From Neisseria subflava (GTDB lineage: Bacteria; Pseudomonadota; Gammaproteobacteria; Burkholderiales; Neisseriaceae), in contig NZ_POXP01000003.1 in NCBI RefSeq assembly GCF_003044935.1, positions 186,001 to 250,000 of the forward strand: a DNA stretch of 64,000 nt, given 5' to 3'. Both the position numbers and the translations under genes were made by a program. Each line of letters starts with the position of its first letter. Position 1 is the stretch's first letter. Positions 1 to 64,000 of this stretch are shown piece by piece. A model generated the notes under the pieces. That model made no database searches. It had not been told where the DNA came from and worked only from the letters and a program-made list of their open reading frames with translations.

Positions 1-641
1 ACCAAACCGCCATTGCTGCTGCGGCCTTCGGTTCTGCGTCCATCCTGCCGATTACTTGGATGTACCTGACCATGATGGGCAAACAAGGCATGGAACAGGC
101 AACACGCTGGGCATTGCTCAACGCCAACTACGTTGCCAAACGTCTGAGCGAAGACTATCCGATTCTGTATACAGGCAAAAACGGCCGCGTTGCGCACGAA
201 TGTATCGTCGATTTGCGTCCGCTTAAAGCCGAAAGCGGCATCACCGAAACCGACATCGCCAAACGCCTGATGGACTACGGTTTCCACGCACCAACGGTTT
301 CTTTCCCTGTTGCCGGCACGCTGATGATCGAGCCGACCGAGAGCGAGAGCAAAGCCGAACTCGACCGCTTCATCGCCGCCCTGAAACAAATCAAACAGGA
401 AGTGCTGAAAGTCGAGTGCGGCGAATGGCCGAAAGAGGATAATCCGCTGGTGAATGCTCCGCATACCGCAGCAGATGTAACCGGTGAATGGGCGCATCCG
501 TACTCCCGCGAAGAAGCTGTCTTCCCATTGCCGTTCGTCCGCGAACACAAATTCTGGCCGAGCGTCAAACGGGTAGATGAAGTGTATGGCGACCGCAATC
601 TGGTTTGCTCCTGCTTGCCGATTGACGCATACGAAGATTAA
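1..641 (+). CDS. gcvP: Glycine dehydrogenase (P protein), C-terminal part
   Basis: This is the 3' end of a gene that begins before the window; the frame is open from base 3 without a stop. P protein is the PLP-dependent decarboxylase of the glycine cleavage system. The visible 213 residues are the family C-terminal region: an Ala/Gly-rich stretch followed by the TWMYLTMMG helix, a conserved DLRPLK segment, a [20 protein letters not shown] region and the closing [17 protein letters not shown] segment. The PLP lysine lies upstream and is not visible. The gene is followed closely by an inverted DUS pair that probably terminates it. Identification is by recognition of these segments and is confident. 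Confidence 0.95.
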
Positions 642-665
642 GCCTGAATAGGTTTAAAATTGAAC

Positions 666-707
666 AGGCCGTCTGAAAATGAAAATAGTTTTCAGACGGC
701 CTTTTGT
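666..707 (+). terminator. Inverted DUS pair, terminator of gcvP
   Basis: AGGCCGTCTGAAAA and TTTTCAGACGGCCT form a long stem with a short loop, followed by TTTTG. It sits 25 bases after the gcvP stop. Confidence 0.8.
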
Positions 708-863
708 TTGTTAAGATATTTCGCCCGAGAACATACATTTGTTTTTGGTAAAACAACAGATAAGGCATTCGGAAAAATAGACGGCGAATGCCTTTGTTTG
801 CGGATAAAACCAAACGGCTTCCCATTAACGATAAGCAAAAGGCCGTCTGAAAAACAGGAGGAT

Positions 864-1676
864 ATGATGGACGAACTTTTTATTCAAACGCTGACGATTG
901 CCGGCTCAGATTCCGGCGGCGGCGCGGGCATACAGGCGGATTTAAAGACATTTCAAATGCGCGGTGTGTTCGGCACCAGCGTACTGACAGCGGTTACCGC
1001 ACAAAATACTTTGGGCATATCAGCAGTGCATCCGATACCGACCGACATGATTGCCGCGCAAATTGCCGCAATTCAGGAGGATTTCCAAATCCGCGCCTAT
1101 AAAATCGGCATGCTGGGTACGGCGGAAATCATCGAATGCGTGGCGGAACAAACCGCCGAATGCGACTTCGGCAAACGCGTGTTGGATCCGGTCATGATTG
1201 CCAAAGGCGGCGCACCGTTGTTGGAAAATTCAGCCGTCGAAGCCATGAAACGCCTGCTGCTGCCGCATACGGACGTATTGACCCCCAATCTGCCCGAAGC
1301 GCAGGCATTGACGGGTATCAATATTGAAAACCGCCAAGATGCGGAACGCGCCGCCAAAATTCTTCAGGATTGGGGCGTGAAAAATGTGGTAATTAAGGGC
1401 GGCCATCTTGCCGACAGCCAAAGCGAATATTGCACTGACTGGCTGTTTACGCCATATGAAATCATTGAGCTGAACAGCAAACGTTTCCCAACGCCGCATA
1501 CGCATGGTACGGGCTGCACATTTTCTGCCTGCATCACAGCCGAGTTGGCAAAAGGGTTTAGCGTATCCGAGGCGGTTCAAACGGCAAAAAACTATATTGC
1601 TGCCGCCATTTCCCATCCTTTGGGTATCGGGGCAGGGCACGGGCCGGTCAACCATTGGGCGTATCGGGACGAATAA
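864..1676 (+). CDS. thiD: Hydroxymethylpyrimidine / phosphomethylpyrimidine kinase
   Basis: ThiD phosphorylates HMP and HMP-P in thiamine synthesis. The product (270 residues) opens with the typical LTIAGSDSGGGAGIQADLKTF segment, has KIGMLG and LDPVM in the middle, and the ribokinase-family signature HGTGCTFSACI near the C-terminus, in which the catalytic aspartate position of many ribokinases is replaced as usual in ThiD by a Cys-containing GTGCT motif. The open frame extends upstream to 660, but AGGAGG at 856-861 points to the ATG at 864 or the adjacent ATG at 867 (spacing 2 or 5 bases; 867 is equally possible). No TPP riboswitch is visible in the 160-base leader. It stands alone, without other thi genes. 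Confidence 0.93.
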   Translation: MMDELFIQTLTIAGSDSGGGAGIQADLKTFQMRGVFGTSVLTAVTAQNTLGISAVHPIPTDMIAAQIAAIQEDFQIRAYKIGMLGTAEIIECVAEQTAECDFGKRVLDPVMIAKGGAPLLENSAVEAMKRLLLPHTDVLTPNLPEAQALTGINIENRQDAERAAKILQDWGVKNVVIKGGHLADSQSEYCTDWLFTPYEIIELNSKRFPTPHTHGTGCTFSACITAELAKGFSVSEAVQTAKNYIAAAISHPLGIGAGHGPVNHWAYRDE

Positions 1677-1787
1677 TGCGTTCAGACCAATTGTAATTGA
1701 TTGTATTTTTCAGACGGCCTGACTAGGTTTATCACTTGAAATTGTTTACAATATCGGATTAATGCTTTTACGGATAAAAAAGACACC

Positions 1788-2207
1788 ATGCAAGTTACCT
1801 CAAAATGGATAGACGGAATGTGCTTCGTCGGTACAACGGCAAACGGACACAGCGTTGTGATGGAAGGCGCGGCGGCTGAAGGCGAAGTCAAACGCGGCCC
1901 CAGCCCGATGGAAATGCTGTTGTTGGGTGTAGCAGGCTGCTCCAGCATCGATGTAGTGATGATTGCCGAGAAACAACGCCAAAAGATCACCGACTGCCGT
2001 GCCGAAGTGACTGCCAAACGCGCCGACACCGCGCCGCGCGTGTTTACCGAAATCCATATCCATTTCAAAGTGTATGGTCGAGATTTGCAAGAAAGCGCGA
2101 TTGAGCGCGCCGTACAGATGTCTGCCGAAAAATATTGCTCCGCATCGATTATGCTGGGCAAAGCGGCAAAAATGAGCCACAGCTTCGAGATCGTCGAAAC
2201 AGAATAG
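1788..2207 (+). CDS. OsmC/Ohr family protein (YhfA-like)
   Basis: A 139-residue protein of the OsmC fold, whose members reduce organic or fatty acid hydroperoxides with a pair of cysteines. Both are present: Cys51 in the LLGVAGCSSID helix and Cys117 in EKYCSAS. The GPSPMEMLL segment before the first Cys is typical. Spacing and length match the YhfA-like branch rather than Ohr. It is monocistronic, preceded by a single DUS near 1711 and followed by its own strong terminator. The substrate cannot be told from sequence. Confidence 0.85.
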   Translation: MQVTSKWIDGMCFVGTTANGHSVVMEGAAAEGEVKRGPSPMEMLLLGVAGCSSIDVVMIAEKQRQKITDCRAEVTAKRADTAPRVFTEIHIHFKVYGRDLQESAIERAVQMSAEKYCSASIMLGKAAKMSHSFEIVETE

Positions 2208-2256
2208 GGCGATTTCAGGGTGGGAGTGTCGGAGCGTGAACCGGCTACCCACAAAA

Positions 2257-2306
2257 AAAGCAGATATATTCACGCATTAACATGAATATATCTGCTTGCT
2301 TTTTAT
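2257..2306 (+). terminator. Rho-independent terminator after OsmC gene
   Basis: A perfect 14-base stem (AGCAGATATATTCA at 2259-2272, complement at 2283-2296) with a 10-base loop, then TGCTTTTTATT. It does not contain a DUS, unlike most terminators here. Confidence 0.85.
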
Positions 2307-2344
2307 TCCTTTTTCTCTCTCTCTATCAGCCTTTATAACTTGGC

Positions 2345-2390
2345 TTGTTGACCTCATTGTGCAAGTTTCGTTTAACATTGTCAACAATTT
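2345..2390. promoter_or_regulatory. Inverted repeats upstream of the GntR gene
   Basis: TTGTTGAC at 2345-2352 and GTCAACAA at 2380-2387 are exact inverted repeats separated by 27 bases. The second also lies in a local dyad ATTGT-CA-ACAAT (2377-2388). GntR/FCD regulators bind short TNGT...ACNA dyads, so an operator is plausible, but nothing shows which protein binds. Confidence 0.35.
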
Positions 2391-2468
2391 TTAATTATAT
2401 TTTAAACACCCCCGAAAGCTGCAGGTTTGTAAACGCTTGTGCCTTAATACGGATACTGGGGAAACATT

Positions 2469-3182
2469 ATGGATTACGAAAATAATACCAACGTTGCGCC
2501 TGCAACTTCATCGCTTATTTTGGAAGAGCGTCACGATTCGGAACTCTTCCGCGTGTACGCATTGATTTTGGACGGCATTACCGACCATCTGCTGCTGCCG
2601 GGCAAAAAACTGACCGAGTCCGAGCTTTGCCGACAAATGGTTTGCTCGCGCAATACCGTGCGTGGCGCATTATCGCTTTTGGCGCACGATAAAATCGTCG
2701 ATTTGCAGCCCAATCGCGGCGCATTTGTCCATGTGCCGGACTTGAAAGAAATGAAAGACGTGTTCAACACGCGTATCGAAATGGAAAGCATGATTTTGAG
2801 CGTCCTTATCGATATGCCTGATTTGGAAACGCGTCTGAAACCGCTTTACGCCATGATTGAGCAAGAGGGTGCAGCCTCCGAAAGCGGCGACCGCGTGGGT
2901 TGGAACCGCCTGTCCAATGCCTTCCATGTCGAATTGGCGCGGCTGCTGGACAACGATGTCCTGTTTGAAATTATGAATACCTTGTGCGCGCGCTCTTCAT
3001 TGATTGTGGCCGTTTCCGATCCGCTTCGCAAAGAAAAGCGCAACATCGATTCCAATTCGCACCATGAACACCGAGAAATCCTCGATTTGTTGCTGGCAGG
3101 CAAGCGCAACCGTGTGACCAAAGTCATGCGCCGTCACTTGGGCGCGTGTATGGAACGCTTGGAACAGAAACTTGAGATGTAA
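2469..3182 (+). CDS. GntR-family regulator, FCD (FadR) subfamily
   Basis: 237 residues. The N-terminal third is a winged helix (residues about 25-90) with the GntR pattern ESELCRQMVCSRNTVRGALSLLAHDKIVDLQPNRGAFV. The C-terminal part is an all-helical FCD ligand domain with the family histidines and acidic residues (FHVELARLLDN, HHEHREILDLLLAG). FCD regulators sense small carboxylic acids and usually regulate neighbouring metabolic genes, but no obvious target gene lies next to it. The neisserial regulator GdhR belongs to this subfamily; I cannot say this is its orthologue. The 160-base AT-rich leader holds an inverted repeat that may be an autoregulatory site. Confidence 0.85.
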   Translation: MDYENNTNVAPATSSLILEERHDSELFRVYALILDGITDHLLLPGKKLTESELCRQMVCSRNTVRGALSLLAHDKIVDLQPNRGAFVHVPDLKEMKDVFNTRIEMESMILSVLIDMPDLETRLKPLYAMIEQEGAASESGDRVGWNRLSNAFHVELARLLDNDVLFEIMNTLCARSSLIVAVSDPLRKEKRNIDSNSHHEHREILDLLLAGKRNRVTKVMRRHLGACMERLEQKLEM

Positions 3183-3198
3183 TCGGTTTGATAATAAA

Positions 3199-3227
3199 AA
3201 GGCCGTCTGAAATATTCAGACGGCCAT
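3199..3227. terminator. Inverted DUS pair between the two regulator genes
   Basis: GGCCGTCTGAA (3201-3211) and TTCAGACGGCC (3215-3225) with a 3-base loop. No T-run follows, so termination may be weak. Confidence 0.55.
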
Positions 3228-3254
3228 TGGTTTATCCCTACAAAACGAAACGCC

Positions 3255-4034
3255 ATGAAACCCAAAATCCAAAGACACGAACATATCCTCAGCCTTGTCC
3301 GCGAACATAACTTTATGACGGTAGAAGAATTGGCGGCAAATTTGGATGTTACGCCGCAAACCATACGCCGCGATGTGCAGGAGTTGAGCGAGACCGGACA
3401 GCTCAAACGCTATCACGGCGGCGCATCTTTGGGCGACGTTTCAGTCGTAACGGCAGGGCAGGAGCGGCGCAACCATCAGCAGCAGGAAAAAAACGCCATT
3501 GCCCGTCTGATTGCTTCCACCATTCCCGACAATGCCTCGCTTTTTATCAGCATCGGCACCACCATGGAAGCCGTCGCTGCCGAGTTGGTCAGACAGCGTA
3601 AAAACCTGCGGATTATCACCAACAACATCTACGCCGCCTCAATTACCGCAGCGCGTACCGACTACACGGTCATCATCGCTTCCGGCGTGGTCCGCCCCTT
3701 GGACGGCGGTATTACCGGCGTGGCGACCGTCGATTTCATCAACCAATTCAAAGTCGACTATGCCATCATGAGTACCCACGGCATAGAAAACGACGGCTCG
3801 CTTTTGGATGACGATTACAAGGAAGTCAGCGTCATGCAGGCGATGGTGAACAATGCACGCGTGCGCTATCTTGGTGTCGATCACAGCAAATTCAACAGTA
3901 ATGCCTTGGTCAGACTGGGCGATATCGGCGCATTCGATAAGTTGTTTACCGACCGCACACCATCCGCCGCCATGCAGAAAACCCTAAATGAACGCGGAGT
4001 GGCGTGGCAGGTTGCCGACCCTGTATCAAAGTAG
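3255..4034 (+). CDS. DeoR-family transcriptional regulator (GlpR-like)
   Basis: 259 residues. The N-terminal DeoR winged helix is clear (RHEHILSLVREHNFMTVEELAANLDVTPQTIRRDVQELSETGQLKRYHGGA), followed by the DeoR sensor domain of the phosphosugar-isomerase fold (SLFISIGTTMEAVAAEL; ITNNIYAA; LDGGITG). Such regulators respond to phosphorylated sugars or glycerol-3-phosphate. There is no sugar operon beside it, so the target is unknown; it lies between a GntR gene and glnS on the same strand. The start is the first ATG in the frame, 28 bases after the upstream DUS hairpin. Confidence 0.87.
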   Translation: MKPKIQRHEHILSLVREHNFMTVEELAANLDVTPQTIRRDVQELSETGQLKRYHGGASLGDVSVVTAGQERRNHQQQEKNAIARLIASTIPDNASLFISIGTTMEAVAAELVRQRKNLRIITNNIYAASITAARTDYTVIIASGVVRPLDGGITGVATVDFINQFKVDYAIMSTHGIENDGSLLDDDYKEVSVMQAMVNNARVRYLGVDHSKFNSNALVRLGDIGAFDKLFTDRTPSAAMQKTLNERGVAWQVADPVSK

Positions 4035-4139
4035 CCAAGTCGGGTACAATTAAGCCATCATTCCATTCCTTTCAGACGGCCTGATTGAATGCCCAAGCCG
4101 TCTGAAAACAGAAAATCATCTTTCCATCAAAGAAATATT

Positions 4140-5828
<1,689 letters not shown>

Positions 5829-5902
5829 TTGGTAAGAAGGCAGTCAGTATGCACTGGCTGCCTTTATTGTGTTTAAATTTTTGATTTTATAATAGGAATT
5901 TT

Positions 5903-6658
5903 ATGGAAAACCAAATACCCACTTCACAGGAAGTTCGATATCACGAACCCAAACGCCTTCCTGCTTCTGCAGGCATCAAGTGGATTACCGACGCTTTCGG
6001 TATTTTCAAACTTCATCCGTGGAAATGGATGGGCGTATTATTGGCTTATATGATCGTAGGCTTTGTGGTTTCTATTATTGACTTACTAGGAATTAATGCG
6101 CTTTCTAGTTTAAAAGGTATTGTATTCAGCTGGGTGGGTTCATGCTTAGTAGGCGGAGCTATGTATGTTGCTAACAATATCAATAATGGAAAAGCATTTG
6201 ATGTGAAAGATTTTTTTATTGTTTTTTTAGATAAAAAAATGAGTTTTTTCATTTTATTGTTACTTCAGGTGCTGTTCAGTATAGCTGTTAGTTTGCTTAT
6301 CATTCCGCTATATTTTGCAGGTCATTGGGCAATGATGATAGGTGTTGTATTGATTGTTATTGTCCTTTTGTCTATATTTTTATTAACCCCCGCTTTGATT
6401 GTTTTAGATGGTCTGAAGCCATGGGAGGCTATTAAAGCTAATGTTAAAGCGGCTATGTGTAATATTCCTGCAATATTAGTTTATGTTGTAGGTGTGGCTC
6501 TCTATTCTTTTATGTGGGGCGTATTAGGCAGCATGTTAGGCCAGTGGATTATCATGATCATACTTTTACTATTCCTACCTGTCAGCGCAGTTTTACTGCT
6601 GGCTCCTTATATTGCTTACCGCAGTATTTACCCTAATGGTCGTATTGTAAAATCCTAA
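5903..6658 (+). CDS. BPSS1780-type multi-pass membrane protein
   Basis: 251 residues with a soluble N-terminus (about 30 residues, then IKWITDAFGIFKLHPWKWMGV) and about six hydrophobic segments spread over residues 42-240. The N-terminal pattern of an aromatic helix FGIFKLHPWKWMGV followed by paired membrane segments is that of the BPSS1780 family, of unknown function. Base composition is visibly more AT-rich than glnS or rho around it. The next gene follows after a DUS hairpin. No function should be assumed. Confidence 0.7.
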   Translation: MENQIPTSQEVRYHEPKRLPASAGIKWITDAFGIFKLHPWKWMGVLLAYMIVGFVVSIIDLLGINALSSLKGIVFSWVGSCLVGGAMYVANNINNGKAFDVKDFFIVFLDKKMSFFILLLLQVLFSIAVSLLIIPLYFAGHWAMMIGVVLIVIVLLSIFLLTPALIVLDGLKPWEAIKANVKAAMCNIPAILVYVVGVALYSFMWGVLGSMLGQWIIMIILLLFLPVSAVLLLAPYIAYRSIYPNGRIVKS

Positions 6659-6663
6659 GTGGA

Positions 6664-6699
6664 TAAAGGCCGTCTGAAACATTTTCAGACGGCCTTTGT
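6664..6699 (+). terminator. Inverted DUS pair after membrane protein gene
   Basis: AAAGGCCGTCTGAAA (6665-6679) and TTTCAGACGGCCTTT (6683-6697), short loop, T-rich end. It also lies just before the RBS of the next gene. Confidence 0.75.
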
Positions 6700-6715
6700 C
6701 GATAAAAGGAATGAG

Positions 6716-7618
6716 ATGGAACGTTATTCTGTACATTTGAAACTGCTGGGGATGGCGGTGCTGTGGGGCGCGTCTTGGCCGATGGGGCGGATGCTGGGGC
6801 AGTTGCTGCCACCGCTGACGGGCGGGGCGGTTCGGTTTGTACTGGCTTCGGTTTTGTTGTTGGGCTGGTTGTTTGCGCGCAGCAGGTTTGCAACTTTGGC
6901 AGCTTTGTCGGCGCGGCAATGGCTGGGTTTGACGGCGGCTGCTTCCGTCGGCGTGTGCGGCTATGCGGTGTTTTTTATGCTGGGTTTGCAGACTATGCCG
7001 GCAGGTAAGGCGGCGGTGGTCGTGGCAGTGAACCCCGTGCTGACGCTGCTGTTGGCAACTTGGTTTTTCGGCGAGCGTTTAAATGCGAAGATTTTGGCGG
7101 GTATGCTGCTGGCGGTCGGCGGTGCCATTATGGTGGTAACGCAAGGGCAGCCGTTGACAGTGTTATCGGGCGGCATCAAGGCAGGAGAGTGGCTGATTTT
7201 CGGTTGCGTGGTTTGTTGGGCGGCTTATACTTTAATTGGTCGCGCGGTTTTGCGCGGGATAGACGCGCTGACGGTAACGATGGCAACTTCGTTCATCGGC
7301 GCTCTGATGTTGTCGGTGGTGGCGTTGTGGATGGACGGAATGCCGTTTGAGGCGATAGCGGCAATGGATGGGCGAGGTTGGACAGCCTTGGCGTGGCTGG
7401 TCATCGGTGCGACGGTATTGGCCTATGCGTGGTATTTTGAAGGCGTGAAGACTTTGGGTGCAGGCAGCGCGGCAGCGTATATTACGCTTGTGCCGATTTT
7501 CGGTGTGCTGTCTTCGGCGTGGTTTTTGGGCGAACCGCTGCATATTTCGCTGGTTGCGGGTTGCGCGGCGGCGGTCGGCGGCATGACGCTGATGCGGTAC
7601 GGACAGAGGGCTGTCTGA
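6716..7618 (+). CDS. EamA/DMT-family transporter
   Basis: 300 residues with about ten hydrophobic segments and the internal EamA repeat (two halves of five helices). Each half has the family pattern: WGASWPMGR near the N-terminus, then VVVAVNPVLTLLLATWFFGERLN ending the first half and ITLVPIFGVLSSAWFLGEPL ending the second. These proteins export or import amino acids or other small metabolites at the inner membrane; the substrate is not predictable. Start ATG 6716 is chosen for the AAAGGA at 6705-6710; the upstream open stretch is the DUS hairpin. The stop lies in a degenerate DUS (GGCTGTCTGA). Confidence 0.85.
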   Translation: MERYSVHLKLLGMAVLWGASWPMGRMLGQLLPPLTGGAVRFVLASVLLLGWLFARSRFATLAALSARQWLGLTAAASVGVCGYAVFFMLGLQTMPAGKAAVVVAVNPVLTLLLATWFFGERLNAKILAGMLLAVGGAIMVVTQGQPLTVLSGGIKAGEWLIFGCVVCWAAYTLIGRAVLRGIDALTVTMATSFIGALMLSVVALWMDGMPFEAIAAMDGRGWTALAWLVIGATVLAYAWYFEGVKTLGAGSAAAYITLVPIFGVLSSAWFLGEPLHISLVAGCAAAVGGMTLMRYGQRAV

Positions 7619-7671
7619 AGTTGGGTAAATACTCGGATTTTTGGCGATAGGGTTGCGATTGCCAAGCTGTT

Positions 7672-7713
7672 GCCGGCCATAATCTTATTGCAGGGTAAGA
7701 TTATGGTCTCGGC
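7672..7713. repeat. Strong hairpin without T-run upstream of the rho promoter
   Basis: CCATAATCTTA (7677-7687) and TAAGATTATGG (7696-7706) form a perfect 11-base stem with an 8-base loop, extended by GCCG/CGGC (7672-7675/7710-7713) across a small internal loop. No T-run follows. It lies between the EamA gene and the rho promoter. Confidence 0.6.
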
Positions 7714-7733
7714 TCAGTGTTCAATTTAAAAAT

Positions 7734-7762
7734 TTGACACCCTGCCTCCAACTGCCTAAAAT
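7734..7762 (+). promoter_or_regulatory. Sigma-70 promoter of rho
   Basis: TTGACA (7734-7739), a 17-base spacer and TAAAAT (7757-7762): 11 of 12 consensus bases with ideal spacing. Predicted start near 7769 leaves a leader of about 94 bases containing a DUS, where Rho autoregulation could act (known in other bacteria, not shown here). Confidence 0.8.
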
Positions 7763-7862
7763 TCAACTTTCTCAAAAATCTACCGTATCCTGCGGCACGA
7801 TTTCATACTTTCAGACGGCCTTCGTGCCATCTCTCTGATACCATTCAAAATATATCAATACT

Positions 7863-9122
7863 ATGCACGTTTCAGAACTCCAAACCCTCCACATTTCCAA
7901 ACTCTTGGAAATGGCAGAAGAACATGGCATTGAAAACGCCAACCGTTTCCGCAAACAAGACCTCGTTTTTGCCATCGTCCGCCAGATGATGAAGCAAAAT
8001 GTCAGCTTTACCTGTTCCGGCACACTCGAAATCCTGCCCGACGGCTTCGGTTTCCTGCGCAGCGCAGATACTTCTTACCTTGCCGGCCCTGACGATATTT
8101 ATGTTTCGCCCACGCAAATCCGCCGCTTCAATCTGCACACCGGTGACACCATCGAAGGCAGCGTGCGTGTGCCTAAAGACAACGAGCGTTATTTCGCACT
8201 TGTCCGCCTCGATACCATCAACGGCGATCAGCCCGAAGTCTGCAAACACAAAATCCTCTTTGAAAACCTCACGCCTTTATTCCCAACCGAACAATTCAAG
8301 CTCGAACGCGACATTAAAGCCGAAGAGAATCTGACCGGCCGCGCCATCGACTTGGTTTCCCCAATTGGTAAAGGCCAACGTGCATTGTTGGTTGCGCCAC
8401 CTAAAACCGGTAAAACCGTGATGTTGCAAAACATTGCCCACGCCATTACCGCCAATTATCCTGATGTCGAGCTGATTGTCCTGTTGATTGACGAACGTCC
8501 GGAAGAAGTGACCGAAATGAGCCGTTCTGTACGCGGCGAAGTGGTTTCCTCTACGTTTGACGAACCTGCGCAACGCCATGTACAAGTGGCCGAGATGGTG
8601 ATTGAAAAAGCCAAACGTATGGTCGAACACAAAAAAGACGTGGTCATCCTGCTGGATTCGATTACCCGTTTGGCGCGCGCCTACAATACCGTTGTGCCGA
8701 CTTCGGGCAAAATTCTGACCGGCGGTGTCGATGCCAACGCTTTGCACCGTCCGAAACGCTTCTTCGGTGCCGCGCGTAATGTGGAAGAGGGCGGTTCGCT
8801 TACCATTATTGCGACAGCACTTGTCGAAACCGGCAGCCGCATGGACGACGTGATTTACGAAGAGTTCAAAGGTACGGGCAATATGGAATTGCACCTTGAC
8901 CGCCGCATGGCCGAAAAACGCCTGTTCCCGGCCATCAGCATCAATAAATCCGGTACGCGCCGCGAAGAATTGCTGGTACCGAACGATCAGTTGCAGCGCA
9001 TGTGGCTCTTGCGTAAATTCCTCCATCCGATGGACGAAATCGAAGCGACCGAGTTTTTGGTGGGCAAACTCAAAGACTCCAAAAACAATGACGATTTCTT
9101 TGAATTGATGCGCGGTAAATAA
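7863..9122 (+). CDS. rho: Transcription termination factor Rho
   Basis: 419 residues, normal length for a compact Rho. The N-terminal RNA-binding domain carries the OB-fold motif GFGFLRS (about residues 61-67) followed by DDIYVS. The RecA-like motor has Walker A in APPKTGKT (about 178-185), Walker B in [16 protein letters not shown], and the Q/R-loop and secondary-site segments TGGVDANAL and LHLDRRM. Rho is an ATP-driven hexameric RNA translocase that ends transcription. The gene is monocistronic with a strong promoter and a DUS-pair terminator. Confidence 0.97.
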
Positions 9123-9125
9123 ACA

Positions 9126-9160
9126 TAAGGCCGTCTGAATATGTTTCAGACGGCCTTTGC
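9126..9160 (+). terminator. Inverted DUS pair after rho
   Basis: AAGGCCGTCTGAA (9127-9139) and TTCAGACGGCCTT (9145-9157), then TGC. It starts five bases past the rho stop. Confidence 0.7.
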
Positions 9161-9179
9161 TTCATTTTAGGAAACGCTT

Positions 9180-10538
9180 ATGAATACCCGAATGAATTGG
9201 CAAAACTTATTGTCCACCCAACGCTTCCGTCCCAAAAACGGTGAAATCGTGCCGACCGTTACCCCTTCGACTCAGGAAGGTGCCGATGCCTTGCGTACGG
9301 ATTTTCACATCGACTACGACCGGGTCGTTTTTTCCGGAGCCTTCCGCCGCCTTGGCCGTAAAACTCAGGTGCATCCGCTGGCGCAACACGATTTGACGCA
9401 CAACCGCCTGACGCACAGCGTTGAAGTTGCCAGCGTGGGCAGGAGCTTGGGCAACCGCGTGGGCGTAATGTTGCACAACGGCGGTTTTCTGCCGCAGGGC
9501 AATACGCCCAGCGATATTGGTGCCGTGGTGCAGGTTGCCTGTTTGGCGCATGATTTGGGTAATCCGCCGTTTGGCCATACCGGCGAAGATGCTTTGCGTG
9601 ATTGGTTCAGACGGCCTGAACATCAAATTTATCTGAACACATTAAACGAAGCGGAACGCAACGATATTCAAACCTATGAAGGCAATGCGCATAGCCTGCG
9701 TATCGTCGCCAGCCTTGAAATGTATCCCGAGGCGGGCGGAATGCGCCTGACTGCGGCAGCCATCGGCGCATTGTTGAAGTATCCGTGGACAACGCAACAT
9801 CCGAACGGCAGAAAAAAATTCAATATTTATCAAACCGAGTTGCCGTTTATCCGTCAAGTTGCCGACGAATTAGGGCTGGTTTCCGCAGGAGCAGACAGCT
9901 GGGCGCGCCATCCTTTGTCTTATTTGATGGAGGCCGCCGACGATATTTGCTATGCCTTGCTGGACTTGGAAGATGCTGTCGAATTGGATTTGCTCACGGA
10001 TACGGAAGTAGAAAGTATTTTGTCCGAACTGACCTTCGCCGAAAGCGCGTGGCACGCCAGCTCCAGCCGTCAGCGTTGTGCCATGTTGCGCGGCATTGCG
10101 ATCGGCAAGGCGATTGATGATGTCGCGCAAACCTTTATGTTGCATCAGTCCGATTTGTTGGACGGAACATTCAAAGGCAAAGATTTGCTGGCTCTGTGCA
10201 GCCCGCAAGTGCAAAACACTTTGGCAAAAGCGAAAGAATTGGCGCAAACACGGATTTTTCGCCATCACACCAAACTCTTGACCGAGATTGCCACGTTCCC
10301 ATGCTTAGGCTCTATCTTGGATTTGCTCGTCCCTGCCGCTTATGCCCTGATTGCTGAAAAACAGTTGGCAACACGTCAGTCTTTGGCGTTGGAATTATTG
10401 AAAAAGCACAATCCGATTCTTCCTGAAGACAGTCTGTATCAGGCCTATATGAAAATTTTGGATTTTGTCGGCGGCATGACCGATAATTCCGCCGCCAAAA
10501 TGGCACAGGATTTGTCAGGAGTAGGGATTTTACGTTAA
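9180..10538 (+). CDS. dgt: dGTPase-like deoxynucleoside triphosphohydrolase
   Basis: 452 residues of the HD superfamily. The metal site is visible: H in NRLTHSVEVASVGRSLG (first HD histidine) and the HD pair in CLAHDLGNPPFGHTGEDAL, plus the later YLMEAADDICYALLDLEDA helix carrying the last aspartate. These enzymes cleave dNTPs to nucleoside and tripolyphosphate, adjusting dNTP pools. A DUS at 9605-9616 is read in frame inside the gene (WFRRPEH). Start ATG 9180 follows AGGAAA. Length is nearer to the Dgt type 2 branch than to E. coli Dgt (505 residues), so substrate range may differ. Confidence 0.85.
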   Translation: MNTRMNWQNLLSTQRFRPKNGEIVPTVTPSTQEGADALRTDFHIDYDRVVFSGAFRRLGRKTQVHPLAQHDLTHNRLTHSVEVASVGRSLGNRVGVMLHNGGFLPQGNTPSDIGAVVQVACLAHDLGNPPFGHTGEDALRDWFRRPEHQIYLNTLNEAERNDIQTYEGNAHSLRIVASLEMYPEAGGMRLTAAAIGALLKYPWTTQHPNGRKKFNIYQTELPFIRQVADELGLVSAGADSWARHPLSYLMEAADDICYALLDLEDAVELDLLTDTEVESILSELTFAESAWHASSSRQRCAMLRGIAIGKAIDDVAQTFMLHQSDLLDGTFKGKDLLALCSPQVQNTLAKAKELAQTRIFRHHTKLLTEIATFPCLGSILDLLVPAAYALIAEKQLATRQSLALELLKKHNPILPEDSLYQAYMKILDFVGGMTDNSAAKMAQDLSGVGILR

Positions 10539-10598
10539 TCTTATATTGTTTAATTTCAAATAGTTAAATAAAAATATAAAAAATATCCGTGAAAAGGG

Positions 10599-10627
10599 TA
10601 GACAGGTTTTAGGAAAGCCTATATTAT
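10599..10627 (+). promoter_or_regulatory. Promoter of the tRNA operon
   Basis: TAGACA (10599-10604), 17-base spacer, TATTAT (10622-10627): five of six matches in each box. Start predicted near 10634, about 37 bases before tRNA-Arg. Confidence 0.7.
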
Positions 10628-10670
10628 TCGGTCTTCTTGATTCACAACGCACTAGCGAAGTGATGAGGAT

Positions 10671-10747
10671 GCACCCGTAGCTCAGTTGGATAGAGTATCT
10701 GGCTACGAACCAGAGGGTCGGGCGTTCGAATCGCTCCGGGTGCGCCA
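10671..10747 (+). tRNA. tRNA-Arg (anticodon ACG)
   Basis: 77 bases including an encoded CCA. The acceptor stem GCACCCG pairs with CGGGTGC, the D arm is GCTCAGTTGGATAGAGT, the anticodon loop holds ACG at 10705-10707 and the T arm contains GTTCGAATC. The A at position 34 should be edited to inosine by TadA to read CGU, CGC and CGA (known for bacterial tRNA-Arg ACG). First gene of a two-tRNA operon. Confidence 0.95.
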
Positions 10748-10759
10748 CAAGATTTATCC

Positions 10760-10834
10760 GCGCCCATCGTCTAGCGGTTAGGACATCGCCCTTTCACGGC
10801 GGTAACCGGGGTTCGATTCCCCGTGGGCGTGCCA
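10760..10834 (+). tRNA. tRNA-Glu (anticodon TTC)
   Basis: 75 bases including CCA. The acceptor GCGCCCA pairs with TGGGCGT (first pair G-U), the anticodon stem-loop CGCC-CTTTCAC-GGCG holds TTC at 10793-10795, and the T arm is CCGGGGTTCGATTCCCCG. It lies 12 bases after tRNA-Arg, so the two are co-transcribed. tRNA-Glu also feeds haem synthesis through glutamyl-tRNA reductase; hemL lies 4.5 kb away but is not linked transcriptionally. Confidence 0.95.
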
Positions 10835-10840
10835 GTTTTC

Positions 10841-10880
10841 AAAAAAAAACGCAATCTATTTCAGATTGCGTTTTTTTATT
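10841..10880 (+). terminator. Terminator of the tRNA operon
   Basis: ACGCAATCT and AGATTGCGT with a 5-base loop, flanked by an A-run before and TTTTTTT after (10871-10877). A classical intrinsic terminator. Confidence 0.9.
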
Positions 10881-11077
10881 ACATTTACTGTTTGTGTTCA
10901 AAGGCCGTCTGAAACTCACGGCAACTCAAGAGGCAGAAGTGTGTAAAATAAATCGCCCAGACTTTTTGTCGTCTATATGCGCTTTTCAATCTCATTTTAC
11001 CATTGCCAACCCCCGAGTTATTGACAATAGTATTCATCTTAAGAGTTCCTAAACCTGAATTTACATGATTTCATATT

Positions 11078-11208
11078 TATAATTTCTTGATTTTAGAAAA
11101 TAAAAATATTTATTTGAACTTTTCTTAAAAAATGCCGTCTGAGATAAAGACAAGACGGAATATCTCTGTTAATGTGTAAATGTCAGCCGGCGTTTGCCGG
11201 TTTTTTAT
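11078..11208 (+). promoter_or_regulatory. Structured leader: possible pseudoknot followed by an intrinsic terminator
   Basis: A TATAAT at 11078-11083 (no good -35) could start a transcript near 11090. Downstream, CCGTCT (11135-11140) pairs with AGACGG (11153-11158), and GAGATA (11141-11146), which lies in that loop, pairs with TATCTC (11161-11166): an H-type pseudoknot order. Then CCGGC (11187-11191), GTTT loop and GCCGG (11196-11200) are followed by TTTTTT. This terminator lies only 23 bases before the next start codon, so it is either an attenuator or the 3' end of a small RNA of about 115 bases. The first stem overlaps a near-DUS (ATGCCGTCTGAG), so part of the pattern may be uptake-sequence drift. 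The region 10881-11077 shows only one DUS and a lone TTGACA at 11021. Confidence 0.5.
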
Positions 11209-11230
11209 TGAAACCATTTGGGAGTCAATT

Positions 11231-11788
11231 ATGAATATGAATGTTAAATTAATCGTTCCTGCCGTTTTGGCGGCTGTTGCCCTGACTGCATGTAGCAGCG
11301 GTTCTAAAGCCAAACCTGAAGCTAAAGCTGCGCCTACTGCGCAACAACAAACTCAAGCTCAGGCTCAACAAGCTCAAGCTCCAGTACCTAATACTTTGAA
11401 AGTAGACTCTATCGACGGTACTAAAGAAGTTCACTACAAATGCGGTAAAGACGGCAAAGAGCCTCTGAGCGTAATGTATGGCTTCAAAGGCAACGAAGTT
11501 GTTGCTGCCCAAGTAAAATACAAAGGCCAAGTAACTGAAAACCTGTTCCGTATTACTGACAGCAGCAAAGATGTAAATGCATTCTGGGGCGGCAATGTTG
11601 CTTGGATTGCTGAAGCAGCCACTGCAGCCAACGTGGACAAAGTTGATGGCAACATGCTGACTATCCGCGGTACTACCGAAGTAAATGGCAAACAAGAAGT
11701 GGTTGACCAAATCGCTACCCGTTTCTGCGCATTGGACAAAGGCGCGAAAGCTGCCGCTAAACCAGCTGCTAAAAAAGTGAAAAAATAA
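11231..11788 (+). CDS. Lipoprotein, possibly MliC/ACP-like
   Basis: 185 residues. A lipoprotein signal ends in LTAC with the acylated Cys at 21, followed by a Lys/Ala/Gln-rich linker (residues 22-52) and a domain of about 115 residues with one Cys near each end (Cys71 in VHYKCGKDGKEPLSVMYGF and Cys166 in ATRFCALD). A beta-rich domain tied by one disulphide with an YGF motif after the first Cys resembles the neisserial adhesin complex protein and MliC lysozyme inhibitors; this is a tentative likeness. The tail is Lys/Ala-rich. Start ATG 11231 follows TGGGAG; the upstream frame is the leader. Expression probably depends on reading through the upstream terminator. Confidence 0.7.
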   Translation: MNMNVKLIVPAVLAAVALTACSSGSKAKPEAKAAPTAQQQTQAQAQQAQAPVPNTLKVDSIDGTKEVHYKCGKDGKEPLSVMYGFKGNEVVAAQVKYKGQVTENLFRITDSSKDVNAFWGGNVAWIAEAATAANVDKVDGNMLTIRGTTEVNGKQEVVDQIATRFCALDKGAKAAAKPAAKKVKK

Positions 11789-11824
11789 TCTTTTACCGAC
11801 AGCTTTAAACGCTGGGTAAAATAA

Positions 11825-11864
11825 AACAGGCCGTCTGAAAAGTTTTCAGACGGCCTGTTCTTTT
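11825..11864. terminator. Bidirectional inverted DUS pair
   Basis: AACAGGCCGTCTGAAAA and TTTTCAGACGGCCTGTT with a 1-base loop between convergent genes; T-rich tail TTCTTTT on the plus strand. Confidence 0.85.
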
Positions 11865-11871
11865 GAGCAGT

Positions 11872-13182
11872 TTAACCCAAGAACCAGAATTTCAATGCCC
11901 ACAACACGGCGACAATCCATACCATAGGCGGTACGTCTTGAGTGCGGTTGCACAAGAGTTTGATGAGTGCGTAGCTGATAAAGCCAAACGCAATACCGTC
12001 GGCAATCGAGTAGGTAAACGGCATGAAGACGATGGTTAGGAATGCCGGTGCGGCTTCGGTCATGTCGTCCCAATCGATTTCGCGCGCGCTGCGCAACATT
12101 TGCGCGCCAACATAGAGCAGGGCGGGTGCGGTAGCGAATGCAGGGATGCTTTGAACCAGTGGGGAGAAAATCAGACAGGCCAGCATCAGTACGCCGACGG
12201 TAACGGCAGTCAGGCCGGTACGGCCGCCGGCAGAAACGCCTGCCGCGCTTTCAACGTAAGGGGTGGTAGAAGAAGTACCCAAGGCGGCGCCTGCGATAAT
12301 GGCGGTAGAGTCGGCAAGCAGGGCGCGTTTCAAACGTGGCAGTTTGCCGTCTTGCAACAGGCCTGCGCGGTGGGAAACGCCGACCAATGTGCCGGTAGAG
12401 TCAAACAGGTCAACCAGGAAGAATACAAAAATCACGCTGACCATGCTGACGGTGAACAAGCCTTTGAAGTCCATCTGCATGAAGGTTGGCGCAATGCTCG
12501 GAATTTCGCCGACCACGCCTTTGAACTCGCTCAAGCCTAAGATGGTGGAGATAGCGGTCAGCGTCAGAATGGTAATGATGATGGAGCCTTTAACGCGGAA
12601 GTGGCCAAGTGCAACCACCATGACAAAGCCTGCCATCGCCAGCAGGGCGGTAGGCTGGTGGATGTCGCCCAAGCCGACCAATGTGGCAGGATTGGCCACA
12701 ATCACGCCTGCGCCTTTGAGCGCAATCAATGCCAAGAAAAGGCCGATACCTGCGGCAATCGACATTTTCAAGCCCATAGGCAGGGCATTGACCAGCATTT
12801 CACGCACTTTAAAGAAGCTGAACAGGATAAAAATGATGCCGGAGATGAAAACGGCACCCAAAGCCACACGCCAGTCTACGCCCATGCCTTTGACGACGGC
12901 AAAGGTAAAGTAGGCGTTCAAACCCATGCCCGGAGCGAGGGCAATCGGGTAGTTGCCGACAAAGCCCATCACGAAACAGCCGATGGCGGAGGCGATACAG
13001 GTGGCCACAAATACTGCGCCCATATCCATACCGGTTTCGCCCAAAATCAGGGGATTGACGATGATGATATAGCACATGGCGAGGAAGGTTGTCACACCGG
13101 CCATAATTTCCGTGCGGACGTTGGTCTGATTGGCGTTGAGGTTGAATAATCTTTCCAAAACGCTTTGATTTGAAGAACTCAT
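11872..13182 (-). CDS. NCS2-family purine permease (AzgA/GhxP-like)
   Basis: 436 residues from the ATG at 13180-13182 (AAAGGA upstream; the open frame continues ten codons further but without a ribosome site). About 12-14 hydrophobic segments. Family marks: RTEIMAGVTTFLAMCYIIIVNPLIL at the N-terminus, ALAPGMGLNAYF, the DLFDSTGTLVGV segment and GTSSTTPYVESAAGVSAGGRTGLTAV, which together fit the AzgA-like adenine/guanine/hypoxanthine branch of NCS2 rather than the xanthine/uracil branch. It lies downstream of miaB on the same strand but behind a terminator and a separate -10 box. Confidence 0.88.
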   Translation of the reverse strand: MSSSNQSVLERLFNLNANQTNVRTEIMAGVTTFLAMCYIIIVNPLILGETGMDMGAVFVATCIASAIGCFVMGFVGNYPIALAPGMGLNAYFTFAVVKGMGVDWRVALGAVFISGIIFILFSFFKVREMLVNALPMGLKMSIAAGIGLFLALIALKGAGVIVANPATLVGLGDIHQPTALLAMAGFVMVVALGHFRVKGSIIITILTLTAISTILGLSEFKGVVGEIPSIAPTFMQMDFKGLFTVSMVSVIFVFFLVDLFDSTGTLVGVSHRAGLLQDGKLPRLKRALLADSTAIIAGAALGTSSTTPYVESAAGVSAGGRTGLTAVTVGVLMLACLIFSPLVQSIPAFATAPALLYVGAQMLRSAREIDWDDMTEAAPAFLTIVFMPFTYSIADGIAFGFISYALIKLLCNRTQDVPPMVWIVAVLWALKFWFLG

Positions 13183-13293
13183 TCGAGATATTCCTTTGGG
13201 AAAGCCGTTCAAGGACGGAATCAGCGGATTTAACTGCCGGAAGCTCGGATTTTTGCCTTAACTTCTCAACAGATAAGGGAATTTTCGGGCGGT

Positions 13294-13299
13294 ATTATA
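13294..13299 (-). promoter_or_regulatory. Candidate -10 box for the purine permease gene
   Basis: TATAAT on the minus strand, about 112 bases before the start codon. The -35 region (TACCCG/TTACCC) is poor, so confidence is low. I found no recognisable purine riboswitch fold in the leader. Confidence 0.4.
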
Positions 13300-13362
13300 C
13301 TGAAAAGCCTTTTGTTCGGGTAATAAAAATACATGAATCAGATAATGCCGGGCTGAACCAAG

Positions 13363-13399
13363 ATAAAGGCCGTCTGAACAGTTTCAGACGGCCTTTGTT
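13363..13399. terminator. Inverted DUS pair after miaB
   Basis: AAAGGCCGTCTGAA (13365-13378) and TTCAGACGGCCTTT (13383-13396) with a 4-base loop, ending miaB on the minus strand. Confidence 0.75.
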
Positions 13400-13408
13400 T
13401 GTGTGTGC

Positions 13409-14731
13409 TTATACCGGTTTGCCTTTCAGGGAGAAGGTGTAGGCTTCGGTGATTTCCAAATCGATCATTTGGTTGATCATGTCGGGTGTGCCGGTAAAGT
13501 TGACCACGCGGTTGTTGGCGGTACGGGCTTGCAGTTGGTCAGGGTCTTTTTTGGAGATACCTTCAACCAAGCAGCGTTGAACCGTTCCGATCATGGTTTG
13601 GTTGATGCGCGCGGTTTCGGCTTCGATGACTTCGTTCAAAGCTTCGAGGCGGCGCACTTTTTCTTCGTGCGGCGTGTCGTCGTGCAGGTTGGCGGCAGGC
13701 GTACCCGGACGCGGACTGTAAATAAAGACGAAGCTTAAGTCGAAGGCGATGTCTTTGACCAGTTTCAAGGTTTGCTCGAACTCACGCTCGGTCTCGCCCG
13801 GGAAGCCGACGATAAAGTCGGAGCTGAGGCACAAATCAGGACGGATGGCACGCAGTTTGCGGATGATGGATTTGTATTCCAAGGCGGTGTAGCCGCGTTT
13901 CATCGCACTCAATACGCGGTCGGAACCGCTTTGAATCGGCAGGTGCAGGTGGGAAACCAGCTTCGGCAGGTCGCGGTAGCACTCGATAATTGCGTCGGTA
14001 AATTCGCGCGGATGGCTGGTGGTAAAGCGCAGGCGTTCGATGCCGGGGATTTCATGGACGATGCGCAACAAAGTGGCAAAGTCGCAGATTTCGCCGTTTT
14101 CCATTTCGCCTCGATAGGCATTGACATTTTGGCCTAAGAGGTTGATTTCTTTAACGCCTTGTTGTGCCAAACCGGCAATCTCGGTCAATACGTCGTTGAG
14201 CGGTCGGGAGAATTCTTCGCCGCGGGTATAAGGGACGACGCAGTAAGAGCAATATTTGGAACAGCCTTCCATGATGGAAATGAACGCCGAACCGCCTTCT
14301 ACGCGTGCAGGCGGCAGGTGGTCGAATTTCTCGATTTCGGGGAAGGAAATATCGATTTGCGAGAGACCAGTGGTTTCTTTATCGACGATGAGTTTGGGCA
14401 GGCGGTGCAGCGTTTGCGGGCCGAAAACCACGTCCACATACGGAGCGCGTTTGACGATGTTTTCACCTTCTTGAGAGGCAACGCAGCCGGCAACACCGAT
14501 GATGAGGTCGGGATTTTTTTCTTTGAGCGGGCGTACACGGCCTAAGTCGGAGAAGACTTTCTCTTGCGCTTTTTCACGCACGGAGCAGGTGTTGAACAAG
14601 ATGATGTCGGCGTCGTCAGGTTGGGTAACCTGCTCGATGCCGCCGTGTTCTTCGGCGAGGACGGACAGCATTTTTTCGCTGTCGTACTCGTTCATTTGGC
14701 ACCCGAAGGTGCGGATAAATACTTTTTTCAT
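13409..14731 (-). CDS. miaB: tRNA-2-methylthio-N6-dimethylallyladenosine synthase
   Basis: 440 residues. Three domains: the UPF0004 domain with cysteines in FGCQMN, NTCSVRE and GCVA (second Fe-S cluster), the radical SAM domain with [15 protein letters not shown] (CxxxCxxC), and a C-terminal TRAM domain from about residue 375. MiaB adds the methylthio group at A37 of tRNAs reading UNN codons. Length and all six cluster cysteines match MiaB rather than RimO or MtaB. Confidence 0.96.
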
Positions 14732-14764
14732 GGTTTGTTTTGATTGACTTGCTTGTTGTAAAAG

Positions 14765-14803
14765 GGTTCAGACGGCCTGTGAAATACTCGGGCCGTCTGA
14801 AAA
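14765..14803. terminator. Inverted DUS pair between 14805 gene and miaB
   Basis: TTCAGACGGCC (14767-14777) and GGCCGTCTGAA (14791-14801) with a 13-base loop. Confidence 0.5.
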
Positions 14804-14804
14804 A

Positions 14805-15200
14805 TTATTCTTCCGCCTTTTTCTGCTTTTTGGCGTGTTCGATGAACCTGTCGGCTTCGGCGTCGGTCAAAATCCAGATTTCGCGGACGAGGCGGCTTTC
14901 TTCGTTGTATTTGAACGCGACGGCTTTGCCGGTTTGATTCAGCAGGCGGCCCATGGGGATGAAACGGTCGTTTTCATCGTGGATTTTGGTGAAGCGGGTG
15001 ATTTGCAGTTTGGCCGCATTGCCGTCCACAATGCCCAAGGTCAGCAGGCGCGTCCAAGAAAAACCGCCTTTGCTGACTTTCAGATAAGGCAAATCGACAG
15101 TCTTTAAAATGGCCACGTCCATATCGTCAGGCAGGCTGCGTTGTGCATGGACGAGGGCGGATGCCAAAAGGGCGAGGCTGAGTATGAATCCGCGTAACAT
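14805..15200 (-). CDS. Small secreted protein of unknown function
   Basis: 131 residues with a Sec signal peptide (MLRGFILSLALLASALVHA, cleavage after about residue 19). The mature part is beta-rich and charged with no motif I recognise: DDMDVAILKTVDLPYLKVSKGGFSWTRLLTLGI, then RFIPMGRLLNQ, ending in an acidic-basic helix HAKKQKKAEE. No cysteine is present in the mature part. It lies upstream of miaB, separated by a DUS hairpin, and is divergent from hemL. Probably periplasmic. Confidence 0.75.
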   Translation of the reverse strand: MLRGFILSLALLASALVHAQRSLPDDMDVAILKTVDLPYLKVSKGGFSWTRLLTLGIVDGNAAKLQITRFTKIHDENDRFIPMGRLLNQTGKAVAFKYNEESRLVREIWILTDAEADRFIEHAKKQKKAEE

Positions 15201-15368
15201 GATGCTTTTCTTTTATTGTTTCAATAGGTCGCGGATTATAGCACAAGCAGGAAAAATGTGGATAGAGTGTTTGTTTTTAAAGAATAATTTTGATTTTGCG
15301 CCCGATTCTTATTTTGAAGCTTGGGCCGTCTGAAAAGGATTTGGTGTTAAAATGGCATCGATTTGATT

Positions 15369-15380
15369 TTCAGACGACCT
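15369..15380 (-). repeat. Variant uptake sequence (AGGTCGTCTGAA)
   Basis: The minus strand reads AGGTCGTCTGAA, one base different from the AG-DUS that fills the rest of the window. This spelling is the dialect described for the N. mucosa/sicca group. It stands alone just before hemL. Confidence 0.7.
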
Positions 15381-15398
15381 CTTACGAAAGAATTGACC

Positions 15399-16682
15399 AT
15401 GAACCGTAATGAAAGCTTGTTCAACCGCGCCAAAGCCATTATTCCCGGCGGCGTGAACTCTCCTGTGCGCGCATTCGGCAGCGTCGGCGGCGTGCCGCGC
15501 TTTATCAAAAAGGCAGAAGGCGCGTATGTTTGGGACGAAAACGGCACGCGTTATACCGACTATGTCGGCTCTTGGGGCCCTGCGATTGTCGGCCATGCCC
15601 ATCCCGAAGTCATTGAAGCCGTGCGCGAAGCAGCATTGGGCGGTTTGTCGTTTGGTGCGCCGACTGAAGGCGAAATTGTCATTGCCGAAGAAATCGCTAA
15701 AATCATGCCGTCCGTCGAGCAGCTGCGCCTTGTCAGCTCCGGCACGGAAGCAACGATGACCGCCATCCGTCTGGCACGCGGTTTTACCGGACGCGACAAA
15801 ATCATCAAGTTTGAAGGCTGCTACCACGGCCATTCCGACAGCCTGTTGGTGAAAGCAGGTAGCGGTCTGCTGACGTTTGGCAACCCTTCTTCCGCTGGTG
15901 TGCCTGCCGACTTTACCAAACACACTTTGGTACTCGAATACAACAATATCGCCCAACTGGAAGAAGCCTTTGCCCAAAGCGGCAATGACATTGCCTGTGT
16001 GATTTTGGAGCCTTTTGTCGGCAATATGAATCTGGTTAGGCCGTCTGAAGCCTTTGTCAAAGCCTTGCGCGAATTGACTGAAAAACATGGTGCCGTGTTG
16101 ATTTACGACGAAGTGATGACCGGTTTCCGCGTGGCGCTGGGCGGTGCGCAATCTTTGCACGGCATCAAGCCTGATTTGACCACCATGGGCAAAGTGATCG
16201 GCGGCGGTATGCCTTTGGCGGCGTTCGGCGGCCGTAAAGACATTATGGAATGTATTTCCCCATTGGGCGGCGTGTATCAGGCAGGCACATTGTCCGGTAA
16301 TCCGATTGCGGTTGCGGCCGGTTTGAAAACGCTGGAAATCATTCAGCGCGAAGGCTTCTATGGAAACCTGACTGCCCTGACCCAACGCCTCGCCAACGGT
16401 ATTGCCGATGCGGCTAAAGCACATGGCGTTGAATTTACGGCGGACAGCGTGGGCGGTATGTTTGGTTTGTATTTTGCCAGCCATACGCCGCAAAACTATG
16501 CCGACATGGCGCGTTCCAATATCGACGGTTTCAAACATTTCTTCCACGGTATGCTCGACCGCAATGTCGCATTCGGCCCGTCAGCTTACGAAGCCGGGTT
16601 TGTTTCCGCCGCGCATACGCCTGAGCTGATTGACGAAACCATTGCTGTGGCACACGAAGTGTTCAAAGAAATGGCAAAATAA
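15399..16682 (+). CDS. hemL: Glutamate-1-semialdehyde 2,1-aminomutase
   Basis: 427 residues from ATG 15399; the 12 upstream codons encode a variant DUS and are excluded. PLP-dependent class III aminotransferase fold with the GSA-AM hallmarks: [17 protein letters not shown] at the N-terminus, [37 protein letters not shown] and the PLP lysine in [18 protein letters not shown]. It makes 5-aminolevulinate in the C5 haem pathway, here supplying a respiration-rich gene set (cytochromes 26 kb on). The gene contains an internal DUS near 16039. Confidence 0.96.
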
Positions 16683-16707
16683 AAGCTGAAGCTGTCATGT
16701 GAAAATG

Positions 16708-16746
16708 AAAAAAGGCCGTCTGAAAAATATTCAGACGGCCTTTCGC
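16708..16746. terminator. Bidirectional inverted DUS pair between hemL and uspA
   Basis: AAAGGCCGTCTGAA (16711-16724) and TTCAGACGGCCTTT (16730-16743), A-rich before and T-rich after, between convergent genes. Confidence 0.85.
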
Positions 16747-16766
16747 TATTTTAAATCAATGCTTGA

Positions 16767-17231
16767 TTATGCTTCTTCAGCTTTGCTGCGGATAATCAGC
16801 AGAGGCAGGTGGCTTTGACGCATTACGGTCTCGGCGAAGCTGCCCATCAGCAGGTGCATCAGGCCGGTGCGGCCGTGTGTGCCGAGTACCAACAGGTCTG
16901 CGCCGTTGTTGTCGGCGTAGTCAACCAAGTCTTGCGCCATTTCGCGCGCGCCTTTGTTGGCAACCAACAGGTGTTTCACGATGTTTTCAACGCCGCTTTC
17001 ACGCGCTGTTTTTTCTGCGAAATCCAAAACTTCGTTACCTTGAGCCACTGCGGCGGCTTCGTAGCTTTCGTGTTGCAGGAATTCAGGAGCCAAAGCCATG
17101 TATTCGGCAGGGTTGGCAACGTGAACCAAAGTCAGTTGGGCTTTGTTGAGGCTTGCCAGTTCGGCAGCGTGTTTCAATGCATTGAGGGAAGTCTCACTAC
17201 CGTCAACGGCTACAACCAGATGTTTGTACAT
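16767..17231 (-). CDS. Universal stress protein, UspA family
   Basis: 154 residues, one Usp domain. It begins KHLVVAVDGSETSLNAL, and the ATP-binding pattern G-x2-G-x9-G-S is present as GTHGRTGLMHLLMGSFAE near the C-terminus, so it belongs to the nucleotide-binding (UspFG/MJ0577) branch. Role is a general stress response; no partner is visible. The upstream region has a TATAAT on the minus strand at 17311-17306, without a good -35. Confidence 0.9.
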   Translation of the reverse strand: MYKHLVVAVDGSETSLNALKHAAELASLNKAQLTLVHVANPAEYMALAPEFLQHESYEAAAVAQGNEVLDFAEKTARESGVENIVKHLLVANKGAREMAQDLVDYADNNGADLLVLGTHGRTGLMHLLMGSFAETVMRQSHLPLLIIRSKAEEA

Positions 17232-17351
17232 ATTTATTCTCCTTTTGCGCCGAGTAGCGGCACTTTCGTTTAATATGAAATCAGAACGTGTCTGAATGTG
17301 AAACGATTATAAACTCTTTCGGGCGGGTACAACAGCCCATCTGCTTTCAAG

Positions 17352-17357
17352 TATAAT
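17352..17357 (+). promoter_or_regulatory. Candidate -10 box for tcdA
   Basis: TATAAT 61 bases before the start codon in the divergent uspA-tcdA gap; the -35 region (ACAACA) is poor. Confidence 0.4.
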
Positions 17358-17417
17358 GTCTGTCCGAATCGCCTGTCGCGTTTTTCATTAATTTATTGAT
17401 ATATCACAAGGTTACTT

Positions 17418-18194
17418 ATGCAGGACGCCGCTTTTCTTTCTTCGCGCCGCTTTGGCGGCATTGCCAGACTTTACGGAGACGAAGCACTGGCGCGCTTTTC
17501 GCGTGCGCATGTGTGCGTGGTTGGCGTCGGCGGTGTCGGCTCGTGGGCGGTAGAGGCTTTGGCGAGGAGCGGTATCGGTCGTTTAACGCTGATTGATTTG
17601 GACAACGTCGCTGAGTCCAATGTCAACCGCCAATTGCACGCTTTGACCGATGATTTCGGTAAGGCAAAAGTTACCGCTTTGCGCGAACGCATTGCCCAAA
17701 TCAATCCGCAATGCGAAGTGACGGAAATCGAAGATTTTGTGACCGAAGACAATCTGGACGAACTTTTTAGACGGCCCTTTGACTTCGTCATCGACGCCAT
17801 CGACCAAATCCGTGTCAAAGCGGCGATGGCGGCGTATTTCGTGCAACATAAACAACCGTTTATTATCAGCGGCGGCGCGGGCGGACAGAAAAATCCGGCT
17901 TTAATCCAAACTGCCGATTTAAGCCGCGTCACCCACGATCCGCTGCTTTCCAACTTGCGCTACACCCTGCGCAAACGCTACGGCTTCAGCCGCGATACCA
18001 AAGAAAAAATGCGCGTGCCTTGCGTTTATTCAACCGAGAATATTACGCCGCCGCAATCCGGCGAAGCGTGTTCGACCGATGCCGCGCCGCAAGGTTTGTC
18101 CTGCGCGGGCTACGGCGCGAGTATGCTGGTGACGGCTTCGTTTGGGCTGTATTGTGCGCAGGCGGCGGTGGAGCATATCGCGGGGTGGAAGTGA
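17418..18194 (+). CDS. tcdA: tRNA threonylcarbamoyladenosine dehydratase
   Basis: 258 residues of the ThiF/E1-like adenylating family. The nucleotide-binding loop VVGVGGVGSWAVEALARSGIG (about residues 33-53) is followed by LIDLDNVAESNVNRQL and the conserved DAIDQIRVKAAM segment. Length, the single domain and a C-terminal hydrophobic segment match TcdA (CsdL/YgdL), which converts t6A37 to the cyclic form in tRNA; no CsdE/CsdA partner is adjacent. Start ATG 17418 follows AAGG. Confidence 0.9.
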   Translation: MQDAAFLSSRRFGGIARLYGDEALARFSRAHVCVVGVGGVGSWAVEALARSGIGRLTLIDLDNVAESNVNRQLHALTDDFGKAKVTALRERIAQINPQCEVTEIEDFVTEDNLDELFRRPFDFVIDAIDQIRVKAAMAAYFVQHKQPFIISGGAGGQKNPALIQTADLSRVTHDPLLSNLRYTLRKRYGFSRDTKEKMRVPCVYSTENITPPQSGEACSTDAAPQGLSCAGYGASMLVTASFGLYCAQAAVEHIAGWK

Positions 18195-18195
18195 G

Positions 18196-18681
18196 ATGAA
18201 TCGATTTTTTAAAGCCTACTTTATCAGTAGCCTGATTTATGCGGTTGTCTTCGGTTTGTTGATGTACGGTGTCGGTTTGCTGCTTACAGGATTCGAATGT
18301 TTTGATATTGACGCTGAAAATGAACAGCGTCTACAGTATTGTTCACGAGCTCATGAAATGTCGGCTTTTGAGAAAACGTCTTTGAAGTTTTTCTTCTTTC
18401 CGTTTTTATCTGTAATGTCATTGTCCCTACTCAATGCCGGCATTATGAAGTGGACCAAACGCTGTACAACTTTGACGACTCTTGCCTTGCCTATCATCGA
18501 ATGGTGGATTGTTTGGTTTGTTTTATTACTGTGGGAGTGGAGTAGTCTGGATAGTAGTTGGACGGCAATAACGGGAGTTATTTTTTTTGGGATTGCCTGT
18601 TTATGGCATGGCAGCAGTTCAAGCCCTGAATGTGTTGGACTCTTCTGCAAATGCCAATCAGAAAATTTGATGTGGGTTTAA
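18196..18681 (+). CDS. Small membrane protein, first of a tandem pair, apparently frameshifted at its 3' end
   Basis: 161 residues as read. It starts one base after the tcdA stop. Residues 1-125 align with the next gene (both begin MNRFFKAYFI.SLIYAV.FG.LMY and share PFLSVM.SLL.AGIMKW.KR). After a run of eight T (18581-18588) the likeness stops; reading with one T fewer gives LPVYGMAAVQAL and a stop at 18670, matching LPLLGMALAQTF of the paralogue. So this copy carries a slipped homopolymer that replaces the last 30 or so residues with an unrelated tail. About four membrane helices are predicted by eye. Function unknown. It could be phase-variable or simply decayed. Confidence 0.7.
   Translation: MNRFFKAYFISSLIYAVVFGLLMYGVGLLLTGFECFDIDAENEQRLQYCSRAHEMSAFEKTSLKFFFFPFLSVMSLSLLNAGIMKWTKRCTTLTTLALPIIEWWIVWFVLLLWEWSSLDSSWTAITGVIFFGIACLWHGSSSSPECVGLFCKCQSENLMWV
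18581..18588 (+). repeat. T8 homopolymer at the inferred frameshift
   Basis: Eight consecutive T in the coding strand, the exact point where similarity between the two paralogues changes frame. Loss of one T (or gain of two) restores the paralogue-like C-terminus. Confidence 0.85.
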
Positions 18682-18702
18682 GCCTTTTGAAATTTATTTT
18701 TT

Positions 18703-18716
18703 CAGACGACCTTTTT
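18703..18716 (-). repeat. Variant uptake sequence (AGGTCGTCTGAA), second copy
   Basis: The minus strand reads AAGGTCGTCTGAA between the two paralogous membrane genes, the same variant as near 15369. Confidence 0.7.
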
Positions 18717-18720
18717 GCTT

Positions 18721-19182
18721 ATGAACCGATTTTTTAAAGCCTACTTTATTGCCAGTCTGATTTATGCGGTATGGTTCGGCGTATTGATGTATGCCGTCGA
18801 TCCGATGTTTCTTGATGTGATGGAATGCAATACGCTGCCGGGCGATTATTTGTGTGTGCAAAGCGGTTATAACCGCCCATTCACCACTTTTCTTTATCCG
18901 TTTCTGTCCGTCATGATATTCAGCCTTTTACACGCCGGTATCATGAAATGGCGCAAACGCCGTTCGGTTAAAATGATTTGGCTTTTGATCGGCTGCGAAA
19001 GTTTGCTGTTGTTGGCTTTGATGGTGGCGATGCTTGCGAGGGATGGTTTTGTGTTTTCCCGCGATATTGGCTCGGTACTGACGGGTACGGTTTTCGCCAG
19101 CCTGCCGCTGTTGGGTATGGCCTTGGCCCAGACCTTTGCCGTCGCCATTGTTTCTTTGCAAATCAATCGTAAAAAACGCTGA
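18721..19182 (+). CDS. Small membrane protein, second of the tandem pair
   Basis: 153 residues with about four hydrophobic segments (residues 8-28, 62-80, 90-108, 122-145 by eye). It is paralogous to the preceding gene and looks intact, ending in a basic tail NRKKR. Start ATG 18721 is chosen because it matches the MNRFFKAYF start of the first copy; a TTG two codons earlier is in frame but lies in the DUS. Unknown function; duplication of a small inner-membrane protein. Confidence 0.75.
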   Translation: MNRFFKAYFIASLIYAVWFGVLMYAVDPMFLDVMECNTLPGDYLCVQSGYNRPFTTFLYPFLSVMIFSLLHAGIMKWRKRRSVKMIWLLIGCESLLLLALMVAMLARDGFVFSRDIGSVLTGTVFASLPLLGMALAQTFAVAIVSLQINRKKR

Positions 19183-19274
19183 TTTTTATATTAAAAACGG
19201 CTTGTCCTCGTTTCAGACGGCCTTTTATTGATGAAACTTCTTACTAAACTTAAAAAGAAAAAGACCCTTTAACC

Positions 19275-20177
19275 ATGCCTTCAGAACACCTTATTTCTTC
19301 CACTGCCGCAACGCCGTCTGAATATACCGTTGCGTGGGTGTTCGGTCAGCCTGTCACCGATGTGCCGCAGGATTTGTTTATTCCGCCTGATGCGTTGAAG
19401 GTGGTATTGAGCAGCTTCCAAGGGCCGTTGGATTTGCTGCTGTACCTTATCCGCAAGCAAAATATCGATGTCCTCGATATTCCGATGGTGAAGATTACCG
19501 AGCAGTATCTGCACTATATTGCCCAAATGGAAGCGTATCAGTTTGATTTGGCGGCAGAATACCTGCTGATGGCGGCGATGTTGATTGAAATTAAATCGCG
19601 CCTGCTGTTGCCGCGTCCTGAAGAAGTTGAGGATGAAGAGGCGGATCCGCGTGCCGAGTTGGTGCGCCGTCTGTTGGCTTACGAACAGATGAAGCTGGCG
19701 GCTCAGGGCTTGGATGCGTTGCCGCGTGCCGGACGTGATTTTGCTTGGGCGTATTTGCCGCTGGAAATTGCGGTCGAAGCGAAGTTGCCGGAAGTGTACG
19801 TTGCCGATTTGACGCAGGCTTGGTTGGGTATTTTGTCGCGTGCCAAGCATACGCGCAGTCATGAAGTGGTGCGGGAAACCATTTCCGTGCGCGCGCAGAT
19901 GACGGCGATTTTGCGCCGTTTGAACGAAAGCGGTATCAGCAAATTCAGCGATTTGTTTAAGCCGGAGCAGGGTGCGACATATGTGGTGGTCAATTTTATT
20001 GCATTGCTGGAATTGGCTAAAGAAGGCTTGGTGCGTATCGTACAGCCGGAAAATTATGGTGAAATCGAAATCAGCCTGAAAGACGGTTTGGAAATAAACG
20101 AAGCCGAAATGCTTTCAGACGGCCTTGAAATCGATGAAACCGATAACGGGTATTTGGAAAAAGAGAATTTAAGATGA
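19275..20177 (+). CDS. scpA: Segregation and condensation protein A
   Basis: 300 residues, the kleisin subunit that bridges SMC heads. The family segments are clear: FQGPLDLLLYLIRKQNIDVLDIPMVKITEQYLHYI, then EYLLMAAMLIEIKSRLLLPRPE, the acidic linker EEVEDEEADPR, and the C-terminal winged helix (FSDLFKPEQGATYVVVNFIALLELAKEGLVRIVQPENYGEIEI). An N-terminal extension of about 45 residues and an acidic C-terminal tail of 30 exceed the usual core. scpB and smc are not adjacent. The stop overlaps the brnQ start (ATGA), so the two are translated together. Confidence 0.92.
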   Translation: MPSEHLISSTAATPSEYTVAWVFGQPVTDVPQDLFIPPDALKVVLSSFQGPLDLLLYLIRKQNIDVLDIPMVKITEQYLHYIAQMEAYQFDLAAEYLLMAAMLIEIKSRLLLPRPEEVEDEEADPRAELVRRLLAYEQMKLAAQGLDALPRAGRDFAWAYLPLEIAVEAKLPEVYVADLTQAWLGILSRAKHTRSHEVVRETISVRAQMTAILRRLNESGISKFSDLFKPEQGATYVVVNFIALLELAKEGLVRIVQPENYGEIEISLKDGLEINEAEMLSDGLEIDETDNGYLEKENLR

Positions 20178-21502
20178 ATTCGACGATAAGTCGCAGTAAG
20201 GCCTCTTTATGGGCGGTGGGCTTGATGCTGTTTGCGCTGTTTTTTGGCGCGGGTAACTTAATTTACCCTGCTTATTTGGGGCAGCAGGCCGGCGAAAACT
20301 GGCTTTCGGCAATGTTCGGCTTTTTGTTGACCGGGGCGGGTTTGCCATTGCTGGGTGTGATTGCCGTCGGCTATTCCGGCTCGCGCGATGTGGAAGCATT
20401 GGCTTCCCGTGTTGCGCCTTGGTACGGCGTGACTTTTGCCGCCGCGCTTTATCTGGCAATCGGCCCCTTGTTTGCCATGCCGCGTACAGCAACAGTATCT
20501 TTTGAAACTGCAATTTCTCCTTTCATTGATGAATCTTGGAAAAATATCGCATTGGCCGTATTCAGCCTGGTGTTTTTCGGCATGACTTATTGGCTGTCGA
20601 TTTCTCCGGGGAAACTGGTTGACCGTATCGGTAAAATCCTTACGCCCATTTTGTTGCTGGCAATTGCAATATTGGTCGGCTATGCCGCTATTAACCCGAT
20701 GGGTATGCCGCAGGCGGCGCAAGGTGATTTTGCTACTCATCCGTTGGTTAAAGGTATTTTGGAAGGCTACGGCACCATGGACGCGCTGGCTTCGCTGGTG
20801 TTTGCCATTATCGTCATTGATGCCGTTCGCGCCATGGGCGTGGACAACCGTGCGGACTTGTTGAAGACCACGACGATTTCCGGTGTGTTGGCGGCTTCTT
20901 GTTTGGCAGTGGTTTACCTGTTTATCGGCTATATGGGCGCGACAGGTGTGGCAGGTATAGGCTTGCAGGAAAACGGCGCGTCTGTTTTGTCTAAAACCGC
21001 ACAGCACTATTTCGGTACGGCCGGTATTGTGTTGCTTGGCGTCATGGTACTGCTTGCCTGTCTGAGTACGGCGGTTGGCTTGATTACTTCATGCGCCGAA
21101 TATTTCAACCGTCTTTGCCCGGGCATTTCTTATAAAGCCTTTGTGATACTGAATACAGTGGTGTCTATCCTGTTGGCCAACAAAGGCCTGTCAGCGATTT
21201 TGCAGTTTTCTATCCCTATGTTGATGCTGTTGTATCCGCTGACTATCGTCATCATTCTGCTGGCTTTGACAGATAAACTGTTTGGCGGCGGCCGTATTGT
21301 CTATTTCTGTACCATGATGGCGGCCCTTATGGTCGGTTTGCTCGATGCCTATAAGGCCGCGTTTGGATTTGATGCCGAAACTGCGGCTGCCATCGAGCGC
21401 GCATTGCCGTTTTACAATATCGGTTTAGGATGGGTTGTTCCCTCTTTAGCCTGCTTTATACTCGGCTGCATTTTGAATGCGGCGTTGAAGAAAAAAGCAT
21501 GA
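20174..21502 (+). CDS. brnQ: Branched-chain amino acid:cation symporter, LIVCS family
   Basis: 442 residues with about 12 membrane segments. The N-terminal ALFFGAGNLIYPAYLGQQAG and IGPLFAMPRTATVSFE segments are hallmarks of BrnQ carriers, which import Leu, Ile and Val with Na+ or H+. The start overlaps the scpA stop by four bases (ATGA), an unusual pairing of a chromosome-segregation gene with a permease that implies coupling of expression, not function. A possible sodium dependence would connect with the NQR module further on. Confidence 0.93.
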   Translation: MNSTISRSKASLWAVGLMLFALFFGAGNLIYPAYLGQQAGENWLSAMFGFLLTGAGLPLLGVIAVGYSGSRDVEALASRVAPWYGVTFAAALYLAIGPLFAMPRTATVSFETAISPFIDESWKNIALAVFSLVFFGMTYWLSISPGKLVDRIGKILTPILLLAIAILVGYAAINPMGMPQAAQGDFATHPLVKGILEGYGTMDALASLVFAIIVIDAVRAMGVDNRADLLKTTTISGVLAASCLAVVYLFIGYMGATGVAGIGLQENGASVLSKTAQHYFGTAGIVLLGVMVLLACLSTAVGLITSCAEYFNRLCPGISYKAFVILNTVVSILLANKGLSAILQFSIPMLMLLYPLTIVIILLALTDKLFGGGRIVYFCTMMAALMVGLLDAYKAAFGFDAETAAAIERALPFYNIGLGWVVPSLACFILGCILNAALKKKA

Positions 21503-21505
21503 TGA

Positions 21506-21543
21506 CAAACAGGCCGTCTGAAATGTTCAGACGGCCTGTTTAT
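21506..21543 (+). terminator. Inverted DUS pair after brnQ
   Basis: AACAGGCCGTCTGAA (21508-21522) and TTCAGACGGCCTGTT (21526-21540), then TATTT. Confidence 0.8.
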
Positions 21544-21580
21544 TTCGCCGACCACGCAAACGACAGATGATTTTTTTAAA

Positions 21581-21630
21581 GAAATCCGTTATAATTGAAA
21601 AATTAAGGCTTTGCGAAATACCGTTTCGCA
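21581..21630 (+). promoter_or_regulatory. rpmB promoter -10 and leader hairpin
   Basis: GAAATCCGTTATAAT (21581-21595) carries a perfect -10 box; the same 15 bases occur before queC. No good -35 is seen. Just after the expected start (about 21602), TGCGAAA (21612-21618) and TTTCGCA (21624-21630) form a hairpin at the head of a leader of about 150 bases, a possible ribosomal-protein autoregulation site. Confidence 0.5.
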
Positions 21631-21752
21631 GATGCAACATATTGAGAAGATTTATTTCCACAAATCCCGTTTTTTCAGCAAACGACTTGAACTGAAGGCG
21701 GATTTCGTGGTATAAATCGCGTTTTACTATTTTAGAAGTTTGGAGACTAACC

Positions 21753-21986
21753 ATGGCACGAGTTTGCAAAGTGACCGGTAAGCGCCCGATGTCTGGCAAT
21801 AACGTATCACACGCCAACAACAAAACCAAACGTCGTTTTTTGCCTAACTTGCAATCACGTCGTTTCTGGGTAGAAAGTGAAAACCGCTGGGTTCGCCTGC
21901 GCGTTTCTAACGCTGCATTGCGCACCATCGATAAAGTAGGCATTGATGTCGTATTGGCTGATTTGCGTGCTCGCGGCGAAGCTTAA
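21753..21986 (+). CDS. rpmB: 50S ribosomal protein L28
   Basis: 77 residues, standard length. [34 protein letters not shown] is the typical L28 start, and it ends [13 protein letters not shown] precedes the ATG. It forms an operon with rpmG, 30 bases downstream, the usual bacterial pair. Confidence 0.98.
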
Positions 21987-22016
21987 TTTAAACACCATTA
22001 ATTAAGGATTACTGCA

Positions 22017-22172
22017 ATGCGCGATAAAATCAAACTGGAGTCCAGCGCTGGTACTGGTCACTTCTACACAACTACTAAAAACAAACGTACTATGCCTGGC
22101 AAACTGGAAATCAAAAAATTTGACCCAGTAGCCCGTAAACACGTTATTTACAAAGAAACTAAATTGAAATAA
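22017..22172 (+). CDS. rpmG: 50S ribosomal protein L33
   Basis: 51 residues encoded right after rpmB, with AAGGA upstream. The sequence runs [20 protein letters not shown] and ends [10 protein letters not shown]. It lacks the four zinc-binding cysteines, so it is the zinc-independent (C-) form usual in proteobacteria. It is too short for standard length cut-offs but unambiguous. Confidence 0.97.
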
Positions 22173-22187
22173 TCCAGTTTCTTCCAA

Positions 22188-22222
22188 GAAAAAGCTCCTG
22201 TTTTGCAGGAGCTTTTCTTTTT
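22188..22222 (+). terminator. Terminator of rpmB-rpmG
   Basis: AAAAGCTCCTG (22190-22200), 5-base loop, CAGGAGCTTTT (22206-22216), then CTTTTTATTTT. Strong intrinsic terminator without DUS. Confidence 0.9.
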
Positions 22223-22299
22223 ATTTTCTGATTGGTTTTTGGGGGGCTTGTTTCAAATGTGTATGCAAGATATTTTTGGATTGCTTTGGAATAGACAAA

Positions 22300-22345
22300 A
22301 TAAAAGAGCGTGTATCCATTGGGATTACGCTCTTTTATTTTTCAG
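22300..22345. terminator. Bidirectional terminator ahead of nqrM end
   Basis: TAAAAGAGCGT (22301-22311) and ACGCTCTTTTA (22327-22337); the 15-base loop can itself pair partly (ATCC/GGAT). T-rich on both strands. It should end the minus-strand apbE-nqrM transcript. Confidence 0.75.
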
Positions 22346-22400
22346 ACGGCCTGATAGGGGATAAGCAGTCTTAAATCACTAATAAACATTCAACAACGAC

Positions 22401-22622
22401 TTAATGATCGACTTTGATGCCTTGGTTGTCAGAATGTTGTTTTTTATCTAGCTCTTTTTGCAAGGTATCGCATGGCGTGTCGCAATCGCACATTTTCTTC
22501 ATGCCGAGCGAGGAAATGCCGCCGCAGCTGCCTTTGATGGTGCGTTTGGAGAAAATATAGCCGACTGCCATGCCGAGGATGACAATGATAAAGATGCCGA
22601 AAGTCAGAAGAAGGGTTTTCAT
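22401..22622 (-). CDS. nqrM: Na+-NQR maturation protein NqrM
   Basis: 73 residues. One N-terminal membrane helix (residues 3-24) followed by a short domain with four cysteines, Cys33 in GSCGG and Cys45/47/51 in MCDCDTPC. This is the DUF539/NqrM pattern; NqrM is thought to deliver iron for the Fe(Cys)4 centre between NqrD and NqrE. It follows apbE by 17 bases, the order found in other NQR-containing bacteria. Confidence 0.92.
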   Translation of the reverse strand: MKTLLLTFGIFIIVILGMAVGYIFSKRTIKGSCGGISSLGMKKMCDCDTPCDTLQKELDKKQHSDNQGIKVDH

Positions 22623-22639
22623 GTGTGTATTCCTGAAGA

Positions 22640-23707
22640 TTAGTTTAATAATTTCTTGAATGCGCTGGACATTTTAGTATGGTAGCCGCCTTGCGGGGTC
22701 CGGATGATAAGGAAAACGGCGAGATTTTCTTGCTCGGCAAGTTTAAGCGCTTCGGTTTCTCCGAGGACGAACAATCCGGTTGAAAGGCCGTCTGCAAGTG
22801 TGGCGTTTTCAGCTACTACGCTGATGGAAGCAAGGTTGTGACTGATGGGTTGTTTGGTTTTAGGGTTGATGATATGGGAAAGGCGGCGGCCTGACTTATC
22901 GACATGGAAAATGCGGTAGTCGCCGGATGTGGCCAGTGATTTATTGTCCAATGGAATGGTGATTTGAGTGGCGCCGCCTTGAACGATATTGGGCTGCTCG
23001 ATGCCGATACGCCAAGGGTTGCCTTGCGCATTGTGGCCTTTGCCATGCAACTCGCCTCCGATTTCTACCAAATAATTGCCGATATTGAGTTTTTCAAGTT
23101 CGGCGGCGGTTTTATCCACGCCAAAACCTTTGGCGATGGAGGATAGGTCTAAATAGACTTCGGGATGGGTTTTGGCGAGTGTAGGCTGCTGACCATCTTG
23201 GGAAAGTTTGAGTTTGTCCGTACCGACCATTTCTGAAGCATGTTGGATTTCTTGTGCAGTCGGTTCGTGCGTGATTTCTTTTTGCGGGCCGAATCCCCAA
23301 AGGTTGACCAAAGGGCCGACGGTTACGTCCAGTGCGCCGTGCGTCAATTTGTTTAAACGCAAGGCTTCGCCGGTTACATAGGCAAAGTCTTGGGAAATAG
23401 GCATGGCCTGATTGACGGTGCGCAGTTGGTTGAATTGGCTGATTTCGGAATCGGTTTGGTAGGTAGACATTTGCCGGTTGACTTCTTTAAGCGCGTCATC
23501 AATGCGTTTTTGTATTTCGGCGGGGGAAGGGAGTTTGTCTTGGCCGTCTGAAAGGTATTTGACGGTATAGGTCGTGCCCATGGTCTCGCCTTGCAGGGTG
23601 ATGGTTTGTTGTTTTTCAGGTTGGCAGGCAGAGAGCGTGAGTGCGGAAACGATGGCAACGGTACAACCGATTATCGGACGGTAAAACGAATTGGAAAGAA
23701 ACAGCAT
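22640..23707 (-). CDS. apbE: FAD:protein FMN transferase (flavin transferase)
   Basis: 355 residues. Lipoprotein signal ending LSAC (Cys28), then the ApbE domain with GETMGTTYTVKY, LDVTVGPLVNLWGFG, YLDLSSIAKGFGVDKTA, YLVEIGGELHGKG and the metal-site region VVAENATLADGLSTGLFVLG. It attaches FMN covalently to threonines in NqrB and NqrC, so its place after nqrF is functional. A strong terminator lies between nqrF and this gene, so it may have its own promoter or depend on read-through. DUS copies near 22786 and 23541 lie within the coding region. Confidence 0.93.
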   Translation of the reverse strand: MLFLSNSFYRPIIGCTVAIVSALTLSACQPEKQQTITLQGETMGTTYTVKYLSDGQDKLPSPAEIQKRIDDALKEVNRQMSTYQTDSEISQFNQLRTVNQAMPISQDFAYVTGEALRLNKLTHGALDVTVGPLVNLWGFGPQKEITHEPTAQEIQHASEMVGTDKLKLSQDGQQPTLAKTHPEVYLDLSSIAKGFGVDKTAAELEKLNIGNYLVEIGGELHGKGHNAQGNPWRIGIEQPNIVQGGATQITIPLDNKSLATSGDYRIFHVDKSGRRLSHIINPKTKQPISHNLASISVVAENATLADGLSTGLFVLGETEALKLAEQENLAVFLIIRTPQGGYHTKMSSAFKKLLN

Positions 23708-23760
23708 AAGGGATTTGCGGATTATTTTTTGAAGCCTTTATTGTATCGTAAAAGAAAGGT

Positions 23761-23836
23761 TCAGGCCGTCTGAAAGTATGGTTTTCAGACGGCCTGGCAA
23801 TAAAAAAGGAAGAAACCGAAGTTTCTTCCTTTTTGT
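23761..23836. terminator. Two stacked terminators between nqrF and apbE
   Basis: First after nqrF on the minus strand: AAAAAAGGAAGAAAC (23802-23816), CGAA loop, GTTTCTTCCTTTTT (23821-23834), T-rich on both strands. Then a DUS pair (AGGCCGTCTGAAA at 23763-23775 with TTTCAGACGGCCT at 23783-23795). Confidence 0.85.
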
Positions 23837-23839
23837 CTG

Positions 23840-25057
23840 TTAGCCGCCGAAATCGTCCAAAAGGATGTTTTCGTCTTCCACGCCCAAGTCTTTGAGCATT
23901 TTGATCACGGACTGGTTCATGATTGGAGGGCCGCACATGTAGAATTCGCAGTCTTCCGGTGCTTCGTGGTTTTTCAGGTGGTTTTCGTAAACCACGTTGT
24001 GAATGAAGCCTGTGTAACCGTCCCAGTTGTCTTCAGGCAATGGGTCGGACAGGGCGACGTGCCATGTGAAGTTCGGGAATTCTGCTGCGAGTTGGTCGAA
24101 GTCTTCGACATAGAACATCTCGCGTTTAGAACGGGCACCATACCAGAAAGTAATTTTACGTTTGGAGTTCAAACGTTTCAGCTGGTCGAAAATGTGGGAG
24201 CGCATCGGCGCCATACCTGCACCGCCGCCGATGAATACCATTTCGGCATCGGTATCTTTGGCAAAGAATTCGCCAAACGGACCGGAAATCGTTACTTTAT
24301 CACCGGCTTTAAGCGACCAGATATAAGACGACATTTGTCCTGGAGGCGCATCAGGTACGCGTGGAGGAGGCGTAGCGATACGCACGTTCAGCATGATGAT
24401 GCCTTTTTCTTCAGGGTATGAAGCCATAGAGTAGGCACGCAAAATCGGCTCGTCCACTTTGGAAACGTATTGCCACAGATTGTATTTGTCCCAGTCTTCG
24501 TGGTATTCCTTAGGAATGTCGAAGTCTTTGTAGGCAACAGTGTGAGGAGGGGCTTCAATTTGGATGTAGCCGCCGGCGCGGAAAGGAACTTCTTCACCTT
24601 CAGGAATGGCAAGCTTGAGTTCTTTAATGAACGTTGCTTTGTTGTCATTGGAGATGACAGTACATTCCCATTTTTTCACGCCGAATACTTCTTCCGGTAC
24701 TTCGATGTCCATGTCGGTTTTAACGTTGACCTGACAAGACAGACGGCAGCCTTCGCGCGCTTCGCGTTTGCTGATGTGGGACAACTCGGTTGGCAGAATG
24801 TCGCCACCGCCGCTTTTCACGACAACGCGGCACTGGCCGCATGAGCCGCCGCCACCGCAGGCGGAAGGAACGAAGATACCTTGGCTGGCAAGCGCACCCA
24901 GCAGTTTGCCGCCGGCAGGCATCGTCAGCTCTTTTTCGTTATTGACTTTGATGGTGATGTCGCCTTCGCTCACCAACTTGGATTTGGCAAACAGAATCAT
25001 CAGTGCCAACACCAAGACGATGAGGGTGAACATCACGATACCTAAAATAATCTCCAT
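23840..25057 (-). CDS. nqrF: Na+-NQR subunit F (NADH dehydrogenase subunit)
   Basis: 405 residues: an N-terminal membrane helix (about 3-25), a plant-type 2Fe-2S ferredoxin domain with [12 protein letters not shown] and a later CRLSC, then a ferredoxin-reductase domain with the FAD motif RAYSMASYP and NADH-binding [17 protein letters not shown]. It accepts electrons from NADH and passes them FAD to 2Fe-2S. Last of the six-gene nqr operon, 13 bases after nqrE. Confidence 0.97.
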
Positions 25058-25070
25058 GCCGATTCCTTTC

Positions 25071-25664
25071 TTATAACTGGATGCCGGAGAACGACATAAA
25101 CGCCATTGCCATCAGGCCAGCAGCGATAAAGGTAATGCCCAAGCCTTTGAGGCCTTTAGGGACATCCGAATATTTCATTTTTTCGGTAATGCCCGCCAAA
25201 GCGACAATAGCCAAAAGCCAGCCCAAACCTGCACCGAAACCGTATACAACGGACTCGCCGAAGTTGTATTCGCGTTGCGCCATAAACGATACGGCACCGA
25301 AAATTGCGCAGTTTACGGTAATTAGAGGCAGGTAGATACCCAATGCGTTGTAAAGGGCAGGAACGAATTTGTCCAAGAACATTTCCAAAATCTGCACCAA
25401 AGCGGCAATCACGCCGATGAAGGTGATGAATTTCAGGAAGGTCAGGTCCACGCCTTCAACCAGCGCGCCGTCTTTCAACAGCGAGTAAACCAGTTGGTTG
25501 GCTGGGACGGACAGGCCGAGTACGAAAGTTACAGCAACGCCCAAACCGAATGCAGTGGATACTTTTTTAGATACCGCCAAAAATGTACACATCCCCAAGA
25601 AGAAGGACAGTGCCATGTTTTCCAGAAAGACGGATTTTACAAAGAGGCTTAAGTAATGTTCCAT
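25071..25664 (-). CDS. nqrE: Na+-NQR subunit E
   Basis: 197 residues, six membrane segments, beginning [30 protein letters not shown]. The Cys in GMCTF and the one in NCAIFG are those that, with two in NqrD, hold the membrane-buried iron centre. Integral membrane subunit of the sodium pump. Three bases from nqrD. Confidence 0.97.
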
Positions 25665-25667
25665 GTG

Positions 25668-26294
25668 TTATTTCTCCGCCTGTTCAGGTTTCCAAGTGCG
25701 CAGGCCCCATACCAAGAAGCCGATGATGAAGAACGCGCTGGGAGCGAGCAGGAACAAGCCGTTGGTTTGATACCAGCCGCCATCTTGTACGGTTTGGAAA
25801 ATGGTGTAGCCAAAGAGCTTGCCAGAGCCGACCAGTTCGCGGATGGTTGCGATGATGATCAACATCATGCCGTAACCTGCGCCGTTGCCGATACCGTCAA
25901 CCAAGCTTTCCAGCGGTGGCTCTTTCATGGCGAATGCTTCGGCACGGCCCATCACGATACAGTTGGTAATAATCAGGCCGACGAATACGGATAGCTGTTT
26001 GGACAGCTCATAAGCAAAGGCTTGGAGCAGTTGGTCAACCAGTGTTACCAAGGAAGCAACAATCGCCATTTGCACAATAATACGGATGCTGTTGGGGATG
26101 TAGTTGCGTACCAATGAGATGAAAAAGCTGGAAAAACCGGTTACCAAACTCACGGAAATACCCATCACGATGGCCGTCTGAAGCTTGGTGGTAACCGCCA
26201 AAGCCGAACAAATACCCAAAACCTGCAAGGCAATCGGGTTGTTGTCGATAAAGGGTGAAAACATCAAATATTTCAAGCGTTTCATGTCAGCCAT
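25668..26294 (-). CDS. nqrD: Na+-NQR subunit D
   Basis: 208 residues, six membrane segments. The segments [13 protein letters not shown] and [15 protein letters not shown]-type (here [17 protein letters not shown]) contain the two iron-centre cysteines. Related to NqrE and to RnfE; the surrounding genes fix it as NqrD. The start codon overlaps the nqrC stop by one base (TAATG). A DUS near 26173 is read in frame. Confidence 0.97.
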
Positions 26295-27070
26295 TATTGT
26301 GCTCCTGCTGATTTTAATTTGTTCAGGTAGGGGATATAGCCGTTTTCGCCGAACCAGTAGGCGAACGAACCTTGCACGCCTTTAGATGTCAGCGATGCGC
26401 CGGAGAGGGCATCTACGCCGTGTTCTTTGTCCGAACTTGCGCCTTTGCCAACATGCAGGGCGAGTTTGCCTTGTTCGTCAAACAGTTTTTTGCCGACGAA
26501 TTTTTGTTGCCACAACGGATTGCCGATTTCGCCGCCCAAGCCCGGGGTTTCGCCTTGGTCGTAGTAGGTAATGCCGTTGATGGTGTTGCCGTCGGGTTGG
26601 ATGGCGACAAAACCGTACATAACAGACCACAAACCGTTACCGTGCATAGGCAGGATGATTTGGCTGACTTTGCCATCATCGCCTTTTACCAGATAAACCT
26701 CGGTGTATTTGGCACGGCTTTTGATGCCGGCCAAATCGTCTTCGGGTTTGATTTGGATGCTTTGGGCAGGGTCTTTGCCGGCGACGCGTGCGCTGAAGTC
26801 TTTAGGCGCATCGGCGACATATTCGCCGGTTGCCAAGTCCACGACACGTTGCTCGATACGCTCGGCAAAGGTTTTGCTGATGTCGGTGTCTTTATCCATC
26901 AAACCGGCTACGCTCAAGATATAGCCTTGTTTGTCTTGGAGTTTTTGTTTCTCTTGGATGGGTTTCAAGCCGACGACCGCACCAGCAACGATGATGGAAC
27001 AAATCAGGCTGACAACCAATACCACAATCAGCGTGCCGCTGAAGCTGTCTTTATCGAATTTCTTAGCCAT
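26294..27070 (-). CDS. nqrC: Na+-NQR subunit C
   Basis: 258 residues from ATG at 27068-27070; the frame is open for 25 more codons upstream but these overlap the nqrB end. One N-terminal membrane helix (about 12-35) and a periplasmic domain with the covalent FMN site [10 protein letters not shown], where ApbE links FMN to the threonine. The start overlaps the nqrB stop by eight bases, so translation is coupled. Confidence 0.96.
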
Positions 27071-28295
27071 TGCTGCGCGCCTTTCTGCGTTTGATGTTCG
27101 CTTGTGCGACGAAATAGTCGAAAATCGGGGCAAACAGGTTGGCAAACAGAATCGCCAACATCATGCCTTCGGGGTAAGCAGGGTTGACCACGCGGATCAA
27201 TACGCACATTACACCGATAAGCGCGCCGTACCACCATTTGCCGACATTGGTAAAGGAAGCGGAAACAGGGTCGGTCGCCATAAACAGCATACCGATGGCG
27301 AAGCCGCCGACTACCAAGTGCCAGTACCAAGGCATGGAGAACATGGCGTTGGTGTCCGAACCGATGAAGTTAAACAACGAAGACATGGCAATCATACCGA
27401 TCATCACGCCGGTGATAATGCGCCAAGAGGCAATGCGGGTGAACACGATAAACGCGCCGCCGATTAAGAGCGCCAAAGTGGATACTTCGCCGATTGAGCC
27501 GGGCACGTTACCGATAAACGCATCCATCCAAGAGATGTTTTGACCGGTTACAGCGTTTTTCAGGCCGTCTGCACCGTGTGCCGCCCATTGCGCCAAAGCA
27601 GTAGCACCGGAATAGCCGTCAACCGCAGTCCAAATGGTATCGCCGGTAATATTGGCAGGGTAGGCGAAGAACAGGAACGCACGGCCTGCAAGAGCAGGGT
27701 TCATGAAGTTTTTACCCGTACCGCCGAATACTTCTTTTGCAACCACAACACCGAAAGAAATACCCAAAGCCGCTTGCCACAAAGGCAGGGTAGGGGGAAC
27801 GATCAAAGCAAACAGAATCGAAGTTACGAAGAAACCTTCGTTGATTTCGTGTTTGCGTACAGTGGCGAACAAGACTTCCCAGAAGCCGCCCACAACAAAT
27901 ACAGTCGCGTAAATCGGGAGGAAGAAAATCGCGCCGAACAGCATTTTGCCCAACACGCCCGCTTCAGACGACATATTGATGCCCAAAGCGTTGGCAAGGG
28001 CGTAATGCCAGTCGTTGGCGATGTTTTGTTGCAGCAAATCAGGCGTTAACGCACCGAATGCCTGTACGCCGACGTTGTACATACCGTAGAACATGGCAGG
28101 GAACAAAGCCAGCCACACCAAAATCATCATGCGCTTGGAGTCGAGCGCGTCGCGGACGTGCGCCGCTTTGCGTGTTACCGCTCCGGATGTATAGAAAATC
28201 GTCGCCGCAGCTTCGTAGAGGGCATACCATTTTTCATGTTTGCCGCCCGGCAGGAAGTGCGGTTCGATTTTTTCAAGAAAATGTTTCAAGCCCAT
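27063..28295 (-). CDS. nqrB: Na+-NQR subunit B
   Basis: 410 residues with about ten membrane segments. The covalent FMN site is visible as [12 protein letters not shown]. NqrB binds ubiquinone and riboflavin and forms the main sodium path. N-terminal cytoplasmic stretch [27 protein letters not shown] is typical. Two bases separate its start from the nqrA stop. Confidence 0.97.
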
Positions 28296-28297
28296 AA

Positions 28298-29641
28298 TCA
28301 GCCTTCCTTCTCAATGGTTTCCAGCACCTTGCGCAACAGCGGGCCGTATTCGTATTTGCCCGGGCAGACGAAGCTGCACAAAGCGAGGTCTTCTTCGTCC
28401 AATTCCAAGCAACCCAGTGCCTGAGCGCTGTCAGTATCGCCGACGATTAAATCGCGCAAGAGCAGGGTAGGCAGGATGTCCAAGGGCATCACGCGTTCGT
28501 AAGTGCCGATCGGTACCATGGCGCGGTCACCGCCGTTGACGGCTGTGTTGAACTTGAAGAGTTTGTTTTTCAGGAAATGGCCGAGGGTTGTGCGCGTGAT
28601 GGAGTATTTGTCCGGCTGCGGCGCAACCCAGCCGAACAGCTCTTTGCTGCGGCCTTCTTCGATAACCGAAATCTGATTGTGGTAGCGGCCGAGGTAATCG
28701 TGCGCGCCTTGTGCAATCGCGCCGTTCAATACTGAGCCGGAAATCACGCGGTTGTCTGCATCAACCAATTCGCCCGCAGTAATTTGCGATACTTTCGCAC
28801 CCAAAACGGTACGCAAGAGGCGCGGTTTGTTGACTTGAGAGCCACCCAAGGCAATCACGCGCTCGGTGTTCAGACGGCCTGTTGTAAACAAACGGCCAAT
28901 GGCAATCACATCTTGATAATTGACGGTCCAAACGGTTTTGTTCGCACCGACTGGCTCGATGAAATGAATGTGCGTTCCACTCAAACCGGCAGGATGCGGA
29001 CCGCCAAATTCATGTGTTTCGATGTTGGCAGCGTTTTCAGACGGCACGTCTGCGCCGGCTGCTTTACACACATGGATTTTACGTTCGGTCAGGCGGCTCA
29101 ATACCAACAGGCCGCGTTTGAAGTCTTCGGCGGCTTCTTTGATGATGACCGTAGGATCGGCAGCCAGCGGATTGGTGTCCATCGCATTGACGAAGATGGC
29201 GAACGGTTCGGCATCAACGGCAGGAATTTTGCTGAACGGACGGGTGCGCAGCGCAGTCCACAAACCGGATTGGATCAGGTTGCGGCGTACTTCTTCGCTG
29301 CTCAATTTTGCCAGCGCTTCAGGTGCGTAGCGTTCGAACTCGATTTCGTCGTTGCCTTCAACGGCAATCACGACTGACTGAAGTACGCGCTTTTCGCCAC
29401 GGTGAATCGCGGCGATTTTGCCTGAAGCCGGGGCAGTAAATACTACGCCCGGATTCTTTTTGTCTTCAAACAGCACTTGGCCTTTTTTGACGGCTTCACC
29501 TTCCTTGATTTTCATCGAGGGGCGCATGCCGACATATTCTTCGCCAAGCAACGCGACTTCGGTAATGGCCGGGCTGTCATAAATGACTTGCTCCGGTCTG
29601 CCTGCGATAGGCAGGTCTAAGCCTTTTTTTATCTTAATCAT
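28298..29641 (-). CDS. nqrA: Na+-NQR subunit A
   Basis: 447 residues, soluble, first gene of the operon. Begins [18 protein letters not shown], with [29 protein letters not shown], a barrel-sandwich-like segment typical of NqrA, and ends with the [26 protein letters not shown] region. It lies on the cytoplasmic side near the quinone site. Two DUS copies (near 28869 and 29036) are inside the gene. The start lacks a clear ribosome site. Confidence 0.97.
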
Positions 29642-29794
29642 AAGGATGCGTTACTTTTTGGTGGGTTGAGATTCGGATGTCGGATTGTTTTTTCAGACAG
29701 CATGTAATGCTTTGAAACAACGGATGGGCCGTCTGAAAAAAGCAGAGGTTTGCTATAAAAACAACGAATAAACGCAAACAACAAAGCTTTAGAT

Positions 29795-29823
29795 TTTATC
29801 AGGTATAGGCTGCTTTATGTCAG
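29795..29823 (-). promoter_or_regulatory. Candidate promoter of the nqr operon
   Basis: On the minus strand CTGACA (29823-29818), a 17-base spacer and GATAAA (29800-29795), overlapping an alternative TAAAAT. It would give a leader of about 150 bases with one DUS. The rest of the 337-base gap 29642-29978 holds only the DUS-pair terminator of the antiporter gene. Confidence 0.4.
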
Positions 29824-29944
29824 TTTTACGCTTATTTTTACGGGAAAAGTGGGAAAAAAGTAGGAATGTGTAATCGAGTGTTAAGGGGAATGATTTTTAA
29901 CTGATTGATATTTAAACGCTATGTTTGATGATATAGCTGAAAAT

Positions 29945-29974
29945 AAAAGGCCGTCTGAAATTCAGACGGCCTCT
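29945..29974. terminator. Inverted DUS pair after the antiporter gene
   Basis: AAGGCCGTCTGAA directly abutting TTCAGACGGCCT (29947-29972) with almost no loop. Confidence 0.65.
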
Positions 29975-29978
29975 AAGT

Positions 29979-31397
29979 TTAAAAGAGCTGCCAAACGAAG
30001 AAAATCATCGTATGCAGGGCAAACAGCGGTACCAATACAATCACCGACCATGCCATATAGCCGAAGAAGGAAGGCATTGGTACGCCGCGTTGTTCGGCAA
30101 TGGCTTTGACCATGAAGTTCGGCGCATTACCGATATAAGTGAGCGCGCCCATAAATACGGAACCCATGGATACTGCCAGCAGCGAATGGAACAGGTGGCC
30201 TGTCATCAAGGCTTGGGCATCGCCACCGGCCATATTGAAGAACACCAAATAAGTCGGCGCGTTATCCAAGAATGCCGACAAAATGCCGCTCATCCAGAAA
30301 TACATCACATTAATCGGGTTGCCTGCCGCGTCGTGAACCAACGAAACAACGGAAGCCAATGCGCCTGTTTCACCGGCTTTCAAAATCGCCAAAACAGGCG
30401 AAATGGTAATGAAAATACCCAAAAACAGTTTGCCCACTTCGGCAATCGGCTCGAAGTTGAACTCATTACCTGCGCGTACCTGTTTGGGCGTAATAATCCA
30501 AGATACGGCGGTCAGAGCCAGCAAAATACCATCGCGTGCCAAGTTTTGCAGTGCATAGTGGCTGCCCAAAATCTCGAAACCCGGATGATTCGGCTGCCAC
30601 AGGCCGGAGAGCAAAACTGCGCCGACTACGCCGGCCAGTAACAGGAAATTCCATTTGCCGTAAATTTTGACTTTTTCTTCTTTATCGGAAGGAGCGGGAG
30701 CGAGGTGTTCGCTTTGTTCACGCTTGAAGTGTCGGCTGTCGATGATGTAGAAAACGGCCAGCAAAATCACAGAACTGATCAATACAGGCATCAGCATGTG
30801 TTTGACCGTCCACATAAAATCTACGCCTTTCAGGAATCCTAAGAACAGAGGAGGATCGCCTAAAGGAGTCAGACCGCCGCCGATATTTGCCACCAAGAAA
30901 ATGAAGAAAATCACAATGTGAACGCGGTAGTGGCGTTTATGGTTGGCTTTCAAAAGCGGACGAATCATCAACATAGCCGCGCCTGTCGTCCCCATGATGG
31001 AAGACAAAGCCGTACCGACTGCCAACAGGATTGTGTTCAATTTAGGCGAACCATGCAAATCGCCGCTGACAAAAATACCGCCTGAAATGGTATAAAGCGC
31101 CAAAAGCAGCAGGATAAAGGGGATATATTCTTCAACCAATGCATGGGCAACGGTATGCACGCCGGCTCCGAAACCAAAGGTTATGATGAATGGCGTTAAA
31201 AACAGCAGTGTCCAAAATGCTGTAATTTTGCCGAAGTGGTGGTGCCAAATACGGGAGAAAAACAGAGGTCCGAGTGCAATGGATAAGAGAATCAGTGCAA
31301 ACGGCAGACCCCAAAGCAGGCTTGCGGATGAGCCGTCAAAATCGGATGCCGCAGCAGGAAAGGCGGCAAGAAGTAGTAAAAATGAGAGAGAGCGCAT
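29979..31397 (-). CDS. Sodium:proton antiporter, NhaD / ion transporter superfamily
   Basis: 472 residues, about 11-12 membrane segments after an N-terminal hydrophobic leader. The segments TTGAAMLMIRPLLKANHKR and FFIFLVANIGGGLTPLGDPPLFLGFLKGV, then SGILSAFLDNAPTYLVFFNMAGGD and ALTYIGNAPNFMVKAIAEQ, are those of the NhaD/CitM-type ion transporter superfamily, where the DNAPTY and GDPP segments form the ion site. Lying just before nqr on the same strand, it probably uses the sodium gradient that NQR builds to control pH or Na+. Exact ion preference is not shown by sequence. Confidence 0.87.
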   Translation of the reverse strand: MRSLSFLLLLAAFPAAASDFDGSSASLLWGLPFALILLSIALGPLFFSRIWHHHFGKITAFWTLLFLTPFIITFGFGAGVHTVAHALVEEYIPFILLLLALYTISGGIFVSGDLHGSPKLNTILLAVGTALSSIMGTTGAAMLMIRPLLKANHKRHYRVHIVIFFIFLVANIGGGLTPLGDPPLFLGFLKGVDFMWTVKHMLMPVLISSVILLAVFYIIDSRHFKREQSEHLAPAPSDKEEKVKIYGKWNFLLLAGVVGAVLLSGLWQPNHPGFEILGSHYALQNLARDGILLALTAVSWIITPKQVRAGNEFNFEPIAEVGKLFLGIFITISPVLAILKAGETGALASVVSLVHDAAGNPINVMYFWMSGILSAFLDNAPTYLVFFNMAGGDAQALMTGHLFHSLLAVSMGSVFMGALTYIGNAPNFMVKAIAEQRGVPMPSFFGYMAWSVIVLVPLFALHTMIFFVWQLF

Positions 31398-31802
31398 AGT
31401 ATTTCCTTTTTATTCTGTTGCGCCGTGAGGAACTTCATTGAGAAAACACGGCGGTGAAATATTCAGGCCGTCTGAAAATATCCAGACGAACTGCGCGGTT
31501 GTGTCAGGGGAAAGTATAACGCAAAGCAAGTGTTAAGGGACGGTTTAGAGTGTTGGAATCAAAAGAAATGTTGATACAAATAAAGGAATCAAAATGAGTA
31601 GAGTAGTTGGAGGTAGTAAAAAAATGGTTTTGAAACAGGAGTTTGAAATATCGGAAATAATGCTATCGAAAAAATATTTTGAATTAATTTTAGCTAAAAT
31701 TTACATTTAATTGAATAAATGGAGGCTGTCTGAAAAATGAGGGTCGAATAGCGTGTTTTAGTTCTTACTGATTGTTTTAATGGATAAATTGGGTGTAAAA
31801 AC
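31398..31802. other. AT-rich gap with a leader hairpin but no gene
   Basis: No credible coding frame. CGCCGTG (31421-31427) and CACGGCG (31447-31453) form a 7-base inverted repeat 24-56 bases upstream of the antiporter start and could fold in its leader. A TATACT on the minus strand (31518-31513) is a possible -10. One DUS lies near 31465 and a degenerate one (GGCTGTCTGAAA) near 31725. Confidence 0.6.
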
Positions 31803-31840
31803 AAAAAAACAGGTAAGCAAAAATGCCTACCTGTTTTATT
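31803..31840. terminator. Terminator after the DUF454 gene
   Basis: AAAACAGGTA and TACCTGTTTT with a 12-base loop that can form a further short GC pair; A-rich before, TATTTTA after. No DUS. Confidence 0.8.
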
Positions 31841-32200
31841 TTATGCTTCCGGCCGTAACCACATCCATACAGCCACGCAACTACAGAAGATTGATGATAC
31901 GGCACCAATCCACCAGCGTTCTGGAAATTGCCAAAACATAAACAGGCAAGAAAGAGCCATCATGCCGATAGCGAAGAACTTTGCCTTGCGTGGCACGGCG
32001 CCGTTGTTTTCCCAGTTTTGTATGATCGGACCGAAATGGCGGTGATGATACAGCCAATTGTGAAAGCGCGGCGAGGCTTTTGCCCAGCAGGCGGCGGTCA
32101 ATAAAATGAAAGGCGTAGTCGGCAGTAATGGCAGGAAAATGCCGATAATGCCCAAGACGAGTGACAATGCGCCGCAAAAAATCAATAAATAGCGAACCAT
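31841..32200 (-). CDS. DUF454 (YbaN-like) inner membrane protein
   Basis: 119 residues: an N-terminal hairpin of two membrane helices with the GIIGIFLPLLPTTPFILL motif that defines DUF454, a soluble stretch FHNWLYHHRHFGPIIQNWENNGAVPRKAK, and two more helices. YbaN-type proteins are widespread small inner-membrane proteins of unknown role. It is 14 bases downstream of the DUF1415 gene and probably in the same transcript. Confidence 0.9.
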   Translation of the reverse strand: MVRYLLIFCGALSLVLGIIGIFLPLLPTTPFILLTAACWAKASPRFHNWLYHHRHFGPIIQNWENNGAVPRKAKFFAIGMMALSCLFMFWQFPERWWIGAVSSIFCSCVAVWMWLRPEA

Positions 32201-32214
32201 CTTCCCATCACCAA

Positions 32215-32811
32215 TTATTTGTTTTCAGATGGCTTGTGATGCGGAAATGGACAACGCGGAATGTCTAATTTATCCCAGCCCTCATGCCCCATTTTTTCCA
32301 GCAGCGCGATATTGCGGTCAAAAATTGCCGAGGCATCGGGAAATGCTTCAGCCGCTTTGGCAATACTGTCTTCACGAATCAGATGCAAGGTCGGGTAGGA
32401 CGAACGATTGGTGTAGTTGCTGATGTCGTCGGCTTCTGTGCCTTCAAATTGAAAATCGGGATGGAACGGCGCAATTTGGACAATCCCTTCCAATTCATTT
32501 TCTACAACGGCATCATCGGCGATTTCCAACATTTGGTTGAAGGTTTCAAAATCAGGGAACAGCGTTGGATGAACCAGTAAAGTGGTTTCCAATTCCGAAG
32601 CAGGCGTATTGCCCAGAAGCTGCAATTCACGATCCAAATCTTCAAGAAAACCGTCCAAATGACGGGCTTCACTGACAACGATGCGAACCAGGTTTTTAAC
32701 GTGCGGCGCTTTGGCAAAAGGGCAGAGATTCAGCCCGATAACGGCTTTTTCCAGCCATTGTTTGGTATGTTCTGAAACAGTATTGGTATCGAGATGGGTG
32801 GTGTTTGTCAT
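32215..32811 (-). CDS. DUF1415 protein
   Basis: 198 residues. The motif LNLCPFAKAPHVKNLVRIVVSEA near residue 30 and the closing HEGWDKLDIPRCPF are those of DUF1415, a proteobacterial family without assigned function; the conserved Cys in both motifs suggest a metal or redox site (inference). No membrane helix or signal. First of a two-gene unit with the DUF454 gene. Confidence 0.88.
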   Translation of the reverse strand: MTNTTHLDTNTVSEHTKQWLEKAVIGLNLCPFAKAPHVKNLVRIVVSEARHLDGFLEDLDRELQLLGNTPASELETTLLVHPTLFPDFETFNQMLEIADDAVVENELEGIVQIAPFHPDFQFEGTEADDISNYTNRSSYPTLHLIREDSIAKAAEAFPDASAIFDRNIALLEKMGHEGWDKLDIPRCPFPHHKPSENK

Positions 32812-32882
32812 AGTAAAAGCTTATGTGAATTATTCTTAAAAAGTATACAAGTGTATGGATGTGAAAGCAAACCATTGGAATT

Positions 32883-32915
32883 TAAAAGGCCGTCTGAACT
32901 ACAGACGGCCTTTAT
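32883..32915. terminator. Inverted DUS pair after asnC
   Basis: AAAGGCCGTCTG (32886-32897) and CAGACGGCCTTT (32902-32913), 4-base loop, ending the minus-strand regulator gene. Confidence 0.75.
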
Positions 32916-32928
32916 CAGTTTCAAATCA

Positions 32929-33411
32929 TCAATCCTGAACCAAATGAACCAAAGGCAGAGCAGTCGTGTTTTTAATTTCTTTCAACACAAAACTTGATTG
33001 CGCATCTTGCACGCCGTGGTGTGAAAGTAGCGTGTCCAAAACAAAATGGGAAAACGCGTTCATATCGGTAAAAAAGGCATGGAGCAGATAGTCGGTTTCG
33101 CCCGTTAAAGCAAAGCAGCTCAATACTTCCGGCCAAGCGCGGACGGATTCGGAAAAATCCTCACGCGCATCTTTTGCCTTGCTAATCGATACACGGATAA
33201 AAGCCTGCAAACCCAAGCCCAAAGATACGGGAGAAAGCTGGGCGGCGTATTTTTGAATGATGCCCGCATCTTCAAGCTGTTTGAGACGGCGTAGACAGGG
33301 AGAAGGGGAGAGCGCCACTTTTTCAGAAAGCTCAACATTGCTCAACCGCCCATTTTCCTGCAAAACCTGCAGAATCTTTAAATCCGTTTTATCCAAGTTT
33401 AGATGAGGCAT
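32929..33411 (-). CDS. asnC: Lrp/AsnC-family transcriptional regulator
   Basis: 160 residues: N-terminal HTH (LDKTDLKILQVLQENGRLSNVELSEKVALSPSPCLRRLKQLEDAGII) and a C-terminal RAM ligand domain (FALTGETDYLLHAFFTDMNAFSHFVLDTLLSHHGV). Position close to the nqr genes fits the meningococcal AsnC (NMB0573), a global regulator of the response to poor nutrient supply that binds Leu and Met; the orthology is inferred from likeness and context. Its promoter contains a palindrome, so autoregulation is likely. Confidence 0.85.
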   Translation of the reverse strand: MPHLNLDKTDLKILQVLQENGRLSNVELSEKVALSPSPCLRRLKQLEDAGIIQKYAAQLSPVSLGLGLQAFIRVSISKAKDAREDFSESVRAWPEVLSCFALTGETDYLLHAFFTDMNAFSHFVLDTLLSHHGVQDAQSSFVLKEIKNTTALPLVHLVQD

Positions 33412-33485
33412 GATGGTTCTCCCAATGTAGACAATGTATGTTTTGAAAATGAAAAATGCTTAAAAATAAAGACTTGTATGGTTAA

Positions 33486-33520
33486 ATTATATATTGAGTT
33501 CAGATGTGCGACAAATTGTC
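33486..33520 (-). promoter_or_regulatory. asnC promoter with overlapping palindrome
   Basis: On the minus strand TTGTCG (33514-33509), 17-base spacer and TATAAT (33491-33486). GACAAATTGTC (33510-33520), a perfect 5-base dyad with a central A, covers the -35 box, where a bound regulator would block transcription. The rest of the gap 33412-33814 holds two DUS elements and no gene. Confidence 0.6.
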
Positions 33521-33625
33521 TTATAAGGAGTGTTGCGAATTTGTTTTATGTAGTTGTGAAAAGATGAAGGCCGTCTGAAACTAATCAAGATTAAAGTTTT
33601 ATGTCATATTAGGATTAGATATAAA

Positions 33626-33656
33626 GAGGCCGTCTGAAAATGATTTCAGACGGCAT
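33626..33656. terminator. Mixed DUS pair (AG-DUS with AT-DUS)
   Basis: GAGGCCGTCTGAAA (33626-33639) faces TTTCAGACGGCAT (33644-33656). The right arm read on the minus strand is ATGCCGTCTGAA, the dialect of the meningitidis/gonorrhoeae group. Confidence 0.6.
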
Positions 33657-33814
33657 TTATTTTCGTAATGTGATGATTCAGGCTCTTAATGACCTTGTTT
33701 TGGAGAGTTTTGTTCTTTTGCTTTGATTCGTTTTCCGCGTTTGTATTTGGCTTTGTTTGGGGTGTTTTCTTCGCAATGTATTTTTGTGTTTTTCTTAAGG
33801 TATATGCTTGGTCG

Positions 33815-34288
33815 TTATCCGTTTGAGTTGTCTCGGCACATGGCGGGAATCATCATCGGATCCAGTGTTCCGCCGCATTGCCAGTTAAACAACCAAGTCG
33901 AGTCATTGTTAATTCGATAAGGAGTCAGGGTCAGGACTTTGCCTTTGTTCTGCCCTTTATCGAAAGGAATGCTGATTTTGCCTGTATCTGCTTCTACAGT
34001 TACGCCACCGTTTTGGATGTATGTACCGCCGATGCGTTGAGCGGTAACGCCGATTGAGCCTTGTTTACTGACATCCTCTGCATTGGGCAGGCGATTATTT
34101 ACCGCTGAGGCAATGCTGATTTCGGTTTTCAGGTCGTCGGCAAGGTATAGTGCTTCGGAGGCTTGCGCCCTACCGATATAGTTTTGGTAAGTGGGTATGG
34201 CGACAACAACCAGAATACCGAGGATGGCGATCACTATCATCAGCTCAATCAGGGTAAAACCTTTTTGGGCTTGAAATGGGGTATTCAT
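33815..34288 (-). CDS. Type IV pilin, second of a tandem pair
   Basis: 157 residues. Class III leader of nine residues then G-F cleavage ([35 protein letters not shown]), with Glu at +5. The C-terminal domain of about 115 residues has one cysteine pair (NWQCGGT and AMCRDN) enclosing a short D-region. It diverges from the first pilin after the N-terminal helix and is shorter in the D-region, so it is a distinct major-like pilin rather than a copy. A strong hairpin lies between the two, and no clear ribosome site or promoter precedes this one, so expression may be low. Confidence 0.85.
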   Translation of the reverse strand: MNTPFQAQKGFTLIELMIVIAILGILVVVAIPTYQNYIGRAQASEALYLADDLKTEISIASAVNNRLPNAEDVSKQGSIGVTAQRIGGTYIQNGGVTVEADTGKISIPFDKGQNKGKVLTLTPYRINNDSTWLFNWQCGGTLDPMMIPAMCRDNSNG

Positions 34289-34321
34289 TTGAGTGTATCG
34301 TTTTCAGGTTTTTTTATTTTT

Positions 34322-34364
34322 ATAAAGCAAATCCCATAATTGCCTTATGGGATTTGCTTTTATT
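34322..34364. terminator. Hairpin between the two pilin genes
   Basis: A perfect 16-base stem, AAAGCAAATCCCATAA (34324-34339) and TTATGGGATTTGCTTT (34345-34360), 5-base loop. It should end most pilE transcripts; on the minus strand the tail is only moderately T-rich. Confidence 0.75.
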
Positions 34365-34382
34365 TAGACTGCAATACCAATA

Positions 34383-34859
34383 TTAGCGGCAGTTAGCAGG
34401 AACGTGTTTAGGTTCGCCACCAGTAAATTTACAACTCCAACTCAAAGGAGCTTCTGAATCTGAGGTACCTGCTGTGGCACCATTTTGACTTGGGGTCAAT
34501 GTGAATACTGGATTTTCTGTTGCACCAGTGGCTTGGGTGGTAACTGTAATTACCCCACCATTTGCAATGTCAATACTCTTAACATATTTAGTTGGTACAA
34601 ATTTGTAGCCTGTATTACCCATTTTGGCTTTATCAGTTGTACCAGTAGTATAGGCTGTAACACTACTTAAGCCATCAAGAGCAGCAGCTGTTTCGGCTAC
34701 AGCTAATTTAGCAGGTTCAGCTAATCCCAAGCCTTCAGATACTTTGGCGCGGATAGTGTAGTCTTGGTACGCAGGCAGAGCGATTACGGCCAAGATGCCC
34801 AAGATGGCGATAACGATCATCAATTCGATCAGGGTGAAACCTTTTTGGATTGCTTTCAT
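34383..34859 (-). CDS. pilE: Major type IV pilin
   Basis: 158 residues. The leader MKAIQKG is cleaved before [36 protein letters not shown], the conserved neisserial PilE N-terminus with Glu+5. The globular domain carries one cysteine pair near the end (WSCKF and ANCR). There is no obvious array of silent pilS cassettes or a G4-forming sequence nearby, as expected of commensals that lack pilin antigenic variation. Its upstream region has an apparent sigma-54 promoter and repeated activator-like sites rather than an obvious sigma-70 promoter. pilE builds the fibre used for adhesion, twitching and DNA uptake, which fits the many uptake sequences here. Confidence 0.93.
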
Positions 34860-35023
34860 TGATTAAAACTCCAGTTTGAAAGTGTGAATAATTATGTTTA
34901 AGTAAAAAGTCCGTAATGTGCTTGGCACTATGTATTATGAGTAAACCATAAAGTAAGAAGGAATATACAGCTTCCGTCGGGCTTGCTGCTTTGAGGCTTG
35001 GGCCTTATCGGACGTGTTGTTTC

Positions 35024-35041
35024 AAGCAGGCAGTGTGCCAA
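35024..35041 (-). promoter_or_regulatory. Sigma-54 (-24/-12) promoter of pilE
   Basis: The minus strand reads TTGGCACACTGCCTGCTT: TTGGCAC at -24 and CTGCTT at -12, with exactly ten bases between the invariant GG (35039-35038) and GC (35027-35026). Predicted start near 35014 leaves a leader of about 155 bases. Sigma-54-driven pilE is established for N. elongata; in gonococcus a similar site is unused because rpoN is broken. Confidence 0.75.
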
Positions 35042-35169
35042 GTGTACAAAACTGGTTAAAAAATTTATTTTTTATTTTTTATTTATTGTTTTTATTGGGT
35101 TTATTTTTTAATTTTTAAATTTTGTGAGGTTTGTTTGAAAGTTTCAGGATTTTTGGGAAATTAGGGGGT

Positions 35170-35245
35170 TGACGTTTTTTGTCAGTTTTGTGTTTTTTGT
35201 GACAGGGAAGGGAGACAAGTTTGGGTGTGTGACGTTTTTTGTCAG
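35170..35245. promoter_or_regulatory. Repeated activator-site-like elements upstream of pilE
   Basis: TGACGTTTTTTGTCAG occurs exactly at 35170-35185 and again at 35230-35245, 60 bases apart; each has TGAC/GTCA ends. A third, partial copy GTTTTTTGTGACAG lies at 35192-35205. They are about 130-205 bases upstream of the -24/-12 promoter, the usual range for enhancer-binding activators of sigma-54. The protein that would bind is not in the window. Confidence 0.6.
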
Positions 35246-35598
35246 AATTTAGTTTAATTTAATAATATGTTAATTGGTTTGGATGGGCGGTATTTTTATG
35301 GATTAATCGGTGAGTTTAATATTTTGTGATTTTATTTTTTTGTTTTTTATGGGTTTTATTTTGTATGCGTATTTTGTTTGAATATGGATGAGGAAAAGAT
35401 TTGGAAGGAAGGATTTTTTACGAGGGTTTGGTGTAATAGGTGAATGAAAATTTATTATCAGAATTATATTCATTTGGGTTATGATTTTAGAATGTAGTTT
35501 TATGTCAGAAGGAAGTTTTGGTTTCGAATTTTAAGGCTTTGGATTTCTTGAGTGTTTTAGAAGGATATATTCAGGATGTTTATATTTTTGGGTGCGAT
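35246..35598. other. AT-rich gap without a gene
   Basis: Strongly AT-rich, rich in T-runs on the plus strand, no coding frame, no DUS. I see no further repeat beyond the elements described upstream of pilE. Confidence 0.6.
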
Positions 35599-35633
35599 TA
35601 GGGTGAGCAAAAAATGCTCACCCTATGTTTTTA
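35599..35633. terminator. Terminator downstream of glnD
   Basis: AGGGTGAGCA (35600-35609) and TGCTCACCCT (35615-35624) with a loop of five A, then ATGTTTTTA on the plus strand. Confidence 0.7.
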
Positions 35634-35650
35634 AGATGTTCAGACGGCCT

Positions 35651-38209
35651 TTATGGGGTCAAGACTTCGATCAATGCTTGTTTTAGGGTGTTTTGGGTTT
35701 GCGGGTCTTGTAGGGATGGGCTGTAGGTAATGAAGCTGTCCTCAATGCGCTGATCCAAGGTGGTGATTTTGGCGTAGCGCAGGCTGATGTTGTGTGCGAA
35801 GAAGGTCTCGGCGATGTCGGCGAGGAGGTGGGGGCGGTTGACTGCGGTGATGTCTATGGTGTGCCAGCCGGGATAATCTTCTTCGGGGGTGATGATTACG
35901 GTAGGCAGAATGGGGATGTGGCGGATGCGGCGGCTGATGTGTGGGCGGCCGCTTTGTTTTTGGACGGTGGTATTGCCGTGGATGAAGCTGTTGAGCTCGG
36001 CTTCGAGTGCGCTTTGGCGGTCGGGATATTCTTCAGGAGGGAGATTGTCGGGAAGTTGCAGGATAAAGGTGTCGAGGATGTAGTCGTGCTCGGTAATGAA
36101 GGCGCGGGCGGCTTGGATGTCGAAACGGTGGCTGCTGAAGATACGGCAGAGGCGTGCGAAGAGGCGGTCGCCATTGGGCATGAACACCATGACTTGAAGG
36201 CTGTTGCTTTGGGGGAGGATGCGGCTGCGGACGGCCGGACTTTGGGTGTCGTAGGCGAGGTTTGCGGTGTGCCAGAGGATTTCCCGCGTCTGATGGCGGA
36301 CGTAGTATGCGCTGCCGAGGATGCGGCGGAGTTTTTGTTGGTTTTTGAGGGGAACGGCCGCGCGTGTGAGCTGGTCGGTCGAGGCTTGTTCGCGTCGGTT
36401 GGGGAGGCGTTCGGGATCGTGGTGTTTGCTGTTTAAAACGGCGGCGGTGCTGTGGTAGAGGGTTTGGAGCAGGCTGGCGCGCCATGTGTTCCAAAGTTTA
36501 GGGTTGGTGCCGCGGATGTCTGCAATGGTAAGCAGGTAGAGTGCGTCGAGGTATTCGCGTGTGGGAATACGGCGGCAAAAGGCTTGGAGGACATGGGGAT
36601 CTTGGATATCTTCTTTTTGGGCAACGGTGGACATGAGCAGGTGGTTTTCAACCAGCCATGCGAGGAGGTGGCTTTCTTCTTCGGTGTAGTAGTGGTTGGC
36701 GGCGAATTGTTGTGCGTCTTTGACGCCTTCTTTGGCGTGATCGCCGCCACGGCCTTTGGCGATGTCGTGCAACAGGGCGGCGGTGTAGAGGACATATGGT
36801 CGCGGATAGGCCTGCATGATGGCGCTGGCCTCGGGCATTTCGTGGCTGTGGGTTTCGATGGCGAGACGGCGCATATTGCGGACGACGGTCAGGATGTGGT
36901 CGTCTACGGGGTAAATATGGAAGAGGTCGTGTTGGAGCAGGCCGGTGATTTTTTCCCATGCGGGGAGATAGCGGCCCAGTACGCCGTAGAGGTTGAGAAA
37001 ACGGAGGGTTTGGGTAAGGCCGGTGCCGTGTTTGAAGAATTGGATGAAGCGGCGGCGGTTTTCTGGGTTTTGGGTGAAACGGGCGTTGATTTTTCGTGTG
37101 GCCGCCCACCATGCGCGCAGGGTTTGCGGCTCGATGGTGGTGATGTTTTGCTCCTGCATGGTTTGGATGATGGTAAAGATGTGTTCGGGGTTTTGCTCGA
37201 ACAGGGCAAGGTCGTTGGCGGCGATTTGGTGGCCGATGCGTTTGTAGTGGCTGTCGATGGGGTGAATGTGCTGGAGGCGGCCGGGGGTTTGATGGTTTTT
37301 GAGAATCGGAATGAGGATGCCGTTGAGTTGTTTGATGGCTTTGGTGGCGCGGTAGAAGGTGTGCATCAGTGCTTCGCTTCGGCCGCGGATGTCGGGTTGG
37401 GTATAGCCTAAGCTTTCGGCGACTTGGGACTGATAGTCGAAAAGCAGCCTGTCTTCGGGACGGTCGGCGGTAAGGTGGAGGTGAATGCGGATGTTGGCGA
37501 GGCGGCGGTAGCCGTGGGCCAGCATGCCGGCTTCGGTGCGGGTGAGGAAGCCGGCGGTAACGAGGGCGGTGGGGTTGCTGTCTATGCCTTGTGCTTTGGC
37601 TGTCCAAATCAGGGTGTGGATGTCGCGCAGGCCGCCGGGGCAGGTTTTGATGTTGGGTTCGAGTTGTGCGCCTGTGCCTTGGGATTTGGTGTGGCGTTGC
37701 TCCATTTCGAGGAGTTTGGCTTCGATGAAGGCGGCTGTGTTGCGGCGTGTGTTGAGTTTGTTTAGAAGTTGGGCGGTAAGGTTGGGATTGCCTTGGAGAT
37801 GGCGTGCTTCAAGAAAGGCGGTTTCGCCGGTAATGTCGTTTTGGGTGCTTTGGAGGATTTCTTCTATGCTTCCGCTTTTGATGGCGGGATTGAGGCGTGC
37901 GTCCCAAAGGGTTTGGATAAATTGGGCGGTTTGTTGTTGCAGGCCGTCTGAAAATGGTGCGGTGGAAATAATCGCTAAGTCCCAGTCGGAATGAGGATAG
38001 AGTTCGCAACGCCCGAAGCCGCCGATGGCAATCAGACTGATGTCGTCGCTGTCGGGAAAGTGGATTTGCCAGAGGGTTTGCAGCAGGGTTTCGGCAGAGG
38101 CGATATGGTCGCGGAAGTAAACGGTAGGACGGTTGTTTTGGCGGTAGGCGGCTTCTGCTGCGGCTTTTTGTTGCCGGTAGGTTTGGATGGCTTGTTGGGC
38201 GGCGGTCAT
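35651..38209 (-). CDS. glnD: [Protein-PII] uridylyltransferase / uridylyl-removing enzyme
   Basis: 852 residues, full length. The nucleotidyltransferase motif [18 protein letters not shown] has the catalytic GG at 63-64 and DxD at 75-77; the HD domain shows [17 protein letters not shown]; two C-terminal ACT domains follow ([18 protein letters not shown] and [26 protein letters not shown]). It adds UMP to PII when glutamine is low and removes it when high. Unusually GC-rich for the window, which produces long open shadows on the other strand. It starts 19 bases after the HTH gene, likely in one transcript. PII itself is not in the window. Confidence 0.96.
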
Positions 38210-38228
38210 GATGGTGTCTGGCTGTGAA

Positions 38229-38525
38229 TTAGGCTTGGGTGTCGGCAGGCTCGGTCATTTGGCGGAGCATTTCTTGCGGCGGAAGGAGAAGTTTGTAAGG
38301 GGCGATTTTGAGTGCGGATGCGATTTTTTCGATGTTGGAAAGGGCGATGTTCCAGCGTTTGCGCTCGACGGCGGAGACGTAGGTGCGGTCGAGTCCGCAT
38401 TGGCGTGCGAGTTCTTCTTGCGACCAGCCGTGGTTGACGCGGTAGAGGCGCATGTTGTAGGCGATAACGGCGCGGAGGTCTTGGGGATCGGGCAGGCTGG
38501 GAGGGGGAGTGAGTTTGTTGACCAT
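38229..38525 (-). CDS. Small XRE-family HTH regulator
   Basis: 98 residues, almost entirely one lambda-repressor-like [61 protein letters not shown]. The pattern resembles controller proteins of restriction-modification systems and small housekeeping XRE regulators; no methylase or endonuclease is near, so the second is more likely. First gene before glnD, so it may regulate nitrogen signalling (inference). Confidence 0.85.
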
Positions 38526-38587
38526 GGTGTTTTGGGTTTGTGGTTTGAACGATAAGGAGATTTTATACTATTTTTGCTAGGGGAAAG

Positions 38588-38620
38588 AAAAGGCCGTCTG
38601 AAAGTTTCAGACGGCCTTCA
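38588..38620. terminator. Inverted DUS pair upstream of the HTH gene
   Basis: AAGGCCGTCTGAAA (38590-38603) and TTTCAGACGGCCTT (38605-38618), 1-base loop. Backup terminator for the minus-strand small RNA. Confidence 0.6.
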
Positions 38621-38633
38621 AGAGGGTAGGTAT

Positions 38634-38760
38634 AAAAAAAGGGGGTGGCACTCAGCCACACCCAAACACACACACATCAAGAGGAAAGAAAAATCATTTA
38701 ATAAGAGAGCTGGCTCTTATCGAGGAAACTGGAGGATTCGGGCATGGCCCTGAATCATTG
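38634..38760 (-). ncRNA. aniS: FNR-activated small RNA, AniS/FnrS-like
   Basis: About 126 bases predicted between a -10 box and an intrinsic terminator, both on the minus strand, with no coding frame. Folds visible: a 5' hairpin GATTC-GGGC/GCCC-GAATC with an ATG/CAT loop and one bulge (38735-38756), a middle hairpin ATAAGAG/CTCTTAT (38701-38720), a U-rich single-stranded stretch, and a terminator GTGGC/GCCAC extended by GGG/CCC (38642-38663) ending in seven U (38640-38634). AniS is the Hfq-dependent, FNR-induced small RNA of meningococcus (FnrS in gonococcus). Identity here rests on FNR control, size and a genomic setting I recall as similar, not on an alignment. Confidence 0.75.
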
Positions 38761-38766
38761 GAAGGC

Positions 38767-38807
38767 ATTATAAATGAAAATAGGATTGGGGTATTGACAC
38801 AGGTCAA
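38767..38807 (-). promoter_or_regulatory. FNR-dependent promoter of the small RNA
   Basis: On the minus strand TATAAT at 38772-38767 and an FNR-type box TTGAC-N4-GTCAA at 38807-38794, centred about 40-41 bases before the expected start at about 38760. This is the class II activation geometry. There is no good -35, as usual for FNR-dependent promoters. Confidence 0.75.
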
Positions 38808-38865
38808 TTCTGTTTTAATTTAGAAAATATATCTTCAAGATAGTGGAAATAAATTATAAATAAGC

Positions 38866-38917
38866 TAAGGCAATCAGGCCGTCTGAATAATCGGTTTCAG
38901 ACGGCCTGATTGCCTTA
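38866..38917. terminator. Extended DUS hairpin after the DUF442 gene
   Basis: A perfect 22-base stem, TAAGGCAATC plus AGGCCGTCTGAA (38866-38887) facing its complement (38896-38917). The pairing continues ten bases beyond the uptake sequence, the longest perfect stem in the window. Confidence 0.75.
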
Positions 38918-38947
38918 AGGGCTACTAGTTACTATATAAATTAGGTA

Positions 38948-39388
38948 TTAAGCCAAACCTTTATCTTTGGCTTCTTGCAGGCGGGCTTCAAAGTTGCTGA
39001 GGTTAACGCCTGCCTGTTCGGCTGCGGCAACCACTTCGGCTACGGATGCGCCGTGTTGCACTTGATGATAACCCCAAAGCAGGGAGCAACGTGTGCCGGT
39101 ACGGCAGAAGGCAAGGATAGGAGTCGGAGATTGTTGTAACAGATTTTGGAAGGCTGCAACATCGGCTGCGTTGATTTGAGGTGCGACAACGGGCTGGTGT
39201 GAGAATTGGTTGATACCGGCCTCTTTAAACCAGTTTTGCACTTCGGTAAAAGCCGGTTGGTTTTCTTCTTCGCCGTCCGGGCGGTTGCAGATGACGGTTT
39301 GGATGCCGAGACGTACGGCTTCTTGGACATCGGCTTCGGTCAGTTGGGGGGCGATATAGAGGGAGTCGGTCAGCTTGCGGATGGGCAT
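38948..39388 (-). CDS. DUF442 / TIGR01244-type phosphatase-like protein
   Basis: 146 residues. Family marks: LTDSLYIAPQLTEADVQEAVRLGIQTVICNRPDGEE at the N-terminus and the active-site loop AFCRTGTRCSLLWGY, a Cys-Arg loop related to protein tyrosine phosphatases. TIGR01244 proteins (Blh-like) are linked elsewhere to sulphide metabolism and biofilm; there is no such partner here. Not a beta-lactamase. The start follows AAAGGAAA. Confidence 0.85.
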   Translation of the reverse strand: MPIRKLTDSLYIAPQLTEADVQEAVRLGIQTVICNRPDGEEENQPAFTEVQNWFKEAGINQFSHQPVVAPQINAADVAAFQNLLQQSPTPILAFCRTGTRCSLLWGYHQVQHGASVAEVVAAAEQAGVNLSNFEARLQEAKDKGLA

Positions 39389-39466
39389 AGTTTTTCCTTT
39401 CTTTATATTGAATGGGTATGTTGATTTCAGACGGCCTGTGAAGTAGCAGGCCGTTTGAAGTTTTAT

Positions 39467-41218
39467 TTAATGATTGTACAACCAGTTTTCGAGTTTTTGG
39501 CGATCGGTAATGTGCAGCAGGGCGGTATTGGCTTCTGCTGCTTGGACTGTGATACTGGTCTCGCGCAACAAGCCTTGGCGGAAGAAATGGATGGTGGTGC
39601 GCGTGCCGATAGGCAGTTTGCTCCACTGCGTTGCAAGGTCGTTGCAGGCGTAGCCGCCCAAGGCGATGATTTTGTCTTGCGGGCAGAGTCCGGCATTTTC
39701 TGCGCTGCCGCCATTAAATACATGAGTCAGGACGGCATGGTCGCTGTTTTGTTTGAAACGTGCGCCCAAATCGTTGGCTGGGGCAACCGATTGGGGTTCG
39801 CTTGCAAATGCTCCGCCGTGTTGGCGGGGCAGGGGGATAAAGTCGAGTTTGACACCTACGCTTTGCAGGCATTCTGCGAGCGGAAGGTCTTCGGTGCTGT
39901 ATAAGGCCGTCTGAAAGAAGGTTTCTAAATCTAAACCGGTTATTTCTTGGCAACGGGTTTGCCAGTGTTTTTCGGGTATGCCTTGATGGGTATTACACCA
40001 GTCGCGATAGTGTTGCTGCATCACGCTGTCGAGGGTGTATTTGCCTTGGCTTTTTTCACGGATGATGAGGTCGAGGCAAAGTGCGGCCAGTGCGCCTTTT
40101 TGATAGTAGCTGACAATGGCGTTGGGGCTGTTTTCGTTTTGTTTGTAGAACTTGTCCCATGCGCTGAAACTGGATTGGGCAAGTGTTTGTTTCAGACGGC
40201 CTTGTGTCTGCTGGACGCGTGTGATGCTTTGGGCGAGCAGGGTAAGGTAGGCTTCGGGGCTGATGGTTTGGCTTCGGGCTAGAAAGAGGTCGTCGTAGTA
40301 GGAGGTAATGCCTTCAAATGCCCAAAGTTGCTCGGTGTAGTTTTCTTGGTCGAGGTTGTAAGGTGCGAATACGGCCGGTTTGATGGATTTGACGTTCCAT
40401 GCGTGGAAGTATTCGTGGGAGAAAAGGCCGAGCAATTCGGTATAGGCTTTGTCGGCCTCGCCCATATTATAGGGTGGCAGACTGTGGCGGTCAGCGAGTA
40501 GGGCGGTGCTGCTGATGTGTTCCAGTCCGCCGTAGAGGTTGTCGCCTAGATGCAGTAGGAAAAGGTATTCGGAAAACGGGGCAGGGGAGGGGAACATCGC
40601 CAACTCGGTTTCGCAGATTTTTTGAATATCGGCGAGGAAACGAGCGCGGTCAAAATCGGGATAGATGCCGCTTAATGCAATACGGTGGGGAATGCCTTGT
40701 GCTTCAAATTCGAGAAATTCGATGATGCCTGTTTCAACCGGGTGGTCGATAAGCTCGGCGTATGAGGCCGTCTGAAAAGTGGTTGCCGAGGTTTGGGGCA
40801 GGGTGGTGGCTATCTGCCATGTGTGCGGCAGGGTGGAAAATTCGATTTGATGTGGCCGGTGTTCTTGTCCGTGGACTTTTAAGAATAGACACGCGCCGTC
40901 GAAAAAGCCGCGCTCGGTGCTGAGGAACGAGCCGCGAACGGATAAGTCGAATGCGTAAACAGTGTAGTAAATTTCCCACGCTCCACTGAGGGCAGGGGTT
41001 TGCCAATGGTTTTTGCTGGTTTGTGTCAGTGGCTGGGCTTTGCCGTTGCAGCGCGCGCTGATGTGTGTGATGTGGCGGGCAAAGTCACGGATGAGGTAGC
41101 TGCCGGGAACCCAGTTGGGTAAGCTGATTTCTGTTTCTGAATCATTGGTTTGAGTGAATGATAAGGTGATGTGCCATTCATGAGACAGAAAGTTGGGAGT
41201 AATTTTGTAATTAATCAT
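39467..41218 (-). CDS. M61-family metallopeptidase with PDZ domain
   Basis: 583 residues. N-terminal M61 beta domain, then the zinc site HEYFH in LFSHEYFHAWNVKSIKP with the downstream Glu in LWAFEGITSYYDDL, as in glycyl aminopeptidases, and a C-terminal PDZ domain (about residues 480-560; GGSAENAGLCPQDKIIALGG). No signal peptide is evident, so it is probably cytoplasmic. Three DUS copies lie inside the gene. Substrate unknown. Confidence 0.88.
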   Translation of the reverse strand: MINYKITPNFLSHEWHITLSFTQTNDSETEISLPNWVPGSYLIRDFARHITHISARCNGKAQPLTQTSKNHWQTPALSGAWEIYYTVYAFDLSVRGSFLSTERGFFDGACLFLKVHGQEHRPHQIEFSTLPHTWQIATTLPQTSATTFQTASYAELIDHPVETGIIEFLEFEAQGIPHRIALSGIYPDFDRARFLADIQKICETELAMFPSPAPFSEYLFLLHLGDNLYGGLEHISSTALLADRHSLPPYNMGEADKAYTELLGLFSHEYFHAWNVKSIKPAVFAPYNLDQENYTEQLWAFEGITSYYDDLFLARSQTISPEAYLTLLAQSITRVQQTQGRLKQTLAQSSFSAWDKFYKQNENSPNAIVSYYQKGALAALCLDLIIREKSQGKYTLDSVMQQHYRDWCNTHQGIPEKHWQTRCQEITGLDLETFFQTALYSTEDLPLAECLQSVGVKLDFIPLPRQHGGAFASEPQSVAPANDLGARFKQNSDHAVLTHVFNGGSAENAGLCPQDKIIALGGYACNDLATQWSKLPIGTRTTIHFFRQGLLRETSITVQAAEANTALLHITDRQKLENWLYNH

Positions 41219-41424
41219 AGCTATTGGTTAATTTGCTAAAGTTTATTAAGAGGAAGGGGTTTTAAAGGGTAGGCTTAATCTATATCAATAAAACTGTACG
41301 AAAAAGGGGGCTTGAAAAAATGCTGTGCACGATTTATTGGATATGTTTAAATAATTTCTTGATTATAAAAGAAATGAGATTATGTCTCACTAAAGGTTTT
41401 ATGCAATATGGAATGTAATTTTGC

Positions 41425-41453
41425 TTGGCATGTTGTGGTGTCTATGTTAAATT
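41425..41453 (+). promoter_or_regulatory. Promoter of ccoNOQP
   Basis: TTGGCA (41425-41430), 17-base spacer, TAAATT (41448-41453); start near 41460 with a leader of about 90 bases. The remainder of the gap 41219-41424 is AT-rich; TTAAT-N4-ATCAA at 41275-41288 resembles an FNR box but is misplaced for this promoter. Confidence 0.5.
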
Positions 41454-41550
41454 TAGAAAAATTTGAGCCTTGGCCGTATTGCGCTTTTCGTAAATGCAGG
41501 GGTTAGGGTGAGATAAAAATTTTTTATACCCATAATTTATGGAGACTTCC

Positions 41551-42984
41551 ATGGACACACAAACTTATAACTACAAAGTGGTGCGCCAGTTCGCCATCAT
41601 GACTGTAGTTTGGGGTATTGTGGGCATGTTGGTCGGCGTTATCGTCGCTGCCCAGCTTTTTGCTCCTGCCCTCGATTTATCCAATATCGGACCTTGGTTC
41701 CACTTCGGCCGCCTGCGTCCTCTGCACACCAATGCGGTTATTTTTGCATTCGGCGGTTGCGGTTTGATCGGTACATCATACTACGTTGTTCAACGTACAT
41801 GTAATACCCGTCTGTTTGGCGGTTGGCTGCCTGCATTTACCTTCTGGGGTTGGCAGGCTGTTATCGTGGCTGCGGCCATCAGCTTGCCTATGGGTTACAC
41901 CCAAGGTAAAGAATACGCCGAATTGGAATGGCCTATCGACATTTTGATTACGCTGGTGTGGGTTGCCTACGCTATCGTATTCTTCGGTACGATTGCCAAA
42001 CGTAAAATCAAACATATTTACGTTGCCAACTGGTTCTACGGCGGCTTTATTTTGGCCGTTGCGCTGTTGCACATCGTCAATAATATCAGCATCCCTGCTG
42101 GTTTGATGAAATCTTATCCGGTTTACGCAGGTGCGATTGATGCGATGGTTCAATGGTGGTATGGCCACAATGCGGTGGGCTTTTTCCTGACAGCCGGCTT
42201 CTTGGGTATGATGTACTATTTCGTGCCTAAACAAGCGGGCCGTCCGATTTACTCTTACCGCTTGTCCGTTGTTCACTTCTGGGCTTTGATTTTCACTTAT
42301 ATGTGGGCAGGTTCTCACCACTTGCACTACACCGCATTGCCTGACTGGACTCAATCTTTGGGTATGGTATTGTCTTTGATTCTGTTTGCGCCTTCTTGGG
42401 GCGGTATGATCAACGGTATCATGACTCTGTCCGGCGCATGGGACAAACTGCGTACCGACCCGATTTTGAAATTCTTGATCGTTTCTCTGTCTTTCTACGG
42501 TATGTCTACCTTCGAAGGCCCGATGATGTCTATCAAAACCGTTAACGCTCTGAGCCACTACACCGACTGGACTGTTGCACACGTTCACGCCGGCGCATTG
42601 GGCTGGGTGGGCTTTGTAACCATCGGTTCCGTTTACTATATGATTCCCCGCTTGTTCGGCAAAAATGAAATGTACAGCACCAAATTGGTTGAGGCGCATT
42701 TCTGGATCGCGACCATCGGCGTGGTTCTGTATATCGCTGCAATGTGGATTGCCGGCGTAATGCAAGGTCTTATGTGGGGTTCTTTGAATGACGACGGCAC
42801 GCTGACTTATTCCTTCGTTGAATCCGTAAAACGTACCATGCCTTACTACATGATTCGTTTCACCGGCGGTCTTCTGTACCTGAGCGGTATGTGCATCATG
42901 GCATATAACGTTTACCGTACTGCTATCAGTGGTAAAGCAGTTGATGCTGAGATTCCTGCGGTTTCTCAAACTCAACACCACTAA
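41551..42984 (+). CDS. ccoN: cbb3-type cytochrome c oxidase subunit I
   Basis: 477 residues from ATG 41551, chosen for GGAG at 41542-41545; an ATG four codons earlier lies on that ribosome site. Twelve membrane helices with the haem and copper histidines visible ([58 protein letters not shown]). It is the catalytic subunit of the high-affinity oxidase used at low oxygen, the only terminal oxidase of pathogenic Neisseria. First gene of ccoNOQP. Confidence 0.97.
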
Positions 42985-43008
42985 TGACAAGAAAGATAGG
43001 CTACCAAA

Positions 43009-43620
43009 ATGAAATTACAACAATTAGCTGAAGAAAAAGTCGGTGTACTGATTGTATTCACCCTGCTTGTAGTCAGCGTCGGCCTTCTAATTGAGGCTGT
43101 TCCGCTGTTCTTCACCAAGGCAGTTACCGAACCTGCACCCGGCGTGAAACCATATAACGCCCTGCAAGTGGCCGGTCGCGATATTTATGTGCGCGAAGGC
43201 TGCTACAACTGCCACTCTCAAATGATTCGTCCATTCCGTGCAGAAACTGAACGTTACGGTCATTACTCTGTTGCCGGTGAGTCTGTTTATGACCATCCGT
43301 TCCAATGGGGTTCTAAACGTACCGGTCCGGATTTGGCTCGTGTCGGCGGCCGTTATTCCGATGAATGGCACCGCATCCACCTGCTGAACCCGCGCGACGT
43401 TGTGCCGGAGTCCAATATGCCTGCATTCCCATGGCTCGCACGCAATAAAGTCGATGCCGAGGCAACTGTGGCGCATATGAAAGCCCTGCGTAAAGTGGGT
43501 ACACCTTACAGCGATGAAGAAATTGCCAAAGCACCTGAAATGCTGGCTAACAAATCAGAGCTGGACGCTGTTATCGCCTATCTGCAAGGCTTGGGCTTGG
43601 CATTGAAAAACGTAAGGTAA
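43009..43620 (+). CDS. ccoO: cbb3 oxidase monohaem cytochrome c subunit
   Basis: 203 residues: one N-terminal membrane anchor (about 13-35) and a cytochrome c domain with CYNCH at 65-69 and a Met ligand region NMPAFPWLA. It passes electrons from CcoP to the binuclear centre. Gap to ccoN 24 bases, to ccoQ four. Confidence 0.97.
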
Positions 43621-43624
43621 CATC

Positions 43625-43822
43625 ATGGACGCTAACTGGGCTCGCTCGCTCTTTACTGTTTGGGTATTTATCAGCTTTATTTTAGTTCTCTATATTGTGT
43701 TCAATAGACGCAATAAGAAAAACTATGACGATGCTGCCAGCAGTATTTTCGATAATGACGAACAAAGGCCGTCTGAAAAGGACGATCAAGCTCAGTCAGT
43801 CCGTGATCACGGAGCAAAATAA
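43625..43822 (+). CDS. ccoQ: cbb3 oxidase small subunit CcoQ
   Basis: 65 residues with one membrane helix (about 8-26, LFTVWVFISFILVLYIVF), then a polar tail. Position between ccoO and ccoP and size define it. The tail encodes an in-frame AG-DUS at 43765-43777 (read QRPSEK), an uptake sequence built into a small essential-complex gene. The stop overlaps the ccoP start (TAATG). Confidence 0.9.
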   Translation: MDANWARSLFTVWVFISFILVLYIVFNRRNKKNYDDAASSIFDNDEQRPSEKDDQAQSVRDHGAK

Positions 43823-45168
43823 TGAACACAACATCCCAATTTACCAGTAGTTTCTGGAGTATATATATTGCCGTTATCGTCGTGCTCAGCTTCATCGGCC
43901 TGGCTTGGCTTCTGCTTTCGCAAAACGTTGTGAAACGCCCTAAAAAAGGCGAAGAAGTAAAAACCACAGGTCATGAGTGGGACGGCATTTCGGAGTACAA
44001 CAACCCTCTGCCACGTTGGTGGTTTTGGCTTTATGTCTGCACATGGCTGTTTGGCGTCGGCTACCTGATTATGTATCCAGGTATCGGCGATTACAAAGGC
44101 CTGTGGGGCTGGAGCAGCCATGGTCAATATGAAGAAGAAGTTGCCAAAGCCAATCAGCAATACGGTAAAGTGTATGCTAAATTTTCCAATATGCCGATTG
44201 AGAAAGTGGCTAAAGACCCTGAAGCCCGTGCTATTGCACAAAACCTTTTCAATACCTACTGTATCCAATGTCACGGCTCAGATGCCAAAGGCTCCAAAGG
44301 CTTCCCGAATTTGACCGACGACGATTGGTTGTGGGGTGGCGAACCTGAAAAAATTCAGGAAACCATTGAAAAAGGCCGTACTGCCTCTATGCCGGCATGG
44401 GGTCCTGCTTTGGGTGAAGAAGGCGTGAAAAACGTAACACAGTATGTTATGTCTCTTTCTAAACCTAAAGGCCAATATGACGAAGAACGTGCAGAACGCG
44501 GTAAAGTCCTGTTTAGCGGCCCACCTGCCAACTGTTTCACTTGTCACGGCGACAAAGGTCAAGGTATCCAAGGCCTCGGCCCGAATCTGACCGACGGTGT
44601 ATGGTTGTGGGGCGGTACTCAAAAAGCGATTGCCGAAACCATTACCAACGGCCGCAGCAGCCAAATGCCTGCTTGGGGTCACTTCCTCGACAAAGACAAG
44701 CTGCACATCATGACCGCTTATGTTTGGGGTTTGTCCAACAAAGACGGTAAAAAAGCTCCTGCTAAAAAAGACGAGCCTGCTCCGGTAGCTCAACCTGCCG
44801 ATGCTTCTGCTCCGGCGGCTGCTTCTGCTCCTGCTGCCGATAAAGCTGCTTCAGATGCTAAAGCTGCTCCAGCTGCTGAAGCCAAACCTGCTGAAAAAGC
44901 AGAAGCGGCTCCGGTTAAGGTAGACGGCAAAGCTGTTTTTGAAGCCAACTGTAAAACATGTCATGGCGGTATGATTCCGGGCGCACCTGTTGTCGGTAAA
45001 AAAGACGACTGGGCTCCTCGAATTAAGCAAGGTAAAGATACTTTGCACAAACACGCGCTTGAAGGTTTTAATTCAATGCCTGCCAAAGGCGGCAACAGCA
45101 GCTTGAGTGACGATGAGGTTAAAGCGGCTGTAGACTTTATGGCAAATGAGTCCGGTGCAAAATTCTAA
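43822..45168 (+). CDS. ccoP: cbb3 oxidase subunit III, three-haem form
   Basis: 448 residues. N-terminal membrane helix (about 11-33), a second hydrophobic segment (about 66-86), two cytochrome c domains with CIQCH (147-151) and CFTCH (238-242), an Ala/Pro/Lys linker (about 312-365), then a third cytochrome c domain with CKTCH (377-381). Ordinary CcoP has two haems. In gonococcus and commensal Neisseria the added domain donates electrons to the nitrite reductase AniA; N. meningitidis has lost it. The gene is intact here, so such a branch is likely retained although aniA is not in the window. Confidence 0.96.
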   Translation: MNTTSQFTSSFWSIYIAVIVVLSFIGLAWLLLSQNVVKRPKKGEEVKTTGHEWDGISEYNNPLPRWWFWLYVCTWLFGVGYLIMYPGIGDYKGLWGWSSHGQYEEEVAKANQQYGKVYAKFSNMPIEKVAKDPEARAIAQNLFNTYCIQCHGSDAKGSKGFPNLTDDDWLWGGEPEKIQETIEKGRTASMPAWGPALGEEGVKNVTQYVMSLSKPKGQYDEERAERGKVLFSGPPANCFTCHGDKGQGIQGLGPNLTDGVWLWGGTQKAIAETITNGRSSQMPAWGHFLDKDKLHIMTAYVWGLSNKDGKKAPAKKDEPAPVAQPADASAPAAASAPAADKAASDAKAAPAAEAKPAEKAEAAPVKVDGKAVFEANCKTCHGGMIPGAPVVGKKDDWAPRIKQGKDTLHKHALEGFNSMPAKGGNSSLSDDEVKAAVDFMANESGAKF

Positions 45169-45182
45169 TTTTGAGTCGGATT

Positions 45183-45218
45183 GAAAAAAGCGTACCTAAC
45201 AAGGTACGCTTTTTTATA
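45183..45218 (+). terminator. Terminator of ccoNOQP
   Basis: AAAAAAGCGTACC and GGTACGCTTTTTT with a short TAACAA loop; classic intrinsic terminator. Confidence 0.9.
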
Positions 45219-45263
45219 TTTGATAAAACCAATAAGAGAAGACATATCAAAGAGGTGAAATAT

Positions 45264-45297
45264 ATAAGGCCGTCTGAAACATTCAGACGGCCTTTGT
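45264..45297. terminator. Inverted DUS pair after ubiT
   Basis: AAGGCCGTCTGAA (45266-45278) and TTCAGACGGCCTT (45282-45294), T-rich after; serves the minus-strand ubi operon. Confidence 0.75.
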
Positions 45298-45318
45298 TCT
45301 TGGTTCAACCAAAATTAA

Positions 45319-45765
45319 TCAATCCAAAGTGGACGTACTGCGTTTCAGGAACCATTCGCTGAAAGGCCACTCGACGCTGTCGAGTAAGTTTTTGGTAATT
45401 AGCCCCAGTTCCGTATCGCCTTCGATTTGCAATTTACGGTTGAAAAATAAGGTGTCGGGATCTTCCTCGCGCATCATCATGCGCATGAAGTCTATACCGT
45501 TGGCGGCCAGCCTCAGATCGGGGGCGCCGCTGAAGTTGTCGTCCAGGAATTTTTCCGTATCGGCACTAAACCGCACTTTGATACCGGCATCCAAAACTTC
45601 GATTTCGAATTTTCTTCCGGCAAAAAGTTCCATATCGGCAGGCAGTAAACCTTTTTTCAGCATGGTATTCAATACGGAGACCAAAACAAAGCGTGGAGGT
45701 TTGCCGGGAAGTTTGGTACCGATTTTTGCCATCCATTTGGGTAATATGATTTCAGGCAGCGCCAT
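45319..45765 (-). CDS. ubiT: O2-independent ubiquinone synthesis factor UbiT (SCP2 domain)
   Basis: 148 residues with an SCP2 lipid-binding domain ([48 protein letters not shown]). UbiT (YhbT) carries lipophilic intermediates for ubiquinone synthesis without oxygen. It overlaps the ubiV end by 14 bases, so the three genes form one unit. In E. coli ubiT is transcribed divergently from ubiUV; here it is the third gene of the operon. Confidence 0.88.
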
Positions 45766-46669
45766 AATATACCTCCTTCACGGTTTCAATACCGGGCTGA
45801 CCGCGCCAATAGCCGTCAACCAGTGTTCCGGTAGTCAGTCGTTCCAACTCGGGGCGGACATCTTCCCATGTGGCTTTTCCGTCCAATACATCGCGGTGAA
45901 TTTGGATAATTTCAGCCATGCTGTGCATTTGTGGCGACAGTCTGAGCATATTCACGCCGATTTTATTTAAGTCTTCATGGTGGGGCAGTAGGTTTTGGCA
46001 GCCGTAAGACATGGTTTGGATGCCGTTGATGGTAAGAAACGGCTGGCCTTCGCGCGTATTCATGGCCATACCGTGCTCGTGGTCGAGGCAGCGGAACTCG
46101 CAACTGTCTTTATTCAGATTGTAATGGCGGGCGGTAAAGCAACGTGATGAATAGGCGAGCGGCATTTTACCCCAAGCGAAGAGTTCGGTTTCAATGCCGT
46201 CTGAAGCCTTGATGATTTCGGCAACCTTATCGCGGCTCAGCTCGGACGGTGCAATCCAGCGGAATGCCCCTAATTTTCGGAATACGTCCAAAGTAGTTTC
46301 GTTGTAGATATTCAGGCTTGCACCGGCAACAAAAGGAATGCCGTGTTCGCGTGCCAATTTGACCGCCCCCATGTCGTTGGCTTCAACTTTAAACTTTCCC
46401 TGCTCCGTGATTTTGCGCAAGCGTTTCAGATCGGATTCGCTTTCGAGCAGGACTTGTGAAGAAAGAATAATCTCCTTACCGCTTTCCGCCAAGTCTTCAG
46501 CCAGTCCGAACCAGTCGGCAAAGCGCATTTTCTGACGGCGTGAGCAGACTACCTCACCCAAATAGACCGTATCCAACGGCGTATCCAGCATGGAAACGTA
46601 AAATTCCAGCAGGGCTTCTTTTTGCCAGAAAAATAAAATAGGGCCCAGCGACAATTTCAATGAATTCAT
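45752..46669 (-). CDS. ubiV: O2-independent ubiquinone hydroxylation protein UbiV (U32 family)
   Basis: 305 residues of the U32 peptidase-like family. The cysteines that hold a 4Fe-4S cluster in UbiV are in the [26 protein letters not shown] segment, with another near the N-terminus ([12 protein letters not shown]). With UbiU it hydroxylates ubiquinone precursors using prephenate instead of O2. It contains an AT-DUS near 46194. Ten bases separate it from ubiU. Confidence 0.9.
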
Positions 46670-46679
46670 TTTCTTCCCC

Positions 46680-47687
46680 TTATTTCCATGGGCGGTTGTA
46701 TGCGCCCAAAGTTGTCTGATGACCTTCCGAAACTTTGCTCAAGGCATTGTTCCAGGACGGATTGACTTTGAAATGCGACGGGTCGGCTGCAGCTGCATCC
46801 AGTGCTTGGCGCAGGGATTTGGTTACTTGCGCCGTATACATCGGACTGCGTTGGCGTCCCTCGATTTTGATGGCGGACACACCGATTTTGATGAGTTCGG
46901 GCAACATTTCCAAAACATTCAGGCTGGTCGGTTCTTCCAAAGCATAGTAAGTTTCATCATTGACTTCAAAGCGGCCTTTGCACAAGGTTGGATAACCTGC
47001 CGGTTCATTGGGTTTGTATTGGTCTATCAATACCTGGTTTAGACGTACGTTCATGCGGTCGGGCAGTTGTTCCCAGCGGACGGATTTTGCCGGAGAGCAG
47101 ACCCCTTGCATATTGGGCGATTCGCCTGTTGCATAGCTCGACAAGATGCAACGGCCTTCCACCATCACACACAAACTGCCGAAACCAAAGACTTCAATTT
47201 CCACATCAGTATTGTCAATCACATGTTTGACCTGATCGATGGTCAGTACGCGCGGCAAAACGGCACGACGGATGCCGAACAGCTCTTTCATCATATTGAT
47301 GGCTTCGTAATTGGTGGCCGAACCTTGTACCGACATATGCAGGCGTAAATTCGGATGTTTGTCTGCCGCATACGCCATGATGGCGGGGTCGGCAACAATA
47401 ATCGCATCGGCACCCAAATCCGCCGCCGTATCCACAGCAGCGTGCCAACGCTCCACTTGGCCAGCTTGTGCGAATGTATTGATGGCCATCAGTACATTGC
47501 GCCCGCGCGCATGGGCGTAAGCTACGCCTTCCCGCGCAGATTTCATATCGAAATTCAGTCCCGGAAAGTTTCGTGCATTGGTCGCATCTTTCAAACCCAT
47601 GTAAACCGTGTCCGCACCGTTGTCCACAGCGGTTTTCAGTGCAGGCAGGTTGCCGGCGGGGCAGACCAATTCTGGAATTTTCTGCAT
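46680..47687 (-). CDS. ubiU: O2-independent ubiquinone hydroxylation protein UbiU (U32 family)
   Basis: 335 residues; U32 family. Begins [30 protein letters not shown], typical of UbiU/YhbU, with cluster cysteines in [25 protein letters not shown] and YPTLCKGRF. First gene of ubiUVT, read from an apparent FNR-controlled promoter. Convergent with cco, so both sides of a low-oxygen electron chain (oxidase and quinone supply) sit together. Confidence 0.92.
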
Positions 47688-47751
47688 TTTGTGTTCCTCA
47701 TCTTGATGATAACCTCTATCGGGTTAATCAATATTTTGTAGAATTCCGGAT

Positions 47752-47793
47752 ATTTTATGGATTAATAACACAAGATATGCTGATTTAAATCAA
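47752..47793 (-). promoter_or_regulatory. FNR-dependent promoter of ubiUVT
   Basis: On the minus strand TTGAT-TTAA-ATCAG (47793-47780; nine of ten FNR consensus bases), 22 bases, then TAAAAT (47757-47752). The box is centred 41.5 bases before the expected start near 47745, exactly class II geometry. Leader about 58 bases. Confidence 0.75.
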
Positions 47794-47963
47794 ATCGAAA
47801 AATTCAGGTTGACGTAGGCATATTGTTTACAAAATCTTAACAGACGTTGTTTTTTATATATTTCATGTGCTTAAAAATTTTGATGACGAATTTTGTTTCA
47901 AAATCGGCTTATGTTTTTAACTATCGCATTTATTAATTTTTACAATAATAACGATAGAAAAAT

Positions 47964-48006
47964 GAAAAAGGCCGTCTGAAAATCTGGTTTCAGACGGCCT
48001 TTTATT
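47964..48006. terminator. Inverted DUS pair between ubiU and DUF2238 gene
   Basis: AAAAAGGCCGTCTGAAA (47966-47982) and TTTCAGACGGCCTTTTA (47988-48004). The segment 47800-47960 upstream is AT-rich and holds no gene. Confidence 0.7.
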
Positions 48007-48020
48007 TTAAAGAAATATAT

Positions 48021-48641
48021 TTAAGAGGAACCTAAGCGTTTATCGGGTCGGGTAAACACAAAAATGAACAGGGAAGTTAACGCGCCCAAAGTATCGGCAA
48101 GCATGTCTTTTTGCGCGTCCCAAATATCGCCTTGAGAACCCAAAAATTCCAGTCCGGCCTCTCCGCCGTCGATGACGGCATATTGCCATTCAATGATTTC
48201 ATAGGCGGCAGCCACGCTCATAATGAAGAACAGGGAGAAAAATAAGGCCAACGGCAGGTTGCACAGCTTGCGGCGCAGCAGCCATTCGGCCATCGGGTAG
48301 GCATAAAAGCCGATGATGTAGTGGGCAATACGGTCGTAATGATTGCGGTTTTCGCCCAAAATCGGTTCGACAAAGCGGTTGATGGATTCAAATGGTACAT
48401 CGGCAAAAGTGTAGTATGCACCGATGGAATGCATGATGAGCCAGAAACTCATGAATAAGTAGGCCAAGTTGCTGAAGCGGAAAATGCGGTAGGTGGCAAC
48501 CAGAAGGAAGAATACGGATGCTACGGGGATGATTTCGGCGTACCAGACCGCGCGGTCATGGGGATTGATGCCTGACCAAACAATGAGGGCACAGATAATC
48601 GTAGCAAGAAAAATGGGAAAGATTGGAGAGGGTCTATTCAT
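48021..48641 (-). CDS. DUF2238 (YjdF-like) membrane protein
   Basis: 206 residues from ATG at 48639-48641 (the frame is open 21 codons further). Six membrane helices with the family motif FRFSNLAYLFMSFWLIMHSIGAYYTFADVPFE and NHYDRIAHYIIGFYAYPMAEWLLRR, and a C-terminal AAYEIIEWQYAVIDGG...YDAQKDML-like segment (here GDIWDAQKDMLADTLG). The conserved His, Asp and Glu suggest a membrane-embedded site. Function unknown. Last gene of the lipid cluster on the minus strand. Confidence 0.85.
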   Translation of the reverse strand: MNRPSPIFPIFLATIICALIVWSGINPHDRAVWYAEIIPVASVFFLLVATYRIFRFSNLAYLFMSFWLIMHSIGAYYTFADVPFESINRFVEPILGENRNHYDRIAHYIIGFYAYPMAEWLLRRKLCNLPLALFFSLFFIMSVAAAYEIIEWQYAVIDGGEAGLEFLGSQGDIWDAQKDMLADTLGALTSLFIFVFTRPDKRLGSS

Positions 48642-48710
48642 GTTGTGTATGTAATAACAATGGTTGCGTATTGTATAACGAATTGGCAGGATTGGCAGTT
48701 TCATACATTC

Positions 48711-48744
48711 AAGGCCGTCTGAAAACAGCTTTTAGACGGCCTGA
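48711..48744. terminator. Imperfect DUS pair after the CdsA-like gene
   Basis: AGGCCGTCTGAAA (48713-48725) faces TTTTAGACGGCCT with one mismatch. Confidence 0.6.
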
Positions 48745-48747
48745 AGT

Positions 48748-49737
48748 TTAGCCGTTCCAGAAATAACGGGTGATGTGGAAAAACACGGGTGCGGCAAAAC
48801 AAATTGAATCTACGCGGTCAAGCATACCGCCGTGGCCGCGTATCATATTGCCCCAGTCTTTGACACCATAATCGCGTTTGATGGCAGACATAACCAGGCC
48901 GCCAAAGAAACCCATTAGGCAGACGATAAAGCCGATAACGGCTGCTTGGCCGTGGGAGAACGGCGTAATCGGCGCCATCAGCGCGGCAATGGCAGTGGCC
49001 GATAAAATACCGCCGACAGTGCCAGAAATGGTTTTGGACGGCGAAAGCGAAGGCATGATTTTTGCACCGCCAATCAGTTTGCCCCAAACGTATTGCAATA
49101 CATCCGATACTTGCACCACGCCAATCAGGAAGATCAGCAACAGGATATTGTTGCTATTATCGAAGCCGTCCAAGTCCAGAAACATCAGCGCCGGAACATG
49201 GGACAGACAGAAGATGCAAATCATCGCCATCCATTGCGTTTTGGCGGCGCGTTCCAAAAAATGCGCGGTTTGGCCGCTGAGGCTGGCAATAATCGGCAGT
49301 ATCAAAAAGCCGTAAACCGGAATAAAAATGCTGAACATGCCGTACCAGCTGTCATAGACGAAATAGTATTGCACCGGCAGCAGCAGGTAAAAGCAAACCA
49401 CCATGCTGTAATAGTCGCTGCGGCGGCGATAGACTAGGGTCATAAATTCGCGCAGTGCGGCAAATGAAATCAGGAAAAACAGTACAACCGTCCCGATTTT
49501 GCCGAACCAAAACGCGCCCAGCAACACCAGCGTCATCAGCCACCATGCGTAAATGCGGGCATTGAGGTTGGCGATGGTGGCATTATCTGCGCCGTTTTTG
49601 CGCTTGAGCCATTGTCCGATGATGCTGGCAAAACACAATACGGCAAATACGCCGACAAAAATATAGCTGGCTTGCGGAGTCAGATGAGCGGTGGCTTGTT
49701 CGACAATGATTTGTTGGGAAGTCGTAGAAAGGCTCAT
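48748..49737 (-). CDS. CdsA-like phosphatidate cytidylyltransferase (YnbB-like)
   Basis: 329 residues, about eight to nine membrane helices. The CDP-diacylglycerol synthase signature is clear near the C-terminus: SAIKRDYGVKDWGNMIRGHGGMLDRVDS. It makes CDP-diacylglycerol from CTP and phosphatidate. Length exceeds ordinary CdsA (about 265-285) and matches the longer YnbB type. Its start overlaps the stop of the acyltransferase gene (ATGA), so it is coupled to it. A housekeeping cdsA is expected elsewhere, making this a second, specialised enzyme (inference). Confidence 0.87.
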   Translation of the reverse strand: MSLSTTSQQIIVEQATAHLTPQASYIFVGVFAVLCFASIIGQWLKRKNGADNATIANLNARIYAWWLMTLVLLGAFWFGKIGTVVLFFLISFAALREFMTLVYRRRSDYYSMVVCFYLLLPVQYYFVYDSWYGMFSIFIPVYGFLILPIIASLSGQTAHFLERAAKTQWMAMICIFCLSHVPALMFLDLDGFDNSNNILLLIFLIGVVQVSDVLQYVWGKLIGGAKIMPSLSPSKTISGTVGGILSATAIAALMAPITPFSHGQAAVIGFIVCLMGFFGGLVMSAIKRDYGVKDWGNMIRGHGGMLDRVDSICFAAPVFFHITRYFWNG

Positions 49738-50441
49738 GCTTGTCCTCCTTTGTTTTGTTGAACTTCAGGTTCATTTTGGCGAAGCTCGCTGCGGTCGTTT
49801 TCAGACGGCCTGAGTGCCAGCAGTGCTTCACGGCTGCGTGTCAAAAAGCTGTCTTTGTCTTCGTTTTCCTGCAAAGTAAGCGGCTGTCCGATATGGACTT
49901 CACACAAAAGCGGGATAGGCAGGATTTTGCCTTTGGGCAGTACGCGGCTGATGTTGTCTATCCAAATCGGCACAAATTCGGTATTGGGTTTGCTTTTTGC
50001 CAGATGATAAATGCCGGACTTGAATGGCAGCAGGATGGTGTTGTCGTCAGTGTTGCGCGTGCCTTCAGGGAAAATAATCAAGGAGTCGCCTGCGTTCAGC
50101 GCGTCTTTCATCTGTTCGGTAATCGCTTGCGGATTATTGCTATGGCGCGGAATCAGCAAGGCATTGAAAACATTTTGAATGATGAAGCGTTTGAGTTTGC
50201 TCGTCAGCCAGTAATCCGAACCGGCGACAGGGCGCGTGGACAAGCGCCAGCGGCGGGGCAGGGAAATCCACACCAGCACAAAATCGCCATGGCTGCCGTG
50301 ATTGGCGTAATAGACCTTTTGGTGCTGATTGAATGTCAGCTCGCGTGGGCTTTTGGGGCGCACGCCCGTAAGAAAAGAGACCGACAGACATAAGGCTTGA
50401 TCGGTCAGCCAGGCAAGTTGTTTTTTGAGGAAGTTTTTCAT
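49734..50441 (-). CDS. 1-acylglycerol-3-phosphate acyltransferase family protein (PlsC-like)
   Basis: 235 residues. The catalytic HX4D motif is NHGSHGD (His48, Asp53) and the second motif FPEGTR is at 124-129. The C-terminal 25 residues are polar and encode a DUS near 49800. It would make phosphatidate, the substrate of the overlapping CdsA-like gene. Closest functional role is inferred from these motifs; substrate specificity is not visible. Confidence 0.87.
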   Translation of the reverse strand: MKNFLKKQLAWLTDQALCLSVSFLTGVRPKSPRELTFNQHQKVYYANHGSHGDFVLVWISLPRRWRLSTRPVAGSDYWLTSKLKRFIIQNVFNALLIPRHSNNPQAITEQMKDALNAGDSLIIFPEGTRNTDDNTILLPFKSGIYHLAKSKPNTEFVPIWIDNISRVLPKGKILPIPLLCEVHIGQPLTLQENEDKDSFLTRSREALLALRPSENDRSELRQNEPEVQQNKGGQA

Positions 50442-50504
50442 TGTTTCTGCCTTTTGAAATGAGATACCGCTCTAGATTTGGTTTGGGTACATCAGCAAAA
50501 ATAA

Positions 50505-50882
50505 TCAAATGCTTTGGATAAGCAAAATTAAAAATTGTGCGGCGGTCAGGTATAAGCTTTTGCGCCATAGAGAAAGTGCGCCGTTTATCCGTTGGGTCAA
50601 AGTACGGCTGCCTGAAATTTGACGCAAACCGTTTTGCTGTAAGGATTGGTCAAAGTCTTCAGGAGAGTAGCAGTTGTCGGCAAAGTCTTGGAACACGCGG
50701 CGATCGAAGTGAACGCGGATATGGCAGTACAACAAAACCGCTGCTAAGAAAAGTTGCACCTCAAACCATGCGTCGCCATATTTTGCCGACAAGGCGAGCA
50801 GCAAGGCATTGCAGGCGGCAACATAATGTGCGGTAGAGAGCAGGTGGGCAGTAATACGGCTATCGGTTGCGTTGTCCATCAT
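50505..50882 (-). CDS. Small membrane protein of the lipid cluster, unknown function
   Basis: 125 residues from the ATG at 50880-50882 (a second ATG follows directly, with better spacing from AAGGA). It overlaps the stop of the preceding phosphatase gene (TAATG). Two hydrophobic segments near residues 15-50 (AHYVAACNALLLALSAKYG, VQLFLAAVLLYCHI) and one at the end (LTAAQFLILLIQSI); the middle has FDRRVFQDFADNCYSPEDFDQSLQQNGL. I do not recognise the family. The tight placement implies a role with the phosphatase and acyltransferase. Confidence 0.75.
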   Translation of the reverse strand: MMDNATDSRITAHLLSTAHYVAACNALLLALSAKYGDAWFEVQLFLAAVLLYCHIRVHFDRRVFQDFADNCYSPEDFDQSLQQNGLRQISGSRTLTQRINGALSLWRKSLYLTAAQFLILLIQSI

Positions 50883-52168
50883 TATCCTTGTTTTAAACGG
50901 TTGGCAGCAGCTTCGACTGCTTGGGCGGTGGCCGGCGATAATACTATTTGCGGCCGAGCCTGTTTGAGTTCGGCCTTCGCTTGCGCCAAGTTTTTGCCGC
51001 CACCATAGACCAGCAGCCACGTCAGCACCACTGCGGCACTTCTTCCATAACCCAAAGCGCAACATACCAGCACTTTGCCGTGTTTTTGGCGTAAGGTTTC
51101 CAATATCAAGGCCGTCTGAACCAAATCGTTTTCAGACGGCGTTACCATATCCAGTAAAGGCAGGGCGCGATATTCTCCCTGATAGCTACGGCAGGGATAT
51201 TCGGCGCATACATCCAATACGGCAGGCAGATGGTTTGAAATTCCCAAAATGCTGCCAATCAATACATCATGGCGGACTTGTGCCGTTTTCGCCTTACCTC
51301 GTAACCAATACGCCATGTTTAGCCGTACACCCACCAGATAAGGCAACAGCAAAACCGTCGCTGCCGCCGATAATTTACCGTTAGCCTGTTTTTGGAATAC
51401 GTTTGTATTTCCAGTCAAATAGGCAAAGGCCACTATCAGCAAAGACACGCTCATCCATATCAACCACAGCCACGCGCCACCCAGCAACGCGGGTAACGCC
51501 GTCAAACACGCACCAAGCAAATACAACAACGCAATCTTTCTTGAGCGTACATCACTTGAGCCCAGTTTTAACGGCGAAGTCATCTGACGCGGGAAAGCCC
51601 ACAACACCAGCCAGCCGAGCAATGCACCGGTCGGCACGTCAATAAAATGATGTTGATAAGTCGTCAGTACTGACAAGGCAATCAGGCTTTGCCATAAGAA
51701 AAGCGGCAGGCGGATTTTGGGAAAGCGTGTCCAATAAAATGCACCTACGATAATCGCCAGCGCAATATGCAAAGATGGTGCTTGGTTGTACGGCAAATCA
51801 AATGCAGCCAATGAATCAAACAGCCAGCCTGACAGCCCATCGGCAGGCGGTTTAGGCCACCCGAAACGCAGCGGAAACAGCACAAAGCAAAGAGTTGCAA
51901 TCAGTTGGGCAGCTACAAGGTGCGCTATATATCGGTTTTGTTCATGTGTATCACGACAAAGAAAAAATGCCGCGGCATACATCAGGTTTAGCGACCAATA
52001 AGGCACAATCGTCCATGCCCAAAACGGAATATTGCGCTCCCATGCAAAAGCGATTTCAGGCACATAGTCCAGCGATGCCGCATAATGGTTGGAGAGGCCG
52101 TAGCTGGTGTAGAACAGGATACCGACTGAAATCAGCTTGAGCAGGGAGGTTTTGAGGGTGGGTTTCAT
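50882..52168 (-). CDS. PAP2-like phosphatase fused to dual-specificity phosphatase (YnbD-like)
   Basis: 428 residues. N-terminal half: six membrane helices with PAP2 motifs APSLHIALAIIVGAFYW (SxxH) and YQHHFIDVPTGALLGW (HxxxD). C-terminal half (from about residue 285): soluble protein-tyrosine-phosphatase-like domain with CALGYGR (Cys370 to Arg376, the CX5R loop). The same two-domain order is found in E. coli YnbD. It could dephosphorylate a phospholipid such as phosphatidylglycerophosphate or a related head group (inference). Two DUS copies near 51111 and 51133 are inside the gene. Confidence 0.87.
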   Translation of the reverse strand: MKPTLKTSLLKLISVGILFYTSYGLSNHYAASLDYVPEIAFAWERNIPFWAWTIVPYWSLNLMYAAAFFLCRDTHEQNRYIAHLVAAQLIATLCFVLFPLRFGWPKPPADGLSGWLFDSLAAFDLPYNQAPSLHIALAIIVGAFYWTRFPKIRLPLFLWQSLIALSVLTTYQHHFIDVPTGALLGWLVLWAFPRQMTSPLKLGSSDVRSRKIALLYLLGACLTALPALLGGAWLWLIWMSVSLLIVAFAYLTGNTNVFQKQANGKLSAAATVLLLPYLVGVRLNMAYWLRGKAKTAQVRHDVLIGSILGISNHLPAVLDVCAEYPCRSYQGEYRALPLLDMVTPSENDLVQTALILETLRQKHGKVLVCCALGYGRSAAVVLTWLLVYGGGKNLAQAKAELKQARPQIVLSPATAQAVEAAANRLKQG

Positions 52169-52208
52169 GGGGGATTAGTTAATAATTAAATATTTTGATT
52201 CCGTGAGC

Positions 52209-53336
52209 CTATTTAAGATAAGTGATATTCGTACCATCAATGCTAAGAACTTTTCTATTCAGTAGATGCTGTAATAGTTTTTCAGTTTCATGATTGTTGG
52301 ATTTTGCATGTGCTTTTATAGTGTTTCGTAATGTACTGACTTTACCTGGGCGTTTTGATGGTTCAACTGACAGTGCGGCAATTACTTTTTTCCACATGGT
52401 TTCATCAGGCAAATGGAGTATTTTCTTTTGAGATATGGGATTGGGATTAGTATGGGGAAATGGAGCATATTCAATTTTTCCATTGTTTTGGCGAATATGG
52501 TTTTGTTCGCGCAAATGGCGTGCAAAGGCTTGAATATCAGCTTGACTAATAGTAAGTGAGAGAGCATCTGCACGTTTCTGTACGGCATCTTGAAAATCAG
52601 TATAAGTTTTGGGTTTGATATTCAAAATATAACGTTGGATTTTCTGTAATAGATCATTGTCACTGATGTGGTAAATCACTATACCTTGCTCATCAACACT
52701 AATTAAGTTTTGTGTTTTAAGTTTATTAATAATATGAGCAGTCGTTGTTTCGCATTCTTCGTCTGTTTTACCTTGAAATTGTTCGCGTAAAATATATTTA
52801 CACAGATTTTGTTGCAAATTATGTAAGCGAGATGGAAGAAAAGCGTTGGGCTGACGCAAAGCAGTTAAGGCTGCTTGAAAATAAGGTGCTAATGACTGGG
52901 GTGGTTTGAGAGAATTTTCAGGTTGAGGGTGGGGTTCTAGTAGTTTTGTTGGAGGTGTAGTATTAATTTTTGTGTGCTGCACTTCATCTATATTTGCTAG
53001 GCGTACAACACCTTTTGCCTCCTGCTTTTCTAAGATATGTTCTACTAAGATATCGTAACCACCATCACGAGAAAGTATACCAATTTGAGCATCTGTATCT
53101 GTAGCTATAATTTTTCCAAGATAATAAGAAAGATAAAAATCTAATGCGTTTTTGCCTGATTTCTGTAAGTGAATAAGATGGACACGTTCGCCAAATGGAA
53201 GCAATGATGCCACTAAACTAATGGGTAATGATTTATGTTGTGTGCCTAAAAATAACCAAATATGAGTATCTTCAGTTGGTAATTTGTCCAGATTTTGCGG
53301 TTGGATATTTTCAAAGTCGATTAGTAAGTGTTTCAT
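52209..53336 (-). CDS. NYN/PIN-like nuclease protein with C-terminal winged-helix (OST-HTH-like) repeats
   Basis: 375 residues. The N-terminal domain (about 1-120) has the NYN/PIN-like acidic pattern: LLIDFENIQPQ (Asp7, Glu9), GKNALDFYLSYYLG, and DTDAQIGILSRDGGYDILVEHI. The remainder (about 150-375) appears as two repeated helical modules with basic patches, resembling OST-HTH/LOTUS. Such proteins are metal-dependent RNases. The gene is markedly more AT-rich than both neighbours and sits between two lipid genes on the same strand, which suggests insertion by transfer. No toxin-antitoxin or defence partner is visible. Confidence 0.7.
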   Translation of the reverse strand: MKHLLIDFENIQPQNLDKLPTEDTHIWLFLGTQHKSLPISLVASLLPFGERVHLIHLQKSGKNALDFYLSYYLGKIIATDTDAQIGILSRDGGYDILVEHILEKQEAKGVVRLANIDEVQHTKINTTPPTKLLEPHPQPENSLKPPQSLAPYFQAALTALRQPNAFLPSRLHNLQQNLCKYILREQFQGKTDEECETTTAHIINKLKTQNLISVDEQGIVIYHISDNDLLQKIQRYILNIKPKTYTDFQDAVQKRADALSLTISQADIQAFARHLREQNHIRQNNGKIEYAPFPHTNPNPISQKKILHLPDETMWKKVIAALSVEPSKRPGKVSTLRNTIKAHAKSNNHETEKLLQHLLNRKVLSIDGTNITYLK

Positions 53337-53419
53337 AGTATTATTTAATTGGGCTGACGTTTATACCCAAAATCCCTTTTAATATTATTTTTGTTGAGTT
53401 ATTAATGCTCAACTTATAT

Positions 53420-53462
53420 ACCAGGCTGTCTGAAAGTTAAAAAATTGTTCAGACGGCCTTTA
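53420..53462. terminator. DUS pair after the hydrolase-methyltransferase gene
   Basis: AGGCTGTCTGAA (one mismatch) faces TTCAGACGGCCTT (53448-53460), ending T-rich; closes the ynbC-like gene on the minus strand. Confidence 0.65.
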
Positions 53463-53465
53463 TTT

Positions 53466-55208
53466 TTATTTCTTCACTGCCAAGCTCACGGTGAAAATAC
53501 CGTCTTCGTCTATCCATTGATGGATTTTTTCAAAACCGGCCTTTTCAACCAACTGATCCATTTCCTGCTGACTGCGGCGGCGCATTACCCAGTTTGGGCT
53601 GCCTGCTTTGTGGCTGGTCAGGGCGCGGGCAATCATTTCCAGTTGCGGATGCCACGGCTGGCCGGTGTAAATCAGGTAGCCGCCGGTTTCAATGGCCTCG
53701 CCGAAGCCGTAGAGCGAGTTCAAAATCAAATCATTGTCGGCAAACAATTCATGTAGGCCGGAAACAATGCCCAGCGTTGGACGCGGTTGCAAATCGTGAT
53801 AATTGGCGCGGTCGTAGGCATTGACTTCATTGAAGGTTACCGTCTCTTGCAAGCCGCGCTCGGCAATCAGTTTGCGACCGGCTTCGACATTAATCGGGCT
53901 GTAATCGCGCAAGCGTACGGAATCAGGCAATGTGTCGGCAGTCAGGGCATCCAATACATAGCGGCCATGACCGGACGCAATATCCAAAACGTGTACAGGT
54001 TTCCCTGCTTCACGCAGTTTGGCTGAGGCCGTCTGAATGGCTTTGCCGATATTGATTTTGCGTTGGCGGATACCGCGCCAGCCGATGGCATTGAGATAGT
54101 ATTTGTCCACCCATACACCGAAAGCGTTACTGCCTTGCGGTTGATTGCGGTAGACGTAATCCAGCGTGCTGCCCGAATCAAAACCTGTTTCTTGACCGAT
54201 TCTCAAGCCTTCACTCCAGCGCGCCCCCAGTTTGAGCGAGGCACGATATATTGCCCAAAATGCGCCGCGTGGCGAATAAATAGGCAAAGGCGTAGCCAGT
54301 TCGTCAGCTTCGCGGCGGCTGTCGCTGTGCAAATGGGCTTGGGTTAAATCAACTGGTTGCAAAGGTTGGTTGAAACGCTCGCGGATAAAACGGCGCATTT
54401 CTACAAACGCAATTTCACGGTCTTGCTCGCCTAGAGTATCGTGGTAGAAACCGGGCAGGATATGGCGCTCTTTAATATGGCTGCCCAAACGGTTGTAGAA
54501 ATCGTGTTGCGGTTTGTGATGAACAACCCAATCGCTGCCTGAAATCAACAGTTGTACAGGCGTAGTAATCGCTTGCGCATCGGCAACCACACGTTCAGCG
54601 GCTTCGTATAAACCCAGCAGGATGCGCACAGAAATAGCGCGGGCAATAAGCGGATCATTGTCGTAGCTTTTTTGACGTTCGACATTGTGGGTCAGATAGT
54701 GGGCTTTGACGTAGCTGTTGACAAAGAAATTGCCACGCCATTTTTGCATAATTTTCAAACCGGTACGGGCAAACGGAACATAGAGTTTAACTTTGAACGC
54801 AGGCGAAGCCAATGCGGCGCAACGTATTTTCGGTGCGTAATCGTGCAACCAAGTAGAAACCAATACCGCACCGACACTTTGCGCGATAACGCAGATGTTT
54901 TCAGGTTTGATGCCGTATTCGCTCTGAATGTGTCGGATAAAATCATCTACATCGGCAACCGAAGTGCCGATACTCGGACTATCGCCACGTTCACCAGGGC
55001 TGTAGCCATGACCGCGCGCGTCCCAAGCAAAATAGGCAAAATCATCAAAACCTAGCTCATCCGCTACAAACATCATCCGTCCGGAATGCTCATGTCCGCG
55101 ATGGAACAGCACAATGGCTTTGTCGGAAGAACCATCGGCAGCAGGGCGATAGCGGTAGAAAAGCGAAGTACCGTCTTGGGTAGAAAAGTATTTTTGCTGT
55201 TCGGACAT
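53466..55208 (-). CDS. Bifunctional alpha/beta hydrolase and SAM-methyltransferase (YnbC-like)
   Basis: 580 residues. N-terminal alpha/beta hydrolase (about 10-290) with the nucleophile loop IAQSVGAVL (Ser111), the oxyanion region VLFHRGHEHSGRM and DARGHGYSPGERGD. C-terminal methyltransferase (about 340-580) with the SAM motif VLDIASGHGRYVLDAL. The same fusion is YnbC of the E. coli ynbABCD operon. It probably hydrolyses an acyl ester and methylates a lipid or head group (inference). A DUS near 54025 lies inside the linker-methyltransferase part. First gene of the minus-strand lipid group. Confidence 0.87.
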   Translation of the reverse strand: MSEQQKYFSTQDGTSLFYRYRPAADGSSDKAIVLFHRGHEHSGRMMFVADELGFDDFAYFAWDARGHGYSPGERGDSPSIGTSVADVDDFIRHIQSEYGIKPENICVIAQSVGAVLVSTWLHDYAPKIRCAALASPAFKVKLYVPFARTGLKIMQKWRGNFFVNSYVKAHYLTHNVERQKSYDNDPLIARAISVRILLGLYEAAERVVADAQAITTPVQLLISGSDWVVHHKPQHDFYNRLGSHIKERHILPGFYHDTLGEQDREIAFVEMRRFIRERFNQPLQPVDLTQAHLHSDSRREADELATPLPIYSPRGAFWAIYRASLKLGARWSEGLRIGQETGFDSGSTLDYVYRNQPQGSNAFGVWVDKYYLNAIGWRGIRQRKINIGKAIQTASAKLREAGKPVHVLDIASGHGRYVLDALTADTLPDSVRLRDYSPINVEAGRKLIAERGLQETVTFNEVNAYDRANYHDLQPRPTLGIVSGLHELFADNDLILNSLYGFGEAIETGGYLIYTGQPWHPQLEMIARALTSHKAGSPNWVMRRRSQQEMDQLVEKAGFEKIHQWIDEDGIFTVSLAVKK

Positions 55209-55364
55209 GAGAAACTCCTAATAGTCATATTTTTTGAACAGTATCATGACATATCGGATAAATGCAATGACTATCCGATAGACGGACGAATGCAATGATG
55301 GAGAGATATGGTAAAAGATGGTTTCAAATTTCACTTAAAACGGATGACAGTGATTGTTAAAAGG

Positions 55365-56135
55365 TTAGATAGAGGGTGTTTGAACAACCTTACAAACTAC
55401 TACCGACATATCATCATAAACTCTTTGTTTCGCAATTAATTTACGAAACACAGTCAGACAGGACTTATCGTTATCATATTGTTGCCAAATTTTTTCTCTT
55501 ATTTCTTCTGAAAGGGCGTCACTTAGGCCGTCTGAACAAAGCAACAGGCTTTCTCCTGCTTCAAGCGTAAGTTCAATATGGCATATTTTGTCTTGGAATT
55601 CGGAATAATCTGCTACCAGATAAGAAGAAACGCCGCCATATATGGTGGCAAAATCTTCTTCTTTTTTATCAGACAAACCATCCAGCAATTCGGAGAGTAT
55701 CGAGTGATCTTGGGTCAGTTGCTTCCATTTTCCTTGTGTATCAATCAAATAGGCGCGGCTGTCGCCTACGCTGATGATTTTGGTTTTGCCGATGGTTTGG
55801 TCGATTTCGGCGGCAACAAAAGTGGTTGAGGAACCAAAATAATCCTCTGCCAACTCTTTAGATAAAGCGGCTTGTACATGATTGATGGTTTGACGGCTGA
55901 GTTTGGCTGTACGGCTTAATAGGTGCATGGCTAATTTGCTGGCTTTTTCGGGATGGTTGCTATTTGAAATGCCGTCAGCTATCCCGATGATAAAGTGTGG
56001 ACGGGTTTCAAGACGTGTTTCAGCGGTTTTGATTTTATATTGAAACACTTGTTCGCCGTTAAAAAGGGCATCTTGGTTGTGTTGTTTGTTGCTGCCGATT
56101 TGTTGGCAAAAGGTAATTTCGCAAAATTTGTTCAT
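55365..56135 (-). CDS. PP2C-family protein phosphatase
   Basis: 256 residues. PPM metal-site motifs in order: HNQDAL, GIADGISNSN, SSTTFVAAEI, VGDSRAYLID, LLLCSDGLSDAL and YDDMSVVVCK. Stand-alone PP2C enzymes reverse Ser/Thr phosphorylation; no Ser/Thr kinase is next to it. AT-rich compared with the window average, like the NYN gene. A DUS near 55527 is in frame. No membrane segment. Confidence 0.87.
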   Translation of the reverse strand: MNKFCEITFCQQIGSNKQHNQDALFNGEQVFQYKIKTAETRLETRPHFIIGIADGISNSNHPEKASKLAMHLLSRTAKLSRQTINHVQAALSKELAEDYFGSSTTFVAAEIDQTIGKTKIISVGDSRAYLIDTQGKWKQLTQDHSILSELLDGLSDKKEEDFATIYGGVSSYLVADYSEFQDKICHIELTLEAGESLLLCSDGLSDALSEEIREKIWQQYDNDKSCLTVFRKLIAKQRVYDDMSVVVCKVVQTPSI

Positions 56136-56237
56136 GATTTATCCATTTGTTGGGTGAATATTCGCTGCAGGCTTTTCATCGTTTCTAACCCTCCGGATTT
56201 ACACTTGGGCAATACGTTTGAAATTTGATGATTAAGG

Positions 56238-56275
56238 TTAAAGACCGTCTGAACAGTTTTCAGACGGCCTTTACT
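56238..56275. terminator. Near-DUS pair between PP2C and PepSY genes
   Basis: AAAGACCGTCTGAA (one base different from DUS) and TTCAGACGGCCTTT with a 6-base loop. Confidence 0.6.
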
Positions 56276-56366
56276 GTGTTTAACCAAGCACTAATTAACT
56301 GCTAATTTTGTCATGTTTTAATACATCTATCGAAACCCGAATACACATTTTAAAAGGAAATCAAAC

Positions 56367-56651
56367 ATGAAAAAATTCTTATTGACCGCCATCGTTGCTT
56401 TGTCTGCTGCTACTGCCGGTGCCAGCGATTACATCGAACACAAAATTTACAGCGACAAAAACTTCGAGCAAAACCGTGCTAAAGCCGTAAGAATGTTGGA
56501 ACAACGCGGCTATCAAGTTCACGATGTTGAAGCCGATAGCCGTCGAGGCCAGCCTGTGTTGGATATCGAGGCTTTTAAAGATGGCCGTGAGTACGACATT
56601 GTTTTGTCTTACCCTGATTTGAAAATTATTAAAGAACGCATCGATTATTAA
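56367..56651 (+). CDS. PepSY-domain periplasmic protein
   Basis: 94 residues: signal peptide MKKFLLTAIVALSAATAGA (cleaved near 19-20) and one small PepSY-like domain (DKNFEQNRAKAVRMLEQRGYQVHDVEADSRRGQPVLDIEAFKDGREYDIVLSYPDLKIIKERID). PepSY units often inhibit proteases or sense in the periplasm. RBS AAAGGAAA at 56352-56359 is good. Monocistronic. Confidence 0.85.
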   Translation: MKKFLLTAIVALSAATAGASDYIEHKIYSDKNFEQNRAKAVRMLEQRGYQVHDVEADSRRGQPVLDIEAFKDGREYDIVLSYPDLKIIKERIDY

Positions 56652-56816
56652 TATTTCGATATAAAGTGGATTGTCGCAGGGCTTTTGGTCCTGCGGCAGT
56701 TTGCTATTTAGGCATTTAAAGAATGTAAATAGCATGTAAATTACCTGAAATAAATGAACTAAATATATTTTTTATTTTCCATGTAGTTCAAAGTGTTTGA
56801 TGTCGGGAGTCATGAT

Positions 56817-58679
56817 ATGAGTTTGAATGATTGGAAGGAAGATGGTCAGCCGAAACAGATGGGCGACCAAGAAAAACCTTTAAACGACGGCACATCTGCA
56901 GAATCCCAACAGGATGTTGATTTGTGGGATCACAAGCAAAACGGCGTTGTTGAAAACGAAGTTGAGGTTGTGGCTGAAGCGGTAGAAATTCAGGAAACGG
57001 TAGAAGGTCAGGAAGTGGTTGAACATCCTGAGATGCCGTCTGAAAAAAACGAGAAGAAAGCCAAACGTAAAAAAGACAAGGCGAAAAAGAAAAAAAATAA
57101 AGCCGAGGATTTGAGTACGCCTGATTTGTTGGGTACGAATAAGGGCGTGGAAACCATGTTCCGCAACGCCGTACGCTCGGAGATGGAATTGTTGGCGTTG
57201 GCGGCGACCAAAGCGAACATTATGATTTCGCTGAATGGTTTTATTGTTTCTGCTCTGATGATCTCAGGCGCGTTTATTTTTTCATCGTCGCCCGAATTTT
57301 TGATTCCGGCCAGTACGTTTATGATTACTGCCGCCGCGTCTATCGTGTTTGCATTGCTTTCTGCTTCGCCGGAACGTATCGGCAAAATGCAGGCGGCGCG
57401 TACATGGTTGAAGGATTTTGTTCGTGGCCGTTCGAAACTGCGGGATTTGAAAACCCGCCTCAGCAGTACCGAAACGCGCTTTTTTGGCGGCAGCCAACCC
57501 AATATTTTGATTTATGAAGACCGTGTGAAACTGCAAAAAGATCAATATTGGGAAATGATGCAGGAGATTATGGGCGACCGTAAACAAATCTATGAAAAGA
57601 TGAGCGACCATCTTTACTGGCTTGGTTTGTTGGCGGATAAACAGTTTAAATACATTAACTTATCTTATGCAGTATTCCGCTGGGGTTTGCTGGCTTCGTT
57701 GGCGGCATTTATCGGTGTGAAAACACTGCCGTCATTGCTGATGCCTCCGGCTAACAATGCGGCAGAGCTGCGTTCGCTGGGTATCAATATGTTTAACGGC
57801 GTATTTGAGCCTTCTGCTGTACAACAGCTTCCGGATGGTAAGTTGCTGATCGCGGAAGACGAACCCAACCATGCGTTCAGTATCATCAGCATTGATAAAA
57901 CCGGCAGGTTTGTGGAAGACGAGGCATTGGATACGCGCGTGATTACCGGTTTCAAACGCCGTCTCAGCGACTTGGAGGCTTTGGCACGCGACGATGAAGG
58001 CTTTATCTACGCGATGACTTCACACTCGCGTACCCGTAAAGGCAACCGTTCACCTGACCGCGAACACCTGATGCGCTTTAAAATACAAGACGGCAACGTA
58101 TTGGGACTGACTAGCTACGACAATCTGACGCAGGTTTTGGAAACCGATCATAAGCTGCATGATTTGATTCGTGAGCGAACTAAGGCAGAAGTTTCTTTTG
58201 AAGAAATCAATATTGAGGGCATGGCGTTTGATCCAGTGAAAAAACGTCTCGTTTTGGGCTTCCGTGATCCTGAGTTCAATAACATGGCTTTGGTCGCGTT
58301 TATCAGCAATCCGAAAGATGTGTTCGAGCGCAATGCCAAGCCTGAGTTTGATGAAGTAGCGGTGATTGATATTGATGGCGGCGGTATCCGTTCCCTCAAC
58401 TATGATCCTGTGTTGAAAACTTACGTGATTGCCAATGAAGTGAAGGATGAGAATGGACAAAAATTCTCGCAACTGTGGACTTGGAGCGGCAACCCGACCG
58501 ACGAACCGCAAAAAATCTCTCTGCCTAATCTGCAACACATCACCAACGTTGAAGCTGTTGATTCGATTACTATTAACGGCAAGCCACAGATGATTTTGAT
58601 GGGCGACGAAGGCAATGCTTCACAGAAAATTACTGCCAAGTATATGTTGGTAGATTACAGTCAACTGGGTAAACAGTAA
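56817..58679 (+). CDS. Pycsar-effector-like membrane protein fused to a beta-propeller-like domain
   Basis: 620 residues from ATG 56817 (GGGAG at 56805-56809; an upstream GTG frame start is less likely). Order: acidic N-terminus (1-75), a very basic Lys-rich stretch (about 78-98), a DUF5706/Pycsar-effector-like domain (about 108-300) with GVETMFRNAVRSEMELLALAATKANIMISLNGF and two membrane helices (about 134-157 and 160-183), a third helix (about 283-309), then about 310 residues of beta-propeller-like repeats (PDGKLLIAEDEPNHAFSIISI; DLEALARDDEGFIYAMTSH; INIEGMAFDPVKKRLVLGF) resembling SdiA-regulated/DUF3616 proteins and probably on the periplasmic side. No nucleotide cyclase is adjacent. An AT-DUS lies near 57032. 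Confidence 0.65.
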   Translation: MSLNDWKEDGQPKQMGDQEKPLNDGTSAESQQDVDLWDHKQNGVVENEVEVVAEAVEIQETVEGQEVVEHPEMPSEKNEKKAKRKKDKAKKKKNKAEDLSTPDLLGTNKGVETMFRNAVRSEMELLALAATKANIMISLNGFIVSALMISGAFIFSSSPEFLIPASTFMITAAASIVFALLSASPERIGKMQAARTWLKDFVRGRSKLRDLKTRLSSTETRFFGGSQPNILIYEDRVKLQKDQYWEMMQEIMGDRKQIYEKMSDHLYWLGLLADKQFKYINLSYAVFRWGLLASLAAFIGVKTLPSLLMPPANNAAELRSLGINMFNGVFEPSAVQQLPDGKLLIAEDEPNHAFSIISIDKTGRFVEDEALDTRVITGFKRRLSDLEALARDDEGFIYAMTSHSRTRKGNRSPDREHLMRFKIQDGNVLGLTSYDNLTQVLETDHKLHDLIRERTKAEVSFEEINIEGMAFDPVKKRLVLGFRDPEFNNMALVAFISNPKDVFERNAKPEFDEVAVIDIDGGGIRSLNYDPVLKTYVIANEVKDENGQKFSQLWTWSGNPTDEPQKISLPNLQHITNVEAVDSITINGKPQMILMGDEGNASQKITAKYMLVDYSQLGKQ

Positions 58680-58698
58680 GTTATCTTGGCGTATAGAT

Positions 58699-58745
58699 AA
58701 AAGGCCGTCTGAAACCGATAGTTTATGGTTTCAGACAGCCTTCTT
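58699..58745. terminator. DUS pair between convergent genes
   Basis: AAGGCCGTCTGAAACC (58701-58716) and GGTTTCAGACAGCCTT (one mismatch, 58727-58742), 10-base loop. Confidence 0.7.
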
Positions 58746-58817
58746 GTTTTCAGTAAAACAGGTTGATGGGTTTAATAATCTAATCAATGATGATTAACCC
58801 AAGAACGTGGACAAGTT

Positions 58818-59417
58818 TCAGACGGCCTTCAAGCCATTGATGACACGTTTGTAGCAGGTATAAACCAATGCCGCGCAGGCCAGCCACATAAGGATATAGA
58901 AAGTCGAATGGAAGCTTCCGGCAATTGCATACCATACTGCCAATGCGCCGATAAAGAATGCGCGGTCGCTTTTGCCGAATGGCCCGTCATAACGACGGCC
59001 GTTGCCATGGACTTGTCCCAAAACGCCGCAAAACTCAGTCATTGCCGCCAGCCAAATAAACAGGGCAATTTGCACGCCGCCGAAGGGTGCGATAAAGGCA
59101 AAAGGCAGATACAAAGCAGCATCGGCGACAATATCGGTGATTTCATTCAAATAACCGCCCAATGCTGATTGTTGGCCGAACTCCCGTGCCAACATACCGT
59201 CCATTGCATTCAGTGCCATACGGACAAACAACCAGATTGGCAAAAGCCAGAATAATGTGGATACACCTGCAAACAATGCTAAAAGCAAACCGATCAAAAT
59301 AGAAACGGCGCAGGCAAACAGGGTAACCTGATTGGCAGTAATGCCTTTTTGATACAGTCGCTTAACAATGGGGCGCAACAGGTTTTGGAATTTTGGTTTC
59401 AGGGCGTAGATGCTCAT
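58818..59417 (-). CDS. CDP-alcohol phosphatidyltransferase family protein (YnbA-like)
   Basis: 199 residues, about five membrane helices. The CDP-AP signature D1xxD2GxxAR-x8-GxxxD3xxxD4 is read as N70-AM-D73-G-ML-AR-EFGQQSAL-G-GYL-N91-EIT-D95: two of the four metal-binding or catalytic aspartates are asparagine. Length and context (a CdsA-like gene, hydrolase-methyltransferase and PAP2-phosphatase in the window) match YnbA. It would transfer a phosphatidyl group from CDP-diacylglycerol to an unknown alcohol, if active with the altered site. A DUS overlaps its 3' end. It is 3.6 kb upstream of the other ynb-like genes. Confidence 0.85.
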   Translation of the reverse strand: MSIYALKPKFQNLLRPIVKRLYQKGITANQVTLFACAVSILIGLLLALFAGVSTLFWLLPIWLFVRMALNAMDGMLAREFGQQSALGGYLNEITDIVADAALYLPFAFIAPFGGVQIALFIWLAAMTEFCGVLGQVHGNGRRYDGPFGKSDRAFFIGALAVWYAIAGSFHSTFYILMWLACAALVYTCYKRVINGLKAV

Positions 59418-59460
59418 GATTATGCTATATAAAAGAAAATGAAGTGCCGTGATTATAGAC

Positions 59461-59475
59461 GAAATCCGTTATAAT
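59461..59475 (+). promoter_or_regulatory. queC promoter -10 region
   Basis: GAAATCCGTTATAAT, identical to the rpmB promoter region at 21581-21595. TATAAT at 59470-59475 predicts a start near 59482, just upstream of the riboswitch. No clear -35. Confidence 0.55.
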
Positions 59476-59491
59476 CCGTCAATCTTCGAAT

Positions 59492-59531
59492 TACGCGGTT
59501 CGCAAACCTCCCGCGTTAACAAAACTAGGAA
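59492..59531 (+). promoter_or_regulatory. preQ1-I riboswitch
   Basis: Stem CGCGG (59494-59498) with CCGCG (59511-59515), loop TTCGCAAACCTC, then the tail TTAACAAAACTAGG. The tail is nearly the same as in the preQ1-I riboswitch of Thermoanaerobacter tengcongensis. Loop CCT can pair with AGG of the tail, which is also the ribosome site (AGGA at 59527-59530) of queC, so preQ1 binding should block translation. Confidence 0.93.
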
Positions 59532-59537
59532 TTTACT

Positions 59538-60197
59538 ATGGAAAAACAGCAGGCCCTCGTTATTTTTTCGGGCGGGCAGGATTCAACAACCTGCCTGATT
59601 CAGGCAATTCAAACATATGGCCGTGAAAATGTGCAGGCCATCACTTTTCAATATGGGCAACGCCACGCCATCGAATTGGAGCGCGCGCGTTGGATTGCCC
59701 AAGATTTAGGCGTGAAGCAGACAGTACTCGATTTGAGCCTGATGCAACAGATTACACACAATGCCTTGATGGATGATACGGCACCCATTGAAACAGCTTC
59801 AGACGGCCTGCCCAATACATTTGTAGATGGGCGCAATGCTTTGTTTTTGCTTTATGCCGCCATTTACGCTAAAGGGCAGGGGATACGCCATATCATTGCC
59901 GGCGTGTGCGAAACCGACTTTTCCGGTTATCCCGACTGCCGCGATGTGTTCGTCAAGTCGATGAATGTTACGCTGAATCTGGCCATGGATTACGCTTTTC
60001 AAATCCACACGCCCTTGATGTATTTAACCAAAGCGCAAACTTGGGCATTGGCGGATGAAATGGGTGTGTTGGATTATATTCGCGAGCACACGCATACCTG
60101 TTATAACGGCGTGGTCGGTGGTTGTCATGAATGCCCAAGCTGTATTTTGCGCGAGCGAGGTTTGTCAGAATATTTGGAAAGTAAAAAGGCCGTCTGA
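59538..60197 (+). CDS. queC: 7-cyano-7-deazaguanine synthase
   Basis: 219 residues. ATP-pyrophosphatase P-loop [11 protein letters not shown] (11-16 for SGGQDS) and four zinc cysteines Cys188, Cys196, Cys199, Cys202 in [15 protein letters not shown]. QueC makes preQ0 from carboxy-deazaguanine, for queuosine in tRNA. The riboswitch immediately upstream senses the later product preQ1. A DUS near 59799 is in frame and the stop lies in another DUS (60187-60198). queD, queE and queF are not adjacent. Confidence 0.96.
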
Positions 60198-60234
60198 ATT
60201 AAGAGGGGCATATATTTCTAATATCCAGTTGTAC

Positions 60235-60275
60235 GAAAAGGCCGTCTGAAAACTTTATTTCAGACGGCCTTTGGT
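60235..60275. terminator. Inverted DUS pair after queC
   Basis: AAAGGCCGTCTGAAAA and TTTCAGACGGCCTTT with an 8-base loop, between the queC and L,D-transpeptidase convergent genes. Confidence 0.8.
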
Positions 60276-60292
60276 TATGTATTTTGTTCTGC

Positions 60293-61354
60293 TTAGAACA
60301 GCAAATCTGCCGGTTCGCTGCTTGTCGGAGCATCTTTCACAGGAGCAGAGGCAGGGGCAGTAGCCGGTTCGGAAGCGGCTTTAGGTGCAGAAGCAGGAGC
60401 ATCGGCCGGAGTGGTTGCCTGTTTAGCAGCAGGTTTTGCCGGTTTCACCGGAGTCGGACGAACGCTTTGTTTCGGTTCGGATGCTGCCTTGTTTGTATCG
60501 TCGGTAGCATCGACTTCGATTTCAGTGCCTTGAGGCAATACCACATCTTTAGCTGGAGCTGGTTTCGGCATGACTTTTGGTTTGCTGTAAGCATCCGTGC
60601 CGCTGGTCCATGCCAAAGATTTCAAAGGCGATTTGAGTTTCACGCCTTTGGCGCAGGTCAGACAGTTTGCCGCGCCGGTGCGACCTTTCAGGATCGCATC
60701 TACACGCGCGGCAGGAATGGTTTTACCGTGCGCTTTTGCCCAGGCGGCAATGCTTTTTTTCAGTGCAGCCGTATCAAGGTTTTTCTTGTCGTATGGGTCA
60801 CGATAGGCAGCCAGCCATAAGTTTTGGTTGGCATCTTCGTTCAGACTTGCCATTTGGTAGATAACGGAGGCAGGGGAACCTGTTGCGATGGTTTTGGCAA
60901 ATTCCAATGCATCAGGCGATTTCATGCGCACGCAACCATGGCTGCGGACGCCAGGTACGCTGGCAGGGGCATTGGTGCCGTGAATGCCAAGGCTCAATTT
61001 AGGGTCGCCAAGACGGACAAATACCGGGCCCAGCGGATTGTTTGGGCCGGCCGGTACGCTTTTTACGCCGTCATTGCGTTCTTTTTGAATAGATTTAGGG
61101 ATGTGCCAAACCGGGTTGTAGGCTTTTGCGCCGATTTTATGTTCGCCCAGGTTGGTTTGGGTCATGGCTTTACCGACAGCAACAGGATAAATTTTGCTCA
61201 GTTTGCCATTGTCGTAGAGGAACAAACGCTGTTGCGTAATATTGATAACGACGTGTTGTCCGGAAGAGGCGGGGGAGACGTCTGGAATAAGTGTGTTTGC
61301 AGCAGCGGCTGAAGTTAAAAGGGCGGCTGTCAGGCCGAACAGTATTTTTTTCAT
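60293..61354 (-). CDS. L,D-transpeptidase (YkuD domain)
   Basis: 353 residues: signal peptide (1-19), YkuD domain (about 33-160) with the active-site pattern HGTNAPASVPGVRSHGCVRM (His125, His139, Cys141), a segment with a Cys pair (CLTC, about 245), and a Pro/Ala/Lys-rich tail (about 290-353). Such enzymes link peptidoglycan peptides 3-3 or attach proteins; the long tail is unusual. Outer start of a gene convergent with queC. Confidence 0.92.
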   Translation of the reverse strand: MKKILFGLTAALLTSAAAANTLIPDVSPASSGQHVVINITQQRLFLYDNGKLSKIYPVAVGKAMTQTNLGEHKIGAKAYNPVWHIPKSIQKERNDGVKSVPAGPNNPLGPVFVRLGDPKLSLGIHGTNAPASVPGVRSHGCVRMKSPDALEFAKTIATGSPASVIYQMASLNEDANQNLWLAAYRDPYDKKNLDTAALKKSIAAWAKAHGKTIPAARVDAILKGRTGAANCLTCAKGVKLKSPLKSLAWTSGTDAYSKPKVMPKPAPAKDVVLPQGTEIEVDATDDTNKAASEPKQSVRPTPVKPAKPAAKQATTPADAPASAPKAASEPATAPASAPVKDAPTSSEPADLLF

Positions 61355-61493
61355 GTCGTCTTTTTTTGTAGGGTTTGAAATGAAAGTTTTTGGCGCATGA
61401 TACCTGAAACTCTGTGTTTTTGTGAGAAAATATGCGCTTTCGGTATTGGAAGACAGTCAGACGGCCGGTAAGCGGCTGTCTGATGGAAACGGT

Positions 61494-62819
61494 ATGAGTG
61501 TGAAAGAACGGTATCAAAAGGCGGAAATTTTTTCTTTGGATTATGAGGGCAGGGGTGTTGCCAGAGTTGATGGGAAGACCGTATTTATCGGCGGTGCGCT
61601 GCCTGGAGAGCGTGTAACGTTTACCATACATAAAGAGAAAAAGCAGTTTGCCGAGGCTCAAGTTGAAAAGGTTTTGAAGGCTTCTTCCGAACGTGTCGAA
61701 CCAGCCTGTTGCTATTTTGATACATGTGGCGGCTGTTCGCTTCAACATGTTTCTTTCGGAGCGCAAGTTGCGTTAAAGCAACGGATTTTGGAAGAGCAGT
61801 TGGAACGGATAGGTAAGGTTAAGCCGGAAATAATTTTACCTCCTTTATATGGTTACTCCTGGTATTATCGCGATAGAGCGCGTTTAAGTGTTTCGGTGGA
61901 TAAACAAGGCCGTCTGAAACTCGGTTTTCAGGCCAAAAAAAGCCATGATGTTGTCAATATCCACCATTGCCATATTTTGCCTAAGCATGTGTCCGATAGA
62001 TTGTCTGATGTTCGAAATTTGCTGCAAAAGCTGCATGATGATGGTGTGAAAGTGAAATTTGTTGAGTTTTATTGCGGAAAAAATTTGACGGTGCTCAACA
62101 TTCGTTTCGTAAATCAACCGTTTGGACAAATATTAAGCGAATTGCGTAATTGGTTTGATAAGATATTGTCGGGTGCTGAAAAGGCATGGCAAATATGGTT
62201 GCAGGATCATGCCGAGTCCTTGCCGTTTTACCCTGAGAACGCGCCTGACCTGAACTATACTTTTACTCAGTTTGATGTGGAAATGCCTTACAAACCCGGT
62301 GATTTTACGCAGATTAATGCGCAGCTGAACGAAGTGATGGTGGCAAGGGCGGTCAGACTTTTAAACCCTCAAAAAGGGGAGCGGATTGCCGATCTGTTTT
62401 GCGGTTTGGGCAATTTTAGTTTGCCGCTGGCGAAAAGTGGCGCATCGGTTGTCGGTATTGAAGGCGCTGATTATTTGGTAGATAGGGCAGGGGAAAATGC
62501 CCGCCTGAATCGTTGTGCTGAGAATATGACGTTTTCTGTTGCCGACTTGTTCGATACCGATGAAAAGACTGTTGAGTCATGGGGGCAATTTGACAAGATG
62601 CTACTGGATCCGCCGAGAAGTGGGGCTTATGCTGTTGTCAAATCGCTACATAAGCCGTTTTTTCCCAAAAAGATAGTATATGTTTCATGCAATCCATCAA
62701 CATTTGCACGAGATGCCGGTGTCTTGGTTGATAAGGGCTATAAGTTTAAGGCGGCGGGAATCATGAATATGTTTGCACAAACCTCGCATGTTGAATCCAT
62801 CGGTGTGTTCGAGTTGTAA
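61494..62819 (+). CDS. rlmD: 23S rRNA (uracil-1939-C5)-methyltransferase
   Basis: 441 residues from ATG 61494; the frame is open to 61422 but that stretch is not family-like. TRAM domain at the N-terminus, Fe-S cluster cysteines in CCYFDTCGGCSLQH plus HHCHIL, and the methyltransferase core with DLFCGLGNFSLPLA (SAM), LLDPPRSGA and YVSCNPSTFARD (catalytic Cys). Matches RlmD (RumA). A DUS near 61906 is read in frame. Confidence 0.95.
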   Translation: MSVKERYQKAEIFSLDYEGRGVARVDGKTVFIGGALPGERVTFTIHKEKKQFAEAQVEKVLKASSERVEPACCYFDTCGGCSLQHVSFGAQVALKQRILEEQLERIGKVKPEIILPPLYGYSWYYRDRARLSVSVDKQGRLKLGFQAKKSHDVVNIHHCHILPKHVSDRLSDVRNLLQKLHDDGVKVKFVEFYCGKNLTVLNIRFVNQPFGQILSELRNWFDKILSGAEKAWQIWLQDHAESLPFYPENAPDLNYTFTQFDVEMPYKPGDFTQINAQLNEVMVARAVRLLNPQKGERIADLFCGLGNFSLPLAKSGASVVGIEGADYLVDRAGENARLNRCAENMTFSVADLFDTDEKTVESWGQFDKMLLDPPRSGAYAVVKSLHKPFFPKKIVYVSCNPSTFARDAGVLVDKGYKFKAAGIMNMFAQTSHVESIGVFEL

Positions 62820-62976
62820 ATTGGTATCAAGTCCTTTATGTGAGTAGGGTTTTTAATGTAAAAATGAGTGCATTCATGTTATCATCATTCGTTTGGGGAA
62901 TGAATAACGTTGAAGTTGCGTGTAAAGCAACAGATGTTAATAAATGCAGTTTGCAGCACAAGACCGGGAGGTGTTC

Positions 62977-64000
62977 TTGAACTATCAACTTTTAACTATT
63001 TTTTTGCTGGTGCTTTTTTTGCTGGTGTTGTTTTTTGTTCGTCATAAACAAAGTAACAATTCAGACAAACAAAGCGCACATGCATCAAAAAGCGGCCGTA
63101 CATCTGCTGCTCATACAGCCTCCTCTGAGGATGGAAACGACTGGATTGAGAAGGTCAACCAGACAGTTTCCAATGCGGATAATCAAGACTGGGAATGGGG
63201 TGGAAGTGGCTCAAACGATGCAACAGCTTCTATCTCCGCACAAGAAGTCGATCCGTTGACCGAATATCAGGTTTATAAACAGTTCGGCTATGAGAGTAAG
63301 GCTGCAGAGTCTTTGGCCGGTTATCTCAATACTTTGGAAGACGGTGCTCCGGAAAAGCTGGTTCATGAATTAATTGGTTTGAATCTGCGAGTTGGCAATA
63401 TCGATATGCTGGCGGATACGCTTGAGCGCCATAGTGCTTCCCTTTCTGAAGACAGCGTAGCCGAATACCTGAAAGCCGGTCTGGCTTTGGATTCTACCAA
63501 CCTACGCCTGCGTGTTTTCGCCGAGCATCATCTCGGTTGGAATATGCAGGAAGTGGACCGTCAAATTGGCGAGCAAAGCGGTTTGGAAGTTTCTTCCGAC
63601 GAGCATATTGCCTTTGAGAACGATTCGGCTGAACGCATTGTCGTGCCAGGTATGGGCAAACGTGCGCCTATCGTATTAGGCAAGAAAGACTTTGGCGAAA
63701 TCAGCCCTGAAGAGATGGGCGCGGTTATTGGTTTTGCCAAACCGGAACGTAGTGCAAAAATCCTGAAAGACAAGATCAGCTACGAGACTGCTTTGCATCA
63801 ATACAACAAAGCAATCCAAACTTCTGCGAAGCCTGCTGGTCTCATTATCGATGCCTTGCGTCTGGATTATCAGAATGAAGAAGTAGGGCAGTTTGCCAAG
63901 CATCTGTGGAAGCTTTACCACTCTTTGGGTCAATATGGCCGTCAAGTAAAAGAACGTATGCTTGGCTGGGGTTATAGCCTTGGTTATCACGAAATTTTTG
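62977..64000 (+). CDS. Membrane-anchored protein, 5' part, unknown (FimV-like region)
   Basis: Open to the window end (341 codons). Start taken as TTG 62977 because GGGAGG ends five bases before it; an in-frame ATG at 62944 has no ribosome site and GTG 62971 overlaps the SD. N-terminal membrane helix (QLLTIFLLVLFLLVLFFVRH), a polar linker (25-85), then helices beginning DPLTEYQVYKQFGYESKAAESLAGYL, like the C-terminal tetratricopeptide-like part of FimV-type proteins, and further helical segments. Acts at the inner membrane. Function not assigned. Confidence 0.7.
   Translation, partial: MNYQLLTIFLLVLFLLVLFFVRHKQSNNSDKQSAHASKSGRTSAAHTASSEDGNDWIEKVNQTVSNADNQDWEWGGSGSNDATASISAQEVDPLTEYQVYKQFGYESKAAESLAGYLNTLEDGAPEKLVHELIGLNLRVGNIDMLADTLERHSASLSEDSVAEYLKAGLALDSTNLRLRVFAEHHLGWNMQEVDRQIGEQSGLEVSSDEHIAFENDSAERIVVPGMGKRAPIVLGKKDFGEISPEEMGAVIGFAKPERSAKILKDKISYETALHQYNKAIQTSAKPAGLIIDALRLDYQNEEVGQFAKHLWKLYHSLGQYGRQVKERMLGWGYSLGYHEIF

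Follow-up and report, generated by a model that had tools for sequence, protein, structure and literature searches.

The pilE gene of this Neisseria subflava genome lies on the minus strand of the window (the entire 64-kb stretch of DNA analyzed), with a second pilin gene behind it and a leader, a −24/−12 element and several upstream sites before it:

33815..34288, minus strand: second pilin gene, directly 3′ of pilE, 157 aa (Pfam Pilin and N_methyl)
34383..34859, minus strand: pilE, major type IV pilin, 158 aa (Pfam Pilin and N_methyl)
34911..34925, minus strand: pilE leader element CCAAGCACATTACGG, 13/15 or better in 34/37 genomes
34955..34973, minus strand: pilE leader element AAGCTGTATATTCCTTCTT, 15/19 or better in 22/37 genomes
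35041-35024, minus strand: sigma-54 promoter TTGGCACACTGCCTGCTT, −24 GG at 35039-35038 and −12 GC at 35027-35026
35057..35069, minus strand: best IHF-like match AATAAATTTTTTA, 8/9 of WATCAANNNNTTR, between operator and promoter
35170..35184, minus strand: proximal upstream activator site (UAS), predicted Npa operator TGACAAAAAACGTCA, 143 bp upstream of −24
35189..35204, minus strand: middle half-site TGTCACAAAAAACACA, non-palindromic, invariant in the five close genomes aligned
35230..35244, minus strand: distal UAS, predicted Npa operator TGACAAAAAACGTCA, 203 bp upstream of −24

The second pilin (33815-34288) is divergent from PilE, and tandem pilins stand behind pilE in many of the surveyed loci (uncounted). 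The window displays DNA uptake sequences of the AG type (AGGCCGTCTGAA at 64 places, ATGCCGTCTGAA at 3), which presumably points away from the gonococcus-meningococcus group.

The original prediction, made from the letters of this stretch, had proposed a minus-strand sigma-54 promoter with exact GG-N10-GC spacing and exact upstream repeats 60 bp apart, and both are present. The promoter TTGGCACACTGCCTGCTT retains that spacing and matches 11/13 positions of YTGGCACGNNNNTTGCW, which we take to be the sigma-54 consensus (TGGCAC...TTGC) for the purpose of scoring; transcription is predicted to start near 35014. The repeat TGACGTTTTTTGTCAG occurs exactly on the plus strand at 35170-35185 and 35230-35245, 60 bp apart, the distances of 143 and 203 bp being counted from the minus-strand palindrome start to the first T of the promoter. 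A third partial copy, likewise claimed, does lie between the two (35204-35189), but it is a half-site and not a palindrome; it is a possible weak operator. The IHF-like match, scored against what we assume to be the IHF consensus (WATCAANNNNTTR), is weak because the surrounding stretch is A/T-rich. In an alignment of five close genomes (G000, G014, G036, G025 and G037), no base changes in the −24 GG, the −12 GC, the half-site or the proximal palindrome, and the distal palindrome has one base changed in G037.

Two perfect TGAC-N7-GTCA palindromes within 400 bp upstream of pilE were seen in none of 5000 exact dinucleotide shuffles, and at least one in 4 of the 5000; genome-wide there are 48 such places, only the two at pilE reading TGACGTTTTTTGTCA. 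Across the 64-kb window, there is no excess of the one-mismatch palindrome pattern (5 matches against 5.56 expected) or of the sigma-54 pattern with up to two mismatches (35 against 46.9). We rejected the sigma-54 consensus scan alone as evidence and used it only jointly with the palindrome, because of this lack of excess and because 7/10 of the zero-mismatch sites in the genome fall inside frames of at least 134 codons without an operator. With the sigma-54 match weak on its own, the promoter reading draws its weight from position and conservation. Of the 35 genomes whose RpoN keeps a complete DNA-binding domain and whose pilE upstream region is readable, 34 have both operator and sigma-54 site (thresholds fixed after those regions had been viewed), and the two occur together in 1 of 4000 shuffled upstream regions.

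That this species keeps the sigma-54 mode, as had been proposed from the enhancer-dependent layout, is supported by a full-length rpoN and an Npa/Nps pair. The rpoN gene, whose integrity had been named as the point to check, is open rather than broken (451 aa from its ATG), codes for activator-interacting, core-binding and DNA-binding domains and is the sole rpoN match in the genome. The PilR-like activator to be sought also exists, as a PilR-type protein encoded with a sensor kinase between parC and an rsmJ-like gene (gene order parC, nps, npa, rsmJ-like, with 8 bases common to the frames of nps and npa). ParC scores above its NCBIfam cut-off, and RsmJ is the best match for the other neighbor, below its cut-off. 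Nps, encoded upstream of npa, combines a PilS-type membrane domain with a kinase domain, and Npa features a receiver domain (Asp56, taken to correspond to Asp58 of N. elongata), an AAA+ sigma-54 domain with a GSFTGA loop and a Fis-type HTH. Where the palindromes had been tentatively assigned to an unknown activator, we retain the reading as a predicted operator, but the activator already bears a name, Npa (PMC6528607).

A scan for the sigma-54 activation domain yielded five matches in the genome, of which two are strong, namely Npa (C2:66899) and RtcR (C1:759309, its NCBIfam name); the remaining three match weakly (E 1.6e-6 to 4.5e-4) and are taken for other AAA+ proteins. RtcR has a sigma-54 site of its own, which points away from rtcR at a distance of 233 bp (TTGGCACGCTGTTGGCT; G000:C1:758500-758484, minus strand; L159 1501-1485). 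This site is followed by the T-arm-like strings GGTTCGAATCC and GGTTCGAGTCC; ARAGORN finds no tRNA near it, and the stretch is possibly the leader of an RtcR-controlled RNA-repair operon.

We are highly confident that pilE is driven here by sigma-54 and Npa by way of the two palindromes. In the mechanism that we propose, whose steps follow the tested N. elongata system and are read here from sequence alone, the sigma-54 RNA polymerase would transcribe pilE from the −24/−12 element at 35041-35024. Npa, phosphorylated by the kinase Nps, would bind the palindromes 143 and 203 bp upstream, loop to the closed complex, probably with the help of IHF, and open that complex by ATP hydrolysis.

The genus survey comprises 46 Neisseria genomes, with the pilE upstream region read in 40 (all but G010, G016, G023, G027, G031 and G032). 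The sole exception among the 35 genomes with the full RpoN domain is G001, whose sigma-54 site has a degenerate −12; counted among the 35 is G042, in which the open frame around the RpoN domain spans only 308 codons. In G015 and G020, nothing but the last 40 positions of RpoN is matched, yet both pass the loose pilE promoter thresholds; npa is broken in them too, resembling the pattern described for gonococcus and meningococcus. Despite its truncated rpoN and npa, G020 keeps a 13/13 sigma-54 site and the palindromes at pilE, and the presence of the elements therefore does not prove their use. This genome speaks for the elements being a relic in our strain as well, with a sigma-70 promoter serving pilE in the way of class II N. 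meningitidis; we consider this very improbable, as rpoN, nps and npa are all open here with the expected domains and the promoter elements are conserved in the five close genomes aligned. The pilE thresholds are not passed by G017 and G018, which have no RpoN match, or by the incomplete genome G034; the pilin that matches best in G017 and G018 is possibly not PilE. These two genomes lack a match to the RpoN DNA-binding domain and a pilE-type sigma-54 promoter, hold 0 palindromes and show nothing of Npa except receiver matches. Both are 100% complete (2.2 Mb for G017 and 2.1 Mb for G018), and their apparent loss is of another kind than the gene truncations in G015 and G020.

Beyond pilE, the strict palindrome TGACAAWAAAYGTCA has 56 matches in 29/46 genomes, against 1 for a reversed-pattern control. 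It is absent from 12 more genomes that have a match to RpoN and one to Npa (G001, G003, G004, G007, G010, G013, G022, G032, G035, G038, G044 and G045), which carry operator variants wherever pilE was read. For 52/56 strict palindromes, a sigma-54 site scoring 10/13 or better lies on the same strand within 320 bp (50/56 at 11/13 or better); the corresponding chance levels are 82 and 14 of 1880 exact dinucleotide shuffles of 47 neighborhoods, and 10.6% and 1.0% at positions of the window. The four palindromes without a site comprise two at a contig end in G023, one in G030 and one in G037, where a site does stand at the expected −173 with its GG changed to GA. The latter, a lipoprotein locus (L227, G037:C1:1662337) that differs from its relatives by this change in the −24 element, offers a natural test case.

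This genome encodes, as do many of the others listed, a regulator of about 430 aa with an Npa-like receiver, which we take to be NtrX-like (here G000:C4:114442, frame of 432). Its wide presence, together with a limited literature search that found no report of Npa binding this exact palindrome, would suit a different regulator of this kind, instead of Npa, as the protein bound there. This appears improbable to us: G018 has a 428-aa version of the regulator but 0 palindromes, no RpoN DNA-binding domain and no Npa; the palindrome tracks sigma-54 sites; and N. elongata loses pilE expression when npa is deleted or the UAS mutated (PMC6528607, citing Rendon 2013). We posit instead that Npa has TGACAAWAAAYGTCA as its operator across much of the genus and that this palindrome delimits a small regulon of surface genes, with Npa acting on pilE and a candidate RNA from upstream, and on adhesins and a lipoprotein from downstream sites in their leaders. 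Taken whole, the pilE mechanism with this regulon extension is an explanation that we hold with good confidence.

The palindromes divide by the base at core position 7. Among the 35 with an A core, 32 have a sigma-54 site, and 31 of these lie 123-204 bp upstream of it (class A), at pilE and at the candidate non-coding RNA; in G041, the best site of one A-core palindrome is on the opposite side. A looser pattern, of an operator, a gap of 81-141 bp and a strong sigma-54 site, has 32 matches in 26/46 genomes and 0 when reversed, with 25 at pilE, 5 at adhesins and 2 at a non-coding locus; its half-site version recovers 26 matches in 16 genomes in the same places, again with 0 reversed. The five adhesin sites (G000:C2:3660-3536, G014, two in G025, and G036) precede proteins with ESPR and a YadA head (domains scanned in G000 and G014). 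In this genome, the near-match operator TGACAAAAAACGGCA stands 109 bp upstream of the sigma-54 site before such a YadA-type adhesin. These near-match promoters are 97% alike and thus amount to one evolutionary case. The 46 genomes hold 31 perfect sigma-54 sites (TTGGCACGNNNNTTGCW), compared with 7 for the reversed pattern; 10 are at pilE, and of the 19 others examined (the G034 and G038 sites being left out), 9 lie before ESPR-type adhesins, with ESPR scanned in four and the rest assigned by N-terminus. One perfect site, at an adhesin of G013, is without an operator. That the class A targets other than pilE share its operator and activator appears likely to us.

The T-core palindromes (AAGTGACAATAAAYGTCAG) number 21 and are placed differently: for 20 of them, the sigma-54 site lies upstream by 171-176 bp (15 loci) or 240 bp (5 loci) and reads into the palindrome (class B). 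The 21st is the G037 palindrome whose site has GA in place of GG. Judged by position only, this 20/21 placement is of the FleQ type. The targets are a BamE-domain lipoprotein (9 loci, including G000:C2:264640), an adhesin beginning MNK[NS]YR[ST]IWN (6 loci) and an adhesin beginning MNKIFKVVWNRT (5 loci, including G000:C6:3154). Domains were scanned in 2 of the lipoproteins, both with Pfam BamE, and in 4 class B-type adhesins, one of which (G045) has a palindrome with one other base, and the remainder were assigned by N-terminus; ESPR and a YadA head occur in 6/6 proteins scanned from the class B and near-match sets. Both adhesin genes of this genome run off contig ends, and the YadA anchor is seen only in a separate frame. 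Seven class B spacers are pairwise only 37-62% identical yet 133-138 bp long, and they diverge as much within the lipoprotein family as between families; the spacing therefore looks selected, with only the ends conserved. The consensus was written after pilE and 7/20 class B loci had been viewed, and these loci are not independent of it, nor are orthologous loci of one another; the other 13/20 are predictions that held after it was written.

The only NCBIfam match of the class B lipoprotein is TpgA (NF047726), to the first 122/268 positions. We rejected its identification as TpgA, as it fails the curated cut-off (47.8 against 350 bits) and the second half is missing. TpgA is the partner of trimeric autotransporter adhesins, a role known from Acinetobacter. 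The class B lipoprotein resembles its start and shares a promoter layout with trimeric adhesins. The resemblance fits the promoter shared with the adhesins and would favor the regulon reading.

By elimination, the activator of class B would be Npa, because in this genome only Npa and RtcR match the activation domain strongly and a sigma-54 site of its own lies near RtcR; in G008, G021 and G043, there is no second match to the ATPase part of Npa among the matches listed. Downstream enhancers are unusual, and this counts against the class B reading. The palindromes would also fall within the predicted transcript, some 145 bp (or 213 bp) from its start, and they differ from class A by a T for the A of core position 7 and in their flanks (TTG....AAGTGACAATAAAYGTCAG), so that two proteins are possible for the two classes. 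This location and these differences would suit a different regulator, or an elongation block in the leader, in place of a downstream enhancer. We deem such an alternative unlikely, though with a real share of the probability: the spacing to the sigma-54 site is nearly fixed across different genes with divergent spacers, 14/15 core positions are common to both classes, G008, G021 and G043 offer no second Npa-type ATPase among their listed matches, and downstream sites are known for FleQ (by the title of Jyot 2002, in PMC5026340). On balance we lean towards Npa acting from the class B sites.

The leader of pilE carries one copy of a 15-nt motif, CCAARYACATTACGG, at 34925-34911 here and at 13/15 or better in 34/37 genomes (G017, G018 and G034 being excluded from the leader motif counts); the folding of this leader is not unusual (z −1.38). 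The motif recurs at the candidate non-coding RNA. In G006, G026, G030 and G040, class A operators and a sigma-54 site precede about 570 nt with no ATG frame above 36 aa, which contain 5, 4, 3 and 4 copies of CCAARYACATTACGG respectively, against maxima of 3, 2, 2 and 2 in 1000 shuffles each. Indirect searches brought no such locus to light in this genome. The non-coding loci have no Rfam match at the gathering score, and the alignment of the four genomes holds 4/87 pairs with double changes, too few for structure beyond the terminator. The first bases of the stretch resemble pilE leaders and the leader motif is shared (both by eye), as a decayed duplicate of the pilE region would have it; such decay seems to us a doubtful account of the locus, given the 68% identity of G006 and G030 up to the terminator, the motif copies in excess of every shuffle maximum and the T-tailed stem that ends all four. 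As for the function of the candidate RNA, that it serves as a decoy for whatever binds the pilE mRNA is a guess. The two loose-pattern matches in G016 and G043 fall in a non-coding stretch adjoining acetate kinase. This short conserved stretch (L173 960-1170 in G043, L179 1043-1240 in G016), where the operator and sigma-54 promoter lead into a hairpin that is perfect in G043 (GTCATCACCATC-TTCG-GATGGTGATGAC), has one copy of the pilE leader motif.

The pilE result by itself extends the published RpoN-Npa mode to a further commensal, and the definition of the operator makes an Npa regulon testable. If the class B reading is true, type IV pili, large trimeric adhesins and a partner lipoprotein would be switched on together in commensals, from an unusual enhancer position. 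Once rpoN or npa was lost in the pathogens, pilE would have become free of this control and the remaining adhesion program would have fallen apart, and the change of pilE from sigma-54 to sigma-70 would be part of that wider break-up. The leader motif connects a conserved element of the pilE mRNA with a candidate regulatory RNA. Joined into one statement, namely an Npa/sigma-54 adhesion regulon of the genus, with pilE under upstream sites, YadA-type adhesins and a TpgA/BamE-like lipoprotein under sites about 172 or 240 bp downstream, and in some species an RNA of about 570 nt that could serve as a decoy, all broken up in pathogens, the predicted picture is one whose truth we would call evenly balanced.

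Major pilin genes are placed under comparable control outside the genus: P. aeruginosa pilA is governed by PilS/PilR and sigma-54. Kingella kingae pilA1 is likewise under PilS/PilR and sigma-54 control (PMC9592894, in its available part), and both share with the locus described here a two-component activator, sigma-54 and a major pilin as target, whereas the P. aeruginosa UAS TGTGACACTTTTTGACA, as given in the available text of PMC6755734, differs from our palindrome. Closer still is N. elongata, for which the original prediction had named sigma-54 control; this is established there for pilE, which is controlled by RpoN, IHF, Npa, Nps and a UAS, its expression being abolished by npa deletion or by UAS point mutations (PMC6528607, citing Rendon 2013). 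The same source describes the nps-npa pair downstream of parC, then rsmJ, in several commensals and places the other pilus genes tested in N. elongata outside RpoN-Npa control. Our locus has in common with that system the sigma-54 site, the UAS, npa and nps behind parC and an intact rpoN, and differs in being from another species, in an operator spelled out as a 15-bp palindrome with two full copies, and in the candidate adhesin and lipoprotein targets, which do not figure in the available text of that article, adhesins not being among the genes it tested. Class II pilE of N. meningitidis features consensus −12/−24 elements and the UAS TcTGACAaaaaacGtCA about 112 bp upstream (50/77 genomes; PMC6755734, available part), which is the same palindrome as here, but pilE is read there from sigma-70 and rpoN is atypical.

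Npa targets besides pilE have been suggested before, in the capsule region of N. musculi, with a putative Npa UAS and a sigma-54 site (PMC9140248, as available). Its UAS strings differ from our palindrome, and the main text of that article holds no words beginning with "autotransporter" or "trimeric"; a limited literature search likewise found no report of sigma-54 control of Neisseria trimeric autotransporters. The closest counterpart of the class B layout is FleQ of P. aeruginosa, a sigma-54 activator whose own sites can precede or follow that of RpoN (going by the title of Jyot 2002, as cited in PMC5026340) and hence stand on either side of the promoter, as proposed here; the activator and genes differ, and the spacing in Neisseria is nearly constant. 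Set against these systems, control of pilE by sigma-54 in a commensal Neisseria is not new, and this genome adds a member to it, whereas the reach of the operator beyond pilE may be the new part.
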